A stretch of DNA of 64,000 nucleotides from Solirubrobacterales bacterium (GTDB lineage: Bacteria; Actinomycetota; Thermoleophilia; Solirubrobacterales; Solirubrobacteraceae). Below the pieces are notes generated by a model. That model was not told the origin of the DNA, ran no database searches, and worked only from the letters and a program-made list of their open reading frames with translations. Within the stretch, counting starts at the first letter, position 1, and each line of letters opens with the position of its first letter. Shown here piece after piece: positions 1-64,000 of this stretch. The stretch covers positions 62,001 to 126,000 of the forward strand of contig DAIDME010000099.1 of assembly GCA_027449125.1 (NCBI GenBank), in the 5' to 3' direction. The position numbers and the translations under genes were made by a program.

Positions 1-1
1 G

Positions 2-772
2 ATGCGCACCAGCCTGCTCGGATCGCTGCTTGACGCGGCGGCGCGCAACCGCGCCCGCGGCGCGACTCGGATCGGGCTGTTCGAGTCTGGCGCCGTGTAC
101 CTGCCAGATCCCGACGGACCGAGCGGCGTGGCGCGTGAGCCCCACCATCTGGCGGCGCTCGTCTCGGGGCCCGTGCGGCCGCCCAGCTGGCGTGAGCAGC
201 ACCCACCGCAGGCCGACTTCTTCGCCGTCAAGGGGTTGCTGGGCGCGGTGCTCGAAAGTGCCGGAATCGCCTGGCAGCTCGTGGCCGGGGCCGAGCGGCC
301 GTTCCTGCACCCCGGCCGCGCCGCTACCGTCGAGGTTGCCGGCGCGAGCGTCGGCTGGCTGGGGGAGATCCACCCGAGGGTCGCCGGCGACTGGGATCTG
401 GACGAGGCGGTGGCCGCCTTCGAGCTTGACCTGTCAACCATCGATCCACCGGGGCCGCAGGCGTTCACCGACCTCGTCAGCTTCCCCGCCGTCCGCGAGG
501 ATCTCGCGATCGTCGTTCCCGAGTCGCTGCCGGCTGGCGAGCTGGTGGCCGTGATCGCGACCGCCGGTGGGCCGCTGCTCCAGGCGAGTGAGATCTTTGA
601 CGTGTTCCGTGACGAGCAGCGGCTCGGCGCGGGACTGAAGTCGGTGGCCGTGCGCCTGAGTTTCCGGGCGGGCGACCGGACGCTGACCGACGAAGAGGTT
701 GCGCGCCAGCGCAACCTGATCGTCGTGGCCGTTGAGAACCAGTTGGGGGGCAGGCTTCGTGACGCCGGCTAG
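2..772 (+). CDS. pheT: Phenylalanyl-tRNA synthetase beta subunit, C-terminal part (5' end outside window)
   Basis: This is the last ~256 residues of the beta subunit of the (alpha-beta)2 enzyme that charges tRNA-Phe. The visible part covers the end of the catalytic-like core (motif around FESGAVYLPD) and the C-terminal ferredoxin-fold anticodon-binding domain, starting near FPAVREDLAIVVP and ending in RNLIVVAVENQLGGRLR. The frame is open through the left edge, so the true start lies upstream and the ATG at position 2 is internal. The stop codon overlaps the start of argC by 14 nt, which suggests coupling to the arginine genes. Confidence 0.95.
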   Translation: MRTSLLGSLLDAAARNRARGATRIGLFESGAVYLPDPDGPSGVAREPHHLAALVSGPVRPPSWREQHPPQADFFAVKGLLGAVLESAGIAWQLVAGAERPFLHPGRAATVEVAGASVGWLGEIHPRVAGDWDLDEAVAAFELDLSTIDPPGPQAFTDLVSFPAVREDLAIVVPESLPAGELVAVIATAGGPLLQASEIFDVFRDEQRLGAGLKSVAVRLSFRAGDRTLTDEEVARQRNLIVVAVENQLGGRLRDAG

Positions 773-1775
773 CGCCCCCACCGTGGCCGTGTTTGGGGCC
801 GGCGGCTACGCCGGCTCGCTGGCGGCGCGGCTCCTGTACGAGCACCCCGAGTTCAATCTGCGTCACGTCACCGCCCGCACCGACGTGGGCCGCCGGATCG
901 ACGAGCTCTATCCCCATCACCGCGTGCCGATCGTGCTCGAAGAGGCCGACATCGAGCGCCACGGCGATGTCGACGCCGCGATCGTGGCCTACCCGCATGG
1001 CGCCGCGGCGCAGTTCGTTGCGGCGCTGCGCGGGCGTGGCGTCAGGGTCGTAGACCTGAGCGCCGACTTCCGGTTGCGTGACCGCGCGACCTACGAGGAG
1101 TGGTACCTGCCGCACCCGGAGCCGCAGCTGCTGGGCGGCGCGGTCTACGGTCTGCCGGAGCTCTACCGCGAGCAGATCGCCAGCGCGGAGCTGGTCGCCA
1201 ACCCCGGCTGCTACCCGACCGCCACGATCCTCGCGCTGGCGCCGCTCGCGCGCGCCGGCCTGCTCACCGACGTGGTCGTCGACGCCAAGTCCGGTGTCTC
1301 AGGGGCTGGACGCGCGGCCAGCGACAAGACCCACTTCGTCACCGTCGACGAGAACGTCAACGCATACGGGGTGCCACGTCACCGTCACACGCCGGAGATC
1401 GAGCAGGAGCTCACGGCGCTCGGCAGCGCCGTGCGCATCACCTTCACACCCCACCTGCTGCCGCTCGACCAGGGCGAGCTCGTCTCCTGCTACGCGACGC
1501 TGAGTGACCCGGAGCTCACGCTCGATCAGCTCCGTGAGCTGTACGGCGAAGCCTACGCGGGCGAGCCGTTCATCGAGCTTGCGACCGACCCGCCCGGCGT
1601 GCGCGCGGTGCGCGAGACCAACATCTGCCGGATCGCCGTCTTCCGCGACGATCGCACAGGCCGTGTGATCGTGTTCTCCGCGATCGACAACCTCTGGAAG
1701 GGCACTGCCTCACAGGCACTCCAGAACCTGAACCTGATGTTCGGCCTGCCCGAGGGGACCGGTATCAGCAGATGA
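759..1775 (+). CDS. argC: N-acetyl-gamma-glutamyl-phosphate reductase
   Basis: NADPH-dependent reduction of N-acetylglutamyl-5-phosphate to the semialdehyde, third step of arginine synthesis, in the cytoplasm. The N-terminus carries the Rossmann motif GAGGYAG. The catalytic cysteine lies in ANPGCYPTA (Cys about residue 151), followed by the dimerisation and substrate domain with HRHTPEIEQ and ETNICRIAVF. I chose GTG 759 because a G-rich Shine-Dalgarno stretch lies just before it and the protein then begins at the Rossmann strand. It gives 338 residues, normal for the family. The end overlaps argJ as ATGA. Confidence 0.95.
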   Translation: MTPASAPTVAVFGAGGYAGSLAARLLYEHPEFNLRHVTARTDVGRRIDELYPHHRVPIVLEEADIERHGDVDAAIVAYPHGAAAQFVAALRGRGVRVVDLSADFRLRDRATYEEWYLPHPEPQLLGGAVYGLPELYREQIASAELVANPGCYPTATILALAPLARAGLLTDVVVDAKSGVSGAGRAASDKTHFVTVDENVNAYGVPRHRHTPEIEQELTALGSAVRITFTPHLLPLDQGELVSCYATLSDPELTLDQLRELYGEAYAGEPFIELATDPPGVRAVRETNICRIAVFRDDRTGRVIVFSAIDNLWKGTASQALQNLNLMFGLPEGTGISR

Positions 1776-3016
1776 GCGATTCGTTCTTTCAGTCACGCTG
1801 GGTGACGGCACCCGAGAACGTCAGTGAGGTCACAGACGGCCTGCTGCCAAAGGGCTTCAGGGCGGCCGGCGGCGCCTGCGGCATCAAGCCCGACGGTGCC
1901 ATGGACCTCGGCCTGATCGTCTCCGATGCGCCCGCCACCACCAGCGCCGCGCGCTTCAGCCGTTCCGGCACCCAGTCGGCGCCGGTGCTCCACAGCCTGA
2001 GGGAGGCGAAGCTCTGGGAGCTGCGCGCCGTGGTGGTGAACTCCGGAAACGCCAACGCGGCCACCGGCTCGCGCGGGCTGAACGACGCTGCGGCGATGGC
2101 GGCCGCCGGCGCGGCCGCGGCCGGTGTGGACGTGCACCAGGTGGCGGTGGCGTCCACCGGTGTGATCGGTGTGCCGCTACCGATCGAGCGCATCATCGAC
2201 GGGCTCCCACGCCTCGGTCGCGAGCTGGCACCCACCGGCGCCGATGCCTTCGCGCAGGCGATCCGGACCACCGATGCGTTCCCCAAGCAGGTCACGCTGG
2301 ACGTCGCGCTCAGCGCCGGCTCCGTGCGCCTGAGCGTCCAGGCCAAGGGCGCCGGCATGATCTCGCCGAAGTTCGCGACCCTGCTCGTGTTCGTGCAAAC
2401 GGACGCCGTCATCGAGCCCGACGAGGCCGACCTGCTGCTCTCGGTCTGCGCCAAGCGCTCGTTCGAGCGAATCAGCGTGGACGGCCAGCTCTCCACCTCG
2501 GACACGATCGTGCTGCTGGCCTCCGGCGCCTCGGGCGTGCGGATCGAGCCCAAGACGGCTGACGAGCGGGCGTTTGGCGAGGCGCTCGACGCCGCGCTGC
2601 GACAGGTGGCACTGCTCGTCGTCAAGGACGGGGAGGGTGCGCGCCGGGTTGGCAGGGTGCTCGTCAAGGGTGGCGACCAGCACCTGACCGAGCGGGTTGC
2701 GCACGCGATCGGAGACTCGCCGCTGGTCAAGACGGCCCTTTACGGCGGCGACCCGAACTGGGGGCGGATCATCCAGGTGGTCGGCGCGGTGTTGCCGGGA
2801 ATGGCGCCACTCCGAGTCGACATCGCGATCGAGGGCATCGTCGTCTGCGCAAACGGCGCCTACGCCGATTACGACGCGCGCGCGCTGGCCGAGGCGGTTT
2901 CGGGTGACGAGGTCGAATATGAGGTCGTGCTGCCGGGTGAAGGCGCGGAGGCCGAGCGCTACTTCTCCGACCTCGGCCACGAGTACGTGACGATCAACGC
3001 GGAGTACACGACGTGA
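1772..3016 (+). CDS. argJ: Bifunctional ornithine acetyltransferase / N-acetylglutamate synthase
   Basis: Transfers the acetyl group from N-acetylornithine to glutamate (cyclic arginine pathway) and may also use acetyl-CoA. The precursor is 414 residues. The autoprocessing site is in KGAGMISPKFATLL, where the Thr (about residue 203) becomes the N-terminal nucleophile of the beta chain; the family usually reads ATML. VNSGNANAATG near residue 95 is the conserved oxyanion region, and GGDPNWGRI is the late conserved block. It overlaps argC and argB by 4 nt each, so the genes are translationally coupled. Mono- versus bifunctionality cannot be decided from sequence. Confidence 0.95.
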   Translation: MSDSFFQSRWVTAPENVSEVTDGLLPKGFRAAGGACGIKPDGAMDLGLIVSDAPATTSAARFSRSGTQSAPVLHSLREAKLWELRAVVVNSGNANAATGSRGLNDAAAMAAAGAAAAGVDVHQVAVASTGVIGVPLPIERIIDGLPRLGRELAPTGADAFAQAIRTTDAFPKQVTLDVALSAGSVRLSVQAKGAGMISPKFATLLVFVQTDAVIEPDEADLLLSVCAKRSFERISVDGQLSTSDTIVLLASGASGVRIEPKTADERAFGEALDAALRQVALLVVKDGEGARRVGRVLVKGGDQHLTERVAHAIGDSPLVKTALYGGDPNWGRIIQVVGAVLPGMAPLRVDIAIEGIVVCANGAYADYDARALAEAVSGDEVEYEVVLPGEGAEAERYFSDLGHEYVTINAEYTT

Positions 3017-3888
3017 GCCAGGCGCGACCCAAGCGTGACGTGCAGACCCTGCTCGAGGCGCTGCCCTACATCCGCGAGTTCCACGGCAAGACGGTGGTGA
3101 TCAAGTACGGCGGTGCGGCGATGGTCGACCCGCTGCTCAGAGATGAGTTCGCGCGCGACGTGGTGCTGCTCAAGTACGTCGGCATGAACCCGGTGATCGT
3201 CCATGGCGGTGGGCCGGAGATCACCTCCTACATGCAGCGGCTGAACCTGCCGGTGCAGTTCGTCGACGGCCTGCGGGTCTCCGACGCGCAGACCGTCGAG
3301 CTTGCCAAGATGGTGCTGGTCGGCAAGGTCAACAAGGACATCGTGCTTCAGATCAACCGCCACGGCCAGCCGGCCGTGGGACTGAGCGGCGATGACGGCC
3401 TGCTCTTCCGCGCCAGCAGGATGGCCGCGCCGAGCGGCGCCGACATCGGCTTCGTCGGCCACATCGACCACGTCAACACCGGCGTGCTCATCCACATCGC
3501 AGCCGACTACATACCCGTGATCGCCAGCGTCGGCGCGGACGTCGACGGCAACTCCTACAACATCAACGCTGACGACGCCGCCGGCGCCGTCGCTGCGGCA
3601 CTCGGCGCCTACAAGGTCATGTTCATGACCGACGTGCCCGGCTGGCTGCGCGACCCAGCCGACCCGGAAAGCCTGATCTCCGAGGTCGGTGCCGACGCGC
3701 TGGAGCGGGCTCTGCCCGGCGTCTCGGGCGGGATGCGGCCGAAGCTGAACGCGTGCCTGGAGGCCGTGCGCGCGGGGGTCTCTGCCGCCTACATCGTGGA
3801 TGGGCGTGTGCCGCACTCGCTGCTCACGGAGCTCTTCACCGACGCCGGCTCGGGCACCAAGATCCACTCCTTTGGCGGCGAGCCGTGA
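3013..3888 (+). CDS. argB: Acetylglutamate kinase
   Basis: ATP-dependent phosphorylation of N-acetylglutamate, the committed and often arginine-inhibited step. It is a 291-residue amino-acid kinase fold with KYGGAAM near residue 32, the VHGGGPEI glycine loop near residue 64, and the C-terminal nucleotide-binding part GGMRPKLNACLEAV. The N-terminal extension ahead of LPYIREFHGKTVVIKYGG resembles the helix found in arginine-sensitive hexameric kinases, so feedback inhibition is plausible but inferred. GTG start overlaps the argJ stop by 4 nt; the end overlaps argD by 4 nt. Confidence 0.96.
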   Translation: MSQARPKRDVQTLLEALPYIREFHGKTVVIKYGGAAMVDPLLRDEFARDVVLLKYVGMNPVIVHGGGPEITSYMQRLNLPVQFVDGLRVSDAQTVELAKMVLVGKVNKDIVLQINRHGQPAVGLSGDDGLLFRASRMAAPSGADIGFVGHIDHVNTGVLIHIAADYIPVIASVGADVDGNSYNINADDAAGAVAAALGAYKVMFMTDVPGWLRDPADPESLISEVGADALERALPGVSGGMRPKLNACLEAVRAGVSAAYIVDGRVPHSLLTELFTDAGSGTKIHSFGGEP

Positions 3889-5042
3889 CGCTTGCCGAGC
3901 TCGAGACGCTGGAGCGCCGCTACGCGATCCCGACCTACGCCCGCAGCCCGGTGCAGTTCGTCCGTGGTGAGGGCGTGAAGCTCTGGGACGAGCACGGCCA
4001 TGAGTACCTCGACTTCCTCGCCGGCATCTCGGTGCTGAACGTCGGTCACTGCCACCCGCGCGTGGTCGCCGCCATCCGGGAGCAGGCCGCCAAGCTGACG
4101 CACGTCTCGAACCTCTACTACACCGAGCCGGCGATGAGGCTGTCCGCGGCGCTCTCCGAGAGCTCGCTGGGGGGCAAGGTCTTCCTCTGCAACTCGGGCG
4201 CGGAGGCCAACGAGGCCGCGATCAAGCTCGCTCGGCGCCACCGTCCCGGCGGTGAGATCGTGGTGCTGCACGACGCCTTCCACGGCCGCACCTACGGGGC
4301 GCTTTCAGCCACGCCGCAGGAGTCCAAGCAGGCGCCGTTCGCGCCGCTGGTACCGGGCTTCGTCGCCTGTGAGAAGGACCCGGATGCGCTGCGGGCCGCC
4401 GTCACGCCCCGAACGGCGGCGGTGCTGCTGGAGCCGATCCAGGGGGAGGCCGGCGTACTGCCGCTCTCCGCTGAGCTGCTTGCGGCGGCACGGGATGCCT
4501 GTGACGATGCCGGCGCGGCGCTGATCTTCGACGAGGTGCAGACCGGCATGGGCCGCACCGGAACGCTCTGGGCATACGAGCAGACCGGAGTCGTGCCGGA
4601 CGCGCTGACGAGCGCCAAGGCGCTCGGCGGCGGCCTGCCGATCGGGGCGCTCGTCACCGGCGAGCGGCTCGCGGACACGCTGCGCCCCGGTGACCACGGC
4701 TCAACCTTCGCCGGCGGGCCCGTTGCGTGCGCCGCGGCGCTGGTCGCGCTCGAGATCTGCTCAGACGAGGCGCTGCTCGCGCACGTCGCTCGCGCCGGCG
4801 AGCGTCTGATGGCGGCGCTGTCAGAGCTGCCGTTCGTGGCGTCGGTGCGTGGCCGCGGCCTGCTCGTCGGCGCCGAGCTGAAAGGGGGCGTCTCTGCCGT
4901 GGACCTCGCGCGACGCGCACTTGTCGAGGCACGCCTGGTGCTCAATGCGACCGGTCCTTCCAGTCTCAGGCTGGAGCCCCCGCTGATCGTCACAGAGGAG
5001 CAGGTCGACGAGGCGGTCGCGCGGCTCGCGCGCCTGGCCTGA
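3885..5042 (+). CDS. argD: Acetylornithine aminotransferase
   Basis: PLP-dependent class III aminotransferase making N-acetylornithine from the semialdehyde and glutamate. Visible blocks are NSGAEANEAAIK (cofactor phosphate loop), LEPIQGEAGV, the IFDEVQTGMGRTG Asp that binds the pyridine nitrogen, and the Schiff-base Lys in TSAKALGGGLP (about residue 245). The GTG at 3885 is chosen because it overlaps the argB stop as GTGA and gives 385 residues, typical length; an upstream in-frame extension inside argB is not needed. The local operon has argC, J, B and D but no argF, argH or argR. Confidence 0.95.
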   Translation: MTLAELETLERRYAIPTYARSPVQFVRGEGVKLWDEHGHEYLDFLAGISVLNVGHCHPRVVAAIREQAAKLTHVSNLYYTEPAMRLSAALSESSLGGKVFLCNSGAEANEAAIKLARRHRPGGEIVVLHDAFHGRTYGALSATPQESKQAPFAPLVPGFVACEKDPDALRAAVTPRTAAVLLEPIQGEAGVLPLSAELLAAARDACDDAGAALIFDEVQTGMGRTGTLWAYEQTGVVPDALTSAKALGGGLPIGALVTGERLADTLRPGDHGSTFAGGPVACAAALVALEICSDEALLAHVARAGERLMAALSELPFVASVRGRGLLVGAELKGGVSAVDLARRALVEARLVLNATGPSSLRLEPPLIVTEEQVDEAVARLARLA

Positions 5043-5043
5043 T

Positions 5044-6216
5044 GTGAGCGCTCGCGGCGAGCTCTTCACGTTCGGCGACGCCGCGGCGCAGGTGCGCACG
5101 GCGCTGCCGCCAAGCTACGGGTTGACGCACGCCACTGGCGGCCGCATCGACCTGCGCGACGAGCGCCAGAAGCTGGTCTGCCGGATCGAGCTGCGTGCAC
5201 TGCCCGGCGGCAGCCAGTGGCTCACGCTCGTGCCGCTGCGCGGCTACGACAGAGATTGCGAGCGGATACGCCACTGGCTCGAGGCCGGTGGCCTGCGCCC
5301 CGCATGGCAGTGGAAGCAGGCGCGCGTGCCGATGGCCGCGGACGAGCCGGCGAACGTTGCGGCGGCGAGGGTGCTGGAGCGCCTGCTCGAGATCCAGCAG
5401 GCGAACCTCCCGGGAGTCCTGGTGGGTGAGGAACCGGAGTACCTGCACGACCTGCGGGTCGCCAACCGACGGGCGCGCACCGTCGTGCGACAGATGCGGG
5501 TCGCGCTGGACCCAGCCGCTGCCGGGCGTCTCTCGGATGAGCTGCGCTGGCTGGCGGCGCAGACCACCAGCACGCGTGACCTGGAGGTGCTGCTCGAGAC
5601 GCTGGACGCGTCAGCGGCGCAGCTGGCGCCGCTGCGGCTGCTGCTGGAGCGCCGGCTCGAACGTGCGCGCGCGGAGATGACCGCCATGCTGCGCAGCTCT
5701 CGCAGGACCCAGCTCGAGCAGACGCTAGAGAGCCTGCTGGACGTGGCCGCGCGTGCGAGTGGAGCCGTCGTCCCGCCGGTCGCGGTGCTGGCGGCGACAC
5801 GGATCCGCCGCCAGCACCGCCGCATGGTGCGCTCCGGCGCTGCCATTGGCCCGACCACGGAGGCACAGGCCTATCACGACCTGCGCAAGCAGGGCAAGGA
5901 GCTCCGCTACCTGCTCGAGCTCTTCGGCACGGCGCTCTTCGACACCCAGGCCGTCAGCGAGCTAATCGCGACGCTCAAGCAACTGCAGGACGTGCTCGGC
6001 TGCCACCAGGACTGCGCGGTCCACGCCGCCACGCTGCGGACGCTCGCGCCCGAGTTGGCCGCGAGCCCGGGCGGCGCCGAGGCGCTGCTTGCCGCCGGTG
6101 CCCTGCTCGCAGGGCTCGAGGCGCAGCAGGCTGCGGCTCGCGAGCGCTTCCAAGCCGCCTTCTCGGGTTTTGCGTCCCCGCGAGCGCGCGGGCTCGTCGC
6201 GCGAATATGCGATTGA
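5044..6216 (+). CDS. CHAD domain-containing protein
   Basis: A 390-residue protein whose second half is a CHAD (conserved histidine alpha-helical) domain. The signature block is YLHDLRVANRRARTVVRQ near residues 137-155, and it ends in a second His/Lys-rich block around YHDLRKQGKELRYLLELFG and GCHQDCAVHA. The first ~90 residues form a separate beta-rich region that I do not recognise with certainty; a degenerate CYTH-like fold is possible. CHAD proteins bind polyphosphate and localise to polyphosphate granules in other bacteria. GTG start lies 1 nt after the argD stop, so it is co-transcribed with arginine genes; the next gene is a ParA-like ATPase. Confidence 0.85.
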   Translation: MSARGELFTFGDAAAQVRTALPPSYGLTHATGGRIDLRDERQKLVCRIELRALPGGSQWLTLVPLRGYDRDCERIRHWLEAGGLRPAWQWKQARVPMAADEPANVAAARVLERLLEIQQANLPGVLVGEEPEYLHDLRVANRRARTVVRQMRVALDPAAAGRLSDELRWLAAQTTSTRDLEVLLETLDASAAQLAPLRLLLERRLERARAEMTAMLRSSRRTQLEQTLESLLDVAARASGAVVPPVAVLAATRIRRQHRRMVRSGAAIGPTTEAQAYHDLRKQGKELRYLLELFGTALFDTQAVSELIATLKQLQDVLGCHQDCAVHAATLRTLAPELAASPGGAEALLAAGALLAGLEAQQAAARERFQAAFSGFASPRARGLVARICD

Positions 6217-6236
6217 CTCCCAGAGCGATAGACCAC

Positions 6237-7037
6237 ATGGCCAACACAGCACGCGACACCAGGGTGATCGCCACCTACAACATCAAGGGCGGCGTCGGCA
6301 AGACGTCCGCCGCCGTCAACCTCGCCTACCTGGCGGCCGCGGCAGGGCACCAGACGCTGCTGTGGGACCTCGACCCGCAGGCGGCGAGCACGTACCTGTT
6401 CCGCGTGCGCCCGAAGGTGAAGGGGGGCGGGCGCGGCCTGCTGCGCAAGCGCGACTCGGCCGGAGACCACATCAAGGCCACCGACCACGAACGGCTGGAG
6501 CTCCTGCCAGCCGACTTCTCCTACCGCCACCTGGACCTCGCTCTGGACCAGTTCAAGCGGCCGGCGGCGCGCCTGCGCAAGGTGCTGGCCCCGCTGCGGG
6601 CTGACTACGACTACATCTTCCTGGACTGCCCGCCGAGCATCTCGCTGGTCTCGGAGGCGGTGTTCGAGGCAGCTGACGCGCTGCTCGTGCCGGTGATTCC
6701 GGCGACGCTCTCCTCGCGCGCCTACGAGCAGCTCGAGGAGCTGGCGCGCGCCGGCAAGGTGGGCCGCCGCAATGGCACCGCGACGCTTGCGTTCTTCTCG
6801 ATGGCGGATGTCAGCCGGCCCCTGCACCTGCAGGTGATGGAGCGTCTGCGTGGCATCGAGCAGCTGACCGTGCTCGGTGTCGCGATCCCCACCGCAGACG
6901 AGGTGGAGCTCATGGGGGAGGAGCGCAACCCGGTCACCGTGTTCGCGCCCCAGAGCGCCGCGTCCGTCGCCTACAAAGCACTTTGGGCGGAGGTCGAGCG
7001 GCGGCTGCACCCAGACCTCCAGGCCGCCGGAGCCTAG
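6237..7037 (+). CDS. ParA/MinD-family ATPase
   Basis: Deviant Walker-A ATPase of 266 residues. The Walker A motif is KGGVGKT near residues 17-23, followed by LLWDLDPQAAST (A' motif) and the Walker B strand FLDCPPSIS. Such proteins dimerise on DNA or membrane to segregate or place cargo. No parB or parS-like gene is beside it, so this is unlikely to be the chromosomal ParA. The adjacent CHAD gene makes a granule-positioning role conceivable, but that is inference. An in-frame ATG at 6207 would add 10 residues and overlap the CHAD stop; ATG 6237 puts the start close to the P-loop strand as usual. Confidence 0.88.
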   Translation: MANTARDTRVIATYNIKGGVGKTSAAVNLAYLAAAAGHQTLLWDLDPQAASTYLFRVRPKVKGGGRGLLRKRDSAGDHIKATDHERLELLPADFSYRHLDLALDQFKRPAARLRKVLAPLRADYDYIFLDCPPSISLVSEAVFEAADALLVPVIPATLSSRAYEQLEELARAGKVGRRNGTATLAFFSMADVSRPLHLQVMERLRGIEQLTVLGVAIPTADEVELMGEERNPVTVFAPQSAASVAYKALWAEVERRLHPDLQAAGA

Positions 7038-7045
7038 GCCCGCTG

Positions 7046-7543
7046 TTGTCGGCCGAGCATCCGCAGGACCGGCATGCCGGCACCGGTGCACCCGATGAGT
7101 CGCTGCTGCGTCACCGCAGCTGGCTGGTGGCCACCACGCTCGTCGTCGTGATCGTCGCCATCAGCCTGCTGGCGGGGCGCTCCCGCGCACATGGCCCCCG
7201 GCCCGCGGTCAGCTTCGGCGCGCAGGTGCGCCCGGCCGCTGGCTCCGGGTTGACCTACACCAACGGCTGGCTGGCGGTGAGTGGCAGCGAGCGGGTTGCC
7301 GTCTACGCGGGCCGCGAGGCGGCCGACCGTGGTAACGGCCTGCTCCTGATAGAGCGCTCGCTCGGTGCTCAGGCCGGGACCCGGCGCGTACCGATCGCGG
7401 GCGTCGGGGCGGTCACGCTGCTACGCCCGGCCGTGCCCCCGACCGAGGCCGCGGCGCTGCACGCGGAGCTGCGCTTCGTCACAGCCTCGGGCGCGAGCGG
7501 GACGCTTTACGTCGCCACCGGCCACGCGACGCTCATCCCCTGA
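7046..7543 (+). CDS. Small single-pass membrane protein, function unknown
   Basis: Starting at TTG 7046 the product is about 165 residues. A short polar N-terminus with acidic and His residues is followed by one hydrophobic segment (about residues 26-44, WLVATTLVVVIVAISLLAG). An extracytoplasmic Ala/Gly-rich domain follows, with alternating beta-like stretches such as LTYTNGWLAVSG and GTLYVATGHATLI. No family recognised. It begins 8 nt after the ParA-like gene and ends the rightward run, just before a strong hairpin. The start is uncertain because no ATG or GTG lies in frame near the parA stop; reading could start further upstream inside parA. Confidence 0.6.
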   Translation: MSAEHPQDRHAGTGAPDESLLRHRSWLVATTLVVVIVAISLLAGRSRAHGPRPAVSFGAQVRPAAGSGLTYTNGWLAVSGSERVAVYAGREAADRGNGLLLIERSLGAQAGTRRVPIAGVGAVTLLRPAVPPTEAAALHAELRFVTASGASGTLYVATGHATLIP

Positions 7544-7573
7544 GCCCCAAAGCTCGCCGTCGGCCGCCAGCGC

Positions 7574-7639
7574 TGGGGGTCCGGGGCGGCTGAAACGCCC
7601 GCGACCCCCAAATCAAGCCACGGACATGCGATTTGGGGG
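7574..7639. terminator. Two mutually exclusive terminator hairpins between convergent genes
   Basis: Hairpin 1: TGGGGGTC at 7574-7581 pairs with GACCCCCA at 7603-7610, with an inner GGGCG/CGCCC stem (7584-7588 with 7596-7600) and a 7-nt loop. Hairpin 2: CCCCCAAATC at 7605-7614 pairs with GATTTGGGGG at 7630-7639. The two share bases 7605-7610, so only one can form at a time. Hairpin 1 follows the rightward gene ending at 7543. Hairpin 2 covers the stop codon of the leftward oxidoreductase. There is no clear T-run. Confidence 0.6.
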
Positions 7640-8704
7640 CGCGGGGCGGTCAAGCCGGGCACTCGAGAGCTCGCTGGGTATCACGCGCTCGTCGCCGGCC
7701 AGGATCGCGTCAGCCATGAGCCGTCCGGAGGCGAGGCCGAGTGAGAGGCCGCGGCCGCCGTGCCCGGAGGCGATCCAGAGGTGGTCCTGGCCCGGGACCC
7801 TGCCGAGCAGCGGCCGGTTGTCGAACGACTTGGGACGCGCGCAAACGAGCGTCCCCCGCACCAGGGCCTGCGCCAGCGACGGTACGAAGCTAGGCCCGCG
7901 CTCGAGCAGCCGCGGCGCCCAGTCAGCGCCGCGCGGCTCCTCGCCGGCCAGAAGCGTCGAGCCGACCGCGAGCCACGAGGGGCTGTCGAGCAGCGTGAAC
8001 GGGGCCACGTCGGAGACCGCCCCGGCCAGCAGCCCGCGCGTGAGCGTCCCCTCGATCAGCGCATGCCGGGGGTGCTGCGCTAGCTCCACCAGCACGATCA
8101 CCCCCCAAAGCGGTGTGACCGCCCCCGCGTCGATCAGCCCGCCGAGCACCCGTCCGCTGCCGGTGCCGGCCGCCACCACGACCTCCCCGTGCGTGCGCCG
8201 CAGCGCGGCCAGGTCCACCTCCGTGGCCAGCTCGAACTGCGCCCCGCCAGCGCGTGCGCGCGCGGCCACCGCCTCGGTCGCCTCGAGCGGGCTGATCGGA
8301 TAGCCGGTCCGGAGCAGGCAGGCCCACATGTCGCCCGCCAAAAGCGGCTCCTGCGCCAGGGCCGCATCGGGGTCGAGCACCTGCGCGGCAAGCTCTGGGA
8401 ACTCGCCGTAATGCGCCGCCAGCTCTCGGGCCGCCGGCTCATCATCGACCAGCAGCATCGCGCCCACGGGCTCCGCCGGCATCGTCTTGCCCAGGAGCTC
8501 GCGCAGCAGCGCCACGTTCTCCTCGTAGAGCGCGGTGGTGAGCGCGTCGTAGGTGTGCTCGACCAGGCCGTTGTTGCGACCGGAGGCGCCGGCGCCCACG
8601 CCGGCGCGGTCAAACACGGTGACTGAGACGCCGCGCTCCGCCAGAAAGCAGGCGGTTGCGCAACCGACGATGCCGGCGCCGATGATCGCAACGTCTCGGG
8701 TCAT
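7613..8704 (-). CDS. FAD-dependent oxidoreductase (DAO family)
   Basis: A 363-residue flavoprotein of the D-amino-acid oxidase/glycine oxidase/sarcosine oxidase fold. The N-terminal dinucleotide motif is IIGAGIVGCATACFLAERG with the downstream Asp in VFDRAGVGAGASGRN. The C-terminal FAD block is LWIASGHGGRGLSLGLASG. Members deaminate or demethylate small amines and amino acids; the substrate cannot be read from the sequence. It is divergent from murL with only about 26 nt between starts. Start ATG 8704; a TAGTCT hexamer 9 nt upstream (on the minus strand) would make a leaderless transcript. Confidence 0.85.
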   Translation of the reverse strand: MTRDVAIIGAGIVGCATACFLAERGVSVTVFDRAGVGAGASGRNNGLVEHTYDALTTALYEENVALLRELLGKTMPAEPVGAMLLVDDEPAARELAAHYGEFPELAAQVLDPDAALAQEPLLAGDMWACLLRTGYPISPLEATEAVAARARAGGAQFELATEVDLAALRRTHGEVVVAAGTGSGRVLGGLIDAGAVTPLWGVIVLVELAQHPRHALIEGTLTRGLLAGAVSDVAPFTLLDSPSWLAVGSTLLAGEEPRGADWAPRLLERGPSFVPSLAQALVRGTLVCARPKSFDNRPLLGRVPGQDHLWIASGHGGRGLSLGLASGRLMADAILAGDERVIPSELSSARLDRPAPPNRMSVA

Positions 8705-8713
8705 CAGCCAGCG

Positions 8714-8723
8714 AGACTACGCT
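8714..8723. promoter_or_regulatory. Overlapping divergent -10 elements for murL and the FAD oxidoreductase
   Basis: On the plus strand TACGCT at 8718-8723 ends 7 nt before the murL GTG at 8731. On the minus strand TAGTCT (8719 to 8714) ends 9 nt before the oxidoreductase ATG at 8704. The two hexamers share two bases, so polymerase occupancy should be mutually exclusive. No convincing -35 boxes are visible, as is usual for this GC-rich context. Confidence 0.5.
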
Positions 8724-8730
8724 AGTGCCC

Positions 8731-10074
8731 GTGTCCACGCTTCCAGTCAACGACTTCAACCCAGGCGAGATCAGCGCCTTTCAGTTCACCTACCGCAGCA
8801 TCAGCCCCGGCGGGCTCGTGCGGCTCGGCTACGCGCTCGACGACAATGAGTTCGAGGAGACCTTCGAGCTGCCCACGCCGCGGGTCCAGACGCCCGCCAC
8901 GGACGGCCTGCTCGACCTGCTGCACTGGGTCGCCGGCATCAGCTACTACAAGGCCGCGGTTCCGCGTCACCTGGTCTGCGAGACGGGCGCTCCGCCCGCC
9001 GCCGCCGGGCAGCTGCTGGCGGCGCTGTACTCAGAAGGGCTCGGCGAGTTCGCCTACGTCAACCGGCTCGGCACGCTGCCGCGACCGCAGTTTCCGCGCG
9101 GCGACGACCCCGAGCCGAACGGGCCGCAGCGTCCGCTGCGCTCGCTGCTCGTGCCGGTCGGGGGCGGCAAGGATTCGGCGGTCGCCATCGAGATCGCGCG
9201 CGCGAGCGGCCTCGAGACGACGCTCTTCTCGGTCGGGGACGCGCCGCCGATCCGCGCAAGCGCCGAGGTTGCCGGACTGCCGCGCCTCCAGGTCAAGCGC
9301 ACGATCGACCCGCTGCTGATCGAGCTGAACGACCGTGGCGCGCTCAACGGCCACGTGCCGGTGACGGCGATAGTCAGCGCCGTGGCGCTGCTCGCCGCGG
9401 CCACCCAGGGGATCGACGCGGTCGCGATGGCCAACGAGCGCAGCGCCTCGACGGGCAGCATCGACTGGCAGGGCGTGGAGATCAACCACCAGTTCTCCAA
9501 GGGACGCCGCGCCGAGCGGCTGCTCGCGCGCGCCGCCGCCGAGGTGGATGGCGCCCCGCGCATCTTCTCGATTCTGCGGCCCGCCTCCGAGCTCGCGATC
9601 GCCCGCGCCTTCGCCCGCCTGGAGCGCTACCACGGCGCGTTCACCAGCTGTAACCGCGTGTTCGCACTCGACCCCGCCAGACGCACCAGCTCCTGGTGCT
9701 GTGACTGCGACAAGTGCCGCTTTGTCTTTTTGATCCTCGCTCCGTTCGCCACACCCGCGCACATGCGCGAGATCTTCAGACGGGATCTGCTCGACGACCC
9801 CGCCCAGTACGAGGGGTTCATGCGCCTGACGGCCACCGGCGCCGCCAAGCCGTTTGAGTGCGTCGGCGAGCCGCGTGAGAGCCTGGCGGCGGTCCAGCTG
9901 CTCTGCGCGAGCACGGCCTGGCGCGAGCACGCCAACGTGCGCCGGCTCGAGGCCGAGGTCCTCGACGGCCACCAGCTCGACGAGGCCGGGCTTGCCGCGC
10001 TCTTCGCGCTCGACGCCGACCATGACATCCCGGACGAGCTGACGGGCGCCGTAGGTGAAGTTCTCGGAGCTTGA
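8731..10074 (+). CDS. murL: UDP-MurNAc-L-Ala-L-Glu epimerase (MurL)
   Basis: A 447-residue protein matching the MurL family as I know it. Blocks are ISYYKAAVPRHL, the ATP-pyrophosphatase-like loop GGGKDS (about residues 144-149), NGHVPVTAI, ANERSAS, EINHQFSKG, FTSCNRVF, the Cys-rich CCDCDKCRFVFL and KPFECVGEP. MurL converts the terminal L-Glu of UDP-MurNAc-L-Ala-L-Glu to D-Glu using ATP, replacing glutamate racemase in the D-Glu supply. It overlaps the next gene, a MurD-type ligase, by 20 nt, which is the known MurL-MurD2 pairing. GTG 8731 is preferred because a -10 hexamer ends 7 nt before it; GTG 8725 is the alternative. Confidence 0.88.
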   Translation: MSTLPVNDFNPGEISAFQFTYRSISPGGLVRLGYALDDNEFEETFELPTPRVQTPATDGLLDLLHWVAGISYYKAAVPRHLVCETGAPPAAAGQLLAALYSEGLGEFAYVNRLGTLPRPQFPRGDDPEPNGPQRPLRSLLVPVGGGKDSAVAIEIARASGLETTLFSVGDAPPIRASAEVAGLPRLQVKRTIDPLLIELNDRGALNGHVPVTAIVSAVALLAAATQGIDAVAMANERSASTGSIDWQGVEINHQFSKGRRAERLLARAAAEVDGAPRIFSILRPASELAIARAFARLERYHGAFTSCNRVFALDPARRTSSWCCDCDKCRFVFLILAPFATPAHMREIFRRDLLDDPAQYEGFMRLTATGAAKPFECVGEPRESLAAVQLLCASTAWREHANVRRLEAEVLDGHQLDEAGLAALFALDADHDIPDELTGAVGEVLGA

Positions 10075-11266
10075 CGGCCGCAGCGTCGCGCTCTGGGGCC
10101 TCGGGCGCGAGACGCGCGCGCTGCGCGGGCAGCTCGAGGCGCGGCTGCCTGGCGCCAGGATCGTCGCGGTCGTAGACGACGAGACCCCCGCCGAGCGGAC
10201 CCGCGCCGCGCTCGCCCGGGCCGACGTGCTCGTACGCTCGCCCGGCGTCTCGATCTACAAGCCGCTGATTCACGAGGCCCGTACCGGCGGGCTGCCGGTC
10301 GTCACGGCCACCGGCCTGTGGCTCGCTGAGCGCGGCGGGCAGCGGGTGATCGGCGTCACCGGCACCAAGGGCAAGAGCACGACCGCCACGATTCTCGCGC
10401 ACCTGCTGCGCGAGGCGGGCGTGCCGGTCGAGCTGGCCGGCAACATCGGCCGGCCGGTGATCGAGCTGCTCGACCTGGACCCGGACACCTGGGTCGTGCT
10501 CGAGCTCTCGAGCTACCAGATAGCCGACCTGGAGGTCGGCCCCGAGGTGGCGCTGCTCACCAACCTCTCGCGCGAGCACACTGACTGGCACGGCAGCGAG
10601 GAGCGCTACAGAGCCGACAAGCTCCGGCTCTTCGAGCTGCGCGGGGTGCGCGCCGCGGTTCGCCCGCTTGGCGACCGCGGCGGCTGGCAGCCGGTCGTGG
10701 CGCCGGAGCAGATCCCGCTGCGCGGCGCCCACAACGCCCAGAACGTGGCGGCGGCGGTGGCTGCGATCCGGGCCGCCGGGCTGCCGCTGGCGAAGCTGCC
10801 AGAGGCGCTCCAGGGGCTCGAGGGGCTGCCGCACCGGCTGCAGACCGTGCACGTCGACGAGCACGGGGTGGAGTGGGTCGATGACTCGATCTCCACCACG
10901 CCGGCCTCAGCGGTGGCGGCGGTCGCGGCCTTCCCCGGGCGGCAACTGGTGCTGATCGCCGGCGGCGCCGACCGCGTCCAGGACTACGGGCCGCTCGCCC
11001 AGACCCTCGCGGCGCGCGCCGAGCCGACCTGGCTGGTCGTGCTGCCCGACACCGGTCAGGAGATCGCCGTGGCCGCGGCGGTGGGCGGCTTCGCCGCGGC
11101 CCGCATGTCGACAGCGGGAGACATGCGGGAGGCAACGCGCCTGGCCAGAGGGCTGGCGGCGCCGGGCGCGGTGATCCTGCTCTCGCCCGCCGCCCCGAGC
11201 TTCAATGCCTACCGGGACTTTGAGGAACGCGGCGATCACTTCGCCGCGTTAGCCTTGCGGGCGTGA
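10055..11266 (+). CDS. murD2: UDP-MurNAc-L-Ala--L-Glu ligase (MurD2 type)
   Basis: Mur ligase of 403 residues with an N-terminal Rossmann-like domain (ALWGLGRETRAL), ATP loop GTKGKST (residues 103-109), LELSSYQIADL, TNLSREHTDWHGS and the C-terminal domain with GGADRVQDY and LLSPAAPSFNAYRDFEERG. The motif that reads NDSKATN in E. coli MurD is DDSISTTP here (from residue 276). The Lys known to contact D-Glu is therefore replaced by Ile, while the Thr is kept. With MurL overlapping upstream, the likely substrate is L-Glu and not D-Glu. GTG start; it ends in a GTGA overlap with argG. It is the only MurD-like gene in the window. Confidence 0.85.
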   Translation: MKFSELDGRSVALWGLGRETRALRGQLEARLPGARIVAVVDDETPAERTRAALARADVLVRSPGVSIYKPLIHEARTGGLPVVTATGLWLAERGGQRVIGVTGTKGKSTTATILAHLLREAGVPVELAGNIGRPVIELLDLDPDTWVVLELSSYQIADLEVGPEVALLTNLSREHTDWHGSEERYRADKLRLFELRGVRAAVRPLGDRGGWQPVVAPEQIPLRGAHNAQNVAAAVAAIRAAGLPLAKLPEALQGLEGLPHRLQTVHVDEHGVEWVDDSISTTPASAVAAVAAFPGRQLVLIAGGADRVQDYGPLAQTLAARAEPTWLVVLPDTGQEIAVAAAVGGFAAARMSTAGDMREATRLARGLAAPGAVILLSPAAPSFNAYRDFEERGDHFAALALRA

Positions 11267-12507
11267 GCGAACAGACAGCAACCTATCTGGCAAGGCCCGA
11301 GGATGTGCACCGCGTGCTCCTGCTCTACAGCGGCGGCCTCGACACGAGCGTGATGCTCAAGTGGATCCAGGACGAGTACCAGGCCGAGGTGGTGGCGCTG
11401 ACCGTCAACCTCGGCCAGCCCGGCGAGGACTATGACGTCGTGCGCGGCAAGGCGCTCTCGTTGGGAGCGGCGGAGGCGCATGTCGTCGACGCGCGCGAGG
11501 AGTTCGCGCGCGAGTACATCGTCCCGGCGATCCGCGCCAACGCCGTCTACGGGCTCGGCTACCCGCTGTTCACGGCGCTCGGACGGCCGCTGATCGCCAA
11601 GCTGGCCGTCGAGCTCGCGCGCCAGACCGGCTGCGACACGATCGCCCACGGCTGCACCGGCAAGGGCAACGACCAGGTGCGGATCGAGTCCACGGTCGCG
11701 ACGCTCGCCCCGGAGCTCAAGGTGATCGCGCCGGTGCGCACCTGGAAGATGGGGCGCAACGAGGAGGCCGCCTACGCGCGTGAGCACGGGATCCCGGTCA
11801 AGGGCGGGGCGGAGGTGGCGCCCTACTCGATCGACGACAACCTCTGGGGGCGCTCGAGCGAGGGGCGCTGGATCGAGGATCTCTCGGTCGCGCCGCAGGA
11901 CGACGTCTTCCAGCTGGTCACGCGGCCCGAGGAGGCGCCGGACGAGTCGGAGCTGCTCGAGATCGACTTCGACGCCGGGGTGCCGGTGGCGCTCGGCGGC
12001 GAGCGCCTGGGGCTCGTGGAGCTGCTCGAGCGCGTCGCCGCGGCGGGCATGCGCCACGGGGTGGGCATCGTCGACCACATCGAGGATCGCATCGTCGGCC
12101 TGAAGGTGCGCGACATCTACGAGGTGCCGGCGGCCGCGATCCTCCTGCCGGCGCACGCCGAGCTCGAGCGGCTGGTCGGCACCATCCACCAGAACCAGTT
12201 CAAGACGATGCTCGACCAGAGGTGGGCATACCTGGTCTACGCGGGGCTGTGGTGGGAGCCGTTGCGCTCAGACCTGGACGCCTACATGCTGGCCGCCAAC
12301 GCGCAGGTGACCGGGCGGATCGGCGTGAAGCTCTACAAGGGTTCGGCGCGGGTGGTGACAAGACAGTCACCCTACGCGGTCTACGATGCACAGCTTGCGA
12401 CCTTCGCCGAGTCTGGCGGGCTCTTCAGCCAGGAGGCCTCGCCGGGCTTCATCGAGCTGTGGTCGCTGCAGTCGCGGCTGGCCTGGCGGGTGCGTAACAG
12501 CCGATGA
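11263..12507 (+). CDS. argG: Argininosuccinate synthase
   Basis: Joins citrulline and aspartate using ATP (AMP-forming) in arginine synthesis. The PP-loop is LLYSGGLDTSVMLKWI, and HGCTGKGNDQVRIE is the citrulline/aspartate-binding block. APVRTWKMGR, YSIDDNLWGRS and the C-terminal VGTIHQNQFKTMLDQRWAYLVY are family-specific. It is 414 residues, normal. GTG start overlaps the murD2 stop by 4 nt, and TAGCCT at 11250-11255 ends 7 nt upstream, so an internal promoter is possible. It is separated from argCJBD by the murL block, and argH is not in the window. Confidence 0.97.
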   Translation: MSEQTATYLARPEDVHRVLLLYSGGLDTSVMLKWIQDEYQAEVVALTVNLGQPGEDYDVVRGKALSLGAAEAHVVDAREEFAREYIVPAIRANAVYGLGYPLFTALGRPLIAKLAVELARQTGCDTIAHGCTGKGNDQVRIESTVATLAPELKVIAPVRTWKMGRNEEAAYAREHGIPVKGGAEVAPYSIDDNLWGRSSEGRWIEDLSVAPQDDVFQLVTRPEEAPDESELLEIDFDAGVPVALGGERLGLVELLERVAAAGMRHGVGIVDHIEDRIVGLKVRDIYEVPAAAILLPAHAELERLVGTIHQNQFKTMLDQRWAYLVYAGLWWEPLRSDLDAYMLAANAQVTGRIGVKLYKGSARVVTRQSPYAVYDAQLATFAESGGLFSQEASPGFIELWSLQSRLAWRVRNSR

Positions 12508-12728
12508 GCCGCTGGCCGTGGCGCCGGCGGGGGCGCGGCGGAGCGTCGGCCGATGAGCCGGCGCGTGCTGGGATGGGGCCGGCGCCGGCCGAGCCTGGGG
12601 CGGCGGCCGGTCCCAACGCCGGGCTGCCGGCCGACCCGCTCGGCGCGATCTCTCCGGCGCGCTTAGACGCGGCGCTCGAGCGGCTGCGCGAGCGGACTCC
12701 GGCGCGCGATGACGGGCCCGAGCGGTAG
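12504..12728 (+). CDS. Small hypothetical protein
   Basis: A 74-residue ORF whose ATG overlaps the argG stop as ATGA, the same coupling used through this operon. It is Arg-rich at the N-terminus (MSRWPWRRRGRGG), Ala/Pro/Gly-rich in the middle, and has a predicted amphipathic helix near the end (SPARLDAALERLRERTPARDD). Family not recognised. Its position and high third-codon GC support it being translated, but low-complexity composition keeps confidence moderate. Confidence 0.5.
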   Translation: MSRWPWRRRGRGGASADEPARAGMGPAPAEPGAAAGPNAGLPADPLGAISPARLDAALERLRERTPARDDGPER

Positions 12729-12750
12729 GCCGGGCTTGCGGCCGGATTAG

Positions 12751-12767
12751 CGCAGGCCGGTCCTGCG
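12751..12767 (+). terminator. Candidate terminator hairpin after the murL-argG operon
   Basis: CGCAGG (12751-12756) and CCTGCG (12762-12767) form a perfect 6-bp stem around a 5-nt CCGGT loop, about 22 nt after the last stop codon. No T-tract follows, so this could be a weak or factor-dependent terminator. Confidence 0.35.
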
Positions 12768-13084
12768 TCACAGCGCAGCGTTGAGGCGAAGGGAACCGCC
12801 AGTGTTCCCATTCGGGCAGCGAGGACATTACTGCACATTGGCCATTTTCACCCGGTCGAGGGTGATCGACAAGGTGCTGGCCGCTTTTGTGAGCCGTTCG
12901 GGCGTCCGCGTGCTCATCTGCGCGCAGACTGACCGCCGCCACTGCTGGATCGCGGACCCTCGCCGCCCACGCCAACTCGTCACCGGCCTCGAAACGCTCG
13001 CGATCACGACCGCCGAGACCGACGCGTGAGGCTCAACAGTGACGCGGACCTGCAGACCGTCAGTAGCACGTCAGTCGCTGGCCG

Positions 13085-13113
13085 TTGACATGAGCGAACC
13101 GCGGTGATACCGT
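13085..13113 (+). promoter_or_regulatory. SigA-type promoter for the exported-protein pair
   Basis: A perfect -35 TTGACA at 13085-13090, a 17-nt spacer, and a -10 TACCGT at 13108-13113. Transcription would begin near 13120, followed by the Shine-Dalgarno GGAGGTGA at 13130-13137 and GTG 13145. It is the most consensus-like promoter in the window and contrasts with the mostly -35-less promoters of the core genes. Confidence 0.7.
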
Positions 13114-13144
13114 GCGCCACAACGAATTCGGAGGTGAAGATTCG

Positions 13145-13999
13145 GTGCGGTTTCCACGTCTGGCCGGTTCGTTAGGCCGAGGTTCGTCCACGAACCAGCA
13201 CGAGCATCGTACGCTAATCTACGCTCTTGTACGTGGGCGCGCCGGTCGGCGCGTGCGGATCCGGTCACTTCTCTTCCTGCCATCAGCGCTGCTCGTGGTA
13301 TTCGCGGGAACCGCACTGGCCGCGGCGACCTTCGTAGTTGTCAACGCAACTAGCGTCTTTCAGGCTGACCCGCAAGGCATGCGCTTCAACGGCAACCAGG
13401 AGACTGTCATACCGTCCTCGGTCCGGCAGTTCGCAACAGTCACGATACCGTCTTACGGCACAGTTCAAGCTTGGGCCGGACTCACGAAGGCTGGCGGCTT
13501 CTGTTTCGCGCTCAAGGCGCCGAATGGCACGTGGGCTGGCGATCCGCTCCCAAGTTCCCTTCCAGCCAGCAACGGGTGGGACGGAGGGACCGTGCCCGGG
13601 TGCTTCCAGACCCAGCAGCAGCAGACACTTCAAGGAGGTGGGTTCACAGGTCAGGCGGTGGAAGTTTGGAATGACCTCGTTCGCACGTCAAACGGGAGCG
13701 ACTACGTCATCTATGTTGGCTTCGCCGAAGCAAAGGGGGTGGCGGCATTAGTTCGCGACTCGGCCACTGGCGTGACCGCTCCAGTATCCCACGGCGGTTA
13801 CTATGCGCTTGCGGAGCCGGCTCCGACCACTCCGATCGGGTCCGCGGGTCCCCCTGGAGGGCCGAGTTCCGCGATTTGTGGACCCTGCGACCAGAGAGAC
13901 TTAGAGGTGTATGGCGTCAACGGCCAGATCCTCTCTCCAGACTATACGGCCAGCGGAATGGCGCTTGGCTACGCACCAGGACCGACGAAAGGCAGCTGA
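13145..13999 (+). CDS. Exported protein of unknown function
   Basis: 284 residues from GTG 13145, which sits 7 nt after a strong GGAGGTGA ribosome-binding site. A long basic N-region is followed by a hydrophobic signal (about residues 37-60, SLLFLPSALLVVFAGTALA) and a beta-rich secreted domain. That domain has four Cys (GGFCFALK, VPGCFQTQ, SAICGPCDQ), a QQQQ tract and a short GPPGGPS stretch. No family recognised. An in-frame GTG at 13253 would give a conventional short signal peptide and cannot be excluded. GC and codon use are lower than neighbours, suggesting recent acquisition or fast evolution. Paired with the next exported gene. Confidence 0.7.
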   Translation: MRFPRLAGSLGRGSSTNQHEHRTLIYALVRGRAGRRVRIRSLLFLPSALLVVFAGTALAAATFVVVNATSVFQADPQGMRFNGNQETVIPSSVRQFATVTIPSYGTVQAWAGLTKAGGFCFALKAPNGTWAGDPLPSSLPASNGWDGGTVPGCFQTQQQQTLQGGGFTGQAVEVWNDLVRTSNGSDYVIYVGFAEAKGVAALVRDSATGVTAPVSHGGYYALAEPAPTTPIGSAGPPGGPSSAICGPCDQRDLEVYGVNGQILSPDYTASGMALGYAPGPTKGS

Positions 14000-14006
14000 A
14001 TTAGCC

Positions 14007-14417
14007 ATGGTCACCGCGCTAACACACCGCTTGGCGTTCATCTTGGGTGCGTTCGGAGTCGCGGTCCTCGTTTCGCTCGCGACAGCGCGCGCAGCCGAGG
14101 CGTGGCCACAATGCGGCAACTATCAGAACTCTTCACCCTGTTACTACACTTTTGCCTCTCCAGGCAGCAACTCGCCCAATCTCTTTGAGCAGCCAGATGC
14201 TATCCCGCTGGACGTATACCCAGTGAACTACAGCTGTTTTACGGGTTATTGGTTCACAAGCTCGAGCACGTGGGCGAAGGGCGCTCCGGGCGAGCAATGC
14301 GGCCAGAACTTCGCCGCCGTGCAATTATTGAACACTGCCCGACCTGGGCAGCTCGAGCATGTCATGGATAATGTCAGCACGTCTTGGCCGAATCCGGACG
14401 TGTACATATATTTCTGA
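14007..14417 (+). CDS. Small exported Cys-containing protein of unknown function
   Basis: 136 residues from ATG 14007, 7 nt after the upstream stop, so probably the second gene of a two-gene operon. A signal peptide covers about residues 1-30, with a hydrophobic core LAFILGAFGVAVLVSLATA and a likely cleavage after ARAAEA. The mature protein is about 105 residues, rich in Ser, Asn, Tyr and Trp, with four Cys (CGNYQNSSPC, YSCFTG, EQCGQN) that could form two disulfides. No family recognised. Lower GC than the core genes on either side. Confidence 0.65.
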   Translation: MVTALTHRLAFILGAFGVAVLVSLATARAAEAWPQCGNYQNSSPCYYTFASPGSNSPNLFEQPDAIPLDVYPVNYSCFTGYWFTSSSTWAKGAPGEQCGQNFAAVQLLNTARPGQLEHVMDNVSTSWPNPDVYIYF

Positions 14418-14783
14418 CGGCTGACGACACTTTCCAGCAGCAGGGCATGAAGCTCGCCAGAGGGCGCGAGGGTCGGTGTAGTTCGTGGCGGATGGGCAAC
14501 CACCGGAGCGGGCGCAGGCGGAGGCTCTCCGTGATGCGGTCGTGTTGTGTGGTCCGGAGAGCGCTGAGGGCCTCAACTCCGTCGGCGGCCCGACCCGGGC
14601 CGGTCTGTGAGGTCCCGCGTCTGCGGATACAGCTGAACCCCACGTCCGTCGTGGCGATCCACCTCAACGCGGACGAGCTGGATGCTACCGGTGTGACCGC
14701 GTGACCGCCCCAGCGGCGAGCGTCCAAGGTGCCGCATCCGCGGCGCTGGCCGTCCGGCGGTGAACCTATCCTCGGTGTCTGCG
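14418..14783. other. Intergenic region before dnaE, no convincing gene
   Basis: About 365 bases. Short open frames exist on both strands, but none has a ribosome-binding site, a recognisable motif or steady codon bias. A stretch near 14470-14600 reads somewhat protein-like in one plus frame and then meets a stop, so a decayed gene fragment is possible. TATCCT at 14767-14772, 11 nt before the dnaE ATG, may be its -10. Confidence 0.5.
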
Positions 14784-17700
14784 ATGAGCGAGTCCTGCGC
14801 CCACCTCCACGTCCACTCCGAGTATTCGCTGCTAGACGGCGCGGCGAAGATCGACCGGCTTGCGGAGCGGGCGGCGGCGTACGGACAGCCGGCGCTGGCG
14901 CTCACCGATCACGGCGTGATGAACGGCGCCGTGGAGCTCTACCAGGCGTGCCGCAAGCACGGGATCAAGCCGATCCAGGGCTGTGAGGTGTATGTCACCG
15001 ACGATCACACGAAGCGCGGCAAGCGCCACCACCTGACGCTGCTGGCGGAGAACGCCGAGGGCTACCGCAACCTCGTGAAGCTCTGTTCGGCCGGCTTCCT
15101 GGAGGGCCTGCAGCGCGGCAAGCCCACGGTTGACGCCGAGCTGATGGCGCGCTACGCGGAGGGTGTGATCGCCTTCACGGGATGCCTCGCATCGCGCTTC
15201 TGCCAGGCGCTCGTGGCCGACCGCGAGGACGAGGCACGGGCCGTGGCCGATGAGCTGATCCAGATCTACGGGCCCGAGGGCGTCTACTTCGAGGTGCAGA
15301 ACAACGGCATCGCGGCCCAGGAGAAGGCAAACGCCGGGATCGAGCGGATCGCGCGCGAGCTCGGCCGGCCGCTGATCGGCACCGGCGACGTGCACTACCT
15401 GCGCCGCGAGGATTACGACAACCACACAGCGCTACTGTGCGTGCAGACCAAGTCGACGCTTGAAGCGCCGAAGCTGACCTTCGAGACCAACGAGTTCTAC
15501 CTGCGCTCCAGCGAGGAGATGGCGGAGAAGTTCGCCCGCTGGCCGCAGGCGCTCGCCTCGACGCTCGAGGTGGCCGAGCGCTGCGATGTGGAGATCGAGC
15601 TTGGCAAGCAGCTGATACCGCGCTTCGAGTGCCCCGATGGAATGGTCGAGTCCGAGTATCTGCGCAAGCTCGTGAGGGACGGCCTGCTGTGGCGCTATGG
15701 AGACCCAGTCCCGGCGGAGGCGCGCGAGCGGGCCGAGTACGAGCTGGGCGTGATCGAACGCATGGGTTACAGCGGCTACTTCCTGATCGTCTGGGATTTC
15801 ATCAAGTGGGCGCGTGACCACGGCATCCCCGTGGGTCCCGGGCGCGGCTCGGCGGCGGGGTCGGTGGTGGCCTACGCAACCCGCATCACCGATCTGGATC
15901 CCCTGCGCTATGACCTGCTGTTCGAGCGTTTCCTGAACCCCGAGCGGGTGTCGATGCCAGACATCGACATCGACTTCTCGGTGCGCGGGCGTGAGCAGGT
16001 GATCCAGTACGTGACCGAGAAGTACGGCCGCGAGTCGGTTGGCCAGATCATCACCTTCGGCAAGATGTTCCCACGGGCCGCGACTCGCGACGCCGCGCGC
16101 GTGCTCGGCTACCCCTACGCGCTCGGCGACAAGCTCGCGAAGCTGATCCCCGACCCCGAGCAGGGACGCGCGCCCAAGTTCGAGGACTGTCTCGCGCCCG
16201 GACAGCCGCTCGCCGCCGAGGTGCAGGCAAACGCCGACTCGCACCGGATCATCGAGGTGGCGCGCGGGCTCGAGGGGATCGTCCGCAACGCCTCGATCCA
16301 CGCCGCCGCGGTGGTGATCGCGCCGCAGCCGCTGACCGACCTCGTGCCGGTGCAGCTCGCCGACACCAACAAGACCGACGAGCACGGCGAGAGGATCTAC
16401 CGCACCGTCACCCAGTTCTCGATGAAGCCGGTCGAGGCGATGGGCCTGTTGAAGATGGACTTCCTGGGCCTGCGCAACCTGGATGTGATCGAGGACGCGC
16501 TCGACATCATCGAGCGCTCCACCGGCAGCCGCCCCGACATGGCGACGCTGCCGCTCGACGACGAGAAGACCTACCAGATGCTCGCCCGCGGGGAGTCGGT
16601 CGGCGTGTTCCAGTTCGAGTCGGAGGGCTTCAGGGAGGCGCTCAAGCGCGTGCGCCCGACAGAGTTCGACGACCTCGTGGCGCTCGGCGCGCTCTACCGG
16701 CCTGGGGCGATGGACTCGATCCCCGCCTACGCCCGCGGCAAGCACGACCCCGACTCGATCGACTACCACGACGAGCGCCTGCGCCCGATCCTCGAGTCGA
16801 CCAAGGGCGTGATCATCTACCAGGAGCAGGCGATGATGATCTCGCGCCAGCTCGCCGGCTTCAGCGGCGCCAAGGCCGATGACCTGCGCAAGGCGATCGG
16901 CAAGAAGAACCGTGAGGCGATGGCGAAGCTGAAGCCCGAGTTCGTCGCCGGGTGTCGCGCCTCGGGGACCAGTGAGAGCGTGACCGACTGGATCTGGACC
17001 ACCAATGAGAAGTCTGCCGACTACTCGTTCAACAAATCCCACGCCGCCTGCTATGCGCTGATCTCCTACCGCACCGCCTGGCTTCGGGCCAACTACCCGG
17101 CGCAGTACATGGCGGCGCTGATCTCCTCGGTGATGGACACCAAGGACAAGGTGCCGTTCTTCGTCTCCCAGGCCGAGCAGATGGGGATCCAGATCCTGCC
17201 GCCCGACGTGAATCTCTCGGATCACCGCTTCGTCGTGGTGGACGGCAACATCCGCTTCGGGCTGGACGCCGTCAAGGGCGTCGGTTATGCGGCCGTGGAG
17301 GCGATCAAGGCTGCGCGCGCCTCCGGACCGTTCACCGACATCTTCGACTTCTGCGAGCGGGTCGACAGCCGGACCGTCAACAAGAAGGCGATCGAGGCGC
17401 TGATCAAGTGCGGTGCCTTCGGCACGACCGGGGCGACCAGGATGGGCATGCTCGCGGTGCTGGAACAGGCTCAGGCGGCCGGTCAGAAGGCGCAGCAGGA
17501 TGCTCAGATCGGTCAGAGCTCGATCTTCGACCTGGGTGTCGAGCTGGGCCTGGACGGCGGGGACGTGTCAGCGCGTCGGCCGAGCCACGCGCCGATCCCT
17601 GATGGTGAGTTCGAGCAGAGCGAGCTGCTGGCGATGGAAAAGGAGTCTGTCGGGCTCTACATCTCCGCGCATCCGCTGAAGGCGGTAGGTGCCGCGCTCG

Positions 17701-18308
17701 GCGCCCGCACGGACGTGAATCTCGGCGCTGTCGGTGAGCGCAAGGATGGGGAGCGGGTGACGCTCGGCGGCATGATCGGCCAGCTCAGGCGGCTGCGCAC
17801 CAAGAAGGGGGACCCGATGGTGTTCGCGACGCTCGAGGATCTCCACGGCTCGGTGGAGCTGGTGATCTTCGCGGACGCTCTGGAGGAGGCCGGCGACGCC
17901 GTCGCCCAGGACGCGCTCGTGATCGTCAAGGGCAAGGTCGACCACAAGGACGCGGCGAGGACCTGCGTCGTGGTCTCGTCTGTCGAGCGTTTCGAGCCGA
18001 CCGAGACCGAGCTGGCCACAGCGGAGCGGGAAGCGCCGCTGCCGCAGGCACCGGAGGCGCTGCAGATCCGTCTGGACGCTGAGCTGGTGGCGCCGGACCT
18101 GATCGAGGATCTGCGTGAGATCCTCGCCGCCTACCCCGGCGACTCCGAGGTCGTGCTCGCGCTCGAGGGATCTCACGGAACACGGCGCCTGCGGCTTGGA
18201 GATGGCTACCGGGTGATGCGCACCGCCGGACTGCACGCCGAGTTGGCGCAGCAGCTCGGCGCGGCGCTGCTGCCGGCCGGCGGGAACTCCGCCGCGGCCG
18301 CGGCTTGA
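14784..18308 (+). CDS. dnaE: DNA polymerase III alpha subunit
   Basis: Replicative C-family polymerase, about 1,174 residues. The PHP domain begins at once with HLHVHSEYSLLDG, and ALTDHGVMNGAVE and GTGDVHYL carry further PHP metal ligands. The palm has GPGRGSAAGS and the catalytic aspartates in MPDIDIDFS. The tau/finger region has IIYQEQAMMISRQLAGF and YSFNKSHAACYALISY. A tandem HhH and C-terminal OB domain (VTLGGMIGQLRRLRTKKGD) follow. ATG 14784 is chosen because it starts 6 residues before the PHP motif; GTG 14760 and 14775 are in-frame alternatives. Convergent with zwf, only 6 nt between stops. Confidence 0.97.
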   Translation: MSESCAHLHVHSEYSLLDGAAKIDRLAERAAAYGQPALALTDHGVMNGAVELYQACRKHGIKPIQGCEVYVTDDHTKRGKRHHLTLLAENAEGYRNLVKLCSAGFLEGLQRGKPTVDAELMARYAEGVIAFTGCLASRFCQALVADREDEARAVADELIQIYGPEGVYFEVQNNGIAAQEKANAGIERIARELGRPLIGTGDVHYLRREDYDNHTALLCVQTKSTLEAPKLTFETNEFYLRSSEEMAEKFARWPQALASTLEVAERCDVEIELGKQLIPRFECPDGMVESEYLRKLVRDGLLWRYGDPVPAEARERAEYELGVIERMGYSGYFLIVWDFIKWARDHGIPVGPGRGSAAGSVVAYATRITDLDPLRYDLLFERFLNPERVSMPDIDIDFSVRGREQVIQYVTEKYGRESVGQIITFGKMFPRAATRDAARVLGYPYALGDKLAKLIPDPEQGRAPKFEDCLAPGQPLAAEVQANADSHRIIEVARGLEGIVRNASIHAAAVVIAPQPLTDLVPVQLADTNKTDEHGERIYRTVTQFSMKPVEAMGLLKMDFLGLRNLDVIEDALDIIERSTGSRPDMATLPLDDEKTYQMLARGESVGVFQFESEGFREALKRVRPTEFDDLVALGALYRPGAMDSIPAYARGKHDPDSIDYHDERLRPILESTKGVIIYQEQAMMISRQLAGFSGAKADDLRKAIGKKNREAMAKLKPEFVAGCRASGTSESVTDWIWTTNEKSADYSFNKSHAACYALISYRTAWLRANYPAQYMAALISSVMDTKDKVPFFVSQAEQMGIQILPPDVNLSDHRFVVVDGNIRFGLDAVKGVGYAAVEAIKAARASGPFTDIFDFCERVDSRTVNKKAIEALIKCGAFGTTGATRMGMLAVLEQAQAAGQKAQQDAQIGQSSIFDLGVELGLDGGDVSARRPSHAPIPDGEFEQSELLAMEKESVGLYISAHPLKAVGAALGARTDVNLGAVGERKDGERVTLGGMIGQLRRLRTKKGDPMVFATLEDLHGSVELVIFADALEEAGDAVAQDALVIVKGKVDHKDAARTCVVVSSVERFEPTETELATAEREAPLPQAPEALQIRLDAELVAPDLIEDLREILAAYPGDSEVVLALEGSHGTRRLRLGDGYRVMRTAGLHAELAQQLGAALLPAGGNSAAAAA

Positions 18309-18314
18309 GCGCGG

Positions 18315-19763
18315 CTACTCGGTCTGCTCACCGGCTGCCGGTGACGGAGCGAGCCATGGTCCGCGCCAGCCTCCGTAGCCGTTCAGCAGCTTGTCGGCCT
18401 CTGGTGGCCCCCACGAGCCGCAGGCGTAGGAGATCACCTCTGGCGGGTGATCCAGCAGCGGCTGGATCACCCGCCAGCTCTCCTCGACGCTGTCCTGGCG
18501 GGTGAACGCGGTGCCGTCGCCGATCATCGCGGCGTGCAGCAGCACCTCGTACGGGGTCGGGCCCTCGCCGCCCTCCTGCGCGAACTCCATGTCGAGGTGG
18601 ATCTCCGAGGCTCCGCGCGCGTCGGCGCGATGCGCGTCCACGATCATCTTGACGCCCGTGCTCGGGTCGATCTTGACGACTATCTGGCTGGGCTCCGGAA
18701 GCCTGCTGGCGGTCTGGATGAAGGCGAGCTTGGGGGGGTGCTTGAAGACGAGCCGCACCTCGGTCTGCTTGGCGGGCATGCACTTGCCGGTGCGCACGAA
18801 GAACGGCACGCCGGCCCAGCGCCAGTTGTCGATCTCCAGCCGCAGCGCCGCGTAGGTCTCGGTGCTCGAGCCCTTGGCGACACCGGGAATGTCGCGGTAG
18901 CCGTCGTACTGGCCGCGCACGTAACGAGCCGGATCGGCGTCCGCCATCGAGCGCAGGACCGAGAACTTGGCGGTCTTGAGCGTGTCGGCGTCACCGCCCG
19001 CGGGCGGCTCCATCGCCACCGCCGCGACGACCTGCAACAGGTGGTTGACCACCACGTCGCGCAGTGCGCCAACCGGGTCGTAGAAGTGGCCGCGATCCTC
19101 CACGCCGACCGTCTCCGACATCGTGATCTGAACCGAGGAGACGTAGTTGCGATTCCAGATCGGCTCGATCGTCGTGTTGGCGAAGCGCAGATAGAGAATC
19201 TCCTGGAGGCCCATCTTGCCGAGGAAGTGATCGATCCGGTAGAGCTGGTCCTCGTGGATGTGCTGATGCAGGTCGGCGGCGAGCTTGCGGGCCGACGCCA
19301 GGTCGTTACCGAACGGCTTCTCCACCACCACGCGCTCACCGCCTGTGACCAGCCCCGCCGTGTGCAGGCCCGCGATCACGGTCTCAAAGAGGCTGGGCGG
19401 GATCTCCAGGTAGAAGGTCGGGTTGTGCAGGTGGCCGAGCTCGCGCACGAGCCGGTTGTAGGTCTCGGGGTCGGAGAAGTCGCCGCTCACGTAGCGCAGC
19501 CGCTGCGCGAGGCGCGCGAAAACCTCCTCGTCGAGCTGCTCGCCGCTCTCCGTGATCGATAGACGGGCGCGAGCGGCCAGCTGCTCCGCCGTCCAGTCAT
19601 CCACTGCGACGCCGATCACGGGCACCTCGAGCAGACCGCGCAGCTCCAGCCGGTAGAGCGAGCGGAACGTCATCTTGCGGGCGAGGTCGCCGGTGATGCC
19701 GAAGATGACCAGCGCGTCCGCCGCCTGCTGCGATGCCTGGGTCCGACGATGTGCTCCGCTCAC
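18315..19763 (-). CDS. zwf: Glucose-6-phosphate 1-dehydrogenase
   Basis: First oxidative pentose-phosphate step, making 6-phosphogluconolactone and NADPH. It has 482 residues from GTG 19763: the N-terminal NADP fold VIFGITGDLARKMTFRSLY, then VVVEKPFGND, the catalytic block YRIDHFLGKMGLQEI, and the C-terminal domain with FFVRTGKCMPAKQTEV. The frame stays open far upstream into nfo, but family alignment and a TAGGGT hexamer 7 nt before GTG 19763 support the chosen start. It stands alone, with no gnd or opcA beside it. Confidence 0.95.
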   Translation of the reverse strand: MSGAHRRTQASQQAADALVIFGITGDLARKMTFRSLYRLELRGLLEVPVIGVAVDDWTAEQLAARARLSITESGEQLDEEVFARLAQRLRYVSGDFSDPETYNRLVRELGHLHNPTFYLEIPPSLFETVIAGLHTAGLVTGGERVVVEKPFGNDLASARKLAADLHQHIHEDQLYRIDHFLGKMGLQEILYLRFANTTIEPIWNRNYVSSVQITMSETVGVEDRGHFYDPVGALRDVVVNHLLQVVAAVAMEPPAGGDADTLKTAKFSVLRSMADADPARYVRGQYDGYRDIPGVAKGSSTETYAALRLEIDNWRWAGVPFFVRTGKCMPAKQTEVRLVFKHPPKLAFIQTASRLPEPSQIVVKIDPSTGVKMIVDAHRADARGASEIHLDMEFAQEGGEGPTPYEVLLHAAMIGDGTAFTRQDSVEESWRVIQPLLDHPPEVISYACGSWGPPEADKLLNGYGGWRGPWLAPSPAAGEQTE

Positions 19764-19770
19764 GCCACAC

Positions 19771-19776
19771 ACCCTA
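19771..19776 (-). promoter_or_regulatory. -10 element of zwf, sharing the nfo stop codon
   Basis: On the minus strand TAGGGT (19776 to 19771) ends 7 nt before the zwf GTG, giving a leaderless transcript if used. Its first three bases are the TAG stop codon of nfo. Confidence 0.5.
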
Positions 19777-20646
19777 CCCGTTTGGGGCAGCCTCACGTAT
19801 CGATACCCCGCGGTTGCGCAGCTCGTGCGCCAGCTGGATGTCTGCGGCCGCAACGGCGCCGTCGGCGCTGCCGGTCTCGAGCACGACCGGCAGGCCGGCG
19901 AACCGGGGGTCCGAGAGGAACACCGCGAGCCCTTCTGCGCCGATCTCACCGGCGCCCGGCGCCGCGTGCCGGTCGCGGTTGGAGCCGAGGCCGGTCAGCG
20001 AGTCGTTCAGGTGCAGCGACCGCAGCCGCTCGAGGCCAACTTCGGCGTCACACTCGGCGAGCGTGCGCTCGAGCCCGTCGACGGTGCGGACCTCGTAGCC
20101 AGAGGCCAGCAGGTGGCAGGAATCCAGGCACAGGCCGAGCCGTTCGCTGCCGCCGCCGGCGTCGATCAGCGCCGCCAGCTCCGCGAACGAGCGCCCGAGC
20201 GTGCCCCCGGCGCCCGCGGTGTCCTCGAGGTGCAGCTCGCAGCCTTCCGACTCGGCCAGCGCCTCCGCGATCACCTTGCCGGCGCGACGGATCGCGGCAT
20301 CCACCTCGCCGGTCTTGGCCGAGCCCGGGTGCAGCACGACGCCGCTTGCGCCGATCGCGGCGCCGACCCGCAGCGAGTGGGTCAGTGAGGTGAGTGACTT
20401 GGCGGCGATCTCCGGGTCCTCGGAGGCGCAGTTCAGCAGGTAGACGGCATGGATCAGCACCGCCTGCACGGGGCTGTCGACACGGGCCTGCGCGAAGCGT
20501 GCCTGGTCCTCATCGCTGTAGCTGGTCGGGCGCCACATGCGCGGTGACTGGTTGAAGATCTGGATCGTCTCCGCGCCCAGCTCGGCGCCGCGCTCGACGG
20601 CTTTATAGAGTCCGCCGGCTGGCGAGACGTGGGCGCCGATCAGCAT
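19774..20646 (-). CDS. nfo: Endonuclease IV (AP endonuclease)
   Basis: Zn-dependent TIM-barrel endonuclease that cleaves the backbone 5' of abasic sites in base-excision repair. The 290-residue product starts MLIGAHVSPAGGLYKAVE and has the family blocks IQIFNQSPRMW, LIHAVYLLN, VVLHPGSAKT, LHLEDTAGAGGTLG, LGLCLDSCHLLASGY and LHLNDSLTGLGSNRDRHA, which hold the His/Asp/Glu metal ligands. ATG 20646 is the natural start and is divergent from gltX. The TAG stop lies 10 nt upstream of the zwf start. Confidence 0.95.
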   Translation of the reverse strand: MLIGAHVSPAGGLYKAVERGAELGAETIQIFNQSPRMWRPTSYSDEDQARFAQARVDSPVQAVLIHAVYLLNCASEDPEIAAKSLTSLTHSLRVGAAIGASGVVLHPGSAKTGEVDAAIRRAGKVIAEALAESEGCELHLEDTAGAGGTLGRSFAELAALIDAGGGSERLGLCLDSCHLLASGYEVRTVDGLERTLAECDAEVGLERLRSLHLNDSLTGLGSNRDRHAAPGAGEIGAEGLAVFLSDPRFAGLPVVLETGSADGAVAAADIQLAHELRNRGVSIREAAPNG

Positions 20647-20696
20647 CGGCCGGGCACCGCGGCAACCTCTGTGTCTAGCATGGGCCTCCGGTCATC

Positions 20697-22049
20697 ATGA
20701 GAGTTCGTTTTCCACCATCACCCACCGGCGCCCTGCACATCGGTGGTGCCAGGACGGCGCTGTACAACTGGCTGCTGGCCCACGGGCCGGCAGCCCAAGC
20801 GGAGGCTGGGCGGCGCGGCACGTTGGTGCTGCGAATCGAAGATACCGACCGTGAGCGCTCCACGGAGGCAAACGTCGCCCAGATCATCGACGCGCTGAGC
20901 TGGCTCGGGCTCGACTGGGACGAAGGCCCGATCTCTCAGATCGCCAACACGCCGCGCCATCGCATGGCGCTGGCGCAGCTGCTGGCCGATGGCCATGCCT
21001 ACCACTCGACGGCGGACGCGGAGGTCGTGCGCGCCTACAAAGAGCGACACGGCGCCGACCGTGGCTTCCGCGGAACGCCTGAGGCAGACGGGGCCGTGCG
21101 GCTGCGCGTCCCAGACGAGGGGGTGACGAGCTTTGTCGATCTCGTGCGCGGGGAGCTCAGCTTCCCCAACGCGAGCATGGACGATCCCATCATCGCCCGT
21201 GCGGACGGCTCGGTGCTGTACAACTTCGCGGTCGCCGTCGACGACCTGGACGAGGGCATCACGCACGTGGTGCGCGGCGAGGATCACATCTCCAACACGC
21301 CCAAGCAACTGCTCGTCTTCAAGGCGCTGGGCGCCGAGCCCCCGCTCTACGCGCACCTGCCGATGCTGCTCGGGCCGGACGGCAAGAAGCTATCCAAGCG
21401 CCATGGTGCGGCGTCGGTTCAGGAGCTGCGGGAACGAGGCTACCTCCCCGAGGCGGTCAACAACTACATCGCCCTGCTGGGCACCGGCTTTGCGCCGGAC
21501 GAGGAGTTCTTCACCATGGACGAGATGGCGCAGCGCTTCCGTCTGGAAAGGGTCTCCCGCAGCCCGGCGGTCTTTGACGAGCAGAAGCTTCGGCACATCA
21601 ACGGCATGCATCTGCGAGCGCTGCCGCCGGAGGAGCTGACGCGGCGGCTCGAGGCGTTCACGGGTCGCAGCGGGCTGGGTGCGGCGGTCGAGATCTCGCG
21701 TGAGAAGATCCAGACGCTCGCCGACTTCTGGCCACTCGCCGGCTTCATCTTCGACGGCCCCAGGGACGACCCGGCGGCGTTTGCGAAGGTGGTTGGGGCG
21801 GAGGGTGCGCGCGATGTGCTCGGCGAGGTCAGACGGCGGCTGGCGGCGCTCGAGCGCTTCGACGCAGCGGCGGTGGAGCGCGAGCTGCGCGCGGTGGTGG
21901 ACGCGCGTGGCCTCAAGCCGGGGCAGGTGTTCCAGCCCTTGCGGGTCGCGATCGCGGGTAGGACCGTTTCGCCGGGGATCTTCGAGACCGTTGCCCTGCT
22001 CGGTCGAGAGCGAACGGTCGCGCTGATCGACCGGGCGCTGTCCAGCTGA
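20697..22049 (+). CDS. gltX: Glutamyl-tRNA synthetase
   Basis: Class I synthetase charging tRNA-Glu (and possibly tRNA-Gln where the amidotransferase route is used). It has 450 residues. The nucleotide-binding signature is FPPSPTGALHIGGARTALYN, followed by LRIEDTDRERST, the YNFAVAVDDLDEGITHVVRG block, KKLSKRHGAASV (KMSKS equivalent), and an all-helical anticodon-binding C-terminus. A TAGCAT hexamer at 20676-20681 suggests a short leader. Divergent from nfo with 50 nt between starts. Confidence 0.97.
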   Translation: MRVRFPPSPTGALHIGGARTALYNWLLAHGPAAQAEAGRRGTLVLRIEDTDRERSTEANVAQIIDALSWLGLDWDEGPISQIANTPRHRMALAQLLADGHAYHSTADAEVVRAYKERHGADRGFRGTPEADGAVRLRVPDEGVTSFVDLVRGELSFPNASMDDPIIARADGSVLYNFAVAVDDLDEGITHVVRGEDHISNTPKQLLVFKALGAEPPLYAHLPMLLGPDGKKLSKRHGAASVQELRERGYLPEAVNNYIALLGTGFAPDEEFFTMDEMAQRFRLERVSRSPAVFDEQKLRHINGMHLRALPPEELTRRLEAFTGRSGLGAAVEISREKIQTLADFWPLAGFIFDGPRDDPAAFAKVVGAEGARDVLGEVRRRLAALERFDAAAVERELRAVVDARGLKPGQVFQPLRVAIAGRTVSPGIFETVALLGRERTVALIDRALSS

Positions 22050-22082
22050 GCGCGCGCGCGACCCTAAACAGATCGCGGCCAA

Positions 22083-23237
22083 GTGCCGATAGCAGCAGCG
22101 GTGGGTTCGCGCCCGCTCAACCGAACTGCTCCCGAGCACGAGAACCAGCACGTGGCCGCAACCGCAAACCCGATCAATCGCACCGGCGAGCCGGCGGTGG
22201 CACGTGAGCGCCATCACAACGAGGGTCAGGGTCGGCGGCTGACGGCTGCCTTCGAGGCGCTGGAGGCGTTTCCCATGCTGAGCGCGACGCGCGACCGGGT
22301 CATGGACCTGTTTGCGGATGGGGAGCCGACGACGGCTGACCTCGTGCGCGTGGTCGAGGGAGACCTCGCGCTCACCATTGCGGTGATGCGCATGGCCAAC
22401 CGTGGCGAGACAGCCGGCCGCAGACGCGCCGACAGCGCCGTCCGTGCCTTGGAGGTGCTGTCCTCCGCGACCGTGCTGGCGCTCGCTCAGCGGGCACGCA
22501 CCTACGACTTCTTCGAGCGCACCGCCGTGTGGCAGAACCTGCCCGAGCGCTTCCGTCTGCACGGCAGCGCCACGCAGCGGGCTGCCGAGCGGATCGCCTC
22601 AGCGGTGGACCACGACGCCCGCGACCGGCTGATGGTGACGGCGATGATGCACGACCTTGGCAAGCTCGTGCTCGTCCACGCCTATCCTGGCTATCCGGCG
22701 CAGGTTCACGCCGATGCGCGCACGCCCGAGGAGCGCGTAGCGCGCGAACGGCGTGAGCTGGGCGTGGACCATGCGGTCGTGGGTGGCGTCATCGCCAGGC
22801 GCTGGGGCCTGCCGCCCGTGCTGGCCCAGGTCATCGAGTCGCATCACTCGGCGGAAGCGACAGGCGAGGCGGCGATCATCAGGCTCGCGGACATGCTCGC
22901 GCACTACCTGCTCGGAGCTCAGGTCACGCCGTCCGAGCTGCTCAGCGCCGCACGCGCGGTCAACCTCAACGCGGACCAGCTGCGGCGCATCATGTACGAG
23001 CTGCCGATGGTGGTCGGCTCTGACCGGCCGCGGCAGATTGACCCATGTCCGATGTCCACACGTGAGGTCGACGTGCTCAGGCGGCTCGCCAGGGGCATGG
23101 TCTACAAGCAGATCGCATCCGAGCTCGGGCTCTCAACCAGCACGGTGCGCACGCATCTTCACAACGTCTACGGCAAACTGGGAGCGATGGATCGTGCCCA
23201 GGCGGTCCTCATAGCGACCGAACGTGGATGGATCTGA
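22083..23237 (+). CDS. HDOD-domain protein with LuxR-type HTH
   Basis: A 384-residue regulator. A disordered N-terminus of ~45 residues is followed by an HDOD domain (about 50-290) that retains HD-like residues: HGSATQRAAERIA, MMHDLGKLVLVHAYP, VDHAVVGGVIARRWGLPP and IESHHS. A C-terminal LuxR/GerE HTH (about 320-384) has MSTREVDVLRRLARGM and STSTVRTHLHNVYGKLG. HDOD proteins act as signalling scaffolds; here the sensor is fused to a DNA-binding output. The start is uncertain; GTG 22152 is an alternative that drops the first 23 residues. Next in the same frame, directly after its TGA, is an Rrf2 regulator. Confidence 0.85.
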   Translation: MPIAAAVGSRPLNRTAPEHENQHVAATANPINRTGEPAVARERHHNEGQGRRLTAAFEALEAFPMLSATRDRVMDLFADGEPTTADLVRVVEGDLALTIAVMRMANRGETAGRRRADSAVRALEVLSSATVLALAQRARTYDFFERTAVWQNLPERFRLHGSATQRAAERIASAVDHDARDRLMVTAMMHDLGKLVLVHAYPGYPAQVHADARTPEERVARERRELGVDHAVVGGVIARRWGLPPVLAQVIESHHSAEATGEAAIIRLADMLAHYLLGAQVTPSELLSAARAVNLNADQLRRIMYELPMVVGSDRPRQIDPCPMSTREVDVLRRLARGMVYKQIASELGLSTSTVRTHLHNVYGKLGAMDRAQAVLIATERGWI

Positions 23238-23240
23238 GCG

Positions 23241-23633
23241 CTGCTCTCTATCACCAGCAAATCCAGATATGCGCTGAGTGCGCTGGTGGAACTGCACCGC
23301 ATCGGCGGCGGCGGTCCGGTACCGGTCGCCGAGCTCGCGCGACGCGGCGGCATTCCCGTGCAGTTCCTCGAGCAACTGCTGGCCGCGCTGCGCCGCGCCG
23401 GCGTGCTGACCTCCCAGCGCGGCGTGAAGGGCGGCTACAGCTTCGCCAGGCCAGCGACTGAGGTCACGGTCCTGGAGGTGGTTGAGTTCTTGGATGGGCC
23501 CCTCGGGAGCCAGGCGAGCGGTGTGCTGGCCGACGCGGCACGCGCGGCCAGGGCGGTTCTCCGCGACTGCACCGTCGCGGAGGCGGCGGCGCGCGAGGCT
23601 CAGGCCGACGGCCAGGCCATGTACTTCATCTAA
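23241..23633 (+). CDS. Rrf2-family regulator, CymR-like, with probable CTG start
   Basis: Winged-helix Rrf2 protein of about 130 residues. The N-terminal recognition region reads SITSKSRYALSALVELHRIG, and the wing and C-terminus GVKGGYSFARP and GQAMYFI resemble CymR, the cysteine-metabolism repressor that also ends in a MFYI-like tail. It has only one Cys, so it is unlikely to carry an IscR/NsrR-type cluster. No ATG, GTG or TTG lies between the in-frame TGA of the upstream gene (23235-23237) and GTG 23286, which would delete the first helix. CTG 23241, about 9 nt after GGATGGA, restores the full fold. It lies directly upstream of cysK-cysE. Confidence 0.75.
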   Translation: MLSITSKSRYALSALVELHRIGGGGPVPVAELARRGGIPVQFLEQLLAALRRAGVLTSQRGVKGGYSFARPATEVTVLEVVEFLDGPLGSQASGVLADAARAARAVLRDCTVAEAAAREAQADGQAMYFI

Positions 23634-23658
23634 GCGACACCGCTAGATTCAGCGGTGC

Positions 23659-24603
23659 ATGGTCAAAGCCGCGAACAGCATCGCCGCCTATGTGGGGCGC
23701 ACGCCACTGGTACAGCTGACACGGACGCTTCCGCGCGACTCGGAGGCGGAGCTGTTCGCGAAGGTCGAAGCGTTCAACCCCGGCGGCAGCATCAAGGACC
23801 GCATCGGCTTGGCGATGATCGAAGCGGCTGAGCGTGAGGGACGCATCGAGCCGGGCCGCACGACGATCGTCGAGGCGACCAGCGGCAACACGGGGATCGC
23901 GCTGGCATTTGTCTGTGCCGCCAAGGGCTATGACCTCGTGCTCACGCTGCCGCAGGGCATGAGCCGCGAGCGCGAGCGGTTGCTGGCGCTTTACGGTGCC
24001 ACCGTCGAGGTGACGGAGTCGCTCGGTGGGATGCACGAGGCGGTGGAGGCGGCCAGGCAGATGGCGGGCCGCGACGATGTCTACCTCCCCGACCAGTTCG
24101 CAAATCCAGCGAACCCCGAAGCGCACCGTCGCGGCACCGGACCCGAACTGTGGGAGGCGCTGGACGGTCGCGTCGATGTGTTCGTGGCGGGCGTCGGCAC
24201 GGGCGGCACGATCACCGGGGTGGGTGAGTACCTGAAGGGCCGCAACGCGATGGTGCATGTGGTTGCCGTTGAGCCGGCCGGCTCGCCCGTGCTCTCGGGA
24301 GGGGTGGCCGGCCCCCACCGCATCCAGGGCATCGGCGCCGGCTTCGTCCCGAAGGTGCTGAATCGCGAGGTGATCGACGAGGTTCTTCCGGTCTCCGACG
24401 AGGTAGCCGTGCTGACGGCGCAGCGGCTGGCTGCTCGAGAGGGGGTGCTCGTGGGCATATCGGCGGGCGCTGCTGTGGCGGGCGCGCTGAACGTGGCGGC
24501 GCGACAGGAGTTCGCGCGAGCGAGGATCGCCGTCGTGTTGCCGGACTCGGGAGAACGGTACGTCTCGCTTGGCTGGTTCGCGCCCGACGGCGGTCGAGGA
24601 TAG
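23659..24603 (+). CDS. cysK: Cysteine synthase (O-acetylserine sulfhydrylase)
   Basis: PLP enzyme making cysteine from O-acetylserine and sulfide. It has 314 residues with the Schiff-base Lys in NPGGSIKDRIG, the substrate loop VEATSGNTGIALA, the phosphate loop GVGTGGTITGVGEYLK, and the serine contacting the pyridine nitrogen in GISAGAA. It forms a module with cysE 9 nt downstream, and the upstream CymR-like gene is the likely regulator. TAGATT at 23644-23649 lies 9 nt before the ATG, so it may be leaderless. Confidence 0.96.
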   Translation: MVKAANSIAAYVGRTPLVQLTRTLPRDSEAELFAKVEAFNPGGSIKDRIGLAMIEAAEREGRIEPGRTTIVEATSGNTGIALAFVCAAKGYDLVLTLPQGMSRERERLLALYGATVEVTESLGGMHEAVEAARQMAGRDDVYLPDQFANPANPEAHRRGTGPELWEALDGRVDVFVAGVGTGGTITGVGEYLKGRNAMVHVVAVEPAGSPVLSGGVAGPHRIQGIGAGFVPKVLNREVIDEVLPVSDEVAVLTAQRLAAREGVLVGISAGAAVAGALNVAARQEFARARIAVVLPDSGERYVSLGWFAPDGGRG

Positions 24604-24606
24604 GCT
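24601..24606 (+). promoter_or_regulatory. -10 element of cysE, sharing the cysK stop codon
   Basis: TAGGCT ends 6 nt before the cysE GTG at 24613. Its TAG is the cysK stop codon. cysE could be expressed both from the cysK transcript and from this leaderless start. Confidence 0.45.
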
Positions 24607-24612
24607 TGTGGC

Positions 24613-25353
24613 GTGAGCATGGCGGACCCCTTGAGGGCGGTGATCGCGGAGCTCAGGTGCGACGTGAGGGCGGTACGCGCTCGTGATCCCGCCGCGGAGG
24701 GTGTTTCGGCGGTCCAGATACTCGCGGCTTGGCCCGGGGTGCAGGCTCTGCTGGCTCACCGCCTGGCCAGTCGACTGTTCGCCGCCGGGTGGCGTTTTCC
24801 GGCCCGCATGATCGCGCTCGTCTCGCGCGCGATCACTGGTATCGAGATACATCCCGCGGCGCGGATCGGCCCAGGCCTGTTCATCGACCATGGCATGGGC
24901 GTCGTGATCGGTGAGACCGCGGAGCTGGGCGCCGACGTGACGATCTACCAGGGCGTGACGCTCGGCGGTACCGGCTTTGCGACCGGCAAGCGCCACCCCA
25001 CCGTGCACGACGATGTGATCGTCGGCTCGGGCGCCAAGTTGCTGGGCCCGATCGTCGTTGGACGTGGCGCCAAGGTCGGTGCGAACACGGTTGTCATCCA
25101 CGACGTGCCACCCGAGTCGACGGTCGTTGGCATCCCGGGTCGCCCGGTGAGGGTGGAGGGGCGCAGGCCCGATGGGCCGGGCGCCGATTGGGCTCACCTG
25201 CCCGATCCGATCGCTGACGCAATCAGCGGCCTGGCGAGACGCGTCGAGCGGCTCGAGGCCATGCAGCAGCCCGGCTCGTCGCTGGCTCCTGACATGCCGC
25301 CCGCGGTGGCCGGACCCGTGACGCTCGGCGGCCCGAGCCCGGCTGGCGGTTAG
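24613..25353 (+). CDS. cysE: Serine O-acetyltransferase
   Basis: Makes O-acetylserine from serine and acetyl-CoA, the substrate of CysK. An N-terminal helical region (about residues 1-75) leads into a left-handed beta-helix of hexapeptide repeats with the catalytic block GLFIDHGMGVVIGETAELG and YQGVTLGGTGF. The C-terminal tail is extended (Pro/Gly/Ala-rich, ending near GPSPAGG). It lacks the GDGI-type terminal Ile that usually docks into CysK, so the classic cysteine synthase complex may not form in the standard way. 246 residues, GTG start. Confidence 0.93.
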   Translation: MSMADPLRAVIAELRCDVRAVRARDPAAEGVSAVQILAAWPGVQALLAHRLASRLFAAGWRFPARMIALVSRAITGIEIHPAARIGPGLFIDHGMGVVIGETAELGADVTIYQGVTLGGTGFATGKRHPTVHDDVIVGSGAKLLGPIVVGRGAKVGANTVVIHDVPPESTVVGIPGRPVRVEGRRPDGPGADWAHLPDPIADAISGLARRVERLEAMQQPGSSLAPDMPPAVAGPVTLGGPSPAGG

Positions 25354-25357
25354 CCCC

Positions 25358-25376
25358 TCCCGGGCTGTCCCCGGGA
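25358..25376. terminator. Bidirectional terminator hairpin between cysE and the mannosyltransferase gene
   Basis: TCCCGGG (25358-25364) and CCCGGGA (25370-25376) form a perfect 7-bp stem around the 5-nt loop CTGTC. It lies in the 30-nt gap between two convergent genes. No T-run follows on either side. Confidence 0.55.
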
Positions 25377-25383
25377 CTGGTGG

Positions 25384-26793
25384 CTACAGCCAGCCCCAGC
25401 TCGGGAACGCGCCCGCGATCATGATCGTGCTCCCCATCAGCGTGGCTAGCGTGGCGATCCGCCAGAGGCGACGGTTGCTGGTGAGCGCAACCAGCGGCAT
25501 CAGCCAGCACACGTACCAGGGCAGCAGCGACCAGGCGGTGGCGAGCACCGCAAACGTCGCCCATGCCGCCCCCTCGATCCAGTCGAGCCTGCGCTGCCAG
25601 ACCTGCCACAGCAGCCACCCCACGATGCCGGCGAGCACGGCCTCGTCGGCAAGCTGGACCATGTGCGACACCGGTATGCGCGCCACCGAGAAGAGGAAGC
25701 CCGGCAGGCTCTGCCACGCGCCCTCGGACTGCACCTGCTGGAGCGTGCTGGAGAGGTGCAGCACCCCGGTCCCGAAGGCCACGTAGCTCACGGCCGCCAC
25801 CAGTACGGTCACCGCCGCGGTCCCGAACACGAACCGCTTGCGGCGGCTGCGCTCGTGGCCGGTCTCGCTCAGCAGCGCGAACGGCAGGGCGATCGCGCCG
25901 GTCAGCTTGACCGCGGTGGCGGTGGTTATCAGGCCGCCGGCGGTGCCGTCACGCCGGGTAAGGGTGGCGTACACCCCGGCGGTGCTCAGCAACAGCATCA
26001 GCAGGTCGTTGTGGCCGCCGCCAACGCCGTACAGCGTGACCAGCGGGTTGAGGCCGAAGAGGGCGACCGCGCGTGGTTGGCTCACGCCCCGCAGCTTGGC
26101 TGCCCTCCAGATGAGCACCATGGTGCCGGCGCTCGCGGCCGTCGCGATCAGCTTGAACGCGAACTCGTTGAACGCGACTGAGGTCATCGCGAAGATCGCG
26201 CTCAGCAGGGTGAACAGTGGCCCGTAGACGCTGGGGGTGGCTATCCACTTGGCCCCGATGTAGTTGTAGAGCGGGTCGAGCTGGATCACGTTCGGCCCAT
26301 GCGTGTAGGGGTTTATGTGGTAGTGGGCGAACATCCGCGCGTACGCCTGGTAGGAGAACACGTCCGTGGAGAACATCGGCGGGCCGACGAGCACGATCAC
26401 CGTGAACGCCACGACCGCCCAGACGGTCACGCGCGCGGGCACGTGGTCGCCGTACCTGATCGCGATCAGGTACGCCGCGATCAAGCACACGAGCGCGGTG
26501 ACCACCTCTCCGACGCTGAGGCCGACGCCGACATACCGCAGGGGCCCCGCCATGCCCGATGCGAGCGGCCAGAGCGCGATGGACTGCGGGACCAGTGAAG
26601 GCGTGCGGGTTCCCGCCATGCAGAGCAGCAGTCCCAGGAGCGGGACTGAGACTGTGGCGACGACACCGATCAACCGGGGACGCGCGGCCGTCCGGAGATG
26701 CTCCGGCAGCAAGGCTCGCGCGGAGAGGCGAGGAGGGGCGGTTGCGCCGCCCGAGGCGTCCAATGCCGCGCCAAGCGGCGCCTCCAGACTCAT
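25384..26793 (-). CDS. MptB-like polyprenol-phosphomannose-dependent mannosyltransferase (GT-C fold)
   Basis: Integral membrane glycosyltransferase of 469 residues with about 11-13 hydrophobic segments. The first extracytoplasmic loop has the GT-C acidic block FSTDVFSYQAYARMFAHY followed by HINPYTHGP. Later blocks are SVYGPLFTLLSAIFAM, LFGLNPLVTLYGVGGGHND and LLPWYVCWLMPL. This matches the actinobacterial MptA/MptB family, which extends alpha-1,6-mannan on the outer face using polyprenol-phosphomannose. The gene 43 nt upstream is a Dpm-type synthase that makes this donor, which strengthens the call. The exact acceptor is unknown. Confidence 0.82.
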   Translation of the reverse strand: MSLEAPLGAALDASGGATAPPRLSARALLPEHLRTAARPRLIGVVATVSVPLLGLLLCMAGTRTPSLVPQSIALWPLASGMAGPLRYVGVGLSVGEVVTALVCLIAAYLIAIRYGDHVPARVTVWAVVAFTVIVLVGPPMFSTDVFSYQAYARMFAHYHINPYTHGPNVIQLDPLYNYIGAKWIATPSVYGPLFTLLSAIFAMTSVAFNEFAFKLIATAASAGTMVLIWRAAKLRGVSQPRAVALFGLNPLVTLYGVGGGHNDLLMLLLSTAGVYATLTRRDGTAGGLITTATAVKLTGAIALPFALLSETGHERSRRKRFVFGTAAVTVLVAAVSYVAFGTGVLHLSSTLQQVQSEGAWQSLPGFLFSVARIPVSHMVQLADEAVLAGIVGWLLWQVWQRRLDWIEGAAWATFAVLATAWSLLPWYVCWLMPLVALTSNRRLWRIATLATLMGSTIMIAGAFPSWGWL

Positions 26794-26836
26794 CGCGGTG
26801 AGTGACTCCTCGGCGTCAGTCGCCGCCCGTTGGGGC

Positions 26837-27580
26837 TCACCTGGACCTCGTCAGCTGGCGTGTGCGCTCACGCCGGAGTCTCGGCACCAGCAGCATCGCC
26901 TCCAGGGCGATCATGCCCGACATCTTGCTGGACCCCGTCGTGCGGTCAGCGAACAGGATGGGCACCTCCCGAACCCTGAATCCGGAGCTGATCGCGCGGT
27001 AGGTGACCTCGATCTGGAAGACGTAGCCGTCCGCGCGCAGGGTGTCCAGGTCGATCGCCTCCAGCACCGCGCGGCGGATGCACTTGAACCCGCCGGTCAG
27101 ATCTCTGACCTTGATCCCGAGCATCAGCCGTGCGTACGTGCTGCCGCCGCGGCTGATCAGCTTGCGCATGAGGCTCCAGTTCCTGACGGCGCCGCCGGGA
27201 ACGTAGCGCGAACCCAGCACCAGATCCGCGTCGTCGGCGGCGGCGATCAGGCCCGGCAGGTAGCGCGGGTCGTGCGAGAAATCGGCGTCCATCTCGACCA
27301 CCAGCTCGGCGCCGCCGCCAAGCGCGTGCTGGAAGCCTGCGATGTAGGCGCGGCCGAGGCCGCCCTTGTCGCTGCGATGAAGCACCTCGAGCGTCGGCAG
27401 CTCGAGCGCGAGCTCGTCAGCGATGCGCCCGGTACCGTCGGGGGAGTTGTCGTCGACGACCAGGATGCGGAACTCGCCGGGCGCTACCTTCGCCATCTCG
27501 GTGGCGACGGCACGGACCACCGGGACGACGTTCTCGGCCTCGTTGTAGGTGGGTATTACCAGCCAGATCCGCGCGGTCAT
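26837..27580 (-). CDS. Polyprenol monophosphomannose synthase (Dpm1/Ppm1-like GT2)
   Basis: Cytoplasmic-face GT-A transferase of 247 residues using GDP-mannose. The family blocks are VIPTYNEAENVVPVV, ILVVDDNSPDGTG, DKGGLGRAYIAGF, the metal-binding VVEMDADFSHDP, LVLGSRYVPGG and LTGGFKCIRR. It lacks the C-terminal membrane domain and N-terminal lipoprotein parts of mycobacterial Ppm1, so it is the bare catalytic type. ATG 27580. A TACGCT hexamer on the minus strand (27593 to 27588) ends 7 nt before it, implying a leaderless transcript that continues into the MptB-like gene. Confidence 0.9.
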   Translation of the reverse strand: MTARIWLVIPTYNEAENVVPVVRAVATEMAKVAPGEFRILVVDDNSPDGTGRIADELALELPTLEVLHRSDKGGLGRAYIAGFQHALGGGAELVVEMDADFSHDPRYLPGLIAAADDADLVLGSRYVPGGAVRNWSLMRKLISRGGSTYARLMLGIKVRDLTGGFKCIRRAVLEAIDLDTLRADGYVFQIEVTYRAISSGFRVREVPILFADRTTGSSKMSGMIALEAMLLVPRLRRERTRQLTRSR

Positions 27581-27672
27581 TGCCGCCAGCGTAAACGGTC
27601 AACGGGCGGTTTGCTCAGCCGAGTGACGTGAAAGTAAGCCGAGCCTTAAGCGCTTATTCAGCGCTTAGCCTC

Positions 27673-28131
27673 TCAGCGTCTGACGTACGCCACGCGGCCC
27701 CAGCTCGGCTCCGGAGCCAGCGCGATCGGCTCACCGCCGCGCTCGGGCTGGATGTAGACGAAATCACCGCTTGCGTCGTCGAAGACGACGCTGAGCTCGC
27801 CCTCCTTGACCCGCTGGTCGAGCCAGGCGCTGCGGAAGATCAGCCGTCTCAGCCAATGAACGAGCGAGCGGTCGGACGGGCCCACGAGCTCCGGCCAGCA
27901 GTCGTTGACGTGCTGGCCCAGCGCCGAGGCCGGGTCGGTGACCTCGCCATTGACCACGAGGTTGATGAGGTCTTCCGTCTCGTCGTCGGTGATCCCGTCG
28001 CCGATGAAGCCCAAGCGTCGTGCAGCCTGCTCGCAGCGTTCGCTGAAGTCGCGCTCGTTGAAGGTGAAACGGAGGTCGCCGTATTCGAGGACGAAGTCCT
28101 CGCCGGAAGAGTAGTTGCCGCGCCGGTACAT
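27673..28131 (-). CDS. Conserved-looking acidic hypothetical protein
   Basis: 152 residues, no recognised family, no signal or membrane segment. The sequence is well ordered: a beta-rich start (FVLEYGDLRFTFNERDF), a helical middle with DDETEDLINLVVNG and HVNDCWPELVG, and a C-terminal LSVVFDDASGDFVYIQPERGG. Coding bias matches the neighbours. A minus-strand TAACAT hexamer (28146 to 28141) ends 9 nt before ATG 28131. It stands as a single gene between the mannosyl pair and the divergent response regulator. Confidence 0.7.
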   Translation of the reverse strand: MYRRGNYSSGEDFVLEYGDLRFTFNERDFSERCEQAARRLGFIGDGITDDETEDLINLVVNGEVTDPASALGQHVNDCWPELVGPSDRSLVHWLRRLIFRSAWLDQRVKEGELSVVFDDASGDFVYIQPERGGEPIALAPEPSWGRVAYVRR

Positions 28132-28315
28132 GCCGTCGGCATGTTATGGCTGACTCCTGCCCGCGCGCAGCTCTGAAAGTGATGTTGCACGGAATCCCGG
28201 TATTTGCGCCCTGAGCGCTGCCGCTGCCCCGGTAGGGGGGGTTAATTCCGCCTCGCTGATGCCTCCATTGTGTGTGAAGACAAATGACAACACAACAGAC
28301 AACACGGAGACCATC

Positions 28316-29083
28316 ATGGTCGCGAGCCAGGATCGCGCAGCACGCGCCTATCTCGGTGACAATCTGACAGCCGACGGCTACGCGGTGGTTGAGGCCGGCT
28401 CGCTGACCGGTGCGGTCGAGCTGCTCGAGCGGGCGCCGGTTGATCTCATCCTGTTGGACCGCCGGCTCCCCGATGGGGACGGGCTCGAGCTCGTCGGACG
28501 CATCCGCTCGGCCGATCGGATCACGTCTGCCGTCGACAGCGATCTACCGATCATCGCGGTGGCCGAGACGAGCTCGGTGCTCGATCGGATCCGGGCGCTG
28601 GATCGCGGGTGTGATGACTGCGTCAGCCGCAGCGACCTCGTCTACCCGGAGCTCCGTGCGCGTGTGGCGGCGCTGCTGCGTCGTGCGCGGCGCCGGGCTG
28701 AGCCGGCGCGGCTGCGCGTCGGTGGGCTCACGATTGACGTCGGCGCCCGTCAGGTCTGGGCCGACGGCACCGTGGTACGCCTGTCCAACAAGGAGTTCAG
28801 CCTGTTGCTCGTCTTGGCGGGCGACCCCTGGAGGGTCTTCCGGCGGGCTGAGCTGATGGCAACGGTCTGGGGCTGGAGCAACGGTGGGAGCACTGCCACA
28901 CGGACGCGGACGCTCGATTCACACGCATCTCGCCTGCGCCGGAAGCTCTCGCGGGACGGGACCGCTTACGTCGTCAACGTTTGGGGTGTTGGCTACCGAC
29001 TGCTCGAGGTGGTGCCACTCCTGACGCCAGTCGAACCGACGCCGGGGCAGCGCCGTTCTCCGGGTCTCACGCTGGCTGCGTGA
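28316..29083 (+). CDS. Orphan OmpR-family response regulator with atypical receiver
   Basis: About 255 residues: a receiver domain (1-120) and an OmpR/PhoB winged-helix domain (about 140-230: LSNKEFSLLLVLAGDPWRVF, RTLDSHASRLRRKL, YVVNVWGVGYRLLE). The phospho-acceptor Asp is present in LLDRRLPDGDG (about residue 48). The acidic pair at the first strand is reduced to SQD, and the conserved Lys is replaced by Arg/Ser (DDCVSRSDLVYPEL), so phosphorylation may not drive it. No histidine kinase is adjacent. ATG 28316 follows CGGAGA; ATG 28259 or GTG 28274 in frame would complete the first strand better. Confidence 0.82.
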   Translation: MVASQDRAARAYLGDNLTADGYAVVEAGSLTGAVELLERAPVDLILLDRRLPDGDGLELVGRIRSADRITSAVDSDLPIIAVAETSSVLDRIRALDRGCDDCVSRSDLVYPELRARVAALLRRARRRAEPARLRVGGLTIDVGARQVWADGTVVRLSNKEFSLLLVLAGDPWRVFRRAELMATVWGWSNGGSTATRTRTLDSHASRLRRKLSRDGTAYVVNVWGVGYRLLEVVPLLTPVEPTPGQRRSPGLTLAA

Positions 29084-29157
29084 TGCGACACACGCGGCCA
29101 GCGGCACGATCCTGAGGGCAGGTGTGCGGTGCTGTGGGGCCAATGACAGTCGTCGAG

Positions 29158-29186
29158 TTGCAAAGTGGGAGGAAATGGGTTAGGGT
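29158..29186 (+). promoter_or_regulatory. Promoter of the dcw cluster (mraZ promoter)
   Basis: -35 TTGCAA at 29158-29163, 17-nt spacer, -10 TAGGGT at 29181-29186, so transcription should start near 29193. Both the spacer and the -10 are covered by the TGGGN boxes. Confidence 0.6.
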
Positions 29187-29190
29187 GGGG
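29166..29190 (+). promoter_or_regulatory. MraZ operator: three TGGGN boxes with 5-nt spacers
   Basis: TGGGA (29166-29170), TGGGT (29176-29180) and TGGGG (29186-29190) are separated by exactly 5 nt each. This is the arrangement known for MraZ binding upstream of mraZ in E. coli. The boxes run through the promoter spacer and -10, so binding should block polymerase and give autorepression. Confidence 0.75.
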
Positions 29191-29200
29191 TACGCATGCA

Positions 29201-29245
29201 GGGACCCGGGTGGCGGGACTCCTCCCATCCAGCCACCCGGGTCCC
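29201..29245 (+). promoter_or_regulatory. Long perfect hairpin in the mraZ leader
   Basis: GGGACCCGGGTGGC (29201-29214) is exactly complementary to GCCACCCGGGTCCC (29232-29245) across a 17-nt loop. It lies between the predicted transcription start (~29193) and the TTG start of mraZ (29273). No T-run follows, so it looks more like a leader structure than a simple terminator. Confidence 0.65.
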
Positions 29246-29272
29246 AATCTCCCGCCACGCACATGAGCGACC

Positions 29273-29725
29273 TTGATCTTCCGCGGCACCTTCGAACACG
29301 CGCTGGACACGAAGAACCGGCTCACCGTGCCGGCTCGCTATCGCGAGGCGCTGAAGGCGGGAGTGGTGCTCGCGTTCTCGCCGGAGACCGAGCTTGGCGA
29401 AACGCGCTCGCTGGCGATCTGGCGCCCGGACGACTACGACACGTTCGTCTCGGCAGCGCTTGCGAACCTGAACCCGCTTGGCCCCCGCGCGCGCGACCTG
29501 AGCAACCTGCTGTACGGAAACTCTTGGGACCTGGAGGTCGACTCCGCCAACCGTCTGGTGATCCCCCAGCCGGCGAGGGAATTTGCCTCCCTCGACCGCG
29601 ATGTCGTCATCACGGGGGCCGGCGACCACATGCAGCTTTGGGATCGCACGGCCTTCGGGCGGTACAACGCCCTTGCCCTGTCCCGCTTCTCCGAGATCAC
29701 TGCGAGCTTTGACAACACTGATTGA
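29273..29725 (+). CDS. mraZ: Transcriptional regulator MraZ
   Basis: AbrB-like double-swapped-hairpin regulator, 150 residues, first gene of the dcw cluster. The N-terminal half starts MIFRGTFEHALDTKNRLTVP and contains the first DXXXR motif (DTKNR). The second half has the matching block DLEVDSANRLVIPQ. MraZ represses its own operon through spaced TGGGN repeats, which are present upstream. TTG start, chosen because family members begin MFRG; the ATG at 29262 is out of frame. The stop is followed 1 nt later by rsmH. Confidence 0.95.
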   Translation: MIFRGTFEHALDTKNRLTVPARYREALKAGVVLAFSPETELGETRSLAIWRPDDYDTFVSAALANLNPLGPRARDLSNLLYGNSWDLEVDSANRLVIPQPAREFASLDRDVVITGAGDHMQLWDRTAFGRYNALALSRFSEITASFDNTD

Positions 29726-29726
29726 C

Positions 29727-30668
29727 ATGACCACGCCGCACGTGCCAGTCCTGGCCGGCGAGCTGATCGATCTGATCGACCCGGCGCCGGGCGCTGTCGT
29801 AGTCGACTGCACGGTCGGCGCCGCCGGCCATGCTCGCCTGGTAGCCGATCGGATCGGCACCGGGGGGATGCTGATCGGGATCGACCGCGACCCCCTCGCG
29901 CGGGAGCGCTTCGCCGAGCTGGGATCCGAGGCGGGGTGTGGGACGCGCTTCATCCGGGGTGACTTCGTTGCCGGCCTGACGAGACTGCGTGCGGAGGGTG
30001 TCCGCGCGGACGCCGTCTACCTTGACCTGGGCATGTCGTCGATGCAGCTGGACACCTGGGAGCGTGGCTTCTCCTACTCCTATGACGCGCCCCTGGACAT
30101 GCGGATGGATCCCGGCCAAGAGCTGACCGCCACGACGATCATCAACACCTGGGATGAGCGCCGACTGGCTCGGTTGCTGCGCGACTTCGGGGAGGAGCGC
30201 TTCGCTGACGCGATCGCGAGGGCGATCAACCGCGCACGCGTAAGCGAACCTCTTCGCACGACACAGCAACTGGTGGACGTGATCAAGAGCGCGATTCCGG
30301 TTCCGGCGCAGTTCGCGGGCGGGCATCCGGCCAGGCGTACGTTTCAGGCGCTGCGTATTGCCGTCAACGACGAGCTGACGCAGCTCGATGCAGCGCTGCC
30401 GCTTGCCTGGGAGCTGCTCTCAGCTGACGGCCGACTGGCCGTGATCTCGTTCCACTCGCTCGAGGATCGGCGCGTCAAGCGCTTCCTCGCGCACCGAGCG
30501 CGGGGCTGTGTATGCCCCCCGGAACTGCCCGTATGCGTGTGTGGACACGAGCCCGAAGCCGAGTTGCTGACGCGCCGCGCCATCGCTCCCACGCCCGGCG
30601 AGGTAGCGGCCAATCCAAGGTCCAGGTCCGCGCATCTGCGCGCGGCGCGCAAGATCGAGTCGGAGTAG
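29727..30668 (+). CDS. rsmH: 16S rRNA (cytosine-1402-N4)-methyltransferase
   Basis: SAM-dependent methyltransferase acting on 16S rRNA C1402, conventionally second in the dcw cluster. 313 residues starting HVPVLAGELIDLI, with the SAM-binding VVDCTVGAAGHARL, LDLGMSSMQLD, PLDMRMDP, HPARRTFQALRIAVNDEL and the late ISFHSLEDRRVKRFL. A Cys cluster, GCVCPPELPVCVCG, near residue 260 is the family's metal-like knuckle. ATG 29727 chosen; an upstream in-frame extension would run through mraZ. Confidence 0.96.
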   Translation: MTTPHVPVLAGELIDLIDPAPGAVVVDCTVGAAGHARLVADRIGTGGMLIGIDRDPLARERFAELGSEAGCGTRFIRGDFVAGLTRLRAEGVRADAVYLDLGMSSMQLDTWERGFSYSYDAPLDMRMDPGQELTATTIINTWDERRLARLLRDFGEERFADAIARAINRARVSEPLRTTQQLVDVIKSAIPVPAQFAGGHPARRTFQALRIAVNDELTQLDAALPLAWELLSADGRLAVISFHSLEDRRVKRFLAHRARGCVCPPELPVCVCGHEPEAELLTRRAIAPTPGEVAANPRSRSAHLRAARKIESE

Positions 30669-30680
30669 CGAAGGGCGTAC

Positions 30681-31688
30681 ATGGCACAGGTACCAGCCAC
30701 CGCAGCCGGCCGGCGGCGCGACCGGCCGAGCGCCCGTGAGCGCAGCAAACAGGATGCAGCGCGCCCCGGAACGACCGCACCGATGCCATCCACCGGGCTG
30801 GGTGGTCCGCGTCCGCAGACGCGTCCGCGTCCGCAGACGCGCCCGTCCAGCCGTGCCAGGGCGGCTGCGGCCACGCTGGAGCGCGAGCTGGTCCGGCCCG
30901 AGGTAAGCCTCGGCGGCCGGCGGGAGGGGCGCGCAGGCACGCGCAACGACCCCGGAGCGGCGACGCTGACGGCGCCCGGGCGCAGGCGGCTGCATCTGCA
31001 AGCCCCGAGGCTCGACCGCATCGTCCGGGGCCGTGCCTGGATACCGGTGCTGGCCGCGATGCTGGTGCTGATCGTGGGCCTCCGGGTCGAGGTCTTGAAG
31101 CTGAGTGCCAGCGTCGGCAGCGAGGTCCAGCAGGCGGCGAGCCTGCAGAGCAGCAACGCGATCCTGGAGGCGAGGATCTCCGCGCTCAGCGACAACGGCC
31201 GGATCGACCGTCTGGCGGCTTCGTACGGGATGCACCTGCCGAACCCACTGGATGTTCACTTTCTGGAAGGGGCGACCGGTGCGAATGTGAGCGCCGCGAT
31301 CCACAACATCAGCAAGCCGTCCGCGTCGGCGTTTCTGTCTGGACTGGCCACAGAGCAGCAACTCGACGCGAAGCTGACGCAGGCCGGTTCCACGCTCAGC
31401 GCGATCGGGGCGGCACCGACGACCCCGACTGCGACGCTCACATCTAACAGCGCCAGCACGCCCCCTACGAGTGCGGCCACGACGGCTACCGGTGCTGCCA
31501 CGACGGCTACCGGTGCGGCTGCCGGGACGGGCACGGCCGGCTCGAACAGCTCACCGACGGGAACCGTGAGCACGGCGACGACCACCCCGCAGACCACAGC
31601 CACCGGCTCAGCGGGCGTGAGCACCAACACGATTCCCTCAACCACACCATCCGTGAGCCTCAACGGGGGCAGCGGCATCGGGGGGTGA
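30681..31688 (+). CDS. ftsL: FtsL-like divisome membrane protein with long Thr/Ala-rich tail
   Basis: 335 residues, in the usual ftsL position between rsmH and ftsI. A Pro/Arg-rich cytoplasmic N-terminus (~115 residues) holds a tandem PRPQTR repeat. One membrane segment (about 119-135, WIPVLAAMLVLIVGLRV) is followed by a short coiled coil (QQAASLQSSNAILEARISAL) as in FtsL/DivIC. After that comes a ~100-residue extracytoplasmic tail rich in Thr, Ala, Ser and Gly with tandem TTATGAA units. FtsL is normally about 100 residues, so both ends are unusual. Sequence identity of FtsL is weak in general, so the call rests on topology and position. Confidence 0.75.
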   Translation: MAQVPATAAGRRRDRPSARERSKQDAARPGTTAPMPSTGLGGPRPQTRPRPQTRPSSRARAAAATLERELVRPEVSLGGRREGRAGTRNDPGAATLTAPGRRRLHLQAPRLDRIVRGRAWIPVLAAMLVLIVGLRVEVLKLSASVGSEVQQAASLQSSNAILEARISALSDNGRIDRLAASYGMHLPNPLDVHFLEGATGANVSAAIHNISKPSASAFLSGLATEQQLDAKLTQAGSTLSAIGAAPTTPTATLTSNSASTPPTSAATTATGAATTATGAAAGTGTAGSNSSPTGTVSTATTTPQTTATGSAGVSTNTIPSTTPSVSLNGGSGIGG

Positions 31689-33481
31689 CGAACACCGTGT
31701 CGACGACAACGCCGCGTCGCTCGATCGATGCGATTGATCGCCGGGTTGGGGTCATGTTCGGCCTGGTGATGCTCATGCTGCTGGTCGGCGCGTTGCGCGC
31801 GGGGTACCTCGGCACGGTGCGCTCGTCGGCGCTACGTCAGGCGGCGACCGCTCAGCAGGTGCAGACCGTTCCGGTGCCGGCGCTGCGTGGTGAGATCACC
31901 GACCGCAACGGGGTCCCCTACGCGATCAGTGAGCCCGCCGAGGCGATCTACGCGGATCCGATGCTGATCGACAGGACATATCGCAACCTGAGGCCAGTCG
32001 CGGCGGCGCTCGCGCCGCTGATCGGCAGCACGACCTCCAGGACGCTGGCGCTCCTGCGCCACCCCCGTCTGGGCTACCTCGAGCTCGCATCCGACGTCTC
32101 GGTTGCGACCGCGGACCGGATCATGTCGCTTCAGGTGGGTGGATCGGTCGGTGTCAACGGCATCTGGGACGTGCCGACCGAGCGACGCGTGTACCCGCGG
32201 GGCAGCGAGCTCGGTCAGGTGATCGGCTGGGTTGGAGGCAACAAGGGACTCGACGGCCTCGAGTACGAGTTCAACACGCAGCTCGCCGGCCGGGCCGGGG
32301 TGCGCAAGACGGTGATCGACGCGCAGGGCAAGCCCATCGCCGTGAGCACCGCCAAAGCCGTGGTACCAGGCAAGAACATCCGGCTGACGATCTCCGCGCC
32401 GCTGGAGGCCGAGGTGCAGAGCGTGATCGACGGAATCGGCGCGCAGTACAAGCCTCAGGGGGCCACGGCGATCGTGACCAATCCGCAGACAGACCAGATC
32501 CTCGCGCTCGCGAACTGGCCGTCGCTGAACCTCGACCACCTACCGGCCACGGCTCTGACCTCGGTGAGCGGGCGCCTGCCCGCGGCCGAGGATCAGGCGG
32601 TTGACTTCTCCTACGAGCCCGGCTCGACGTTCAAGGCCGTCACGGTCTCGGGTGCGCTGCAGGACGGCCTCATCACCCCTTCGACAGTGCTCCGCATACC
32701 ACCTTTCCTGCAGGCCTACGGCCACACGGTCACGGACGCCGAGACCCACGGCTGGGAGAATCTGTCGATCGCCCAGATCCTGAAGTTCTCGAGCAACATC
32801 GGCGCCGACCTGATCGGCCGGCGGCTTGGCCCCGAGCGCTTCGGCCACTGGGTGAGTGAGTACGGCTTCGGCCGGCCGACGGGCGTCGCGCTACCGGGCG
32901 AGCAGCGGGGGATCGTCCTGCAACCTTCGCAGTACTCGGGCTTCTCGATGTACAACCTGCCGTTTGGTCAGGGCATCTCGGTGACCCCGATGCAGATGAT
33001 CCAGCTCTACGACACCGTCGCCGACGGCGGCGTGCTGCACACGCCGCAGATCATCGAGTCGATCGGCGGTCACCGCGTGCCCGAGCCGAAGGGCCGGCGC
33101 GTGGTCTCCGCCAAGGTGGCGCGCGAGCTGCGCTACATGCTCCGTGGCGTGCTCGCCGACGGTGGTACCGCTTCCGGCGCCGCGATCCCCGGCTATGACA
33201 TGGCTGGCAAGACCGGGACCGCACAGGTGGCCGTCAACGGCCAGTACTCAGCCACGAAGTACGTCGCTTCGTTCGTCGGGATGGTGCCGGCCAGCAAGCC
33301 GCGGCTCGTCGTGCTGGTCGTCGTCGACGATCCACAGGGCTCGATCTATGGCGGCAGCGTGGCCGCACCGGCCTTCCAGAAGATCGTCGGCTGGGCGGTA
33401 CCGCATTTCGGGATCGACCCCTGCCCCCCGCATGCCTGCCCGGCGTCTGCGATGCATCCGGCGATGCCGCCAACGCCCTAG
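31685..33481 (+). CDS. ftsI: Penicillin-binding protein FtsI (division transpeptidase)
   Basis: Class B PBP of 598 residues that cross-links septal peptidoglycan. One N-terminal membrane helix (VMFGLVMLMLLVGALRAGYL) precedes the pedestal domain starting RGEITDRNGVPYAIS. The transpeptidase has SxxK in YEPGSTFKAV (Ser about 314), SxN in LKFSSNIGAD and KTG in MAGKTGTAQVAV. There is no C-terminal PASTA repeat. Instead a short Cys/Pro-rich tail (PCPPHACPASAMHP) ends the protein. GTG start overlaps the ftsL stop. Confidence 0.96.
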   Translation: MTNTVSTTTPRRSIDAIDRRVGVMFGLVMLMLLVGALRAGYLGTVRSSALRQAATAQQVQTVPVPALRGEITDRNGVPYAISEPAEAIYADPMLIDRTYRNLRPVAAALAPLIGSTTSRTLALLRHPRLGYLELASDVSVATADRIMSLQVGGSVGVNGIWDVPTERRVYPRGSELGQVIGWVGGNKGLDGLEYEFNTQLAGRAGVRKTVIDAQGKPIAVSTAKAVVPGKNIRLTISAPLEAEVQSVIDGIGAQYKPQGATAIVTNPQTDQILALANWPSLNLDHLPATALTSVSGRLPAAEDQAVDFSYEPGSTFKAVTVSGALQDGLITPSTVLRIPPFLQAYGHTVTDAETHGWENLSIAQILKFSSNIGADLIGRRLGPERFGHWVSEYGFGRPTGVALPGEQRGIVLQPSQYSGFSMYNLPFGQGISVTPMQMIQLYDTVADGGVLHTPQIIESIGGHRVPEPKGRRVVSAKVARELRYMLRGVLADGGTASGAAIPGYDMAGKTGTAQVAVNGQYSATKYVASFVGMVPASKPRLVVLVVVDDPQGSIYGGSVAAPAFQKIVGWAVPHFGIDPCPPHACPASAMHPAMPPTP

Positions 33482-33497
33482 CTACCCTCTGGCGCCG

Positions 33498-34931
33498 ATG
33501 GATCTGGATCTCCTGTTCCCGGGCGCACCGGCCGTGGAGGTCGCCGGGCTGGCCTACGACAACCGCCGGGTGCGGCCGCGTGACCTGTTCTTCTGCGTGC
33601 GGGGCTATGCCTCGGACGGCCACCAGTTCGCCGCCGATGCCGTCAGCCGCGGCGCCGCGGCGCTGGTGGTCGACCACCGGTTGGACATCGAGGCACCACA
33701 GGTCGTGGTTGACGACGTGCGCCGGCGCATGGGCCAGGCCGCAGCGATCTTCTACGGGCAGCCCTCCCGGGAGCTGGTGCTGGCCGGTGTCACCGGCACC
33801 AACGGCAAGAGCACCACCGCACACCTGTTGCGGGCGCTCTTGGAGGCCGACGGGCGCCAGACCGGCCTGCTCGGGACCGTCGGCAGCGTGATCGGCGGGA
33901 AGCCCGCGCAAATGGAGCGAACGACACCAGAGGCGGTGGATCTCCAGGGCTCGTTCAGGGCGATGCGGGATGGCGGCGACGCCGCGTGTGTGATGGAGGT
34001 CTCCTCGCACGCACTGGCGCTGGGGCGGGTGAATGGCGCACGCTTCGCGCTCGGGCTGTTCACCAACCTGACGCAGGACCACCTCGACTTCCACCGCACG
34101 ATGGAGGAGTACTTTCAGGCCAAGCGACTGCTGTTCACGGAACTCGAGGCCGAGCGTGCGATCCTCAACGTCGACGATCCCTACGGGCAGCGCCTGGCGG
34201 CGGACACGAGCGTCCGTGCGCCAGTCACCTTTGCGCTGGAGCGTCCCGACGCCGATTACCGGGCCAGTGAGGTCCGCACCGCGCTCGCCGGGTCCGAATT
34301 CGTGATCTCGGGGCCCGAGGGGAGCGCGCGCGTGCGTTCGCCGCTGCGCGGGCGTTTCAACGTGTACAACGTGCTGGGCGCGTTCGCCGCCGCGCGTACC
34401 CTCGGTGTCGCGTCCGAGACGGCGCTGGCCGCGATCGAGCGGGCCGGCCAGGTGCCGGGACGGTTCCAGACGATCGATGCTGGGCAGGAGTTCGCGGTGG
34501 TGGTCGACTACGCCCACACGCCAGATTCACTTGAGAACGTCCTACGCACGGCGCGCGAGCTCAGCAGCGGCGACGTGCACGTCGTGTTCGGTTGCGGCGG
34601 CGACCGCGACCGTGGCAAGCGGCCGCTGATGGGCGCCATCGCTTCCAGGCTCGCTGACCACGTGATTGTCACCTCGGACAACCCACGTTCCGAAAGGCCG
34701 GAGGCGATCATCGCAGAGATCCTCGGTGGCATCGAACGGCCGGTGGACCACGACCCGGATCGCCGGGCGGCGATCATGGCGGCGGTGGCCGGCGCGCGCA
34801 GCGGCGATGTCGTGCTGATCGCTGGCAAGGGGCACGAGCAGGGGCAGGAGTTCGCCGATGGCCTGAAGGTTCCGTTCGACGACGCCACGGTCGCACGCCA
34901 GGCCCTGGCTCAGGCCCGCAGGGGCGCCTGA
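33498..34931 (+). CDS. murE: UDP-MurNAc-tripeptide synthetase, meso-DAP type
   Basis: Adds the third stem residue. 477 residues with VTGTNGKSTTAHLLRALL (ATP loop), the TTPEAVDLQ and MEVSSHALALGRV substrate region, TNLTQDHLDFH, and the C-terminal DYAHTPDSLENVL. The motif DNPRSERP is the DNPR signature of ligases that add meso-diaminopimelate, so an A1-gamma-type peptidoglycan is expected. ATG 33498 matches the family N-terminus; TACCCT at 33483-33488 lies 9 nt upstream, so a leaderless internal transcript is possible. Confidence 0.95.
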   Translation: MDLDLLFPGAPAVEVAGLAYDNRRVRPRDLFFCVRGYASDGHQFAADAVSRGAAALVVDHRLDIEAPQVVVDDVRRRMGQAAAIFYGQPSRELVLAGVTGTNGKSTTAHLLRALLEADGRQTGLLGTVGSVIGGKPAQMERTTPEAVDLQGSFRAMRDGGDAACVMEVSSHALALGRVNGARFALGLFTNLTQDHLDFHRTMEEYFQAKRLLFTELEAERAILNVDDPYGQRLAADTSVRAPVTFALERPDADYRASEVRTALAGSEFVISGPEGSARVRSPLRGRFNVYNVLGAFAAARTLGVASETALAAIERAGQVPGRFQTIDAGQEFAVVVDYAHTPDSLENVLRTARELSSGDVHVVFGCGGDRDRGKRPLMGAIASRLADHVIVTSDNPRSERPEAIIAEILGGIERPVDHDPDRRAAIMAAVAGARSGDVVLIAGKGHEQGQEFADGLKVPFDDATVARQALAQARRGA

Positions 34932-34963
34932 GCCATGCCGCGTCCCCGGCTAATCCCGGCAGC

Positions 34964-34969
34964 TACGCT
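34964..34969 (+). promoter_or_regulatory. -10 element for a leaderless murF transcript
   Basis: TACGCT ends 9 nt before the murF ATG, within the 47-nt murE-murF gap, one of the few real gaps in the cluster. Confidence 0.45.
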
Positions 34970-34978
34970 CCGTGGCCG

Positions 34979-36319
34979 ATGAGATCGTGGACCGCGCAAC
35001 AGGTGGCTCATGCCGCCGACGCGACGCTGATGGGCGACCCGTCGGCGGGCTCAGCCGGGCCCGTGCGCGTGACGGTCGATTCGCGTGAGCTACGCGCCGG
35101 TGACCTCTTCGTGGGTCTACCCGGCAGGCATGGGCACGGCGGGGCGTTCGCCCCGGCGGCACTCGCGGCAGGAGCGTGGGGAGTGCTGGTCGGCTCCGAG
35201 CACGCATGCCCGGCCGGCGACGGGGTCGTGATGCTCGCCGAAGCCCCGCTGGCGTCGATGCAGCGCCTGGCGACCGCCTGGCGGCGGGAGCTCGGCGCGA
35301 GCGTGATCGCCGTGACGGGGTCCACCGGTAAGACGACAACCAAGGATCTGTTGTCGGCGCTGATCTCGCCGCAACGGCCGACGGTTGCCTCGGTGGAGAA
35401 CCTCAACACTGAGATCGGTCTGCCGTTGCAGATCCTCGGTGCCCCAGAGGGCACCGAGGTTCTGGTACTGGAGATGGGGATGCGCGGACCCGGGCAGATC
35501 GCCGAGCTCGCACGGATCGCCGAGCCTGACGTGGGCGTGATCGTCAACATCGGCCCGGCGCACCTGGACCAGCTCGGCTCGCTCGAGGCGGTGGCCGGTG
35601 CGAAGGCGGAGCTCATCGCCGCGCTCGAGCCCGGAGCCACAGCTGTGGTCCCGGCGGGCGAACGCCTGCTGGCACCCCACATCCGCGACGACGTGCGCAC
35701 CGTTACCTTCGGCACCGACGGTGACGTGCGCCTGACCGGCCAGCGCGCGACCGAGGTCGAGATCGAGCTTCACGGCGAGCGCCTGCGGATGCAGGTGAAC
35801 TTCGCGGAGCCGCACCTGCGCTCGAACCTCCTGGCGGCGGTGGCGGCTGCAGATGCGATCGGAGTGCGGCCCGAAGGGAGCCTCGTGTTCGAACCTCCGG
35901 CCGGCCGCGGTCGGCGACATGTGACCGTCTCCGGGGTCACGCTGATCGACGACTCATACAACGCGAACCCCGTCTCGATGCGGGCTGCGCTCGACGGGCT
36001 CGCCGCGAGCGAAGCCTCGGGTCGCCGGGTTGCCGTCCTGGGGGACATGCTTGAGCTCGGCCCCGCCGCGGAGCGCTTCCACCGCGAGATCGGCGCCTAC
36101 GCCAACGGTCGCGCTGACCTGCTGGTCACCGTCGGGCCGCTAGCCGCGGCGATGGTGAAGGACTTCAAAGCCGCGACCGTCTCTGCCTCCGACGCCGCAG
36201 CCGCCACCGACCTGCTCGCGCCGCTGTTGAGCCCTGGTGACGTGGTGCTCGTGAAGGGCTCAAACGCCGTTGGTCTGCAGGCCGTGTGCGCGAGTCTGGT
36301 TGCGGGCGCGGCGCCATGA
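34979..36319 (+). CDS. murF: UDP-MurNAc-tripeptide--D-Ala-D-Ala ligase
   Basis: Completes the UDP-MurNAc-pentapeptide. 446 residues: an N-terminal uridine-binding domain (VTVDSRELRAGDLFVGLPG), the ATP loop VTGSTGKTTTKDLLSALI, VENLNTEIGLPL, LEMGMRGPGQIAELARIA, NIGPAHLDQLGS and the C-terminal IDDSYNANPVSMRAAL with VLGDMLELG. The stop overlaps the mraY start as ATGA. Confidence 0.95.
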   Translation: MRSWTAQQVAHAADATLMGDPSAGSAGPVRVTVDSRELRAGDLFVGLPGRHGHGGAFAPAALAAGAWGVLVGSEHACPAGDGVVMLAEAPLASMQRLATAWRRELGASVIAVTGSTGKTTTKDLLSALISPQRPTVASVENLNTEIGLPLQILGAPEGTEVLVLEMGMRGPGQIAELARIAEPDVGVIVNIGPAHLDQLGSLEAVAGAKAELIAALEPGATAVVPAGERLLAPHIRDDVRTVTFGTDGDVRLTGQRATEVEIELHGERLRMQVNFAEPHLRSNLLAAVAAADAIGVRPEGSLVFEPPAGRGRRHVTVSGVTLIDDSYNANPVSMRAALDGLAASEASGRRVAVLGDMLELGPAAERFHREIGAYANGRADLLVTVGPLAAAMVKDFKAATVSASDAAAATDLLAPLLSPGDVVLVKGSNAVGLQAVCASLVAGAAP

Positions 36320-37407
36320 TCGTGGCGTCGACAACACACTCGCTCAGCACGCAGGCCGGTAGGGTGCTGATCTCCAGTTCGGCGTCGCTGCTGATGTGCC
36401 TGTTCCTCAGCCCGCGCTTCATCGACTTCCTGCGGTTCAGGTCGTTCGGCCAGCAGATCCAGGAGGAGTTGCTGCAGCACCAGGGCAAGAAGGGAACTCC
36501 GACGATGGGCGGGATCATCATCGTGCTCGCGTTCGCCATCCCGTACGTGTTTCTCTCGACGCATGACTGGGCTTCGATGGGCGTGTTCGGCGCAACGCTT
36601 GCCTGCGCGGCGCTGGGCCTCGCCGACGACTACACGAAGATCCTGCGGCGTCGCTCGCTGGGGATCCGCGGACGCACCAAGATGGTCGTGCTGCTGCTGA
36701 TCTCGGTCGGGCTCTGGTGGGTTGCCACACACAAGGCCGGCATGTCCGACTCGGTGTCGCTGCGTCCGTTCCACGCGAGCGTCAGCCTGCCCGTTCCGGT
36801 CTACATCATCTTCATCTACCTGGTCTTCGCGGGCACCACCAACGCCGTCAATCTGACCGACGGGCTGGATGGCCTTGCGGCCGGTTGTGGGGCGATCGCG
36901 CTCCTGACCTACATCGGGATCACCTACGTAACAGGGCCGCAGGACCACGACCTGGAGTTGGTCGCCGGCTGCCTGTGCGGCGCGTCGATCGGCTTCCTCT
37001 GGTTCAACGCCTTCCCCGCAAGCGTTTTCATGGGCGACACCGGCTCGTTGGCGATCGGCGGTGCGATCGCTGGCCTCGCGGTCATGACCAACACGGAGAT
37101 ACTGCTGCTGGTGATCGGCGGGATCTTCGTCTTTGAGGCGACCAGCGTGATCGTGCAGGTGTTCTCGTTCCGCGTCTTTCACAAGCGCGTGTTCAAGATG
37201 GCACCGATTCACCACCACTTCGTGATGGAAGCCTGGTCGGAGACGAAGATCATGCTGCGCTTCTGGATCGTGGCCGCCGCCTGCGGCGCGATCGGCTTCA
37301 CGCTCTACCAGATCTCCGTGCCCGACCGCCAGCCCGCGGCGGTGCACGTCGCCGCGCCCCTGATCGGCTCGCGGCCGCTGCCGGCCGCGGCTGACAGCGG
37401 CCGCTGA
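36316..37407 (+). CDS. mraY: Phospho-N-acetylmuramoyl-pentapeptide transferase
   Basis: Multi-pass membrane enzyme that makes lipid I on undecaprenyl phosphate. 363 residues with about ten hydrophobic segments. Family blocks are GKKGTPTMGGIIIV, the Asp pair in LGLADDYTKI, NAVNLTDGLDGLA, FMGDTGSLAIGG and the HHH loop KMAPIHHHFVMEAW. ATG 36316 overlaps the murF stop and gives the usual N-terminus. Next comes ftsW directly; the murD gene normally found here is absent. Confidence 0.96.
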   Translation: MIVASTTHSLSTQAGRVLISSSASLLMCLFLSPRFIDFLRFRSFGQQIQEELLQHQGKKGTPTMGGIIIVLAFAIPYVFLSTHDWASMGVFGATLACAALGLADDYTKILRRRSLGIRGRTKMVVLLLISVGLWWVATHKAGMSDSVSLRPFHASVSLPVPVYIIFIYLVFAGTTNAVNLTDGLDGLAAGCGAIALLTYIGITYVTGPQDHDLELVAGCLCGASIGFLWFNAFPASVFMGDTGSLAIGGAIAGLAVMTNTEILLLVIGGIFVFEATSVIVQVFSFRVFHKRVFKMAPIHHHFVMEAWSETKIMLRFWIVAAACGAIGFTLYQISVPDRQPAAVHVAAPLIGSRPLPAAADSGR

Positions 37408-37469
37408 GCACGGCCGTCACGGCCGGCCGCGCAAGAGGCTTTGGTCGGCGCACGTGGAAGTACACAGGC

Positions 37470-38735
37470 ATGCCGCCAGCCGCCACACACGCCCGCAGGC
37501 TCGCGCCACCGCTCGAGCACAGAATCCTGATGACAGCGACCCTCTGCCTGATCGCATTTGGCGCGGTCATGGTGTACAGCGCGTCCTCCCCGCTGGGGGC
37601 GCTGGCGGGTGGCTACGGCACAGGCGAGTTCGTCGTCTACCTGGTCGCGATCGCCATCGGGCTGGTCACGATGCGCCTGTGCGAGCAGTTCGGCCTGAGC
37701 CTGATCACGCCGGAACGCACGCGCCTGCTGCTCCTGGGTGCGTGCGGGATGCTGCTGATCGTGCTCGTGCCCGGCCTGGGTCGAGACGTGGCCGGCGCGC
37801 GGCGCTGGTTCGCGGTCGGGCCGCTGGAGTTCCAGCCGTCGGAGATCGCAAAGCTGGCCCTGGTTCTCTACGCGGCTCGCTACCTGGCTGACAACCCGCG
37901 AAGACTGCAGCGCGACTTCAGGCAGGCGCTGGCGCCGATCGCGGTCGCCATGGGCCCAGCCTGTCTGTTGATAGCGGTCGAGCCAGACCTCGGGACCGCG
38001 TTCGTCTGCTTCGCGACGATCATGACGATGCTCGTCGTCGCGGGCGCGCCGAGCGGCCATCTGCTGCGGGTGCTGCTGATCGCCGCGGCCGGCGTGGGAC
38101 TGATGGTCTTGGTTCACCCCTACGAGCTCGCGCGTCTCACCTCGTTCCTGCACCCGCTCTCGGAGCGCACCAGTGCGGGCTTCCAGGCCGACCAGGCGCA
38201 GATGGCGGTCGGGTCCGGCGGGCTCTTCGGCGACGGTCTCGGTCAGTCGGTCGGCAAGATGTGGCTCCCAGAGGCTCAGTCAGACTTCATCCTGGCGGTG
38301 GTCGGACAGGAGCTGGGTACGCTCGGCATCGTGGTCGTGGTCGGGCTCTACGGGATGATCGCCTACGCTGGCCTGCGTACCGCCCGCCGCGCCGCAAGCG
38401 GATACTTGAAGCTGCTTGCCTTCGGTCTGACCGCGCTGATCCTGTGTCAGGGAATCCTCAACATATTCGTAGTGCTCGGGATCGCCCCGCTGACGGGTGT
38501 GCCGCTGCCCTTCATCTCCTATGCGCCCACGAATCTGATCGTGATGCTCGCAGCTGTGGGACTGCTGCTCGGTATCGCGCGGCCGGCAGCCCGAGAGCTG
38601 CGGCTGGTGGACGGCGAGCGGGAGCGGGCGGACTGGGGAAGCGTTCGTGACGCGGCCGCTGATCATGGTGGCCACCGGCGGGACCGCAGGGCACGTGGTG
38701 CCCGCGTTGGCGGTAGCCAGGCAGCTGGAAGCTAG
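37470..38735 (+). CDS. ftsW: Lipid II polymerase FtsW (SEDS glycosyltransferase)
   Basis: SEDS-family septal glycosyltransferase working with FtsI. About ten membrane segments within 421 residues. Conserved blocks are VMVYSASSPLGAL, VAGARRWFAVGPLEFQPSE, LIAVEPDLGTAFVC (with the key Asp), AQSDFILAVVGQELG and GVPLPFISYAPTNLI, where the family usually reads SYGGS/TSL. The last ~30 residues are hydrophilic and are encoded in the 89 bases that overlap murG in another frame. Start ATG 37470. Confidence 0.92.
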   Translation: MPPAATHARRLAPPLEHRILMTATLCLIAFGAVMVYSASSPLGALAGGYGTGEFVVYLVAIAIGLVTMRLCEQFGLSLITPERTRLLLLGACGMLLIVLVPGLGRDVAGARRWFAVGPLEFQPSEIAKLALVLYAARYLADNPRRLQRDFRQALAPIAVAMGPACLLIAVEPDLGTAFVCFATIMTMLVVAGAPSGHLLRVLLIAAAGVGLMVLVHPYELARLTSFLHPLSERTSAGFQADQAQMAVGSGGLFGDGLGQSVGKMWLPEAQSDFILAVVGQELGTLGIVVVVGLYGMIAYAGLRTARRAASGYLKLLAFGLTALILCQGILNIFVVLGIAPLTGVPLPFISYAPTNLIVMLAAVGLLLGIARPAARELRLVDGERERADWGSVRDAAADHGGHRRDRRARGARVGGSQAAGS

Positions 38736-39747
38736 CGGGGCGGCCGTTGAGTTCGCCGGCGGCGACCGTGTGGAACGCAGGCTCGTGCCGGCGGCGGGCT
38801 ATCCGCTCCACCGGCTGCGGGTGCGGCCGCTGCCGCGCGGCGACAAAGCCGCGCTTGCGCGAGCGGCGCTGGTCGATCTCGCCGCGCTCGGCGCCGCGCT
38901 GCGACTGCTGGCCCGCAGGCGGCCGCAGGCGGTGTATGGGGGCGGCGGTTACGTCGCCGCACCGGTCGGGCTGGCTGCGGCGCTGCTGCGCATTCCGCTC
39001 GTGATCGCAGAGATCGACGCCAACCTGGGTCTGGCCAACAGGGTGCTCGCGCCGTTCGCGCGCCGCGTCTGCGTGGCGTTGCCGCTCCCCGACCACGGCC
39101 CACCCAAGTTCGTGGTCACCGGGCGACCGATTCCGCCGCTGCCGCCCGACCGGGCCGCCGCCCGAGCCCGCTTCGGCGTGGCGAGCGACGAACAGCTGGT
39201 GCTGGTGTTCGGCGGCTCCCAGGGGGCGCGCTCGATCAACCGCGCCGCCGTCGAGGCCTTTGCCGGCAGCCGCTTCCGGGTGCTGCACGCCGCCGGCGAG
39301 CGAGACCTGCCAGAGCTGCGCGCACCGCGCGACGGGTACGAGCTGGTCGGCTATCTCGACGGATTGATCGAGGCGATCGTCGCGTGCGACCTGGCGGTAG
39401 CCCGATCTGGCGGGTCTATCTGGGAGCTGGCCGCGGCCGGGCGGCCCGCGGTGCTGGTTCCCTACCCGCACGCGAGTGCCGACCACCAGCGAATCAACGC
39501 CGAGTACATGCGGCGCGCCGGCGCAGCGATCGTGATCGCCGACGAGCAGCTCAGCGCAGAGCGTCTGCGCAGCGAGGTGCACGGGCTCCTGGCGGACCGC
39601 CGCCGGCTCGAGTCGATGGAGCGCGCTGCGCTCGGTCTGGCGCGGCCACATGCTGCTGCCGTGATCGCGTCGGAGGTGCTCGCGGCAGCCACCGGTGGTG
39701 CCGGGACGGCCGTGGCCAGCGGTCAACTCGCGCAGCTCGAGCCATGA
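38647..39747 (+). CDS. murG: UDP-GlcNAc:lipid I N-acetylglucosaminyltransferase
   Basis: GT28 enzyme on the inner membrane face that converts lipid I to lipid II. 366 residues with the N-terminal GGTAGHVVPALAVA loop, VYGGGGYVAAPVGLAA, VFGGSQGARSINRA, the C-terminal donor-binding VARSGGSIWELAAAGRPAVLVPYP and DHQRINAEY. The usual EQN motif reads IAEIDANLGLANR here, a small deviation. GTG 38647 gives the canonical N-terminus, which forces an 89-nt overlap with ftsW. Ends ATGA into murC. Confidence 0.94.
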   Translation: MTRPLIMVATGGTAGHVVPALAVARQLEASGAAVEFAGGDRVERRLVPAAGYPLHRLRVRPLPRGDKAALARAALVDLAALGAALRLLARRRPQAVYGGGGYVAAPVGLAAALLRIPLVIAEIDANLGLANRVLAPFARRVCVALPLPDHGPPKFVVTGRPIPPLPPDRAAARARFGVASDEQLVLVFGGSQGARSINRAAVEAFAGSRFRVLHAAGERDLPELRAPRDGYELVGYLDGLIEAIVACDLAVARSGGSIWELAAAGRPAVLVPYPHASADHQRINAEYMRRAGAAIVIADEQLSAERLRSEVHGLLADRRRLESMERAALGLARPHAAAVIASEVLAAATGGAGTAVASGQLAQLEP

Positions 39748-41084
39748 GTGAACAGCCGTGGACCGGGCGTCGCCTGCATCTCGTCGGCATCGGCGGTGCC
39801 GGCATGAGCGGCCTGGCACTGATCGCCAAGCAGCTCGGCGCCGAGGTTACCGGGTCAGACCGCGCCATCTCGCCCTATTGGCGTCTGCTGCAGGGCGCCG
39901 GGATCGACCCCACGATCGGCCACAGCGCGGCCAACGTGCCGGCCGGGGCGCAGGTCGTGTACTCGAGCGCGGTCGCGCCGGACAACCCTGAGCTGGGCGC
40001 CTGCGCCAAGCCGCTGCACCGCTCGGCGCTCCTGGCAGAGATCGCCGGCCTGAAGCGCTGCATCGCCGTGAGCGGCACCCATGGAAAGACCACGACCGCC
40101 GGCATGATCGCCCACGTCCTGAGCGCCTGCGGACTGGAGCCCGCGTACGTGATCGGTGCCGAGCTGCGCGACACCGGCCGCAACGCGGGCTGGGGCTCGG
40201 GCGAGTGGATCGTGCTGGAGGCCGACGAGTCCGATCGTTCGCTGCTCCGCTACAGACCGGAGATCGCGATCATCACCAATGCCGAGCTCGACCATCACGC
40301 GACCTACGGCTCGCGACTCGAGCTGGAGGCGACGCTTGTGGAGTTCGCGAGCGGCGCTCGTACCGCGGTCGTCTGGGACAGGCCAGTGCTGAGGCGGATC
40401 GCCGCCGCGGCAGCTGAGACGCTGACCTACGATGCGCGGGAACCACGAGCCGAGCCGTCCGGCATCACGTTTGTCTGGCGCGGGCAGCCTGTGAAGCTGG
40501 CGCTGCCGGGCCTTCACAACGCCGTCAACGCGGCCGGTGCTCTGACGGTCGCCGCACTTGCGGGCGCACCGCCCGAGGCCGCGGTGAAGGCCATTGGCTC
40601 GTTTCACGGGGCTCGTCGCCGGCTCGAGCTGCTGGGCCGCACAGCTGCTGGCGCGCCGGTCTATGACGACTACGCGCACCATCCGACGGAGGTGGCGGCG
40701 ACGATCGCCGCCGCGCGCGAGTTCGGGGCCACGCGGCTCGTTGCCGTCTTCCAGCCGCACCTCTACTCCCGCACGCGCGCGCTTGCGCGGGACTTCGGGC
40801 GTGCGTTGGCTGCCGCTGACCTGGTGGCGGTGCTGGACGTCTATGCGGCGCGTGAGAGCCCGTCTGACTTTCCGGGTGTAAGCGGACACCTGGTCGCGGC
40901 CGCGGCAGCCGACGCCGGTGTGCCGGTGGCGTGGATGCCCGCGCTTGATGACGCCAGGGCATGGCTGACCGCGCAGCTGTCACCCGGCGACCTCTGCCTG
41001 CTCATGGGTGCCGGGAACATCGACTCACTGGGCCGAGCGCTCGTGGGCGCGTCCGCCGAGAGCAAACGGCAACCGGCGAGTTGA
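39744..41084 (+). CDS. murC: UDP-N-acetylmuramate--L-alanine ligase
   Basis: Adds L-Ala to UDP-MurNAc, first peptide-stem step. 446 residues: N-terminal HLVGIGGAGMSGLALIAK, SSAVAPDNPEL, ATP loop VSGTHGKTTTAGMIAHVL, EADESDRSLL, TNAELDHHATYGS, DDYAHHPTEVAATI and FQPHLYSRTRAL. Start ATG 39744 overlaps the murG stop. The product, UDP-MurNAc-L-Ala, is the substrate of the MurD2 encoded at 10 kb. Confidence 0.96.
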   Translation: MSEQPWTGRRLHLVGIGGAGMSGLALIAKQLGAEVTGSDRAISPYWRLLQGAGIDPTIGHSAANVPAGAQVVYSSAVAPDNPELGACAKPLHRSALLAEIAGLKRCIAVSGTHGKTTTAGMIAHVLSACGLEPAYVIGAELRDTGRNAGWGSGEWIVLEADESDRSLLRYRPEIAIITNAELDHHATYGSRLELEATLVEFASGARTAVVWDRPVLRRIAAAAAETLTYDAREPRAEPSGITFVWRGQPVKLALPGLHNAVNAAGALTVAALAGAPPEAAVKAIGSFHGARRRLELLGRTAAGAPVYDDYAHHPTEVAATIAAAREFGATRLVAVFQPHLYSRTRALARDFGRALAAADLVAVLDVYAARESPSDFPGVSGHLVAAAAADAGVPVAWMPALDDARAWLTAQLSPGDLCLLMGAGNIDSLGRALVGASAESKRQPAS

Positions 41085-41134
41085 CCGCCCGCCGGCAGCG
41101 CAGCCGTGCGACCCCAGGTGTCCTGGGCCCCTTC

Positions 41135-41140
41135 TACGCT
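41135..41140 (+). promoter_or_regulatory. -10 element for a leaderless murB transcript
   Basis: TACGCT ends 8 nt before the murB GTG at 41149, inside the 64-nt murC-murB gap. Confidence 0.45.
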
Positions 41141-41148
41141 CGGACGCT

Positions 41149-42087
41149 GTGAGCGCACAGCCACCCGAGCTGCCGCCGGGAATCGAGCGCCAGGTCCCGC
41201 TCGCGCGGTTGACGACGATCCGCACTGGCGGACCCGCGGAGTTCTTCGCGCGCGTGAGGAGCGTCGCGGAGCTTGAGCAGGTCCTGGTGTGGGCGGCGCG
41301 GGCGGGCCTCGAGGTAGGGGTTATCGGATCCGGGTCGAATCTGCTCGTAGCGGACGCCGGCGTCCGCGGCCTGGTGCTGAAGATGGACGGAGACCTTGCA
41401 GAGATCACAGTCGACCCTGAGGACGGAGAACGCATCATCTGCGGCGGAGCTGCGCGCCTGCCCGCGGTGGCGGCGGCCGCGGCTCGTGCCGGCCTGGCCG
41501 GACTCGAGTTTGGTGTCAGCATCCCCGGCACGGTCGGCGGTGCGGTGCGCATGAACGCCAACGCCTACGGTGGAGCGCTTGCCAGCGTGCTGGACTGGGT
41601 CGAGGTGGTCAGCCGCGAGGGGCGTGATCGCCGCACTCCCGATCAACTTGGGTTCGCCTACCGGCGCTCCAATCTGCTCACCGGTGAGGTCGTCGCCCGT
41701 GCCCGTTTCCAGCTCTCCCGCGCGGATCCAGAGACCGTCCGTGAGCGGCTCGCTCAGCTGCGGCGCCAGCGCCGCGAAGCGCAGCCGAGCGGCGTACGCA
41801 CGTTCGGCTCCACGTTCAAGAATCCCGCCGCGGGGGAGGCAGACGGGCGCACGGCGGGCCAGTTGCTCGAAGCGGCCGGCTGCAGGGGGCTGCGGGTGGG
41901 TGGCGCGTGCTTCAGCGCCAAGCATGCGAACTTCATTGAGAACGTCGCCGACGCGACGACAGCGGATGTGGTCTCGCTGATGACGCTCGGTCGCCGGCGC
42001 GTACGCGAGCGCTTTGGTATCGACCTCGAGCCGGAGGTCCAGGTGCTTGGCGAGGTCGAGCTTCCGAGTGCTTGGAGACCTTCGTGA
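41149..42087 (+). CDS. murB: UDP-N-acetylenolpyruvoylglucosamine reductase
   Basis: FAD/NADPH enzyme making UDP-MurNAc. 312 residues with RTGGPAEFFARVRSVAEL, VIGSGSNLLVADAGVRG (FAD), GLEFGVSIPGTVGGAVRMNANAYGG, FAYRRSNLL and GSTFKNP with the catalytic Ser. The C-terminal LLEAAGCRGLRVGGACFSAKHANFI contains the Glu-region and marks the type II-like actinobacterial form. GTG 41149 is the coded start; the frame is open further upstream inside murC but without homology. Confidence 0.95.
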   Translation: MSAQPPELPPGIERQVPLARLTTIRTGGPAEFFARVRSVAELEQVLVWAARAGLEVGVIGSGSNLLVADAGVRGLVLKMDGDLAEITVDPEDGERIICGGAARLPAVAAAAARAGLAGLEFGVSIPGTVGGAVRMNANAYGGALASVLDWVEVVSREGRDRRTPDQLGFAYRRSNLLTGEVVARARFQLSRADPETVRERLAQLRRQRREAQPSGVRTFGSTFKNPAAGEADGRTAGQLLEAAGCRGLRVGGACFSAKHANFIENVADATTADVVSLMTLGRRRVRERFGIDLEPEVQVLGEVELPSAWRPS

Positions 42088-42911
42088 CCACCGACCGTCG
42101 GACCCAGTCCGAGGCTCTGGGTGGGCGGCGCGCGGTGCCCTGGCGGCTCGGGCCGTGGCGCCCGCGCCCGCTGTGGACCGTGCTCGTGATCGCCTCGGTG
42201 TGTGGTTGCGGATGGCTTTGCTGGATGTGGTTCAGGAGCTCGACGTTCGTCCAGGTCCGCAGCGTCAAGATCACCGGCCTTGCCGGTCCCGACATAGCTC
42301 AGATCCGCTCCGCGCTCACCGGCGCCGCGCTGCAGATGACGACGCTCGATCTGAGCGTCGCGAAGCTGGAAGCCGGGGTCGCTCGGTTCCGCTTCGTCCA
42401 GTCGCTGGCGGTCTCGAGCATCAGCGCGCACGCCATAGTCATTCATGTGGCCGAGCAGGTGCCGGTCGCGGTCGCCGCCTACCCCGGTGGCACGCGCGTG
42501 GTAGCCGCGGACGGTCAGCTGATCGCCGGCGGCGCGCGTGGAGTCAGGTTGCCGAAGCTCCCGCTGGCGCAGTCTCCGTCCGAGCCCGTGGTGAGCGCTG
42601 CCGGCGCACGGGCCGCTGTGGCCGTGCTGGCTGCCGCCCCATACGCGCTGATCCCGCACATCGCCAACGCGACCTGGACCGCGCAGCACGGGGTTGTCGT
42701 ACAGCTGCGGAAGGGACCGCAGCTGTACTTCGGCCCCGCCGTTGAGCTCGGGCGAAAGTGGCGCTCGGCGATCGCGGTGCTCCAGAACAGGTACTCGGCG
42801 GGCGCCTCGTACATCGTCGTGACGGACCCGGTGCACCCCGCGGCCGGAGTCGGCGTCTCGGCATCTCGCGCCGCCGCGCTCGGTCTCGCGACCGGTGCGG
42901 GCGGCGGCTAG
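42084..42911 (+). CDS. ftsQ: Cell division protein FtsQ
   Basis: Bitopic divisome protein of 275 residues. A basic cytoplasmic tail is followed by one membrane helix (about 33-50, LWTVLVIASVCGCGWLCWMW) and a POTRA domain starting FVQVRSVKITGLAGPDIAQI with the typical RFRFVQSLAVSS and VHVAEQVPVAVA. The beta domain ends in LYFGPAVELGRKWRSAIAVL. GTG 42084 overlaps the murB stop; TTG 42072 would add four residues. It is followed by a 207-nt gap to ftsZ. Confidence 0.9.
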   Translation: MTTDRRTQSEALGGRRAVPWRLGPWRPRPLWTVLVIASVCGCGWLCWMWFRSSTFVQVRSVKITGLAGPDIAQIRSALTGAALQMTTLDLSVAKLEAGVARFRFVQSLAVSSISAHAIVIHVAEQVPVAVAAYPGGTRVVAADGQLIAGGARGVRLPKLPLAQSPSEPVVSAAGARAAVAVLAAAPYALIPHIANATWTAQHGVVVQLRKGPQLYFGPAVELGRKWRSAIAVLQNRYSAGASYIVVTDPVHPAAGVGVSASRAAALGLATGAGGG

Positions 42912-42969
42912 CCTGGCTAACCCTCGACTAGAGCTTTAGCCACGATGTGGGTGGTACCCTCTGATCCCG

Positions 42970-43108
42970 ATCGAGAGTCGGCCGATCTGCAAGGATCGTT
43001 GCGTAGCGGCTCTCGGCGTTGACTTGGCCGAAGATATGGCCGTAACGTGCGACAGCCCCCGCGGAGCCTCGCGAGCGGGTAAACGCTCAATCTCGAATCG
43101 AGAGTCGG
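42970..43108 (+). repeat. Repeated ATCGAGAGTCGG element and palindrome flanking the ftsZ promoter
   Basis: The 12-mer ATCGAGAGTCGG occurs at 42970-42981, upstream of the promoter, and again at 43097-43108, 10 nt before the ftsZ ATG. The downstream copy is part of the palindrome TCTCGAATCGAGA (43091-43103). The spacing suits a regulator binding on both sides of the promoter, but no regulator is identified. Confidence 0.5.
43019..43048 (+). promoter_or_regulatory. ftsZ promoter
   Basis: -35 TTGACT at 43019-43024, 18-nt spacer, -10 TAACGT at 43043-43048, predicting a leader of about 65 nt for ftsZ. It lies in the 207-nt ftsQ-ftsZ gap, the largest in the cluster, consistent with separate ftsZ transcription. 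Confidence 0.55.
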
Positions 43109-43118
43109 ACTGAAAATC

Positions 43119-44219
43119 ATGGGAAGCGGCAGCTATCTGGCAGTCATCAAGGTCGTAGGAGTCGGCGGCGGCGGAACCAACGCGGTCAACCGCATGGTTG
43201 ACGCAGGGCTGCGCGGAGTCGAGTTCATCGCGGCCAACACCGATGCCCAGTCGCTTCAGATGTGCGATGCCGACATCAAGCTGAACATCGGCACGGAGCT
43301 GACGAAGGGACTCGGCGCGGGCGCCAACCCCGAGATCGGCCAGGGGGCAGCGGCGGAGTCTCGTGACGACATCAAGGAGGCCCTGAAGGGCGCCGACATG
43401 GTGTTCGTGACAGCGGGCGAAGGGGGCGGTACCGGTACCGGCGCGGCTCCGGTGATCGCCGAGATCTCGAAGAACGAGATCGGGGCGTTGACCGTGGGTG
43501 TCGTGACCCGGCCCTTCGCCTTCGAGGGCAAGCAGCGTGCCCGCCAGGCACAGGAGGGGATCGACAGGCTGCGCGAGCACGTGGACACGCTGATCGTGAT
43601 CCCCAACGAGAAGCTGCTGTCCGTGGTCGAGCGCAGGGCTTCGCTCACCGAGGCGCTGCGCGAGGCGGACAACGTGCTGCGCCAGGGCGTTCAGGGCATC
43701 ACCGACCTGATCACCATTCCCGGCCTGATCAACCTGGACTTCGCGGACGTGCGCACGATCATGCGCGACGCCGGCTCCGCGCTCATGGGGATCGGCCGTT
43801 CGAGCGGCGAGAACCGGGCGGGGGAGGCAGCAAAGGAGGCGATCTCCTCGCCGCTGCTCGAGGAGTCGGTGGAGGGAGCGGGAGGCATCCTGCTGAACAT
43901 CACCGGTGGCAGTGACCTGGGCCTGTTCGAGGTCAACGAAGCGGCCGAGATCGTGCAGGGCGCTGCTGACGCCAACGCCAACATCATCTTCGGGGCGGTG
44001 ATCGACGACGCGATGGCGGATGAGGTGAGGGTGACCGTGATCGCCACGGGCTTCGATCACAGCCATCGCGGGACGCTGCGCAGCTCTCGCGCCACCGGCC
44101 CGAGTGCCGGGCGTCAACGCGGCAACCGCCGCGACGTGACCTTCGACGACCGTCAGCGCTCGAGTCTGGAGATCCGCGACGACGAGATCGACATCCCGTC
44201 GTTTTTGCGTGATCGCTGA
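43119..44219 (+). CDS. ftsZ: Cell division GTPase FtsZ
   Basis: Tubulin-like GTPase that forms the division ring. 366 residues. The GTPase domain starts [17 protein letters not shown] and has the tubulin signature [16 protein letters not shown], then [10 protein letters not shown], the T7 loop [13 protein letters not shown], and the C-terminal core [16 protein letters not shown]. After a basic linker the conserved C-terminal peptide [11 protein letters not shown] binds membrane tethers. No ftsA is present, as in Actinobacteria, so SepF-like tethering is expected but not encoded here. Confidence 0.98.
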
Positions 44220-44243
44220 GCGTCCGGCGGCGTCGGGCGCGCA

Positions 44244-44261
44244 GGCGCAGTTTTGTGCGCT
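44244..44261 (+). terminator. Candidate ftsZ terminator hairpin
   Basis: GGCGCA (44244-44249) pairs with TGCGCT (44256-44261, one G-T pair) around a GTTTTG loop, 25 nt after the ftsZ stop. No T-run after the stem. Confidence 0.4.
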
Positions 44262-44340
44262 GCGTGACGGCCGTCGTAGATGAATCCGCGCATTTGTCGC
44301 GTAGGCACGGCGCCGGTCGTCATGCAGTCGGCCGGCGCTA

Positions 44341-44346
44341 TACGCT
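44341..44346 (+). promoter_or_regulatory. -10 element for gcvT
   Basis: TACGCT, preceded by TA so that TATACGCT is read, ends 7 nt before the gcvT GTG at 44354. A leaderless transcript would leave no room for a glycine riboswitch. Confidence 0.5.
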
Positions 44347-44353
44347 GCGGTCT

Positions 44354-45463
44354 GTGAGAGATACGCGCTCACAGACGCTCAGACGCACGCCACTTTATGA
44401 CCAGCACCTGCGGGCCAGCGCCAAGATGGTGGAGTTCGCCGGCTGGGAGATGCCGATCCAGTACGCGGGGATCCGCGAAGAGCACCTGGCGGTCCGCCGG
44501 GACGTAGGCGTCTTCGACGTTTCCCACATGGGCCAGATCGAGCTGCGCGGTGACGCTGCGCTCAAGCTCGCCGAGCGGGTCCTGAGCGCCGAGGTCAGCG
44601 ACATGGACGTGGATTCCGCGCGCTACAGCCTGATCTGCAACGAGCAGGGCGGCGTGTTGGACGACGTGATCGTCTACCGGATCGAGGAGCGGCGCCTGCT
44701 GATCGTCACCAACTGTGCCAACCACGAGCGCGACCTCGCCTGGATCCGGGCTCACAACGACGCTGACGCGGCCGTGGTCACAGATCTGCAGGCCGGCTAT
44801 GCGATGCTCGCCGTCCAGGGGCCACAGGCCCGGCCGCTGCTAGCGCAGCTGAGCGCGACGTCGCTGCCGGCACGGATGCGCTGCGCGAGCGGCGAGCTCG
44901 GCGGTGTCCCTGTGCTCGCCTGCGGCACGGGCTACACCGGCGAGGATGGGCTCGAGCTGCTCTGCGAACCGGAGCTGGCGGCGCGCCTCTGGAGTGCGCT
45001 GGTGGAGTCCGGTGCCAGGCCCGCGGGCCTTGGAGCGCGCGACACCCTGCGGATCGAGGCGTGCTTTCCGCTCTACGGCAACGACATAGACGAGCAGCAC
45101 GACCCGATCTCAGCCGGGCTCGGCTGGGCCTGCGCGGAGCGCACCGGATTCATCGGTGCCGAGCGCGTGGCGGCGGTCAGAGCGGCGGGACCGCGGCAGC
45201 GGCTCGTCCCGTTCGTCGTGGACGGCCCGGGCATCGCGCGCGCCGGCAACGCCGTTCTGCCGGCGCCGGACGACGGCGGCAAGCCGGACGGCGGCGGCGT
45301 GGTGACGAGCGGCACCTACTCGCCCAGCCTCGATCGCGGCGTGGGGCTCGCCTACCTGCCAGCGTGGCGCGCGATCCCGGGCCGCGAGCTTCAGATCGAC
45401 GTGCGCGGCACCTTACGCGCCGCGACCGTTGCGACCAAGCCCCTCTACCAAAAGGACCGCTAG
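44354..45463 (+). CDS. gcvT: Glycine cleavage system T protein (aminomethyltransferase)
   Basis: Releases ammonia from the aminomethyl-lipoyl-H protein and passes the C1 unit to tetrahydrofolate. 369 residues: TPLYDQHLRASAKMVEFAGW at the N-terminus, GVFDVSHMGQIELRG with the functional Asp region, RYSLICNEQGGVLDDVIVYR, GTGYTGEDGLELLC and DTLRIEACFPLYGNDI. GTG 44354 chosen because the family begins a few residues before TPLYD and a -10 lies 7 nt upstream. gcvH follows with no gap. Confidence 0.95.
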   Translation: MRDTRSQTLRRTPLYDQHLRASAKMVEFAGWEMPIQYAGIREEHLAVRRDVGVFDVSHMGQIELRGDAALKLAERVLSAEVSDMDVDSARYSLICNEQGGVLDDVIVYRIEERRLLIVTNCANHERDLAWIRAHNDADAAVVTDLQAGYAMLAVQGPQARPLLAQLSATSLPARMRCASGELGGVPVLACGTGYTGEDGLELLCEPELAARLWSALVESGARPAGLGARDTLRIEACFPLYGNDIDEQHDPISAGLGWACAERTGFIGAERVAAVRAAGPRQRLVPFVVDGPGIARAGNAVLPAPDDGGKPDGGGVVTSGTYSPSLDRGVGLAYLPAWRAIPGRELQIDVRGTLRAATVATKPLYQKDR

Positions 45464-45859
45464 ATGGCCGACCCGCACTACCCCGAGGACCTCCGCTACA
45501 ACGCCGAGCACGACTGGGCGAGAATCGACCCGGCCAACCCGGGCGAGGCCACGTTCGGGATCACCTGGTACGCGCAGGACACGCTCGGCGAGGTGGTCTT
45601 CTTCACCCCGCCGGCCGTGGGCTCCATGCTGGTCAAAGGCGAGCACTACACCGAGGTGGAATCCGTCAAGGCGGTCTCAGACGTGGTCGCGCCGCTCTCG
45701 GGAGAGGTGACCGAGGTCAACGAGGCACTCAGCGCCGAACCCCAGCGGATCAACGAGGACCCCTACGGCGATGGCTGGCTGGTGCGCGTCAGGCTCACCG
45801 ACCCGGCTGAAGCAGACAGCCTGATGGACGCCGGCGCCTACGCCGCGATGCTGACGTGA
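45464..45859 (+). CDS. gcvH: Glycine cleavage system H protein
   Basis: Lipoyl carrier that shuttles the aminomethyl group between P, T and L proteins. 131 residues, with the lipoylated Lys in EVESVKAVSD (about residue 69), preceded by FGITWYAQDTLGEVVFF and followed by SGEVTEVNEAL and DPYGDGWLVRVRL. ATG directly follows the gcvT stop; the end overlaps gcvPA as GTGA. The L protein and lipoate genes are not in the window. Confidence 0.97.
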   Translation: MADPHYPEDLRYNAEHDWARIDPANPGEATFGITWYAQDTLGEVVFFTPPAVGSMLVKGEHYTEVESVKAVSDVVAPLSGEVTEVNEALSAEPQRINEDPYGDGWLVRVRLTDPAEADSLMDAGAYAAMLT

Positions 45860-47187
45860 GCCGCTACACCGCGATCACCGAGGGCGACCTGCGCGAGATG
45901 CTCGCGACGGTCGGTGTCTCGTCGCTGGACGACCTCTTCGCCGACGTGCCCGCCGGTCTGCGCCTCGAGGGCCCGCTGGCCCTCGAGGACGGGCTATCCG
46001 AGCAGGAGGTCTACGCGGAGCTCGCCGCCCTGGCGCGGCGCAACCTCAGTGCCGAGGAGCAGGTCACCTTTCTGGGCGCCGGCATGTATGACAGCTACGT
46101 CCCGGCCCTGGTGGACGCGATCACTTCCAGGGCGGAGTTCCTGACCCCGTACACGCCCTACCAGCCCGAGGTCTCCCAGGGGGGCCTGCAGGCGATGTTC
46201 GAATACCAGACCGCGATCTGCGAGCTGACCGGTCTACCGGTCTCGAACGCGTCTGTCTACGAAGGGCCAAGCGCGGTGGCGGCGGCCGGCTACCTGGCCA
46301 AGCTGCACAACGGCCGTGGACGCTTCCTGGTCTCGGCCGGGGTGCATCCGCACGCGATCGAGGCGCTCGCGACACTCGCCCGCGGCTGGCGGATGGCGGT
46401 TGAGGTCGTTGACCTGCGTGACGGCGCCACAACCGTCGAGGCGCTGCGCGACGCGGGGCTGAACGAGGAGGTGAGCGCCGTGATCGTCAGCCAGCCCAAC
46501 TTCCTGGGCGCGGTCGAGCGCCTCGAGCCGCTGGTCGATGCCGCCCACGGCGTGGGCGCACTTGCGATCTGCGCGGCGGATCCGGTTTCGCTCGGCCTGC
46601 TGGCGGCGCCCGGCGCCCAAGGGGTCGATGTCGTCGTCGGTGAGGGCCAGACACTCGGCAACCACCTCGACTACGGTGGCCCGTCGTTCGGCTTCTTCGC
46701 CGTGACCGATGAGCTCATCCGGCGGCTGCCTGGTCGGCTCGCAGGCCAGACCAGGGACAGCGAGGGCAAGCTCGGCTACGTGCTCACGCTGCAGACGCGC
46801 GAGCAGCACATTCGCCGCGAGAAGGCGACCTCCAACATCTGCACGGCGCAGGCGTTGAACGCGCTCGCCGGCGTCGTCTACCTCAGCTGGCTCGGGCGCC
46901 AGGGCCTCGTGGAGCTGGCTGAGCTGCTGGTGCAGCGAACGGCTTACGCGCGGGAGCGGCTCGCGGCGATCCCGCGCGTGACGCTGGTGCACCGCCAGCC
47001 GGTGCTGCGCGAGTTCGCGATCCGGATCGACGGCGACCTGGACGCGGTGATCGCGCGCTGCCGCGAGGCCGGCATCAACCCCGGCTACCGCTACGCGGAC
47101 GACTCACTGCTCGTCGCCATCACTGAGAAACGTACGCGTACACAGATTGATCTGCTGGCCGACACGATCGCGGAGGCACTCGCATGA
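45856..47187 (+). CDS. gcvPA: Glycine dehydrogenase (decarboxylating) subunit 1
   Basis: N-terminal half of the split P protein, 443 residues, forming a heterodimer with GcvPB. Blocks: FLGAGMYDSYVPALVDAITS, FLTPYTPYQPEVSQGGLQAMFEYQT written here only in part, LPVSNASVYEGPSA, VVGEGQTLGNHLDYGGPSFG and REKATSNICTAQAL. It lacks the PLP Lys, which sits in subunit 2. GTG start overlaps gcvH; ends ATGA into gcvPB. Confidence 0.95.
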   Translation: MSRYTAITEGDLREMLATVGVSSLDDLFADVPAGLRLEGPLALEDGLSEQEVYAELAALARRNLSAEEQVTFLGAGMYDSYVPALVDAITSRAEFLTPYTPYQPEVSQGGLQAMFEYQTAICELTGLPVSNASVYEGPSAVAAAGYLAKLHNGRGRFLVSAGVHPHAIEALATLARGWRMAVEVVDLRDGATTVEALRDAGLNEEVSAVIVSQPNFLGAVERLEPLVDAAHGVGALAICAADPVSLGLLAAPGAQGVDVVVGEGQTLGNHLDYGGPSFGFFAVTDELIRRLPGRLAGQTRDSEGKLGYVLTLQTREQHIRREKATSNICTAQALNALAGVVYLSWLGRQGLVELAELLVQRTAYARERLAAIPRVTLVHRQPVLREFAIRIDGDLDAVIARCREAGINPGYRYADDSLLVAITEKRTRTQIDLLADTIAEALA

Positions 47188-48701
47188 GCGACCAGGTGGA
47201 TGCATCGCGGCAGCGCTGGTTCATCGATTCCGCGGACGACGAGCTGACGATCTTCGAGCGCTCACGGCCGGGGCGTCGTGCCTTCACGGCGCCGCTGCTC
47301 GACGTGCCTGTGCGCCCGCTCGACGAGTTGATCGCCCCTGAGCTGCGGCGTCGTGAGCCCGCCCGCCTTCCCGAGCTCTCCGAGCCCGAGATAGTTAGGC
47401 ACTACACACGGCTCAGCAAGCGCAACTTCGACCTCGACACCGGCTTCTATCCGCTGGGATCGTGCACGATGAAGCACAATCCGAAGCTCCACGAGAGGGT
47501 GGCGGCGTTGCCCGGGCATGCGCAGCTTCACCCGCTGCAAGCCCCCGAGGACGCACAGGGAGCGCTCGAGCTGATGTGGCGGCTGCAGCACGCGCTCGGT
47601 GAGATCGCGGGTCTGCCACACGTCACCCTGCAGCCGAGCGCCGGCTCGCACGGCGAGCTGACGGGCGTCCTGCTCACGCGGGCCTACCACGAGGCCCGCG
47701 GCGAGCGCCGCACCAAGGTGCTGGCTCCAGACACGGCACACGGTACGAACCCGGCCACGGTCACGATGGCGGGGTACGAGCTGGTGAAGATCGGTACGGA
47801 TGAGTACGGAAACGTTGACATCGACGATCTGCGGCGCCACGCCGACGACGATGTCGCGTGCCTGATGCTGACCAACCCGTCCACCCTCGGGCTGTTCGAG
47901 CGCCACATCGAGGAGATCGCCAGGACCGTCCACGACGTCGGCGCGACGCTGTACTACGACGGCGCCAACCTGAACGCGATCATGGGCGTCAGCCGCCCCG
48001 GCGACATGGGGTTCGACATCGTGCACTTCAACCTGCACAAGTCCTTCACGCAGCCGCACGGCGGTGGTGGACCGGGCGCCGGCCCGGTGGCGGTCGCGGA
48101 ACACATGGAGCCCTACCTGCCACGGCCGCAGGTCGTGATGCGCGAGGACGGCAGCTTCGACCTCGATGACGACAGGCCACGGTCAATCGGACGCGTGCGC
48201 GGCTTCCAGGGAAACTACGGTGTCTTCGTCCGCAGCTATGCCTACATCCGCTCGCTCGGGGCGGCTGGCCTGCGTGAGGCATCCACGATCGCCGTGCTGA
48301 ACGCCAACTATCTGCTCGCGCGCCTGCGCCGCGAGGGGGTGCTGGAATATCTCCCGGCGGCCTACGACCGGCTGTGCATGCACGAGTTCGTGCTCTCCGG
48401 CGCGGTGATGAAGCGTGAGCTGGGCATCAGGACGCTCGATCTGGCCAAGCGCCTGCTGGACCACGGCGTGCATCCCCCGACTGTCTACTTCCCGCTGATC
48501 GTCGAGGAGGCGCTTCTCGTCGAGCCCACGGAGACAGAGACGCGCGAGACGCTCGACCACTTCGCCGCGGTCGTCGCGGAGATCCTGCGCGAGGCCGCCA
48601 GAGACCCGGAGATCGCGCGAACGGCGCCGCATACGACCCCCGTGCGCAGGCTCGATGAGGCGGGCGCCGCGCGTCATCCCGTGGTCCGCCAAGCGCTCTG
48701 A
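47184..48701 (+). CDS. gcvPB: Glycine dehydrogenase (decarboxylating) subunit 2
   Basis: C-terminal half of the split P protein carrying the PLP site, 505 residues. Blocks: FYPLGSCTMKHNPKLHE, LQPSAGSHGELTGVLL, DTAHGTNPATVTMAGYE, MLTNPSTLGLFE, and the cofactor Lys in HFNLHKSFTQPHGGGGPG (about residue 286). The tail VEPTETETRETLDHF is typical. About 10-30 residues longer at both ends than the usual ~485, without obvious extra domains. The next gene starts 9 nt later. Confidence 0.95.
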   Translation: MSDQVDASRQRWFIDSADDELTIFERSRPGRRAFTAPLLDVPVRPLDELIAPELRRREPARLPELSEPEIVRHYTRLSKRNFDLDTGFYPLGSCTMKHNPKLHERVAALPGHAQLHPLQAPEDAQGALELMWRLQHALGEIAGLPHVTLQPSAGSHGELTGVLLTRAYHEARGERRTKVLAPDTAHGTNPATVTMAGYELVKIGTDEYGNVDIDDLRRHADDDVACLMLTNPSTLGLFERHIEEIARTVHDVGATLYYDGANLNAIMGVSRPGDMGFDIVHFNLHKSFTQPHGGGGPGAGPVAVAEHMEPYLPRPQVVMREDGSFDLDDDRPRSIGRVRGFQGNYGVFVRSYAYIRSLGAAGLREASTIAVLNANYLLARLRREGVLEYLPAAYDRLCMHEFVLSGAVMKRELGIRTLDLAKRLLDHGVHPPTVYFPLIVEEALLVEPTETETRETLDHFAAVVAEILREAARDPEIARTAPHTTPVRRLDEAGAARHPVVRQAL

Positions 48702-48710
48702 GGCGAGCGC

Positions 48711-49841
48711 ATGGATAACGCGGTTGCCGAGCTCGCCGCACGCATCAGCGCACGCGTGGTCACCGAGACCACGAGCCTGGTGAACGTCTCGACGCCGTCC
48801 GGAGAGATAGATGGCGTCGAGCGCGCGATCGCGCTCTGCACGGGCTTCCTGCCCGGCTGGCAGGTCACGCGCCCAGCCTGCTCGACACCCGCGTGCGCGC
48901 CCGACTTCCTGGCGACGCGCAGCGGCAGCGGCCGCCGGCGCCTGCTGCTGCTCGGGCACCTTGACACGGTGGTGGCCAACGCGCAGCACCGGCCGGCTGA
49001 GCGGGTCGGTGAGCGGCTGGTGGGGTCGGGCACGATCGACATGAAGGGCGGCGTGGCCGTGGCGCTCGCGGTCGCCCGCGCCTGCGCGGAGCAGGTCGAG
49101 CGCTACGCGGAGATCGCGGTGCTGCTGGTTTGCGACGAGGAGTGGCGGGTGGCCCCGTTTGGTCATCTGCAGCGCTTCGCCGGCTACGACGCGTGCCTGT
49201 GTTTCGAGGCGGGTGAGGTCGACTCTCAGGGTCGCGACGGCGTGATCGTCACGCGCAAGGGCGCCGGCACGCTGCGAGTGCTGGCCCACGGCCGGGCCGC
49301 GCACTCGGGCGCCGCCCCGCAGGATGGCCGCAACGCGCTGCTGGCGCTCGCCCAGGCGGCGATCGCAGGCGCCGCTCAGAACGATCCGTCGGGAGCCTCG
49401 CGGCTGACGGTCGTTCCCACGGTGATGCGCTCGGGCGATGCGAGCAACGTCGTCCCTGCGGGCGGCGAGCTGGTCTTTGACGTGCGCGCCGATGACACCG
49501 ACGCATTCGGGCGCGTCCTCGACGCGCTGCCCGCCGAGCTGGGCGGAGTCCGGCTCGAGCCGGTGATGGAGCGCGTCTGGCCGGCGATGGACGCACGCGT
49601 GCGGGCCGCGCCGCTGCTCGAGCGTGCGGCGGCGCTGCTCGGCGGGCCGCTGATCCCACGGGCCCGTGGCGGCGCCAGCGACGCAAGCCACCTGGCGGCG
49701 CTGATCCCGCTGACCGTTGACGGCCTGGGACCGCGCGGCGGCGGCGCCCACACGCCCGAGGAGTTCCTGCACCTGCCGTCGCTGGAGCGGCGGGTCGCCG
49801 TGGCGCTCGCGCTTGCCCGGGCTGCCATGCTTGAGGAGTGA
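48711..49841 (+). CDS. M20-family metallopeptidase (DapE/CPG2-like)
   Basis: Zn-dependent amidohydrolase of 376 residues with a complete co-catalytic metal site: His in LLLGHLDTVV, bridging Asp in GTIDMKGGVAVA, the Glu pair in VCDEEWR, Glu in CFEAGE and the C-terminal His in GGGAHTPEEF. The inserted dimerisation domain begins GAGTLRVLAHGRAAHSGA. Sequence resembles glutamate carboxypeptidase/acetylornithine deacetylase relatives as much as DapE, so a specific substrate is not assigned. It follows the gcv genes and overlaps the rhomboid gene by 4 nt. Confidence 0.85.
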   Translation: MDNAVAELAARISARVVTETTSLVNVSTPSGEIDGVERAIALCTGFLPGWQVTRPACSTPACAPDFLATRSGSGRRRLLLLGHLDTVVANAQHRPAERVGERLVGSGTIDMKGGVAVALAVARACAEQVERYAEIAVLLVCDEEWRVAPFGHLQRFAGYDACLCFEAGEVDSQGRDGVIVTRKGAGTLRVLAHGRAAHSGAAPQDGRNALLALAQAAIAGAAQNDPSGASRLTVVPTVMRSGDASNVVPAGGELVFDVRADDTDAFGRVLDALPAELGGVRLEPVMERVWPAMDARVRAAPLLERAAALLGGPLIPRARGGASDASHLAALIPLTVDGLGPRGGGAHTPEEFLHLPSLERRVAVALALARAAMLEE

Positions 49842-50476
49842 GTTACGGGCGTCCCGTGCAGAGGTGGGCGCGGCGGCTGCGCTGGCCGTCTGCCGAAGCG
49901 CCGCTCAGGTCCGACGGCATGATCGCGCTGGGCGCGATCGTGCTCACCATGTGGTTGGTGGAGGTCGCAAACGCCGCAGACGGATATCGGCTCGACCGGG
50001 ACGGGATCTACGCGCGCAACCTGGCGCGCTTCTGGGGAATCCTGAGCTCGCCGTTCATCCACGCGAGCTTCCAGCATCTGATCGACAACACGATCCCGTT
50101 GGTCTTGCTCGGCTTGGTGATCGCCCTGCAGGGCGCCACGCGCCTGCTGGTCGTGACCGGCTTCATCGCCGTCGTCGGCGGGCTCGGGACATGGCTGATC
50201 GGACCGGGGGACGAAAGCACGATCGGAGCCAGCGGGATCGTCTTTGGCTACGCGACCTACCTGATGGCTCGCGGCTTCTTCGACCGCCGTCTCCGCGAGC
50301 TCGCGGTGGGGATGCTGGTCGCCGTGGTCTGGGGGGCGGTGCTGATCTCGAGCCTCGTCCCGCACGCCGGGATCTCCTGGCAGGCCCACCTCTGCGGCGG
50401 ACTCGCGGGGGTGATCGTCGCCTGGCGCCTGGCGGGTTCGGATCGACGCGGGCGAGCCCGCCCGGCGCTCGCCTGA
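49838..50476 (+). CDS. Rhomboid-family intramembrane serine protease
   Basis: 212 residues with six predicted membrane segments. Diagnostic residues: HASFQHLIDNTIPLVLLG (His-x-x-x-x-Asn region of helix 2), the nucleophile in STIGASGIVFGY (Ser about 132), and the catalytic His in WQAHLCGGLAG (about 184). The short cytoplasmic N-terminus is basic. GTG start overlaps the M20 peptidase stop. Substrate unknown; the next gene encodes an exported protein and could be tested as one. Confidence 0.88.
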   Translation: MSYGRPVQRWARRLRWPSAEAPLRSDGMIALGAIVLTMWLVEVANAADGYRLDRDGIYARNLARFWGILSSPFIHASFQHLIDNTIPLVLLGLVIALQGATRLLVVTGFIAVVGGLGTWLIGPGDESTIGASGIVFGYATYLMARGFFDRRLRELAVGMLVAVVWGAVLISSLVPHAGISWQAHLCGGLAGVIVAWRLAGSDRRGRARPALA

Positions 50477-50484
50477 GCCAGCGC

Positions 50485-51366
50485 ATGGGCACCGTGCACT
50501 CTGCTGAGGAGCGTGCCGCCGGTCGGGGCCGGAATCACGGCCGCACCTCGCTTGGGCGCCTGCCGCTAGCGGCATTCAGGACCGCCTCGCCGGCGCTCGC
50601 CGCCGGCGTGGTGGCGAGCGTCGCCGCCCTGCTCGGGCCCGCCGCTGCCTCCGGGCGCGGGCCGGCTGGCCGGGCAGCGGCCGCTTCCGAGTCAGGATCC
50701 CGCACCGTGCAGGCGGCCGTCAGATCCTGTGACAGGTCGGTCGCGCAATCCGCGCAGCGCGCCGGATCGCGTGCGGGGCGAGCGCACCGCCACCCGCTTG
50801 CCCACGCGAGCTCATCCGCGAGCACAGCCTCGGTTCGCAACGTCCTGACAGACGTCAGCGGAAAGTACGTCGCGGTGCTCGCCACGGACCGTCACGCGAC
50901 ATACGTGTGCGTCGACGGGGATGCCGCCGGTGAGGGCAGCATCACGTTCAGGAGCAGGACGATCCCGGGACCCGCGGCGACCGGGCACGTGAGCCTGCCT
51001 CGCTTCGCGCGCTCACCCGGCGTCGAGTACGTGAACGGCCGGCGCGTGGCCGGCCTGGAGGCGGGCAGCCACGCGTACGGGCGGGCGGGCGGCGGCGTAT
51101 CAGAGCTGCGCCTGGGACTGGAGGGTGGCAGCACCGTGAAGGCGTCCATCGAGCACGGGTGGTACTTCGCCTGGTGGCCCTCGGGCAGGGCGCCCACTTC
51201 GGTGCAGGTCACCGCTCCGGCCGGCCGCTACCGGTTCAGCGTCCGCTGCGCGCCCGGGATCAGCGCGACCTCACCCCAGGCTCCAGCGCGGGGATCGCTG
51301 TGCCAGCGACCGAGCGCCCGGGTCGCGGCGGACGGCGGACGGCCAGGTGGCCGTTTCGGCCGCTAG
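50485..51366 (+). CDS. Exported hypothetical protein
   Basis: From ATG 50485 the product is 293 residues. A hydrophobic stretch at about 31-53 (PALAAGVVASVAALLGPAAA) looks like a signal or anchor. It is followed by a low-complexity Arg/Ser/Ala region and a more ordered C-terminal half (VLTDVSGKYVAVLATDRHATYV, GVEYVNGRRVAGLEAGS, EHGWYFAWWPSG). No family recognised. The same frame is open far upstream behind two other genes, so the start is not fixed. The ordered C-terminus and the clean position before trpS support a real gene. Confidence 0.6.
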   Translation: MGTVHSAEERAAGRGRNHGRTSLGRLPLAAFRTASPALAAGVVASVAALLGPAAASGRGPAGRAAAASESGSRTVQAAVRSCDRSVAQSAQRAGSRAGRAHRHPLAHASSSASTASVRNVLTDVSGKYVAVLATDRHATYVCVDGDAAGEGSITFRSRTIPGPAATGHVSLPRFARSPGVEYVNGRRVAGLEAGSHAYGRAGGGVSELRLGLEGGSTVKASIEHGWYFAWWPSGRAPTSVQVTAPAGRYRFSVRCAPGISATSPQAPARGSLCQRPSARVAADGGRPGGRFGR

Positions 51367-51369
51367 CCT
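51364..51369 (+). promoter_or_regulatory. -10 element of trpS, sharing the upstream stop codon
   Basis: TAGCCT ends 9 nt before the trpS GTG at 51379; its TAG is the stop of the preceding gene. Confidence 0.45.
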
Positions 51370-51378
51370 GCCCGTGAC

Positions 51379-52362
51379 GTGCGCATCTTCTCCGGCATCC
51401 AACCAACGGGACGCAAGCACCTGGGCAACTACATCGGCGCCGTCGAGCAGTACGTCGCCGGCCAGGAGCGAGGCGAGGGCATCTACTGCATCGTCGACCT
51501 GCACGCGACGACCGTCCCATACGACCCGGTGGCGCTGCGCAGCGACGTCCACGACCTGGCGGCAGTGCTGCTGGCGGCCGGCCTGGACCCCCAGAGCGCG
51601 ATCCTCTTCCGCCAGAGCGACGTGGCCGAGCACACGGAGCTGCAGTGGCTCCTGATGAGCGCGACGGCCTACGGAGAGCTGACGCGCATGACCCAGTTCA
51701 AGGACAAGTCCGCACAGCACGAATTCATCTCGGCCGGCCTCTTCAGCTACCCGGTGCTGATGGCCGCGGACATCCTGCTCTACCGCACCGAGCAGGTGCC
51801 CGTCGGCGACGATCAGCGCCAGCACGTGGAGCTCACGCGCGACGTGGCTCAGCGCTTCAACGCCCGCTTCGGCGAGACGCTGGTGGTCCCCGAGGGCTAC
51901 TACCCGCCAGTCGGCGCGCGGATCATGGATCTCCAGAACCCGGAGCGAAAGATGTCGACGACCGGCGGCAGCCCGCAGGGCACGGTATACGTGACAGACG
52001 AGCCCGAGGCGATCATCCGCAAGTTCCGCACGGCCGTCACCGACTCGGGCCGTGAGATCCGCCACAGCCCGGACAAGCCCGGCATCAGCAACCTGCTGGA
52101 GGTCCTCGCGGCGGTGCGGGGTACGTCGGTGGCGGCGCTCGAGCGGGAGTTCGACGGCTCCGGTTACGGCGATCTGAAGCTTGCCGTCGGCGAGTCCGTG
52201 GCCACCTACCTCGCGCCGGTCCGCGAGCGCTACGGCGCGCTGCGCGCCGACGAGCAGGGGCTGGAGCGGACGCTCGAACGCGGCGCCGAGCGTGCCCGGG
52301 CGATCGCGGCCGAGACGATGCGCCAGGTGCGTGGCGCGATGGGCGTCGGCCCGGTCGGCTGA
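51379..52362 (+). CDS. trpS: Tryptophanyl-tRNA synthetase
   Basis: Class I synthetase for tRNA-Trp, 327 residues. Blocks: IFSGIQPTGRKHLGNYIGAV (HIGH-type signature), YCIVDLHATTV, SYPVLMAADILLY and PVGDDQRQHVELTRD. The KMSKS-like loop reads RKMSTTGGSPQG, with the second Lys and Ser replaced. GTG 51379 begins exactly at the conserved N-terminus. Probably an independent leaderless transcript. Confidence 0.95.
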   Translation: MRIFSGIQPTGRKHLGNYIGAVEQYVAGQERGEGIYCIVDLHATTVPYDPVALRSDVHDLAAVLLAAGLDPQSAILFRQSDVAEHTELQWLLMSATAYGELTRMTQFKDKSAQHEFISAGLFSYPVLMAADILLYRTEQVPVGDDQRQHVELTRDVAQRFNARFGETLVVPEGYYPPVGARIMDLQNPERKMSTTGGSPQGTVYVTDEPEAIIRKFRTAVTDSGREIRHSPDKPGISNLLEVLAAVRGTSVAALEREFDGSGYGDLKLAVGESVATYLAPVRERYGALRADEQGLERTLERGAERARAIAAETMRQVRGAMGVGPVG

Positions 52363-52435
52363 GCCACGCCGAGCGCCGGCGCGGGCCGGCGCAAAGCAGG
52401 GAATCCGGCCGGGGCGACGTATAAGCTCGCAGGTA

Positions 52436-53251
52436 GTGAGCCGGCACGCCACCCGCACGAGGTCCCTCAGCCTGGTCGACCTGGAGCTCGACCTGGAGAT
52501 CTTCAACGGCCCGTTTGACCTGTTGCTGACGCTGATCCTGCGCGAGGAGGTGGATCTGCTGGAGGTCGATCTGGCGGAGATCGTGATCTCCTACATCGAC
52601 CACCTCGAGTCGCGCGGTGAACTGGACCTGGAGGCTGCCACCGAGTTTCTCGTGCTGATCGCGGCGCTGCTGGAGCTCAAATCTCGGCTGATGCTGCCCG
52701 GTGAGGAGCTGGAGGAGATCGAGCTCGATCCGGCCCAGGCGGCGGCCGAGCTGGTGGAGCGGTTGCTCGACGCGCACCGCTACCGCGGCGCCGGCGCACG
52801 CCTGGCTGAAGATCTGCGCGCGCAGTCCGGGTACCGGTTCCGCTCGGCGCCGCTGCCGGAGAGCCTGCGACGTGCGGCGCTGCGTGAGGCGACCGCGATC
52901 TACCGGCCGGAGAGCCTGGCGGCGGCCGTCGGGCGGCTGCTGGAGCTGCCGCCCGAGGTGGACGTACGCCACATCTCGGTCCCGAGGGTGACGGTGGCGG
53001 AGCGCCTCGCGCATCTGCGCGGGCTGCTGCGCCGCGGCGCCTTCAACTTCGACGAGGCGGTCAGCGGCGCCGATCGGATCACGGTCGCGGTGACGGTCTA
53101 CTCGCTGCTCGAGCTCTACAAGCAGGGCGAGCTGACCTGGTCGCAGTCCGCGCCGTTCGGCGCGATCGAGGTGCGGCCGGCGGCGCGGGACGGCGCCGCA
53201 CCGGACAGCGCCGCACTGGGCGTCGCCGCGCTCGGATCGGCGGCGGCGTGA
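52436..53251 (+). CDS. scpA: Segregation and condensation protein A
   Basis: Kleisin that bridges the SMC heads with ScpB, acting in chromosome compaction. 271 residues. The N-terminal helical domain has FNGPFDLLLTLILREEVDLLEVDLAEIV written only in part here, then LVLIAALLELKSRLMLPG. The C-terminal winged helix includes RITVAVTVYSLLELYKQGEL. The last ~30 residues are Ala-rich and disordered. GTG 52436 is the nearest start before homology; TATAAG at 52420-52425 lies 10 nt upstream. Confidence 0.92.
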   Translation: MSRHATRTRSLSLVDLELDLEIFNGPFDLLLTLILREEVDLLEVDLAEIVISYIDHLESRGELDLEAATEFLVLIAALLELKSRLMLPGEELEEIELDPAQAAAELVERLLDAHRYRGAGARLAEDLRAQSGYRFRSAPLPESLRRAALREATAIYRPESLAAAVGRLLELPPEVDVRHISVPRVTVAERLAHLRGLLRRGAFNFDEAVSGADRITVAVTVYSLLELYKQGELTWSQSAPFGAIEVRPAARDGAAPDSAALGVAALGSAAA

Positions 53252-53823
53252 GCATCACCCTGGCAGCCAAGCTCGAAGCGCTGCTGTTCCTCTCGCCGGA
53301 GCCGGTTGCGCTGGAGGCGTTGGCGCAGGCGACGGAGGCCGAGCCCGACGCTGTCGGCGCCGCGCTTGACCAGCTCGCCGGCTGCTACGCGCAGGAGGGG
53401 CGCGGGCTGGTGCTGCGGGAGCTCGCCGGCGGTTTTTCGCTGTGCTCGCACCCCGAGGCAGAAGAGTGTGCCAGGCAGCTGTTCGCACGGCCACGAACCC
53501 CGGCGCTGACCGCGGCTCAGGCCGAGACGCTCGCGATCATCGCCTACCTGCAGCCGGTCTCACGGCCGGAGATCGCCAGGATCCGGGGCGTCAACGCCGA
53601 ATCGGCGGCGGCGACGCTGCTCGAACGTGGGCTGGTCGAGGAGTCCGGGCGCTCACAGTTCGGCGCGGTGCTCTACCGCACAACCGACCTGTTCCTGAAG
53701 CTGTTCGGGCTGCGAGGGATCGATCAGCTGCCGCCGATCAGCGCCTTTGAGGCGCCGCCCGAGCTCGAGGCCGAGCTGCGCGAGCGGCTGTTGCGCGCCG
53801 GCGAGGCGCGAGCCGGGGTCTAG
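53248..53823 (+). CDS. scpB: Segregation and condensation protein B
   Basis: Dimeric winged-helix partner of ScpA. 191 residues with LAAKLEALLFLSPEPV, RELAGGFSLCSHPEAEE, LTAAQAETLAIIAYLQPVSR, IARIRGVNAESA and YRTTDLFLKLFGLRGIDQL, the classic C-terminal block. GTG start overlaps the scpA stop by 4 nt. Convergent with rlmN, 20 nt between stops. The smc gene is not in the window. Confidence 0.95.
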   Translation: MSITLAAKLEALLFLSPEPVALEALAQATEAEPDAVGAALDQLAGCYAQEGRGLVLRELAGGFSLCSHPEAEECARQLFARPRTPALTAAQAETLAIIAYLQPVSRPEIARIRGVNAESAAATLLERGLVEESGRSQFGAVLYRTTDLFLKLFGLRGIDQLPPISAFEAPPELEAELRERLLRAGEARAGV

Positions 53824-53843
53824 CGCCGCGACGCCGGTACCAG

Positions 53844-54833
53844 CTACCCGCGCGCGGCGCCGGCGGCCAGCTGACCGCAGGCGGCGGCGATCTCGCGCCC
53901 GCGCGTGAGCCTCACGGTCGCGCCCAGCCCGTGGCGCTCGAGCTCGGCCGCGAACGCCGCGATCGCACCGGGGGTCGATCCCTCGAGCCCGGTCGCGGTC
54001 GGGTTGTAGGGGATCAGGTTGACCTTGAAGATCGTGGGGTCGAGGATCGCGGCGAGCTCCCGCGCCTGTCCGACCGAGTCATTGACGCCCTTGAGCATCA
54101 CGTACTCCACGAAGATCCGTCGCCGCTTGCGTGCGTAGAAGCGCTCGCAGGCCGCGAGCACGTCGGCCAGCGGGTAGCGGTCGTTGACCGGCATCAGCGC
54201 CGAACGCAGCTCGGGGGATGCCGCGTGCAGCGAGAGCGCCAGCCGCAGCGGCAACGCCTCGGCGGCCAGCCGCTCGATCCCCGGGATCCAGCCGACGGTC
54301 GAGACCGCCGTGTGCCGGCTGCTGATACCGAGATCAGGCAGCCTGCGGCAGGCTGCCAGCACCGCGTCCAGGTTCATCAACGGCTCGCCCATGCCCATGA
54401 ACACGCAGTGGTCAACCGGCGTCATCCGCCGGAAGTGCAGCGCCTGGTCGAGGATCTCCCAGGCGCTCAAGTTGCGCCCGAAGCGCATCTGCCCGGTGGC
54501 GCAGAACGTGCAGGTGAGCGGGCAGCCCGACTGGGAGGAGAGACAGAGCGAGCGGCGGCCGTCGCGGTAGCGCATCAACACCGCCTCGAGCGGCCGCCCG
54601 TCCGCCGTCTGCAGCAGCACCTTGACCGTGCCGTCGCTGGCGCGCGCCTCGTCCTCAACGGTGAGCGTCGAGAACGGCACCGCCTCAGCCAGCGCGACGC
54701 GCAGCCTCCGCGGCAGGTTGGTCATCTGCTCGAAGGATGCGGCGCCCGCAGCAGTCCACTGCCACACCTGGCGCGTGCGGTAGGCGGGCTCGCCGAGCTC
54801 GGCCAGCGTGCGCTCGAGTAGGTCCAGGTCCAC
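53844..54833 (-). CDS. rlmN: 23S rRNA (adenine-2503-C2)-methyltransferase
   Basis: Radical-SAM methyltransferase for A2503 of 23S rRNA and A37 of some tRNAs. 329 residues. N-terminal helical domain with YRTRQVWQWTAAG; the CxxxCxxC cluster is SGCPLTCTFCATGQMRFGRN; then FMGMGEPLMNLDAV, ISSRHTAVSTVGWIPGI, LRLALSLHAASPELRS, FVEYVMLKGVNDS and LTRGREIAAACGQLA with the second catalytic Cys. GTG 54833 is chosen at the conserved N-terminus; the frame stays open upstream across the divergent pseudouridine synthase gene, without homology. Confidence 0.94.
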   Translation of the reverse strand: MDLDLLERTLAELGEPAYRTRQVWQWTAAGAASFEQMTNLPRRLRVALAEAVPFSTLTVEDEARASDGTVKVLLQTADGRPLEAVLMRYRDGRRSLCLSSQSGCPLTCTFCATGQMRFGRNLSAWEILDQALHFRRMTPVDHCVFMGMGEPLMNLDAVLAACRRLPDLGISSRHTAVSTVGWIPGIERLAAEALPLRLALSLHAASPELRSALMPVNDRYPLADVLAACERFYARKRRRIFVEYVMLKGVNDSVGQARELAAILDPTIFKVNLIPYNPTATGLEGSTPGAIAAFAAELERHGLGATVRLTRGREIAAACGQLAAGAARG

Positions 54834-54854
54834 GACGGCTATGGTGACAGGCCG

Positions 54855-55649
54855 ATGCGACTGGCCAAGTACCTCGCCGGCTGTGGCGTGGCCTCCCGCC
54901 GCGCGTGCGAGCAGATCATCCGCTCGGGGGCGGTGACCGTGGACGGAGCGTGCGTCACCGACCCCGCGCGCGACGTAGACGCGAGCCGGCGCGTGGAGGT
55001 CGATGGCAGACCGATCGGCCCCGCGCGCGGCACGGTCGTCTACGCGATCAACAAGCCGGCCGGCGTGGTGTCCACGGCCAGCGACCCCCAGGGGCGCCCG
55101 ACCGTGGTGGCGCTCGTCCCCGGTGAGCGACGCCTGTACCCGGTGGGACGGCTGGACGCCGGGACCACCGGGCTGATCCTGCTGACCGACGACGGTGAGC
55201 TCGCGCACCGGCTCACACACCCCCGCTTCGGGGTCGAGAAGACCTACCGGGTGCGCGTGCAGAGGGGCCCCGTGCCGGAGCGAGCCCTGCGTCAGCTGCG
55301 CGACGGAGTGGAGCTCGACGACGGTCTGACCGCGCCCGCGCGCGTGCGACGGGTGAGCGCCGACACGCTCGAGCTGACGATCCACGAAGGGCGCAAGCGC
55401 CAGGTCAGACGGATGTGCGAGGCCGTTGGCCACCGTGTGCTGGCGCTGGAGCGGGTGCGGCTGGGTCCGCTGGAGCTGGGTGATCTGCGGCCGGGTGCTT
55501 ACAGGCAGCTGAACGCGGCCGAGGTCAGCCTGCTCAGGGCCGCTGGATCAGCACCCCGTACAGGGGTGAGCCGGCCCGCCGCAGCGCGCGCAGGATCTGG
55601 CCCTGGTAGACGCGCCGCGGACGCGCCGAGACGAGCGTCAGGATCGTGA
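54855..55649 (+). CDS. RsuA/RluB-family pseudouridine synthase
   Basis: rRNA pseudouridine synthase, probably RluB-like (23S U2605), 264 residues. An S4 RNA-binding domain (MRLAKYLAGCGVASRRACEQ) precedes the catalytic domain with YAINKPAGVVST, the catalytic Asp in GRLDAGTTGLILLTDDG, EKTYRVRVQ and HEGRKRQVRRMCEAVGH. The last ~39 residues are Arg/Ala/Gly-rich and lie over the 3' end of the convergent glycosyltransferase gene. It is divergent from rlmN with 21 nt between starts. It usually follows scpB directly; here rlmN is inserted between them. Confidence 0.9.
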   Translation: MRLAKYLAGCGVASRRACEQIIRSGAVTVDGACVTDPARDVDASRRVEVDGRPIGPARGTVVYAINKPAGVVSTASDPQGRPTVVALVPGERRLYPVGRLDAGTTGLILLTDDGELAHRLTHPRFGVEKTYRVRVQRGPVPERALRQLRDGVELDDGLTAPARVRRVSADTLELTIHEGRKRQVRRMCEAVGHRVLALERVRLGPLELGDLRPGAYRQLNAAEVSLLRAAGSAPRTGVSRPAAARAGSGPGRRAADAPRRASGS

Positions 55650-57072
55650 ACTGCCGCACGTGCGTGCGCGACACGGCGCGGAAGCCGGGAATGTCGTAGC
55701 CGCGCGCAAGGCTCGAGGGCTCGAGGTTGCAGCCCGCGCCCCACCAGCACAGCCAGTGCTCGCTCGAACCGGGCGGCGCGCTGTTGGCGATGATCTCGAT
55801 CTCACTGACCCGCCGCGGCTTGCCGCGCCGCAGCCTGCTGGTGTGCTGCATGTAGACGGCGGTCAGCGACTCCAGCCAGACGTTGCGCTGAAACACCAGC
55901 AGGCGCGTGGAGCCGGCCGGCCGGCGGGCGCTCGGCCAGGGGCCGAGCGCCCGCACCACGGCCGGCCAGTCGGGCCGCTGCAGGGTCGGGTCGGCGGCGA
56001 CGCTGACGCTCGCGGTGAGGCCGATCGCGCACAGCAAGGCGGTCAGCACGAGGCCCACTCGCAGGCCTTGTGGCACGGCCAGGCAGGCGCCGAGCGCGAC
56101 CGCGACCGGGAGCCAGAGCGCCAGCAGGTTGCGGGTGATGACGGTGTCGGCCCCGGCTGCGTCAAGCGCCATCACGAGCCCGAAGCCGGCGAGCGCGAGC
56201 GCCGCCGGCACGAGCGCCCGCCGGCGCAGCCCACGCTCGCCACGCAAGTACATGACGGCCAGCGCCGCCAGCACGACGGCAAGGCCGCAGAGGGCAAGCG
56301 CCGCGTATGCGTAGGAGCCGGTGCCGAGCAGGAACTGCGGCGCGATCTGCCCGAGGCGGGCGCCGAGCGGCGCCTTGCGGATCCAGGCCGCGTTGTGCTC
56401 GCTCGTCTGCTTGACGAGCAACGGCAGCAGCGCGCCGCCGCAGGCGGCGACGAACGCCAGCGCAGCCCAGGTGGCCGGACGGCGGCGGTGCGCGACCGCC
56501 AACCAGAGCGCCTCCGGGATCACGAGCAGGGCCGCCTCGTAGTGGCTGGCGAGCGCCAGCCCACTCGCCAGCGCCCAGGCGGCGAGGGCGCGGGGAGACG
56601 CCCGCTCACGGGCGTGGGCGAAGGCGAGCAGGCTGAGCCCGGCCGTGAGCGCCAGCAGCTCGTAGGCCCTGGCCTCCTGCGAATACCAGACGAGCAGCGG
56701 ATTGGACGCGGTCAGTGCCGCCACCGCCAGGCCGGCGCGGCGACTGTCGAGCAGGCGGCGCGCCGCCAGATATGCGACCGGGACGAGCGCGACCCCGAAC
56801 AGCGCCGAGAGCGAGCGGATGGCGGCGGCACCGTGGCCGAATACCCGGGTCCAGGTCCACGCCAGGACGTAGTACGCGTAGGGGGTCGACTCGGTCCTCG
56901 GGATGGTCGAGAGCATCCGCCCCAGCGGCAGCTTGACGAGCATCACCGTGTAGGCCTCGTCGAACCACAGCCCCTGGCGGCCGATCCCGTAGAGGCGGAT
57001 CACGGCGGCGAACGCGGTCAGGCCCGCGACGGCGGCCAGGGTCCGGCGACGGGCGGCGATCTGGCTCAGCAC
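55534..57072 (-). CDS. GT39/ArnT-like membrane glycosyltransferase (paralog 1)
   Basis: 512 residues with roughly 11-12 membrane segments. GT-C features are the first-loop GLWFDEAYTVMLV with an Asp-Glu pair, a TPYAYYVLAW segment and NPLLVWYSQEARAYELLALT. Such enzymes transfer sugars from polyprenyl-phosphate donors to exported proteins or glycans. The ~120-residue extracytoplasmic C-terminus has LCWWGAGCNLEPSSLARGYD, shared with the next paralog. Its 3' end overlaps the convergent pseudouridine synthase by 116 nt. Substrate unknown. Confidence 0.82.
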   Translation of the reverse strand: MLSQIAARRRTLAAVAGLTAFAAVIRLYGIGRQGLWFDEAYTVMLVKLPLGRMLSTIPRTESTPYAYYVLAWTWTRVFGHGAAAIRSLSALFGVALVPVAYLAARRLLDSRRAGLAVAALTASNPLLVWYSQEARAYELLALTAGLSLLAFAHARERASPRALAAWALASGLALASHYEAALLVIPEALWLAVAHRRRPATWAALAFVAACGGALLPLLVKQTSEHNAAWIRKAPLGARLGQIAPQFLLGTGSYAYAALALCGLAVVLAALAVMYLRGERGLRRRALVPAALALAGFGLVMALDAAGADTVITRNLLALWLPVAVALGACLAVPQGLRVGLVLTALLCAIGLTASVSVAADPTLQRPDWPAVVRALGPWPSARRPAGSTRLLVFQRNVWLESLTAVYMQHTSRLRRGKPRRVSEIEIIANSAPPGSSEHWLCWWGAGCNLEPSSLARGYDIPGFRAVSRTHVRQFTILTLVSARPRRVYQGQILRALRRAGSPLYGVLIQRP

Positions 57073-57099
57073 ACCGTTCAGGGTGCCAGAGCGGCGCGC

Positions 57100-58617
57100 T
57101 CAGGCCTGCTGGACCAGCATCGCGTCGTGCAGCTGGGCGTGGGTCGGCACATAGAGCCTGCCGTCTGGAGCCCTGCGCGTCACGGGCACCGCGACCTGGC
57201 TGAGGCGCACCGTGAGCGGCCGGTCGGCGCGCAGCACCAGGATCCCGAAGTCATGCACGTAGTGGCGTGCGACGACGTGGAAGCCGGGGGTTGTGTAGTG
57301 GCGGTCCAGCCGCGAGGGGATCAGGTTGCACTCCGAGCCCCACCAGCAGAAGCCACCCAGGCCGTTGTGGGGCAGCGCGGCGACGACGTCGATCTCGGTG
57401 ATCCGCCGGAGCTTCGCCGACTTGGCGTAGCGCAGGTCCGGCAGGTAGAGGTCCAGCGGCAGGATCCCCGCGTTGTACTGAACGACGATGATGCGCCCGT
57501 CACGGCGGCTCTGCCCGGCCGCGGGCCAGGGTCCGAAGGCCCTGGCGACCGGAGCCCAGTTGGGCCGCTGGAAGGCGGTGGTGGTATCGACGCTGATCAC
57601 CGCCGTGACCCCGATCGCGCACAGCAGCACGGTGGCGCCGACGCCCAGCAGGCGCCTGCGGCCGGCCCCCAGGCCGGCCGCCACGAAGATCGCGGCGGGC
57701 AGCCAGAGCGGCAGCAGGTTGCGTCCCAGGAACGTGCCGTAGCCGGGGCCGGCGGCGATCAGGAAGCCCGCCAGCGCCAGGCCGCCGGCCAGCAGCGCGC
57801 CGCGCCGGTCGCGCCCATGGACCTCGCGCACAACCAGCACGGCGGCCACGGCGACCGTCGCCACGCCGAGGACCTCGAGCAGCGTGTGCAGATGCGTCTG
57901 CGGACCCAGCAGAAACAGGCCGGGAACCTGTCTGAGCCGCAGCAGGTAGGAGGAGTTGGCGATCCAGCTGTTGTTCTTGGTGCGGTTCTGAGTGAGGGCC
58001 AGGGGCAGCAGGGCGAAGCCGGCGGCGGCCACCGCCGCCAGCGCCCCGTACACGGCGCGCGCGCGGCGGTGGCGGTAGAGCAGCCAGACGGCCTCGGGTA
58101 CGACGGCGATCACGGCGTAGTAGTGCGTCGCCAGCGCCACCGCGCTGGCGAGCGCCCACAGCGCCATGAACTTCGGCCGCGGATCCTCCAGCGCATAGGC
58201 GAAGGCCCACAGCGTGAGCGCGCAGGTCAGCACCATCAGCTCGTAGGCTCGCGTCTCCTGCGAATACCAGATCAGCAGCGGGTTGCAGGCCGCCAGCGCG
58301 GTCAGGATGAGCGCCGCCCGCCGGCTCGCGAGCAGCTTGCGCGTGGCGGCGTAGGCGACCGGGATCGTGAGCGTCCCGAACAGCGCCGAGAGCGACTTGA
58401 GCGCAGCCGGGCCGAAGCCGAAGATCCTCGCCCAGACCCAGGCGATCAGGTAGTAGAGCGGCGGCGTGGATTCGAGCTGCGGGATCAGCCGGAGCATCGT
58501 GCCCGGCCCGTGCTCGACCAGGAAGACGGTGTAGGACTCGTCGTACCAGAAGCCCTGATGGCCGATGTAGAAGAAGCGCAGGAACGCTCCGAGCGCTGTC
58601 AGCAGCACGACTGGCAC
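57100..58617 (-). CDS. GT39/ArnT-like membrane glycosyltransferase (paralog 2)
   Basis: 505 residues, same architecture as the neighbouring paralog: QGFWYDESYTVFLV in the first loop, TPPLYYLIAWVWARIFGFG, NPLLIWYSQETRAYELMVLT, about 11 membrane segments, and the C-terminal block FCWWGSECNLIPSRLDRHY. The two genes are in tandem with a 27-nt gap, so they form a two-gene operon read leftward from GTG 58617, and probably arose by duplication. No donor-synthesis gene lies beside them; the Dpm-type synthase at 27 kb could supply polyprenyl-phosphosugar. Confidence 0.82.
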   Translation of the reverse strand: MPVVLLTALGAFLRFFYIGHQGFWYDESYTVFLVEHGPGTMLRLIPQLESTPPLYYLIAWVWARIFGFGPAALKSLSALFGTLTIPVAYAATRKLLASRRAALILTALAACNPLLIWYSQETRAYELMVLTCALTLWAFAYALEDPRPKFMALWALASAVALATHYYAVIAVVPEAVWLLYRHRRARAVYGALAAVAAAGFALLPLALTQNRTKNNSWIANSSYLLRLRQVPGLFLLGPQTHLHTLLEVLGVATVAVAAVLVVREVHGRDRRGALLAGGLALAGFLIAAGPGYGTFLGRNLLPLWLPAAIFVAAGLGAGRRRLLGVGATVLLCAIGVTAVISVDTTTAFQRPNWAPVARAFGPWPAAGQSRRDGRIIVVQYNAGILPLDLYLPDLRYAKSAKLRRITEIDVVAALPHNGLGGFCWWGSECNLIPSRLDRHYTTPGFHVVARHYVHDFGILVLRADRPLTVRLSQVAVPVTRRAPDGRLYVPTHAQLHDAMLVQQA

Positions 58618-58696
58618 GCGCGGAGCATGTCAGGTCCAGGTAAAGACATGGCTTCGGCGGCTCGCCGCTCGCGTCCTCTGGCACAATCCGCGGCCC

Positions 58697-59065
58697 ATGC
58701 AACGACTGTTCGCGCTACGCGGGGCAAACAGCGTGGCCTCTAACGACGCCACCGCGATCCTCGGGGCCACCGACGAGCTGATCCGCGAGATGATCGCCCG
58801 CAACGGCCTGCAGCCGGAAGCGATGGTCAGCTGCATCTTCACGCTGACCGCGGATCTGGACGCGGAGTTCCCGGCCGTTGCCGCCCGCCAGCTCGGCCTG
58901 AGCCGGGTGCCGCTGCTGTGCACGCGCGAGGTGCCGGTGCCCGGCTCGCTGCCGCGCGTGGTGCGCACGCTGCTGCACTACTACGCGGACGAGGGTCACA
59001 CGCCGCAGCACGTCTACCTGAACGCGGCGCGGGTCCTGCGCTCGGATCTGGACGCGGCGCAGTAG
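58697..59065 (+). CDS. aroH: Chorismate mutase, AroH class
   Basis: Monofunctional trimeric chorismate mutase (chorismate to prephenate), 122 residues, the normal AroH length. Family blocks: LRGANSVASNDATAILGAT with the N-terminal Arg, SCIFTLTADLDAEFPA, LGLSRVPLLCTREVPVPGSL and the C-terminal VYLNAARVLRSDL. It heads the aromatic cluster, and its TAG stop is part of the -10 hexamer of the next gene. Possible -10 CACAAT at 58682-58687, 9 nt before ATG. Confidence 0.93.
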   Translation: MQRLFALRGANSVASNDATAILGATDELIREMIARNGLQPEAMVSCIFTLTADLDAEFPAVAARQLGLSRVPLLCTREVPVPGSLPRVVRTLLHYYADEGHTPQHVYLNAARVLRSDLDAAQ

Positions 59066-59068
59066 TCT
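59063..59068 (+). promoter_or_regulatory. -10 element of the hisC-like gene, sharing the aroH stop codon
   Basis: TAGTCT ends 7 nt before ATG 59076; its TAG is the aroH stop codon. Confidence 0.45.
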
Positions 59069-59075
59069 CGGGCAG

Positions 59076-60158
59076 ATGGCGATCGAGTTCGCGGAGAAAA
59101 CCCGCAGGATCCCGGTCTACCCGGCGGCCGCCGGTTACAGCCTCGGCACTGGGGTCGCGATGCTCGCCTCCAACGAGGCGACGTTCGGGCCGCTCGAGCC
59201 GGTCGTCGAAGCGGCGCGCCGCGCGGTGATCGGCGCGAACCGCTACCCCGACCCGAGCTACGCCGAGCTGCGTGAGGCGCTCGCGCAGCGCCACGGGCTC
59301 TCAGCGGCGCGTGTCGCGCTCGGCGCGGGCTCCTGCGACCTGCTGCTGGCGGCCGGCGAGGCGCTGCTCGAGCCCGGCGCCGAGCTGGTCTACGCCTGGC
59401 CGTCGTTCAGCATGTACCCGCACCTGGCGGCGGCCTCGGGTGCGCGTGCGATCGCGGTGCCGCTGAGCGCCGACGGCGTCCACGACCTGGAGGCGATGGC
59501 ATCCGAGATCACCGTCGCCACCCGCCTGGTGCTGGTCTGCAACCCCAACAACCCGACCGGCACGGCGCTGCCGCTGGGTGAGATAGAGGCCTTCCTGAAG
59601 GCCGTGCCCGACCACGTCTGCGTGATCCTCGACGAGGCCTACGTGGAGTTCTCGCTCACCGTCGGCGACCCGCTGGCCTCGCTCGAGCTGCTCGAAGCCA
59701 ACCCCAACCTGGTGCTGCTGCGCACGTTCTCGAAGGTCTACGGCCTGGCCGGACTGCGGGTCGGCTACGCGCTCTGCGGAAGCGACTCATTCCGCGTAGC
59801 CGTCGACCAGGTGCGCCAGCCGTTCTACCTGACCGCCGCGGCACAGGCGGCGGCGGCCGAGGCCCTGCGCCACCAGGATGCCGTCGAGCAGCGCGTGGCC
59901 GCAACCGTCGCCGCCCGCGAAGAGCTCGCCGCGGCGCTGCGCGAGCGCGGGCACTGGGTCGCCGCGAGCGATGCGAACTTCCTCTGGGTACGCGTCTCGG
60001 ACAGCGGTGAGGACGGGCCCGTGGTGGCGGCGCTGCAGGAGCACGGGGTGCTCGTCCGCGGTGGCAGCGCACTCGGCGGGCCGGGATTCCTGCGCATCAC
60101 CGTCGGCACCGCGGATGAGAGCGCGCGTCTGCTCGCCGCGCTCGCGGCGCTCGCGTGA
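59076..60158 (+). CDS. Histidinol-phosphate/aromatic aminotransferase (HisC family)
   Basis: PLP class II fold, 360 residues. Blocks: MLASNEATFGP, NRYPDPSYAELREAL, GAGSCDLLLAAGEAL, VCNPNNPTGTALP, LDEAYVEF, and the Schiff-base Lys in RTFSKVYGLAGLRVGYAL. The fold cannot separate histidinol-phosphate from aromatic substrates. The location between chorismate mutase and DAHP synthase/prephenate dehydrogenase argues for phenylalanine/tyrosine transamination, while no his genes are nearby. A dual role is possible. Confidence 0.88.
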   Translation: MAIEFAEKTRRIPVYPAAAGYSLGTGVAMLASNEATFGPLEPVVEAARRAVIGANRYPDPSYAELREALAQRHGLSAARVALGAGSCDLLLAAGEALLEPGAELVYAWPSFSMYPHLAAASGARAIAVPLSADGVHDLEAMASEITVATRLVLVCNPNNPTGTALPLGEIEAFLKAVPDHVCVILDEAYVEFSLTVGDPLASLELLEANPNLVLLRTFSKVYGLAGLRVGYALCGSDSFRVAVDQVRQPFYLTAAAQAAAAEALRHQDAVEQRVAATVAAREELAAALRERGHWVAASDANFLWVRVSDSGEDGPVVAALQEHGVLVRGGSALGGPGFLRITVGTADESARLLAALAALA

Positions 60159-60162
60159 GTGG

Positions 60163-60168
60163 TACGCT
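60163..60168 (+). promoter_or_regulatory. -10 element for the aroG leader transcript
   Basis: TACGCT ends 13 nt before the leader-peptide ATG (60182). Predicted transcription start near 60175, giving a leader RNA of about 260 nt before aroG. Confidence 0.45.
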
Positions 60169-60181
60169 GCGCTGCAAGCGT

Positions 60182-60253
60182 ATGAGCGACTCAGTCAGCA
60201 ACACCACCGGCTGGTCCTGGTACGCGGTCTATTACGCCTGGCGATTTAGCTAG
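60182..60253 (+). CDS. Aromatic amino-acid leader peptide (23 residues)
   Basis: A 23-codon ORF, ATG to TAG, in the 278-nt gap before aroG. Its second half reads GWSWYAVYYAWRFS: three Trp, three Tyr and one Phe in 14 residues, in a genome where such codons are scarce. It lies just after a -10 hexamer and is followed at once by a long inverted repeat whose left arm begins at the leader stop codon. This is the layout of a ribosome-mediated attenuator sensing charged aromatic tRNAs. Too short for ordinary gene finding. Confidence 0.8.
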   Translation: MSDSVSNTTGWSWYAVYYAWRFS

Positions 60254-60322
60254 GCGCTCGGCTGGCAGAGCCCAGGGTCGTCCGTCACAGGCGCGCGGCG
60301 ACCCACAAGGGAGCCGAGCGCC
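60253..60322 (+). promoter_or_regulatory. Attenuator-type nested hairpin between leader peptide and aroG
   Basis: GGCGCTCGGCT (60253-60263) is exactly complementary to AGCCGAGCGCC (60312-60322). Inside it GGGTCG (60275-60280) pairs with CGACCC (60299-60304). The left outer arm starts at the last base of the leader stop codon, so a ribosome stalled at the Trp/Tyr codons or parked at the stop would mask it differently. No T-run follows the right arm, so control may be by factor-dependent termination or by access to the downstream ribosome-binding site. Confidence 0.6.
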
Positions 60323-60407
60323 GCAGATCATCCGCGCCACCGCGCGGCGTAACCCGCGCGCGCCGCTTTGCGTACATTCAGTCAAGTAGCCCGAGAGGAA
60401 ACAGACG

Positions 60408-60437
60408 ATGAACCGCCACCGCATGAGGCAGCCGTGA
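60408..60437 (+). CDS. Mini-cistron coupled to aroG
   Basis: Nine-codon ORF (MNRHRMRQP) with a strong ribosome-binding sequence GAGAGGAA at 60393-60400, 7 nt before its ATG. Its TGA overlaps the aroG ATG as TGATG. The best ribosome-binding site in the region thus serves this mini-ORF, and aroG would be translated by termination-reinitiation. It could also simply be spacing around the aroG start. Confidence 0.45.
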   Translation: MNRHRMRQP

Positions 60438-61522
60438 TGACTGTGATCCGTGCCACCCAGGCCGACGCGGTCCGCGATCAGCGGATCGAGCGCCTCGTTC
60501 CCCTGATCACGCCCCAGGAGCTCTTCGACGAGCTGCCGCTGGACGGCGAGCCACTGGACGTGCTGCTGCGCGGCCGCGCGGCCGCCCACGCGGTGCTCGA
60601 CGGTGTGGACGACCGCCTGCTGGTGATCGTCGGCCCGTGCAGCGTCCACGACGTGGACGCCGCGCGCGAGTACGCGGAGCGCCTGAGCGCCGAGGCTCAT
60701 CGGCTGCGCGACGATCTGCTGGTCGTGATGCGCGTGTACTTCGAGAAGCCCCGCACCACGATCGGCTGGAAGGGCCTCATAAACGACCCCCACCTGGACG
60801 GCTCTGGCGACGTCAACGCCGGCCTGCGCATAGCCCGCCGGCTGCTGCTCGAGGTGCTCGCGCTCGGGGTGCCGGTCGGCTGCGAGTTCCTCGACCCGAT
60901 CACGCCGCAGTACATCTCAGACCTCGTCTCCTGGGGGGCGATCGGCGCGCGCACCACGGAGAGCCAGATCCACCGCCAGCTCGGCTCGGGCCTGTCGATG
61001 CCGGTCGGCTTCAAGAACGGGACCGACGGCAACGCTCAGGTGGCGGTCGACGCGGTGCGCGCCGCGGCGGCGCGGCACGCGTTTCCCGGGATCGACGCCG
61101 ACGGCCGCTCGGCGATCCTGCACACGCGCGGCAACACCGACTGCCACATCATCCTGCGCGGCGGCAAGACGGGGCCCAACTACGACGCCGAGTCGGTGGC
61201 GGCCGCCGCGGAGCTGCTCGCGCGGGCGCACCTGCCCCAGCGCCTGGTCATCGACCTCTCCCACGACAACAGCGGCAAGCGTGCCGAGCGCCAGCCGGAG
61301 GTCGCCGCGGCGGTGGCCGGCCAGGTGGCGGCCGGCAGCCGCACGATGATCGGCGTTATGGTCGAGTCGTTCCTGGTCGCCGGCAAGCAGCCGGCCGGGC
61401 CGCTCGGTGGCCTCACCTACGGGCAGTCGATCACCGACAGCTGCATCGGCTGGGAGACGACCGTCGGGCTGCTCGAGACGCTCGCCGAGGCCGCGCGCGC
61501 GCGTCGGGCGCAGAGCCGCTGA
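60437..61522 (+). CDS. aroG: 3-deoxy-7-phosphoheptulonate synthase (class I)
   Basis: Condenses PEP and erythrose-4-phosphate, first step of the shikimate pathway. 361 residues of the AroF/G/H type: LVIVGPCSVHDVDAAREYAE, VVMRVYFEKPRTTIGWKGL, GCEFLDPITPQYISDLVSWG, IGARTTESQIHRQL, MPVGFKNGTDGN, RGGKTGPNYDAESV, DLSHDNSGK and the C-terminal YGQSITDSCIGWE. ATG 60437 gives the standard N-terminus and overlaps the mini-ORF stop; TTG 60368 in frame is a less likely start. Feedback isozyme specificity is not assigned. Confidence 0.95.
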   Translation: MTVIRATQADAVRDQRIERLVPLITPQELFDELPLDGEPLDVLLRGRAAAHAVLDGVDDRLLVIVGPCSVHDVDAAREYAERLSAEAHRLRDDLLVVMRVYFEKPRTTIGWKGLINDPHLDGSGDVNAGLRIARRLLLEVLALGVPVGCEFLDPITPQYISDLVSWGAIGARTTESQIHRQLGSGLSMPVGFKNGTDGNAQVAVDAVRAAAARHAFPGIDADGRSAILHTRGNTDCHIILRGGKTGPNYDAESVAAAAELLARAHLPQRLVIDLSHDNSGKRAERQPEVAAAVAGQVAAGSRTMIGVMVESFLVAGKQPAGPLGGLTYGQSITDSCIGWETTVGLLETLAEAARARRAQSR

Positions 61523-61532
61523 AGGGGCGCCG

Positions 61533-62351
61533 TTGCGCGTCGCGATAGTGGGTTTGGGCTTGATCGGCGCCTCGCTGGGCCTGGCGGCGCGTGAGCGCCT
61601 GGGCGCGCAGGTGAGCGGCTTCGACAGCGACCCCGGAGCCGTCGACGCGGCCCTCGCGCTCGGCGCGATCGACTCCGGCGCCGGCCCGCTGGCCGGCGCC
61701 GTCGCTGAAGCGGAGGCCGTGTTCCTCGCCGCCCCGGTCGGCGCGCTGCCGCGGCTGGCCGGAGCGGTGCTCGAGCTGGTCGGGCCCGGCTGCGTGGTCA
61801 GCGACGTCGGCTCCACCAAGCGTTCGCTCTGCGAGGCTGTCAGCGACCCCCGGTTCGTGGGCGGTCATCCGCTCGCGGGGGCCGAGAGCCGCGGCAGCGC
61901 CGCGGCCCGCGGCGACCTGTTCGCCGGCGCCACCTGGTACCTGACGCCCGGCCCGGCGAGCTCGGCGGCCACGCTCGCGGGCGTGCGGGCGCTGGTCGAG
62001 GGGCTGGGCGCGCTGCCCGCGGAGATCGACGCCGGCACCCACGACCGTCTGATGGCAAGCGTCTCGCACCTCCCGCACGTCTTCGCAAACGTGCTGGTGG
62101 CGCAGCTCGCGCAGCTGGACGGCGGTGGCGCGGTGGGGCCGAGCTTCCGCGACGCGACCCGCGTGGCTGGCGCCAACAGCGAGCTGTGGAGCGACATCTT
62201 CCTGGACAACCGGGAGGCGGTCGACGCGGCCATCAGCGAGGCGATCACGGCGCTGCGCGGCGTGCAGGAGCTGCTCGCGAGCGGTGATCGCGACGGCCTG
62301 CGCGAGTTCAGCGAGCGGGCCGCCGCCGCCCGCGCGAGGATCTCGCCGTGA
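61533..62351 (+). CDS. tyrA: Prephenate dehydrogenase
   Basis: NAD(P)-dependent oxidative decarboxylation of prephenate (or arogenate) toward tyrosine. 272 residues from TTG 61533, with AAGGGG about 7 nt upstream. Rossmann start VAIVGLGLIGASLGLAARE, then FLAAPVGALP, VSDVGSTKRSLC, the conserved FVGGHPLAGAESRGSAAA with the catalytic His, and the helical dimer domain with ASVSHLPHVFANVL. There is no ACT domain. The end overlaps aroA by 4 nt. Confidence 0.93.
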   Translation: MRVAIVGLGLIGASLGLAARERLGAQVSGFDSDPGAVDAALALGAIDSGAGPLAGAVAEAEAVFLAAPVGALPRLAGAVLELVGPGCVVSDVGSTKRSLCEAVSDPRFVGGHPLAGAESRGSAAARGDLFAGATWYLTPGPASSAATLAGVRALVEGLGALPAEIDAGTHDRLMASVSHLPHVFANVLVAQLAQLDGGGAVGPSFRDATRVAGANSELWSDIFLDNREAVDAAISEAITALRGVQELLASGDRDGLREFSERAAAARARISP

Positions 62352-63640
62352 GCGCGCCGGCGCGGGTCGCGCCGGGCCGGGCGCCAGAGCGCTTCACCGT
62401 CAGGGTGCCGGGATCCAAGAGCATCACCAACCGCGCGCTGCTGTTGGCCGGTGTCGCCGCGGGACGCTCGACGCTGGTCGAGCCGCTGATCGCCGACGAC
62501 ACGCGCGCGATGCTCGAGGCGCTGCGAGTGCTGGGCGCCGGCGTGAGCGAGCGGACCGGCGCGGACGGCAGCGTGCGCTGGGAGCTCGACGGGCTCGGCG
62601 GCGCGCCGTCGGGACCCGCGCGGGTATACTGCGGGATGGGCGCGACGGTCGGGCGCTTCCTGGTCCCGATGCTCGCCGCGGGCAGCGGCCGCTTCAGCGT
62701 CGACGCACACGCGCAGCTGCGCCGCCGGCCGCTCGGGCCGGTGCTCGAGGCGCTGCGCGCGCAGGGCGCCGGGGTCACGGGCGACGCCTTCCCGCTCGAG
62801 CTCGACGCGCACGGCCTGGAGGGCGGCACGGTGACCGTCGACGCCTCCGTCTCGAGCCAGTTCCTCTCCGGCCTCCTGCTGGCGGCCCCGTTTGCCAGGC
62901 GCGAGACGCGCCTGCGCTTCGCGGCGCTCGTCAGCCGGCCCTACCTGGAGCTCACGCTCGACGCGATGCGCGCCTTCGGCGTCGAGCCGAGGGTCGAGCG
63001 GGACGCGATCACGGTCGCGCGCGGCGGCTACCGCGCCACCGAGTTCGCGGTCGAGCCGGACGCCTCCACGGCCTCCTACTTCCTCGCGGCCGCGGCGCTC
63101 ACGGGGGCGACCGTGGCGCTGCCCGGGCTCGACCGGCGGGCCACCGCGCAGGGCGACATCGAGCTCGTGGCGTTGCTCGAGCGGATGGGCTGCACGGTCC
63201 GTGACGGCGCCGCGCTCGAGCTGACCGGACCCGGCCGGCCGCACGGGATCGAAGCCGACATGAACGGCAGCTCCGACGTGTTCATGACGCTGGCCTGCGT
63301 CGCCGTGTTCGCCGACGGTCCCACGACCATCACCGGCATCGGTCACGCGCGCGTGAAGGAGACCGACCGCATCGCCGCCTGCGCGGAGAACCTCAGGCGC
63401 CTCGGCATCCAGGTCGACGAGGGGCCGGACCAGATTCGCATCCACCCCGGCACGCCGCGCCCGGACGTGCGCCTGCCCACCTACGAGGATCACCGCGTGG
63501 CGATGGCCTTCTCGCTCGTCGGCCTGCGCGTGCCCGTGCTGATCGAGCAGCCCGCGGTGGTCTCAAAGACCTGCCCGGAGTTCTTCGAGCTCTGGCGGGC
63601 GACGGGCGCGTCGGTCGGCCTGGAGGATGGCTCATGGTGA
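62348..63640 (+). CDS. aroA: 5-enolpyruvylshikimate-3-phosphate synthase
   Basis: Sixth shikimate step. 430 residues, two inverse alpha/beta domains: PGSKSITNRALLLAGVAAG (shikimate-3-phosphate Lys/Ser/Arg), YCGMGATVGRFLVPML (PEP loop), VSSQFLSGLLLAAP, SRPYLELTLDAMR, EPDASTASYFLAAAAL, and DHRVAMAFSLVGL. The PEP loop, GNAGTAMRP in E. coli, has Ala99 where E. coli has Gly96 and Phe in place of Pro101. Ala at that position is known to lower glyphosate binding. GTG start overlaps tyrA; the 3' end overlaps cmk by 7 nt. Confidence 0.95.
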   Translation: MSAPARVAPGRAPERFTVRVPGSKSITNRALLLAGVAAGRSTLVEPLIADDTRAMLEALRVLGAGVSERTGADGSVRWELDGLGGAPSGPARVYCGMGATVGRFLVPMLAAGSGRFSVDAHAQLRRRPLGPVLEALRAQGAGVTGDAFPLELDAHGLEGGTVTVDASVSSQFLSGLLLAAPFARRETRLRFAALVSRPYLELTLDAMRAFGVEPRVERDAITVARGGYRATEFAVEPDASTASYFLAAAALTGATVALPGLDRRATAQGDIELVALLERMGCTVRDGAALELTGPGRPHGIEADMNGSSDVFMTLACVAVFADGPTTITGIGHARVKETDRIAACAENLRRLGIQVDEGPDQIRIHPGTPRPDVRLPTYEDHRVAMAFSLVGLRVPVLIEQPAVVSKTCPEFFELWRATGASVGLEDGSW

Positions 63641-64000
63641 TCGCGATAGACGGGCCGTCGGGCGCCGGCAAGTCGACGGTCGCGCGCGCGGTCGCGCAGG
63701 CGCTCGGCTTCCGCTACCTGGACACGGGGGCGATGTACCGCTGCGTGGCGCTCGCCAGCCTGCGCAGCGGCCAGCGGGCCGCTGCGCTGGCAGACACCGT
63801 CGCCATCGAGCTCGGCGAGCGCGTGCTGCTCGACGGTGAGGACGTCAGCACGGCGATCCGCGCGCCGGAGGTCGCCGAGCTGGCTTCGCAGGTGGCCGCC
63901 GACCCGGCTGTGCGCCGCGCGCTGACCGGCGTCCAGCGCCGGCTGCTCGCGCACGGCGACTGGGTGGCGGAGGGGCGTGACATCGGCACCGTCGTCGCAC
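63634..64000 (+). CDS. cmk: Cytidylate kinase, N-terminal part (3' end outside window)
   Basis: First ~122 residues of (d)CMP kinase. From ATG 63634 the protein begins with the P-loop IAIDGPSGAGKSTVARAV and continues with FRYLDTGAMYRCVAL, ADPAVRRALTGVQRRL and WVAEGRDIGTVV, all canonical. aroA-cmk adjacency is common in Actinobacteria and other bacteria. GTG 63637 in the same frame is an alternative start. The frame is open at the right edge. Confidence 0.95.
   Translation, partial: MVIAIDGPSGAGKSTVARAVAQALGFRYLDTGAMYRCVALASLRSGQRAAALADTVAIELGERVLLDGEDVSTAIRAPEVAELASQVAADPAVRRALTGVQRRLLAHGDWVAEGRDIGTVVA

Follow-up and report, generated by a model that had tools for sequence, protein, structure and literature searches.

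In the trpL leader of E. coli, the ribosome covers or frees one arm of an RNA helix, and the stop codon of the leader adjoins that arm. Among actinobacteria, the aroR leader of Corynebacterium glutamicum aroF was reportedly described by Neshat et al. in 2014. The available excerpts of three papers report aroR, which lies in front of aroF, as an attenuator (PMC4046766, PMC7356990, PMC11802643), and in one of them aroR–aroF is reported to work via ribosome stalling (PMC11802643). The LEU element of leuA in Actinobacteria combines leader codons with a conserved RNA; in the excerpted part of the survey that describes it, other attenuator elements are missing and the mode of action is given as unknown (PMC1262725). 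The same part of this survey (Seliverstov 2005) describes leucine and cysteine leaders with other attenuator elements missing, and no conserved RNA structure at the phenylalanine/tyrosine operons of Actinobacteria (PMC1262725). As far as the available portions of the following sources go, a re-annotation of Streptomyces lividans gives eight leaders, none of them before a DAHP synthase gene (PMC8079986), and no DAHP synthase leader appears in PMC2965389, PMC9413887 or PMC10272879. Our literature search, which took in few subscription journals, returned no account of the element described below, or of DAHP synthase leaders in Thermoleophilia, among the matches listed.

The element lies in a stretch of 64,000 nucleotides from a Solirubrobacterales genome (the window), upstream of a DAHP synthase gene, and it is real and conserved, and very probably an aromatic attenuator of some sort. 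With E. coli trpL it shares the logic of a ribosome-gated arm and a stop codon next to that arm; it differs in that a competing terminator hairpin was not found as a general feature. Like aroR–aroF, for which the available excerpts report ribosome-mediated attenuation, it places a short ORF containing aromatic codons immediately upstream of an actinobacterial DAHP synthase gene. Unlike it, aroR carries Phe-Tyr-Phe and is reported in the excerpt to respond to Phe but not to Tyr (PMC11802643), and the excerpted descriptions of aroR, with which rather than with its sequence the comparison was made, mention neither an invariant core nor a helix anchored at the stop, nor any association with type I-beta enzymes. 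The likeness to the LEU element, as excerpted, is in having leader codons and conserved RNA without other attenuator elements; the difference is that the codon run of LEU pairs with the Shine-Dalgarno sequence, which here is limited to some lineages. Thus, of the features of a trpL/aroR-type attenuator, we find a leader ORF enriched in end-product codons (54 loci), placement before a gene of the same pathway (96 of 96 loci) and a conserved helix, which a ribosome would presumably block, but no competing intrinsic terminator beyond a weak candidate in the window; the codon:Shine-Dalgarno pairing of a LEU-type translational element gives no general signal and is present in some lineages.

The genes around the leader run in the order chorismate mutase, aminotransferase, leader, DAHP synthase, a prephenate dehydrogenase-like frame, EPSP synthase and a cytidylate kinase-like frame (Table 1). 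The DAHP synthase is clearly of type I-alpha, scoring 486 bits with TIGR00034 (cut-off 173.2) and 499.4 bits with NF009395 (cut-off 343), and the EPSP synthase gene 3′ of the DAHP synthase region is above the cut-off of TIGR01356. The best NCBIfam matches of the prephenate dehydrogenase-like frame lie under their cut-offs, as does the profile score of the cytidylate kinase-like frame, which is truncated by the end of the window. TIGR01361, the profile for type I-beta DAHP synthase, has no match in the genome to which the window belongs (92% complete).

Table 1. Coordinates of the leader, its predicted RNA and promoter elements and the neighbouring genes in the window.
Feature	Position	Strand	Basis or remark
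Chorismate mutase gene	58697-59065		TIGR01796, above cut-off
HisC-family aminotransferase gene	59076-60158		TIGR01141, above cut-off
Extended -10 element TGG-TACGCT, probable leader promoter	60160..60168	+	Directly 3′ of aminotransferase stop codon
Leader ORF, 23 codons, MSDSVSNTTGWSWYAVYYAWRFS, stop TAG	60182..60253	+	Read in sequence; aromatic enrichment restricted to its frame
Conserved core TGGCGATTTAGCTAGGCG, comprising codons W-R-F-S-stop and the initial helix bases	60239..60256	+	Motif search of the order
Helix P1, 5′ arm (A), GGCGCTCGGCT	60253..60263	+	Covariation and pairing scores
Nested hairpin P2, GGGTCG 60275-60280 / CGACCC 60299-60304	60275..60304	+	Read in sequence
Helix P1, 3′ arm (C), AGCCGAGCGCC	60312..60322	+	Covariation
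Weak terminator-like hairpin GCGGCGT/GCGCCGC, then TTTGCG	about 60346..60368	+	Hairpin plus T-run scan (L001)
TACATT, resembling a -10 element; probable internal promoter for DAHP synthase	60373..60378	+	TANNNT over-represented
Second mini-ORF MNRHRMRQP, 9 codons, 3′ of AGAGGA	60408..60437	+	Read in sequence
Type I-alpha DAHP synthase (aroFGH family)	60437..61522	+	TIGR00034, NF009395

The earlier note on this DNA had described a 23-codon ORF between a -10 hexamer and an 11-bp perfect inverted repeat that begins at the leader stop, with a hairpin nested within the repeat. Reading the sequence bears this out: the ORF runs from an ATG at 60182-60184 to a TAG at 60251-60253, the perfect repeat (P1) opens with the final G of the stop codon, and the nested hairpin (P2) has 6 bp. 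Also correct is the count of seven aromatic residues among the last 14 (three Trp, three Tyr and one Phe). The claim that all three aromatic amino acids are covered holds across relatives (54 loci), where the 12 codons preceding the last TGG include 101 Tyr, 44 Phe and 31 Trp codons, but it is weaker for the window's own leader, because Phe is specified there solely by the invariant TTT two codons 5′ of the stop. The suggestion that such a leader would suit control of the common first enzyme agrees both with this span of codons and with the position of all 96 copies before a DAHP synthase gene. Finally, the leader codons and the pairing, whose conservation in homologues had been proposed as a check, are both conserved, and P1 covaries.

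Within the 12-codon stretch preceding the last TGG, 176 of 648 codons (27%) in the leader frame of the 54 non-redundant loci are aromatic, versus 27 of 648 (4%) and 10 of 648 (1.5%) in the other two frames; the aromatic share of codons in the 38 presumed genes of the window is 6.3%. This concentration in one frame implies that the leader frame is translated, or at least under selection as a frame, and rules out a chance ORF. Coding overlap with the aminotransferase is ruled out as well, since the leader starts 3′ of the aminotransferase stop.

These comparisons draw on two samples. Type I-alpha DAHP synthase was searched for in 61 genomes near the window and found in 31, from which 30 loci were taken; in 26 of these 30, found through the protein and not the motif, there is an upstream aromatic frame that ends in TGGCGATTTAGCTAGGCG or a near variant. 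The other four (L021, L028, L029 and L030) appear leaderless, the call for L021 being based on reading by eye and that for L029 uncertain because merely 216 nt precede the gene at the contig end. Together with 70 loci found through the motif (L111–L180) this made 100 loci, with the core present in 96 (95 distinct ones, as L025 and L131 are the same place); 82 lay within our limits on spacing and pairing, and 54 with less than 75% likeness were retained as the non-redundant set.

The core itself, TGGCGATTTA-NC-TAGGCG, was found by pattern search with up to three mismatches in 171 of the 232 genomes of the order, once per genome among the matches listed; the same pattern read backwards, as a control, matched 8 of 232. 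The codons after TGG are CGA TTT in all 96 core loci, a kind of count that is inflated because L111–L180 were chosen via the motif, but with which the 26 protein-found loci agree. Both codons are rare in the presumed genes of the window, where CGA makes up 52 of 1275 Arg codons (4.1%) and TTT 42 of 430 Phe codons (9.8%). The codon 5′ of the core stop varies (Ser, Thr, Ile, Arg or Leu), always with C or T as its third base, and the stop is TAG in 94 loci and CAG in two, its AG being invariant. Relative to the stop, W-R-F is fixed (W in 52, R in 54 and F in 54 of the 54 loci). In L024, CCG replaces the core TGG and the remainder is retained. The core is conserved as bases, most simply through selection either on codon speed or on the RNA, and its invariant rare codons offer a test case for whether the speed of a leader's final codons is itself selected. 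In the two loci with CAG in place of TAG (L006 and L172), the leader evidently extends into the helix, like the leaders of other Actinomycetes.

Several known kinds of element were considered for this region. No Rfam family, T-box included, matched at the gathering threshold in the window, L001, L112, L150 or L166, and a T-box was rejected on this ground; between 60100 and 60500 there are just two snoRNA-type matches, both sub-threshold and outside the leader. A tRNA D-arm-like string at 60256-60271, noticed by eye, is not conserved among relatives. A TrpR-like operator was rejected, its near-palindrome TAGCTA being disrupted by common variants.

All 96 core loci precede a DAHP synthase gene as judged by tblastn, 36 of type I-alpha and 60 of type I-beta, with the match to the enzyme beginning 121–453 nt 3′ of the TGG. 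For the I-beta group, the query from L012 exceeds the cut-offs of TIGR01361 and NF006421, and the remaining 59 were classed as I-beta from their similarity to that query. The leader therefore tracks the reaction rather than the gene family, and its occurrence in front of both of these distant enzyme types points to a regulation that has outlived its enzyme. An I-alpha copy follows the I-beta copy in L012, L014, L015, L016, L019, L168, L170 and L171. Genome G041 has two DAHP synthases: the I-beta copy (L127) has the core, and no core was found in the 216 nt preceding the I-alpha copy (L029).

The stem that begins at the leader stop has been maintained as a helix. In the alignment of 54 loci, 91.9% of P1 cells pair, both sides have changed in 39 cells against 16.3 ± 4.8 for shuffled sequence, and covariation scores 0.237, compared with 0.164 ± 0.010 in shuffles and at most 0.102 with a slid partner; none of 500 shuffles reached any of these three values. 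Two further measures are weaker: 5 of the 11 pairs show changes on both sides (18 of 500 shuffles were as high), and there are 14 further pair types (204 of 500). The outer nine pairs are the best kept, and the eleventh pairs in 28 of the 54 loci. As the 3′ arm was placed by complementarity, we repeated the search on shuffled downstream DNA and with swaps between loci. The pairing score was 9.01 for native arms (96 loci) versus 5.10 for shuffles (1080) and 7.55 for different-arm swaps (644), of which 41.6% still reach 8.4 because outer arm bases are common to the loci; the fixed spacing from TGG to arm is likewise partly a matter of construction, since the motif search was made without insertions. 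The 3′ arm is good in 72 of the 96 loci, weaker in 19, and missing from the usual place in five (L127, L128, L129, L168 and L169). From arm to arm, the P1 domain has a mean z of -2.98 against dinucleotide shuffles, with 52 of 54 loci below -1. The sequence of the nested hairpin P2 is not conserved, and the inner regions have a mean z of -1.13 (53 loci).

The spacing of these parts suggests how they might work together. The last TGG begins 14 nt 5′ of the 5′ arm of P1, and the footprint of a ribosome reaches about 12–13 nt past the first base of its A-site codon. A ribosome waiting at UAG would then cover the 11-nt 5′ arm and block P1 while the RNA downstream is being made; one starved at the last Trp codon, with TGG in the A site, would halt 1–2 nt short of the arm, and starvation at an earlier Tyr, Trp or Phe codon would likewise free it, in each case allowing P1 to form. 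Because P1 occupies the place of the classical antiterminator, it should be the ON state. The remaining steps, promoter activity included, are our inference: CGA, TTT and UAG would hold a well-fed ribosome over the 5′ arm, the gene would probably be switched off by early termination independent of any conserved hairpin, with Rho loading onto C-rich RNA that is otherwise folded up in P1 as the likeliest route, and an internal promoter just 5′ of the gene would give basal, unattenuated transcription alongside the leader promoter. A strong internal promoter would leave attenuation of the upstream transcript with little effect. A ribosome stalled on the invariant TTT would hide roughly five bases of the arm, and for this reason Phe is probably sensed for the most part via earlier Phe codons; the window's leader has none, and the copy in the window should therefore answer mostly to Trp and Tyr. 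Judged from the sequences, we would give about even chances to a ribosome-sensing attenuator of DAHP synthase with P1 as the ON state and a Rho-type OFF step. More tentatively, somewhat short of even, the element may represent an order-wide, terminator-free class of attenuator. Here one ribosome-gated helix, its rare-codon core (TGG CGA TTT nnY TAG) invariant, would sense the charging of Tyr, Trp and Phe and act on DAHP synthase via Rho or another output that needs no hairpin, and the class would have persisted across two distant enzyme families as one downstream gene was swapped for another.

The output step is where the alternatives diverge. It is possible, though unlikely, that this is a classical transcription attenuator, with P1 as antiterminator, the weak terminator at 60346-60368 as the OFF structure, and terminators that in this order lack long U-runs. 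L001 does carry a hairpin with a T-run, and L002–L006 have, by eye, GC hairpins preceding TTTGCG, TTTCCG or TTTTCG at the place of the window's hairpin. Among 20 Actinomycete loci, the same terminator scan (260 nt preceding the DAHP synthase match, leader included) gave matches in 11, of which those in Kribbella, Paractinoplanes, three Micromonospora and Mycobacterium (6) are convincing hairpins with a clear T-run after a similar leader, and the remaining five overlap the leader or look accidental; with such clear terminators in more distant relatives that have a similar leader, the ancestral system may have been of the standard terminator type. Against this, any hairpin with a T-run between arm and gene occurs in just 4 of the 54 loci (L001, L111, L126 and L161, the one in L111 falling inside P1) and TTTT at all in 6 of 54, folding between the 3′ arm and the gene is no stronger than in shuffled DNA (mean z +0.18, with 6 of 54 loci below -1), and in some loci only 40–50 nt separate P1 from the gene start (L145, 40; L025, 43; L018, 50 nt). 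A competing terminator 3′ of P1 is thus unsupported as a general feature. The earlier note, seeing no T-run, had proposed a mechanism other than a standard intrinsic terminator: there is indeed no T-run directly 3′ of 60322 and the rarity of hairpins with T-runs among relatives agrees with the proposal, which is a reasonable one, tempered by the weak hairpin with TTT in the window and the terminators of more distant relatives. By elimination, and by the logic of the arrangement, Rho-dependent or other U-less termination would be favoured. C exceeds G in the inner region of P1 in 45 of 54 loci (mean +0.11), compared with 13 of 54 in coding sequence (-0.03), and it does so likewise in the leader itself (52 of 54) and less in the spacer (35 of 54); the C richness of the inner region would be weakly compatible with Rho.

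A translational attenuator like LEU, in which the aromatic codons (for example TAC GCC TGG) pair with a CCAGGC block before the ribosome-binding site and a starved ribosome frees that site, appears quite improbable as the general mechanism. Pairing of this sort is strong in some lineages (12 bp in L148, 9 bp in L150, and in L171 and L169 extending across the Shine-Dalgarno sequence), 25 of 88 loci have at least six anchored pairs, clade-wise RNAalifold places GCCTGG:CCAGGC at the base of the structure in three clades among the output listed, and the available part of the leucine survey describes a comparable base stem for the LEU element of leuA (PMC1262725). Three tests of pairing or accessibility, however, gave no general signal: the duplexes had a median rank of 0.53 and a mean z of -0.12 against swaps (88 loci), the anchored helix measured 4.85 versus 4.74 ± 0.11 in swaps, and the change in Shine-Dalgarno accessibility between starved and fed states was 0.032 ± 0.018 versus 0.027 in shuffled controls (54 loci). 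Nor is the pairing seen at the window locus (rank 0.73), and codon:Shine-Dalgarno pairing as a general feature is therefore unsupported. The last two alternatives place the activity in the leader product. The leader RNA rnTrpL of Sinorhizobium acts in trans, and TnaC arrests the ribosome in response to tryptophan. That the leader RNA or peptide here acts in trans, with DAHP synthase made mainly from the internal promoter, seems very unlikely to us: the core is conserved beyond the apparent need of cis pairing, there is an internal -10-like element, and a trans function of an attenuator leader peptide is known (peTrpL of Sinorhizobium, in the available part of PMC7298713), but in all 96 loci the leader lies next to a DAHP synthase gene, which suggests a role in cis, and 50 of 54 loci have no hairpin with T-run to end a separate RNA. 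We would put hardly any weight on an arrest driven by the peptide, with the nascent ...W-R-F stalling the ribosome on a free aromatic amino acid; W-R-F does keep a constant distance from the stop, but conservation at the base level exceeds that at the residue level (CGA only and TTT only), the last residue varies, and L024 has no W with the rest of its core retained. The preferred reading thus remains the ribosome-gated P1 with a Rho-type OFF step.

Two promoters would fit this arrangement. Because TGG precedes it, TACGCT at 60163-60168, slightly 5′ of the coordinates in the earlier note, fits an extended -10 element. A -10-like element ending 7–15 nt 5′ of the leader start is found in 38 of 54 loci versus 8.9 expected from shuffles, using a pattern that was widened after sites had been inspected (TANNNT alone gives 15 versus 7.7 expected), and TGN precedes the element in 29 of the 38. 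The leader mRNA is accordingly expected to be nearly leaderless, starting on the start codon or no more than a few bases from it. Between the helix and the DAHP synthase gene, TANNNT occurs in the region 18–60 nt 5′ of the gene start, lying at 24–60 nt, in 34 of 54 loci versus 10.2 expected from mononucleotide shuffles, and 29 of 35 matches begin 28–40 nt 5′ of the start. This element is probably an internal promoter, and in one clade (L111–L120) it may belong to RNA pairing. L021 (genome G003), from the same genus as the window and without the leader, keeps a hairpin and the TANNNT element (TACAGT) before the gene, and is perhaps a natural loss of the attenuator.

Within the order, the core is missing from some genera (g13, 0 of 5; g42, 0 of 4; g34, 0 of 4, with genomes of 3.9–5.1 Mb), and in g33 it has a match in 4 of 17 genomes. 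Among 223 genomes from other orders of the class, the exact core is present in one (G447, locus L184), which has an aromatic leader and, by eye, the helix too; 18 further genomes of these orders have two-mismatch matches alone, a number below the roughly 40 that the backward pattern yields there by an eye count. A short ORF with at least four aromatics in 10 codons was found at 1 of 17 I-beta loci of a neighbouring order (700 nt scanned) and, by the same score, at 81 of 88 loci in the window's order (320 nt scanned). A stricter scan of 21 neighbouring-order loci gave no leaders at a threshold that would miss true leaders too.

Farther afield, aromatic leaders themselves are common. They precede 18 of 20 Actinomycete DAHP synthase loci by eye and 11 of 20 by an automatic criterion, and resemble ours in having a Tyr/Trp/Phe cluster (Streptomyces NRWYWRYEPAPGG, Mycobacterium RAYWRFIVAPGG, Kribbella SYWRFFEW) followed by a GC-rich arm; they differ in that the ORF continues through the arm, with no stop there, and in the convincing hairpin and T-run of 6 of the 20. 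In other phyla, 34 of 55 DAHP synthase loci have at least four aromatics in 10 codons of a short ORF, a count from which five loci with shifted matches were excluded and for which the 1 of 17 in the neighbouring order is the sole chance comparison. Strong examples are L052, L061, L070, L100, L102, L107 and others, among the sequences being MSAKFYFYFFWYLRPLADREGC from Paraburkholderia and, from an Anaerolineae MAG, MSRYFSFFSWYGYFAAGQVERAVV... With this kind of leader so widespread, what sets the present element apart is its core, the anchoring of the helix at the stop and the lack of a terminator. Leaders without visible terminators, namely those of leuA and the cys genes in the available part of the 2005 survey and now of DAHP synthase, form a recurring puzzle in Actinobacteria, in which the sensor is plain and the output is not. 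The present element is favourable for solving it, since sensor, helix and spacing are nearly fixed over the order and the rest varies, and since the set includes lineages with and without secondary features such as codon:Shine-Dalgarno pairing.

Two smaller features of the window's own genome may bear on its aromatic regulation. Its trpE (L240, C78:49987-51312) lies closely 3′ of another reading frame, a HisE-type protein by eye, and no aromatic cluster was found between the two, which may leave the DAHP synthase leader as this genome's principal aromatic attenuator. The stop codon of the mini-ORF MNRHRMRQP overlaps the DAHP synthase start (TGATG), and counterparts were seen by eye at the same position in the near relatives L002–L008; from this arrangement, it looks like a translation-coupling device.
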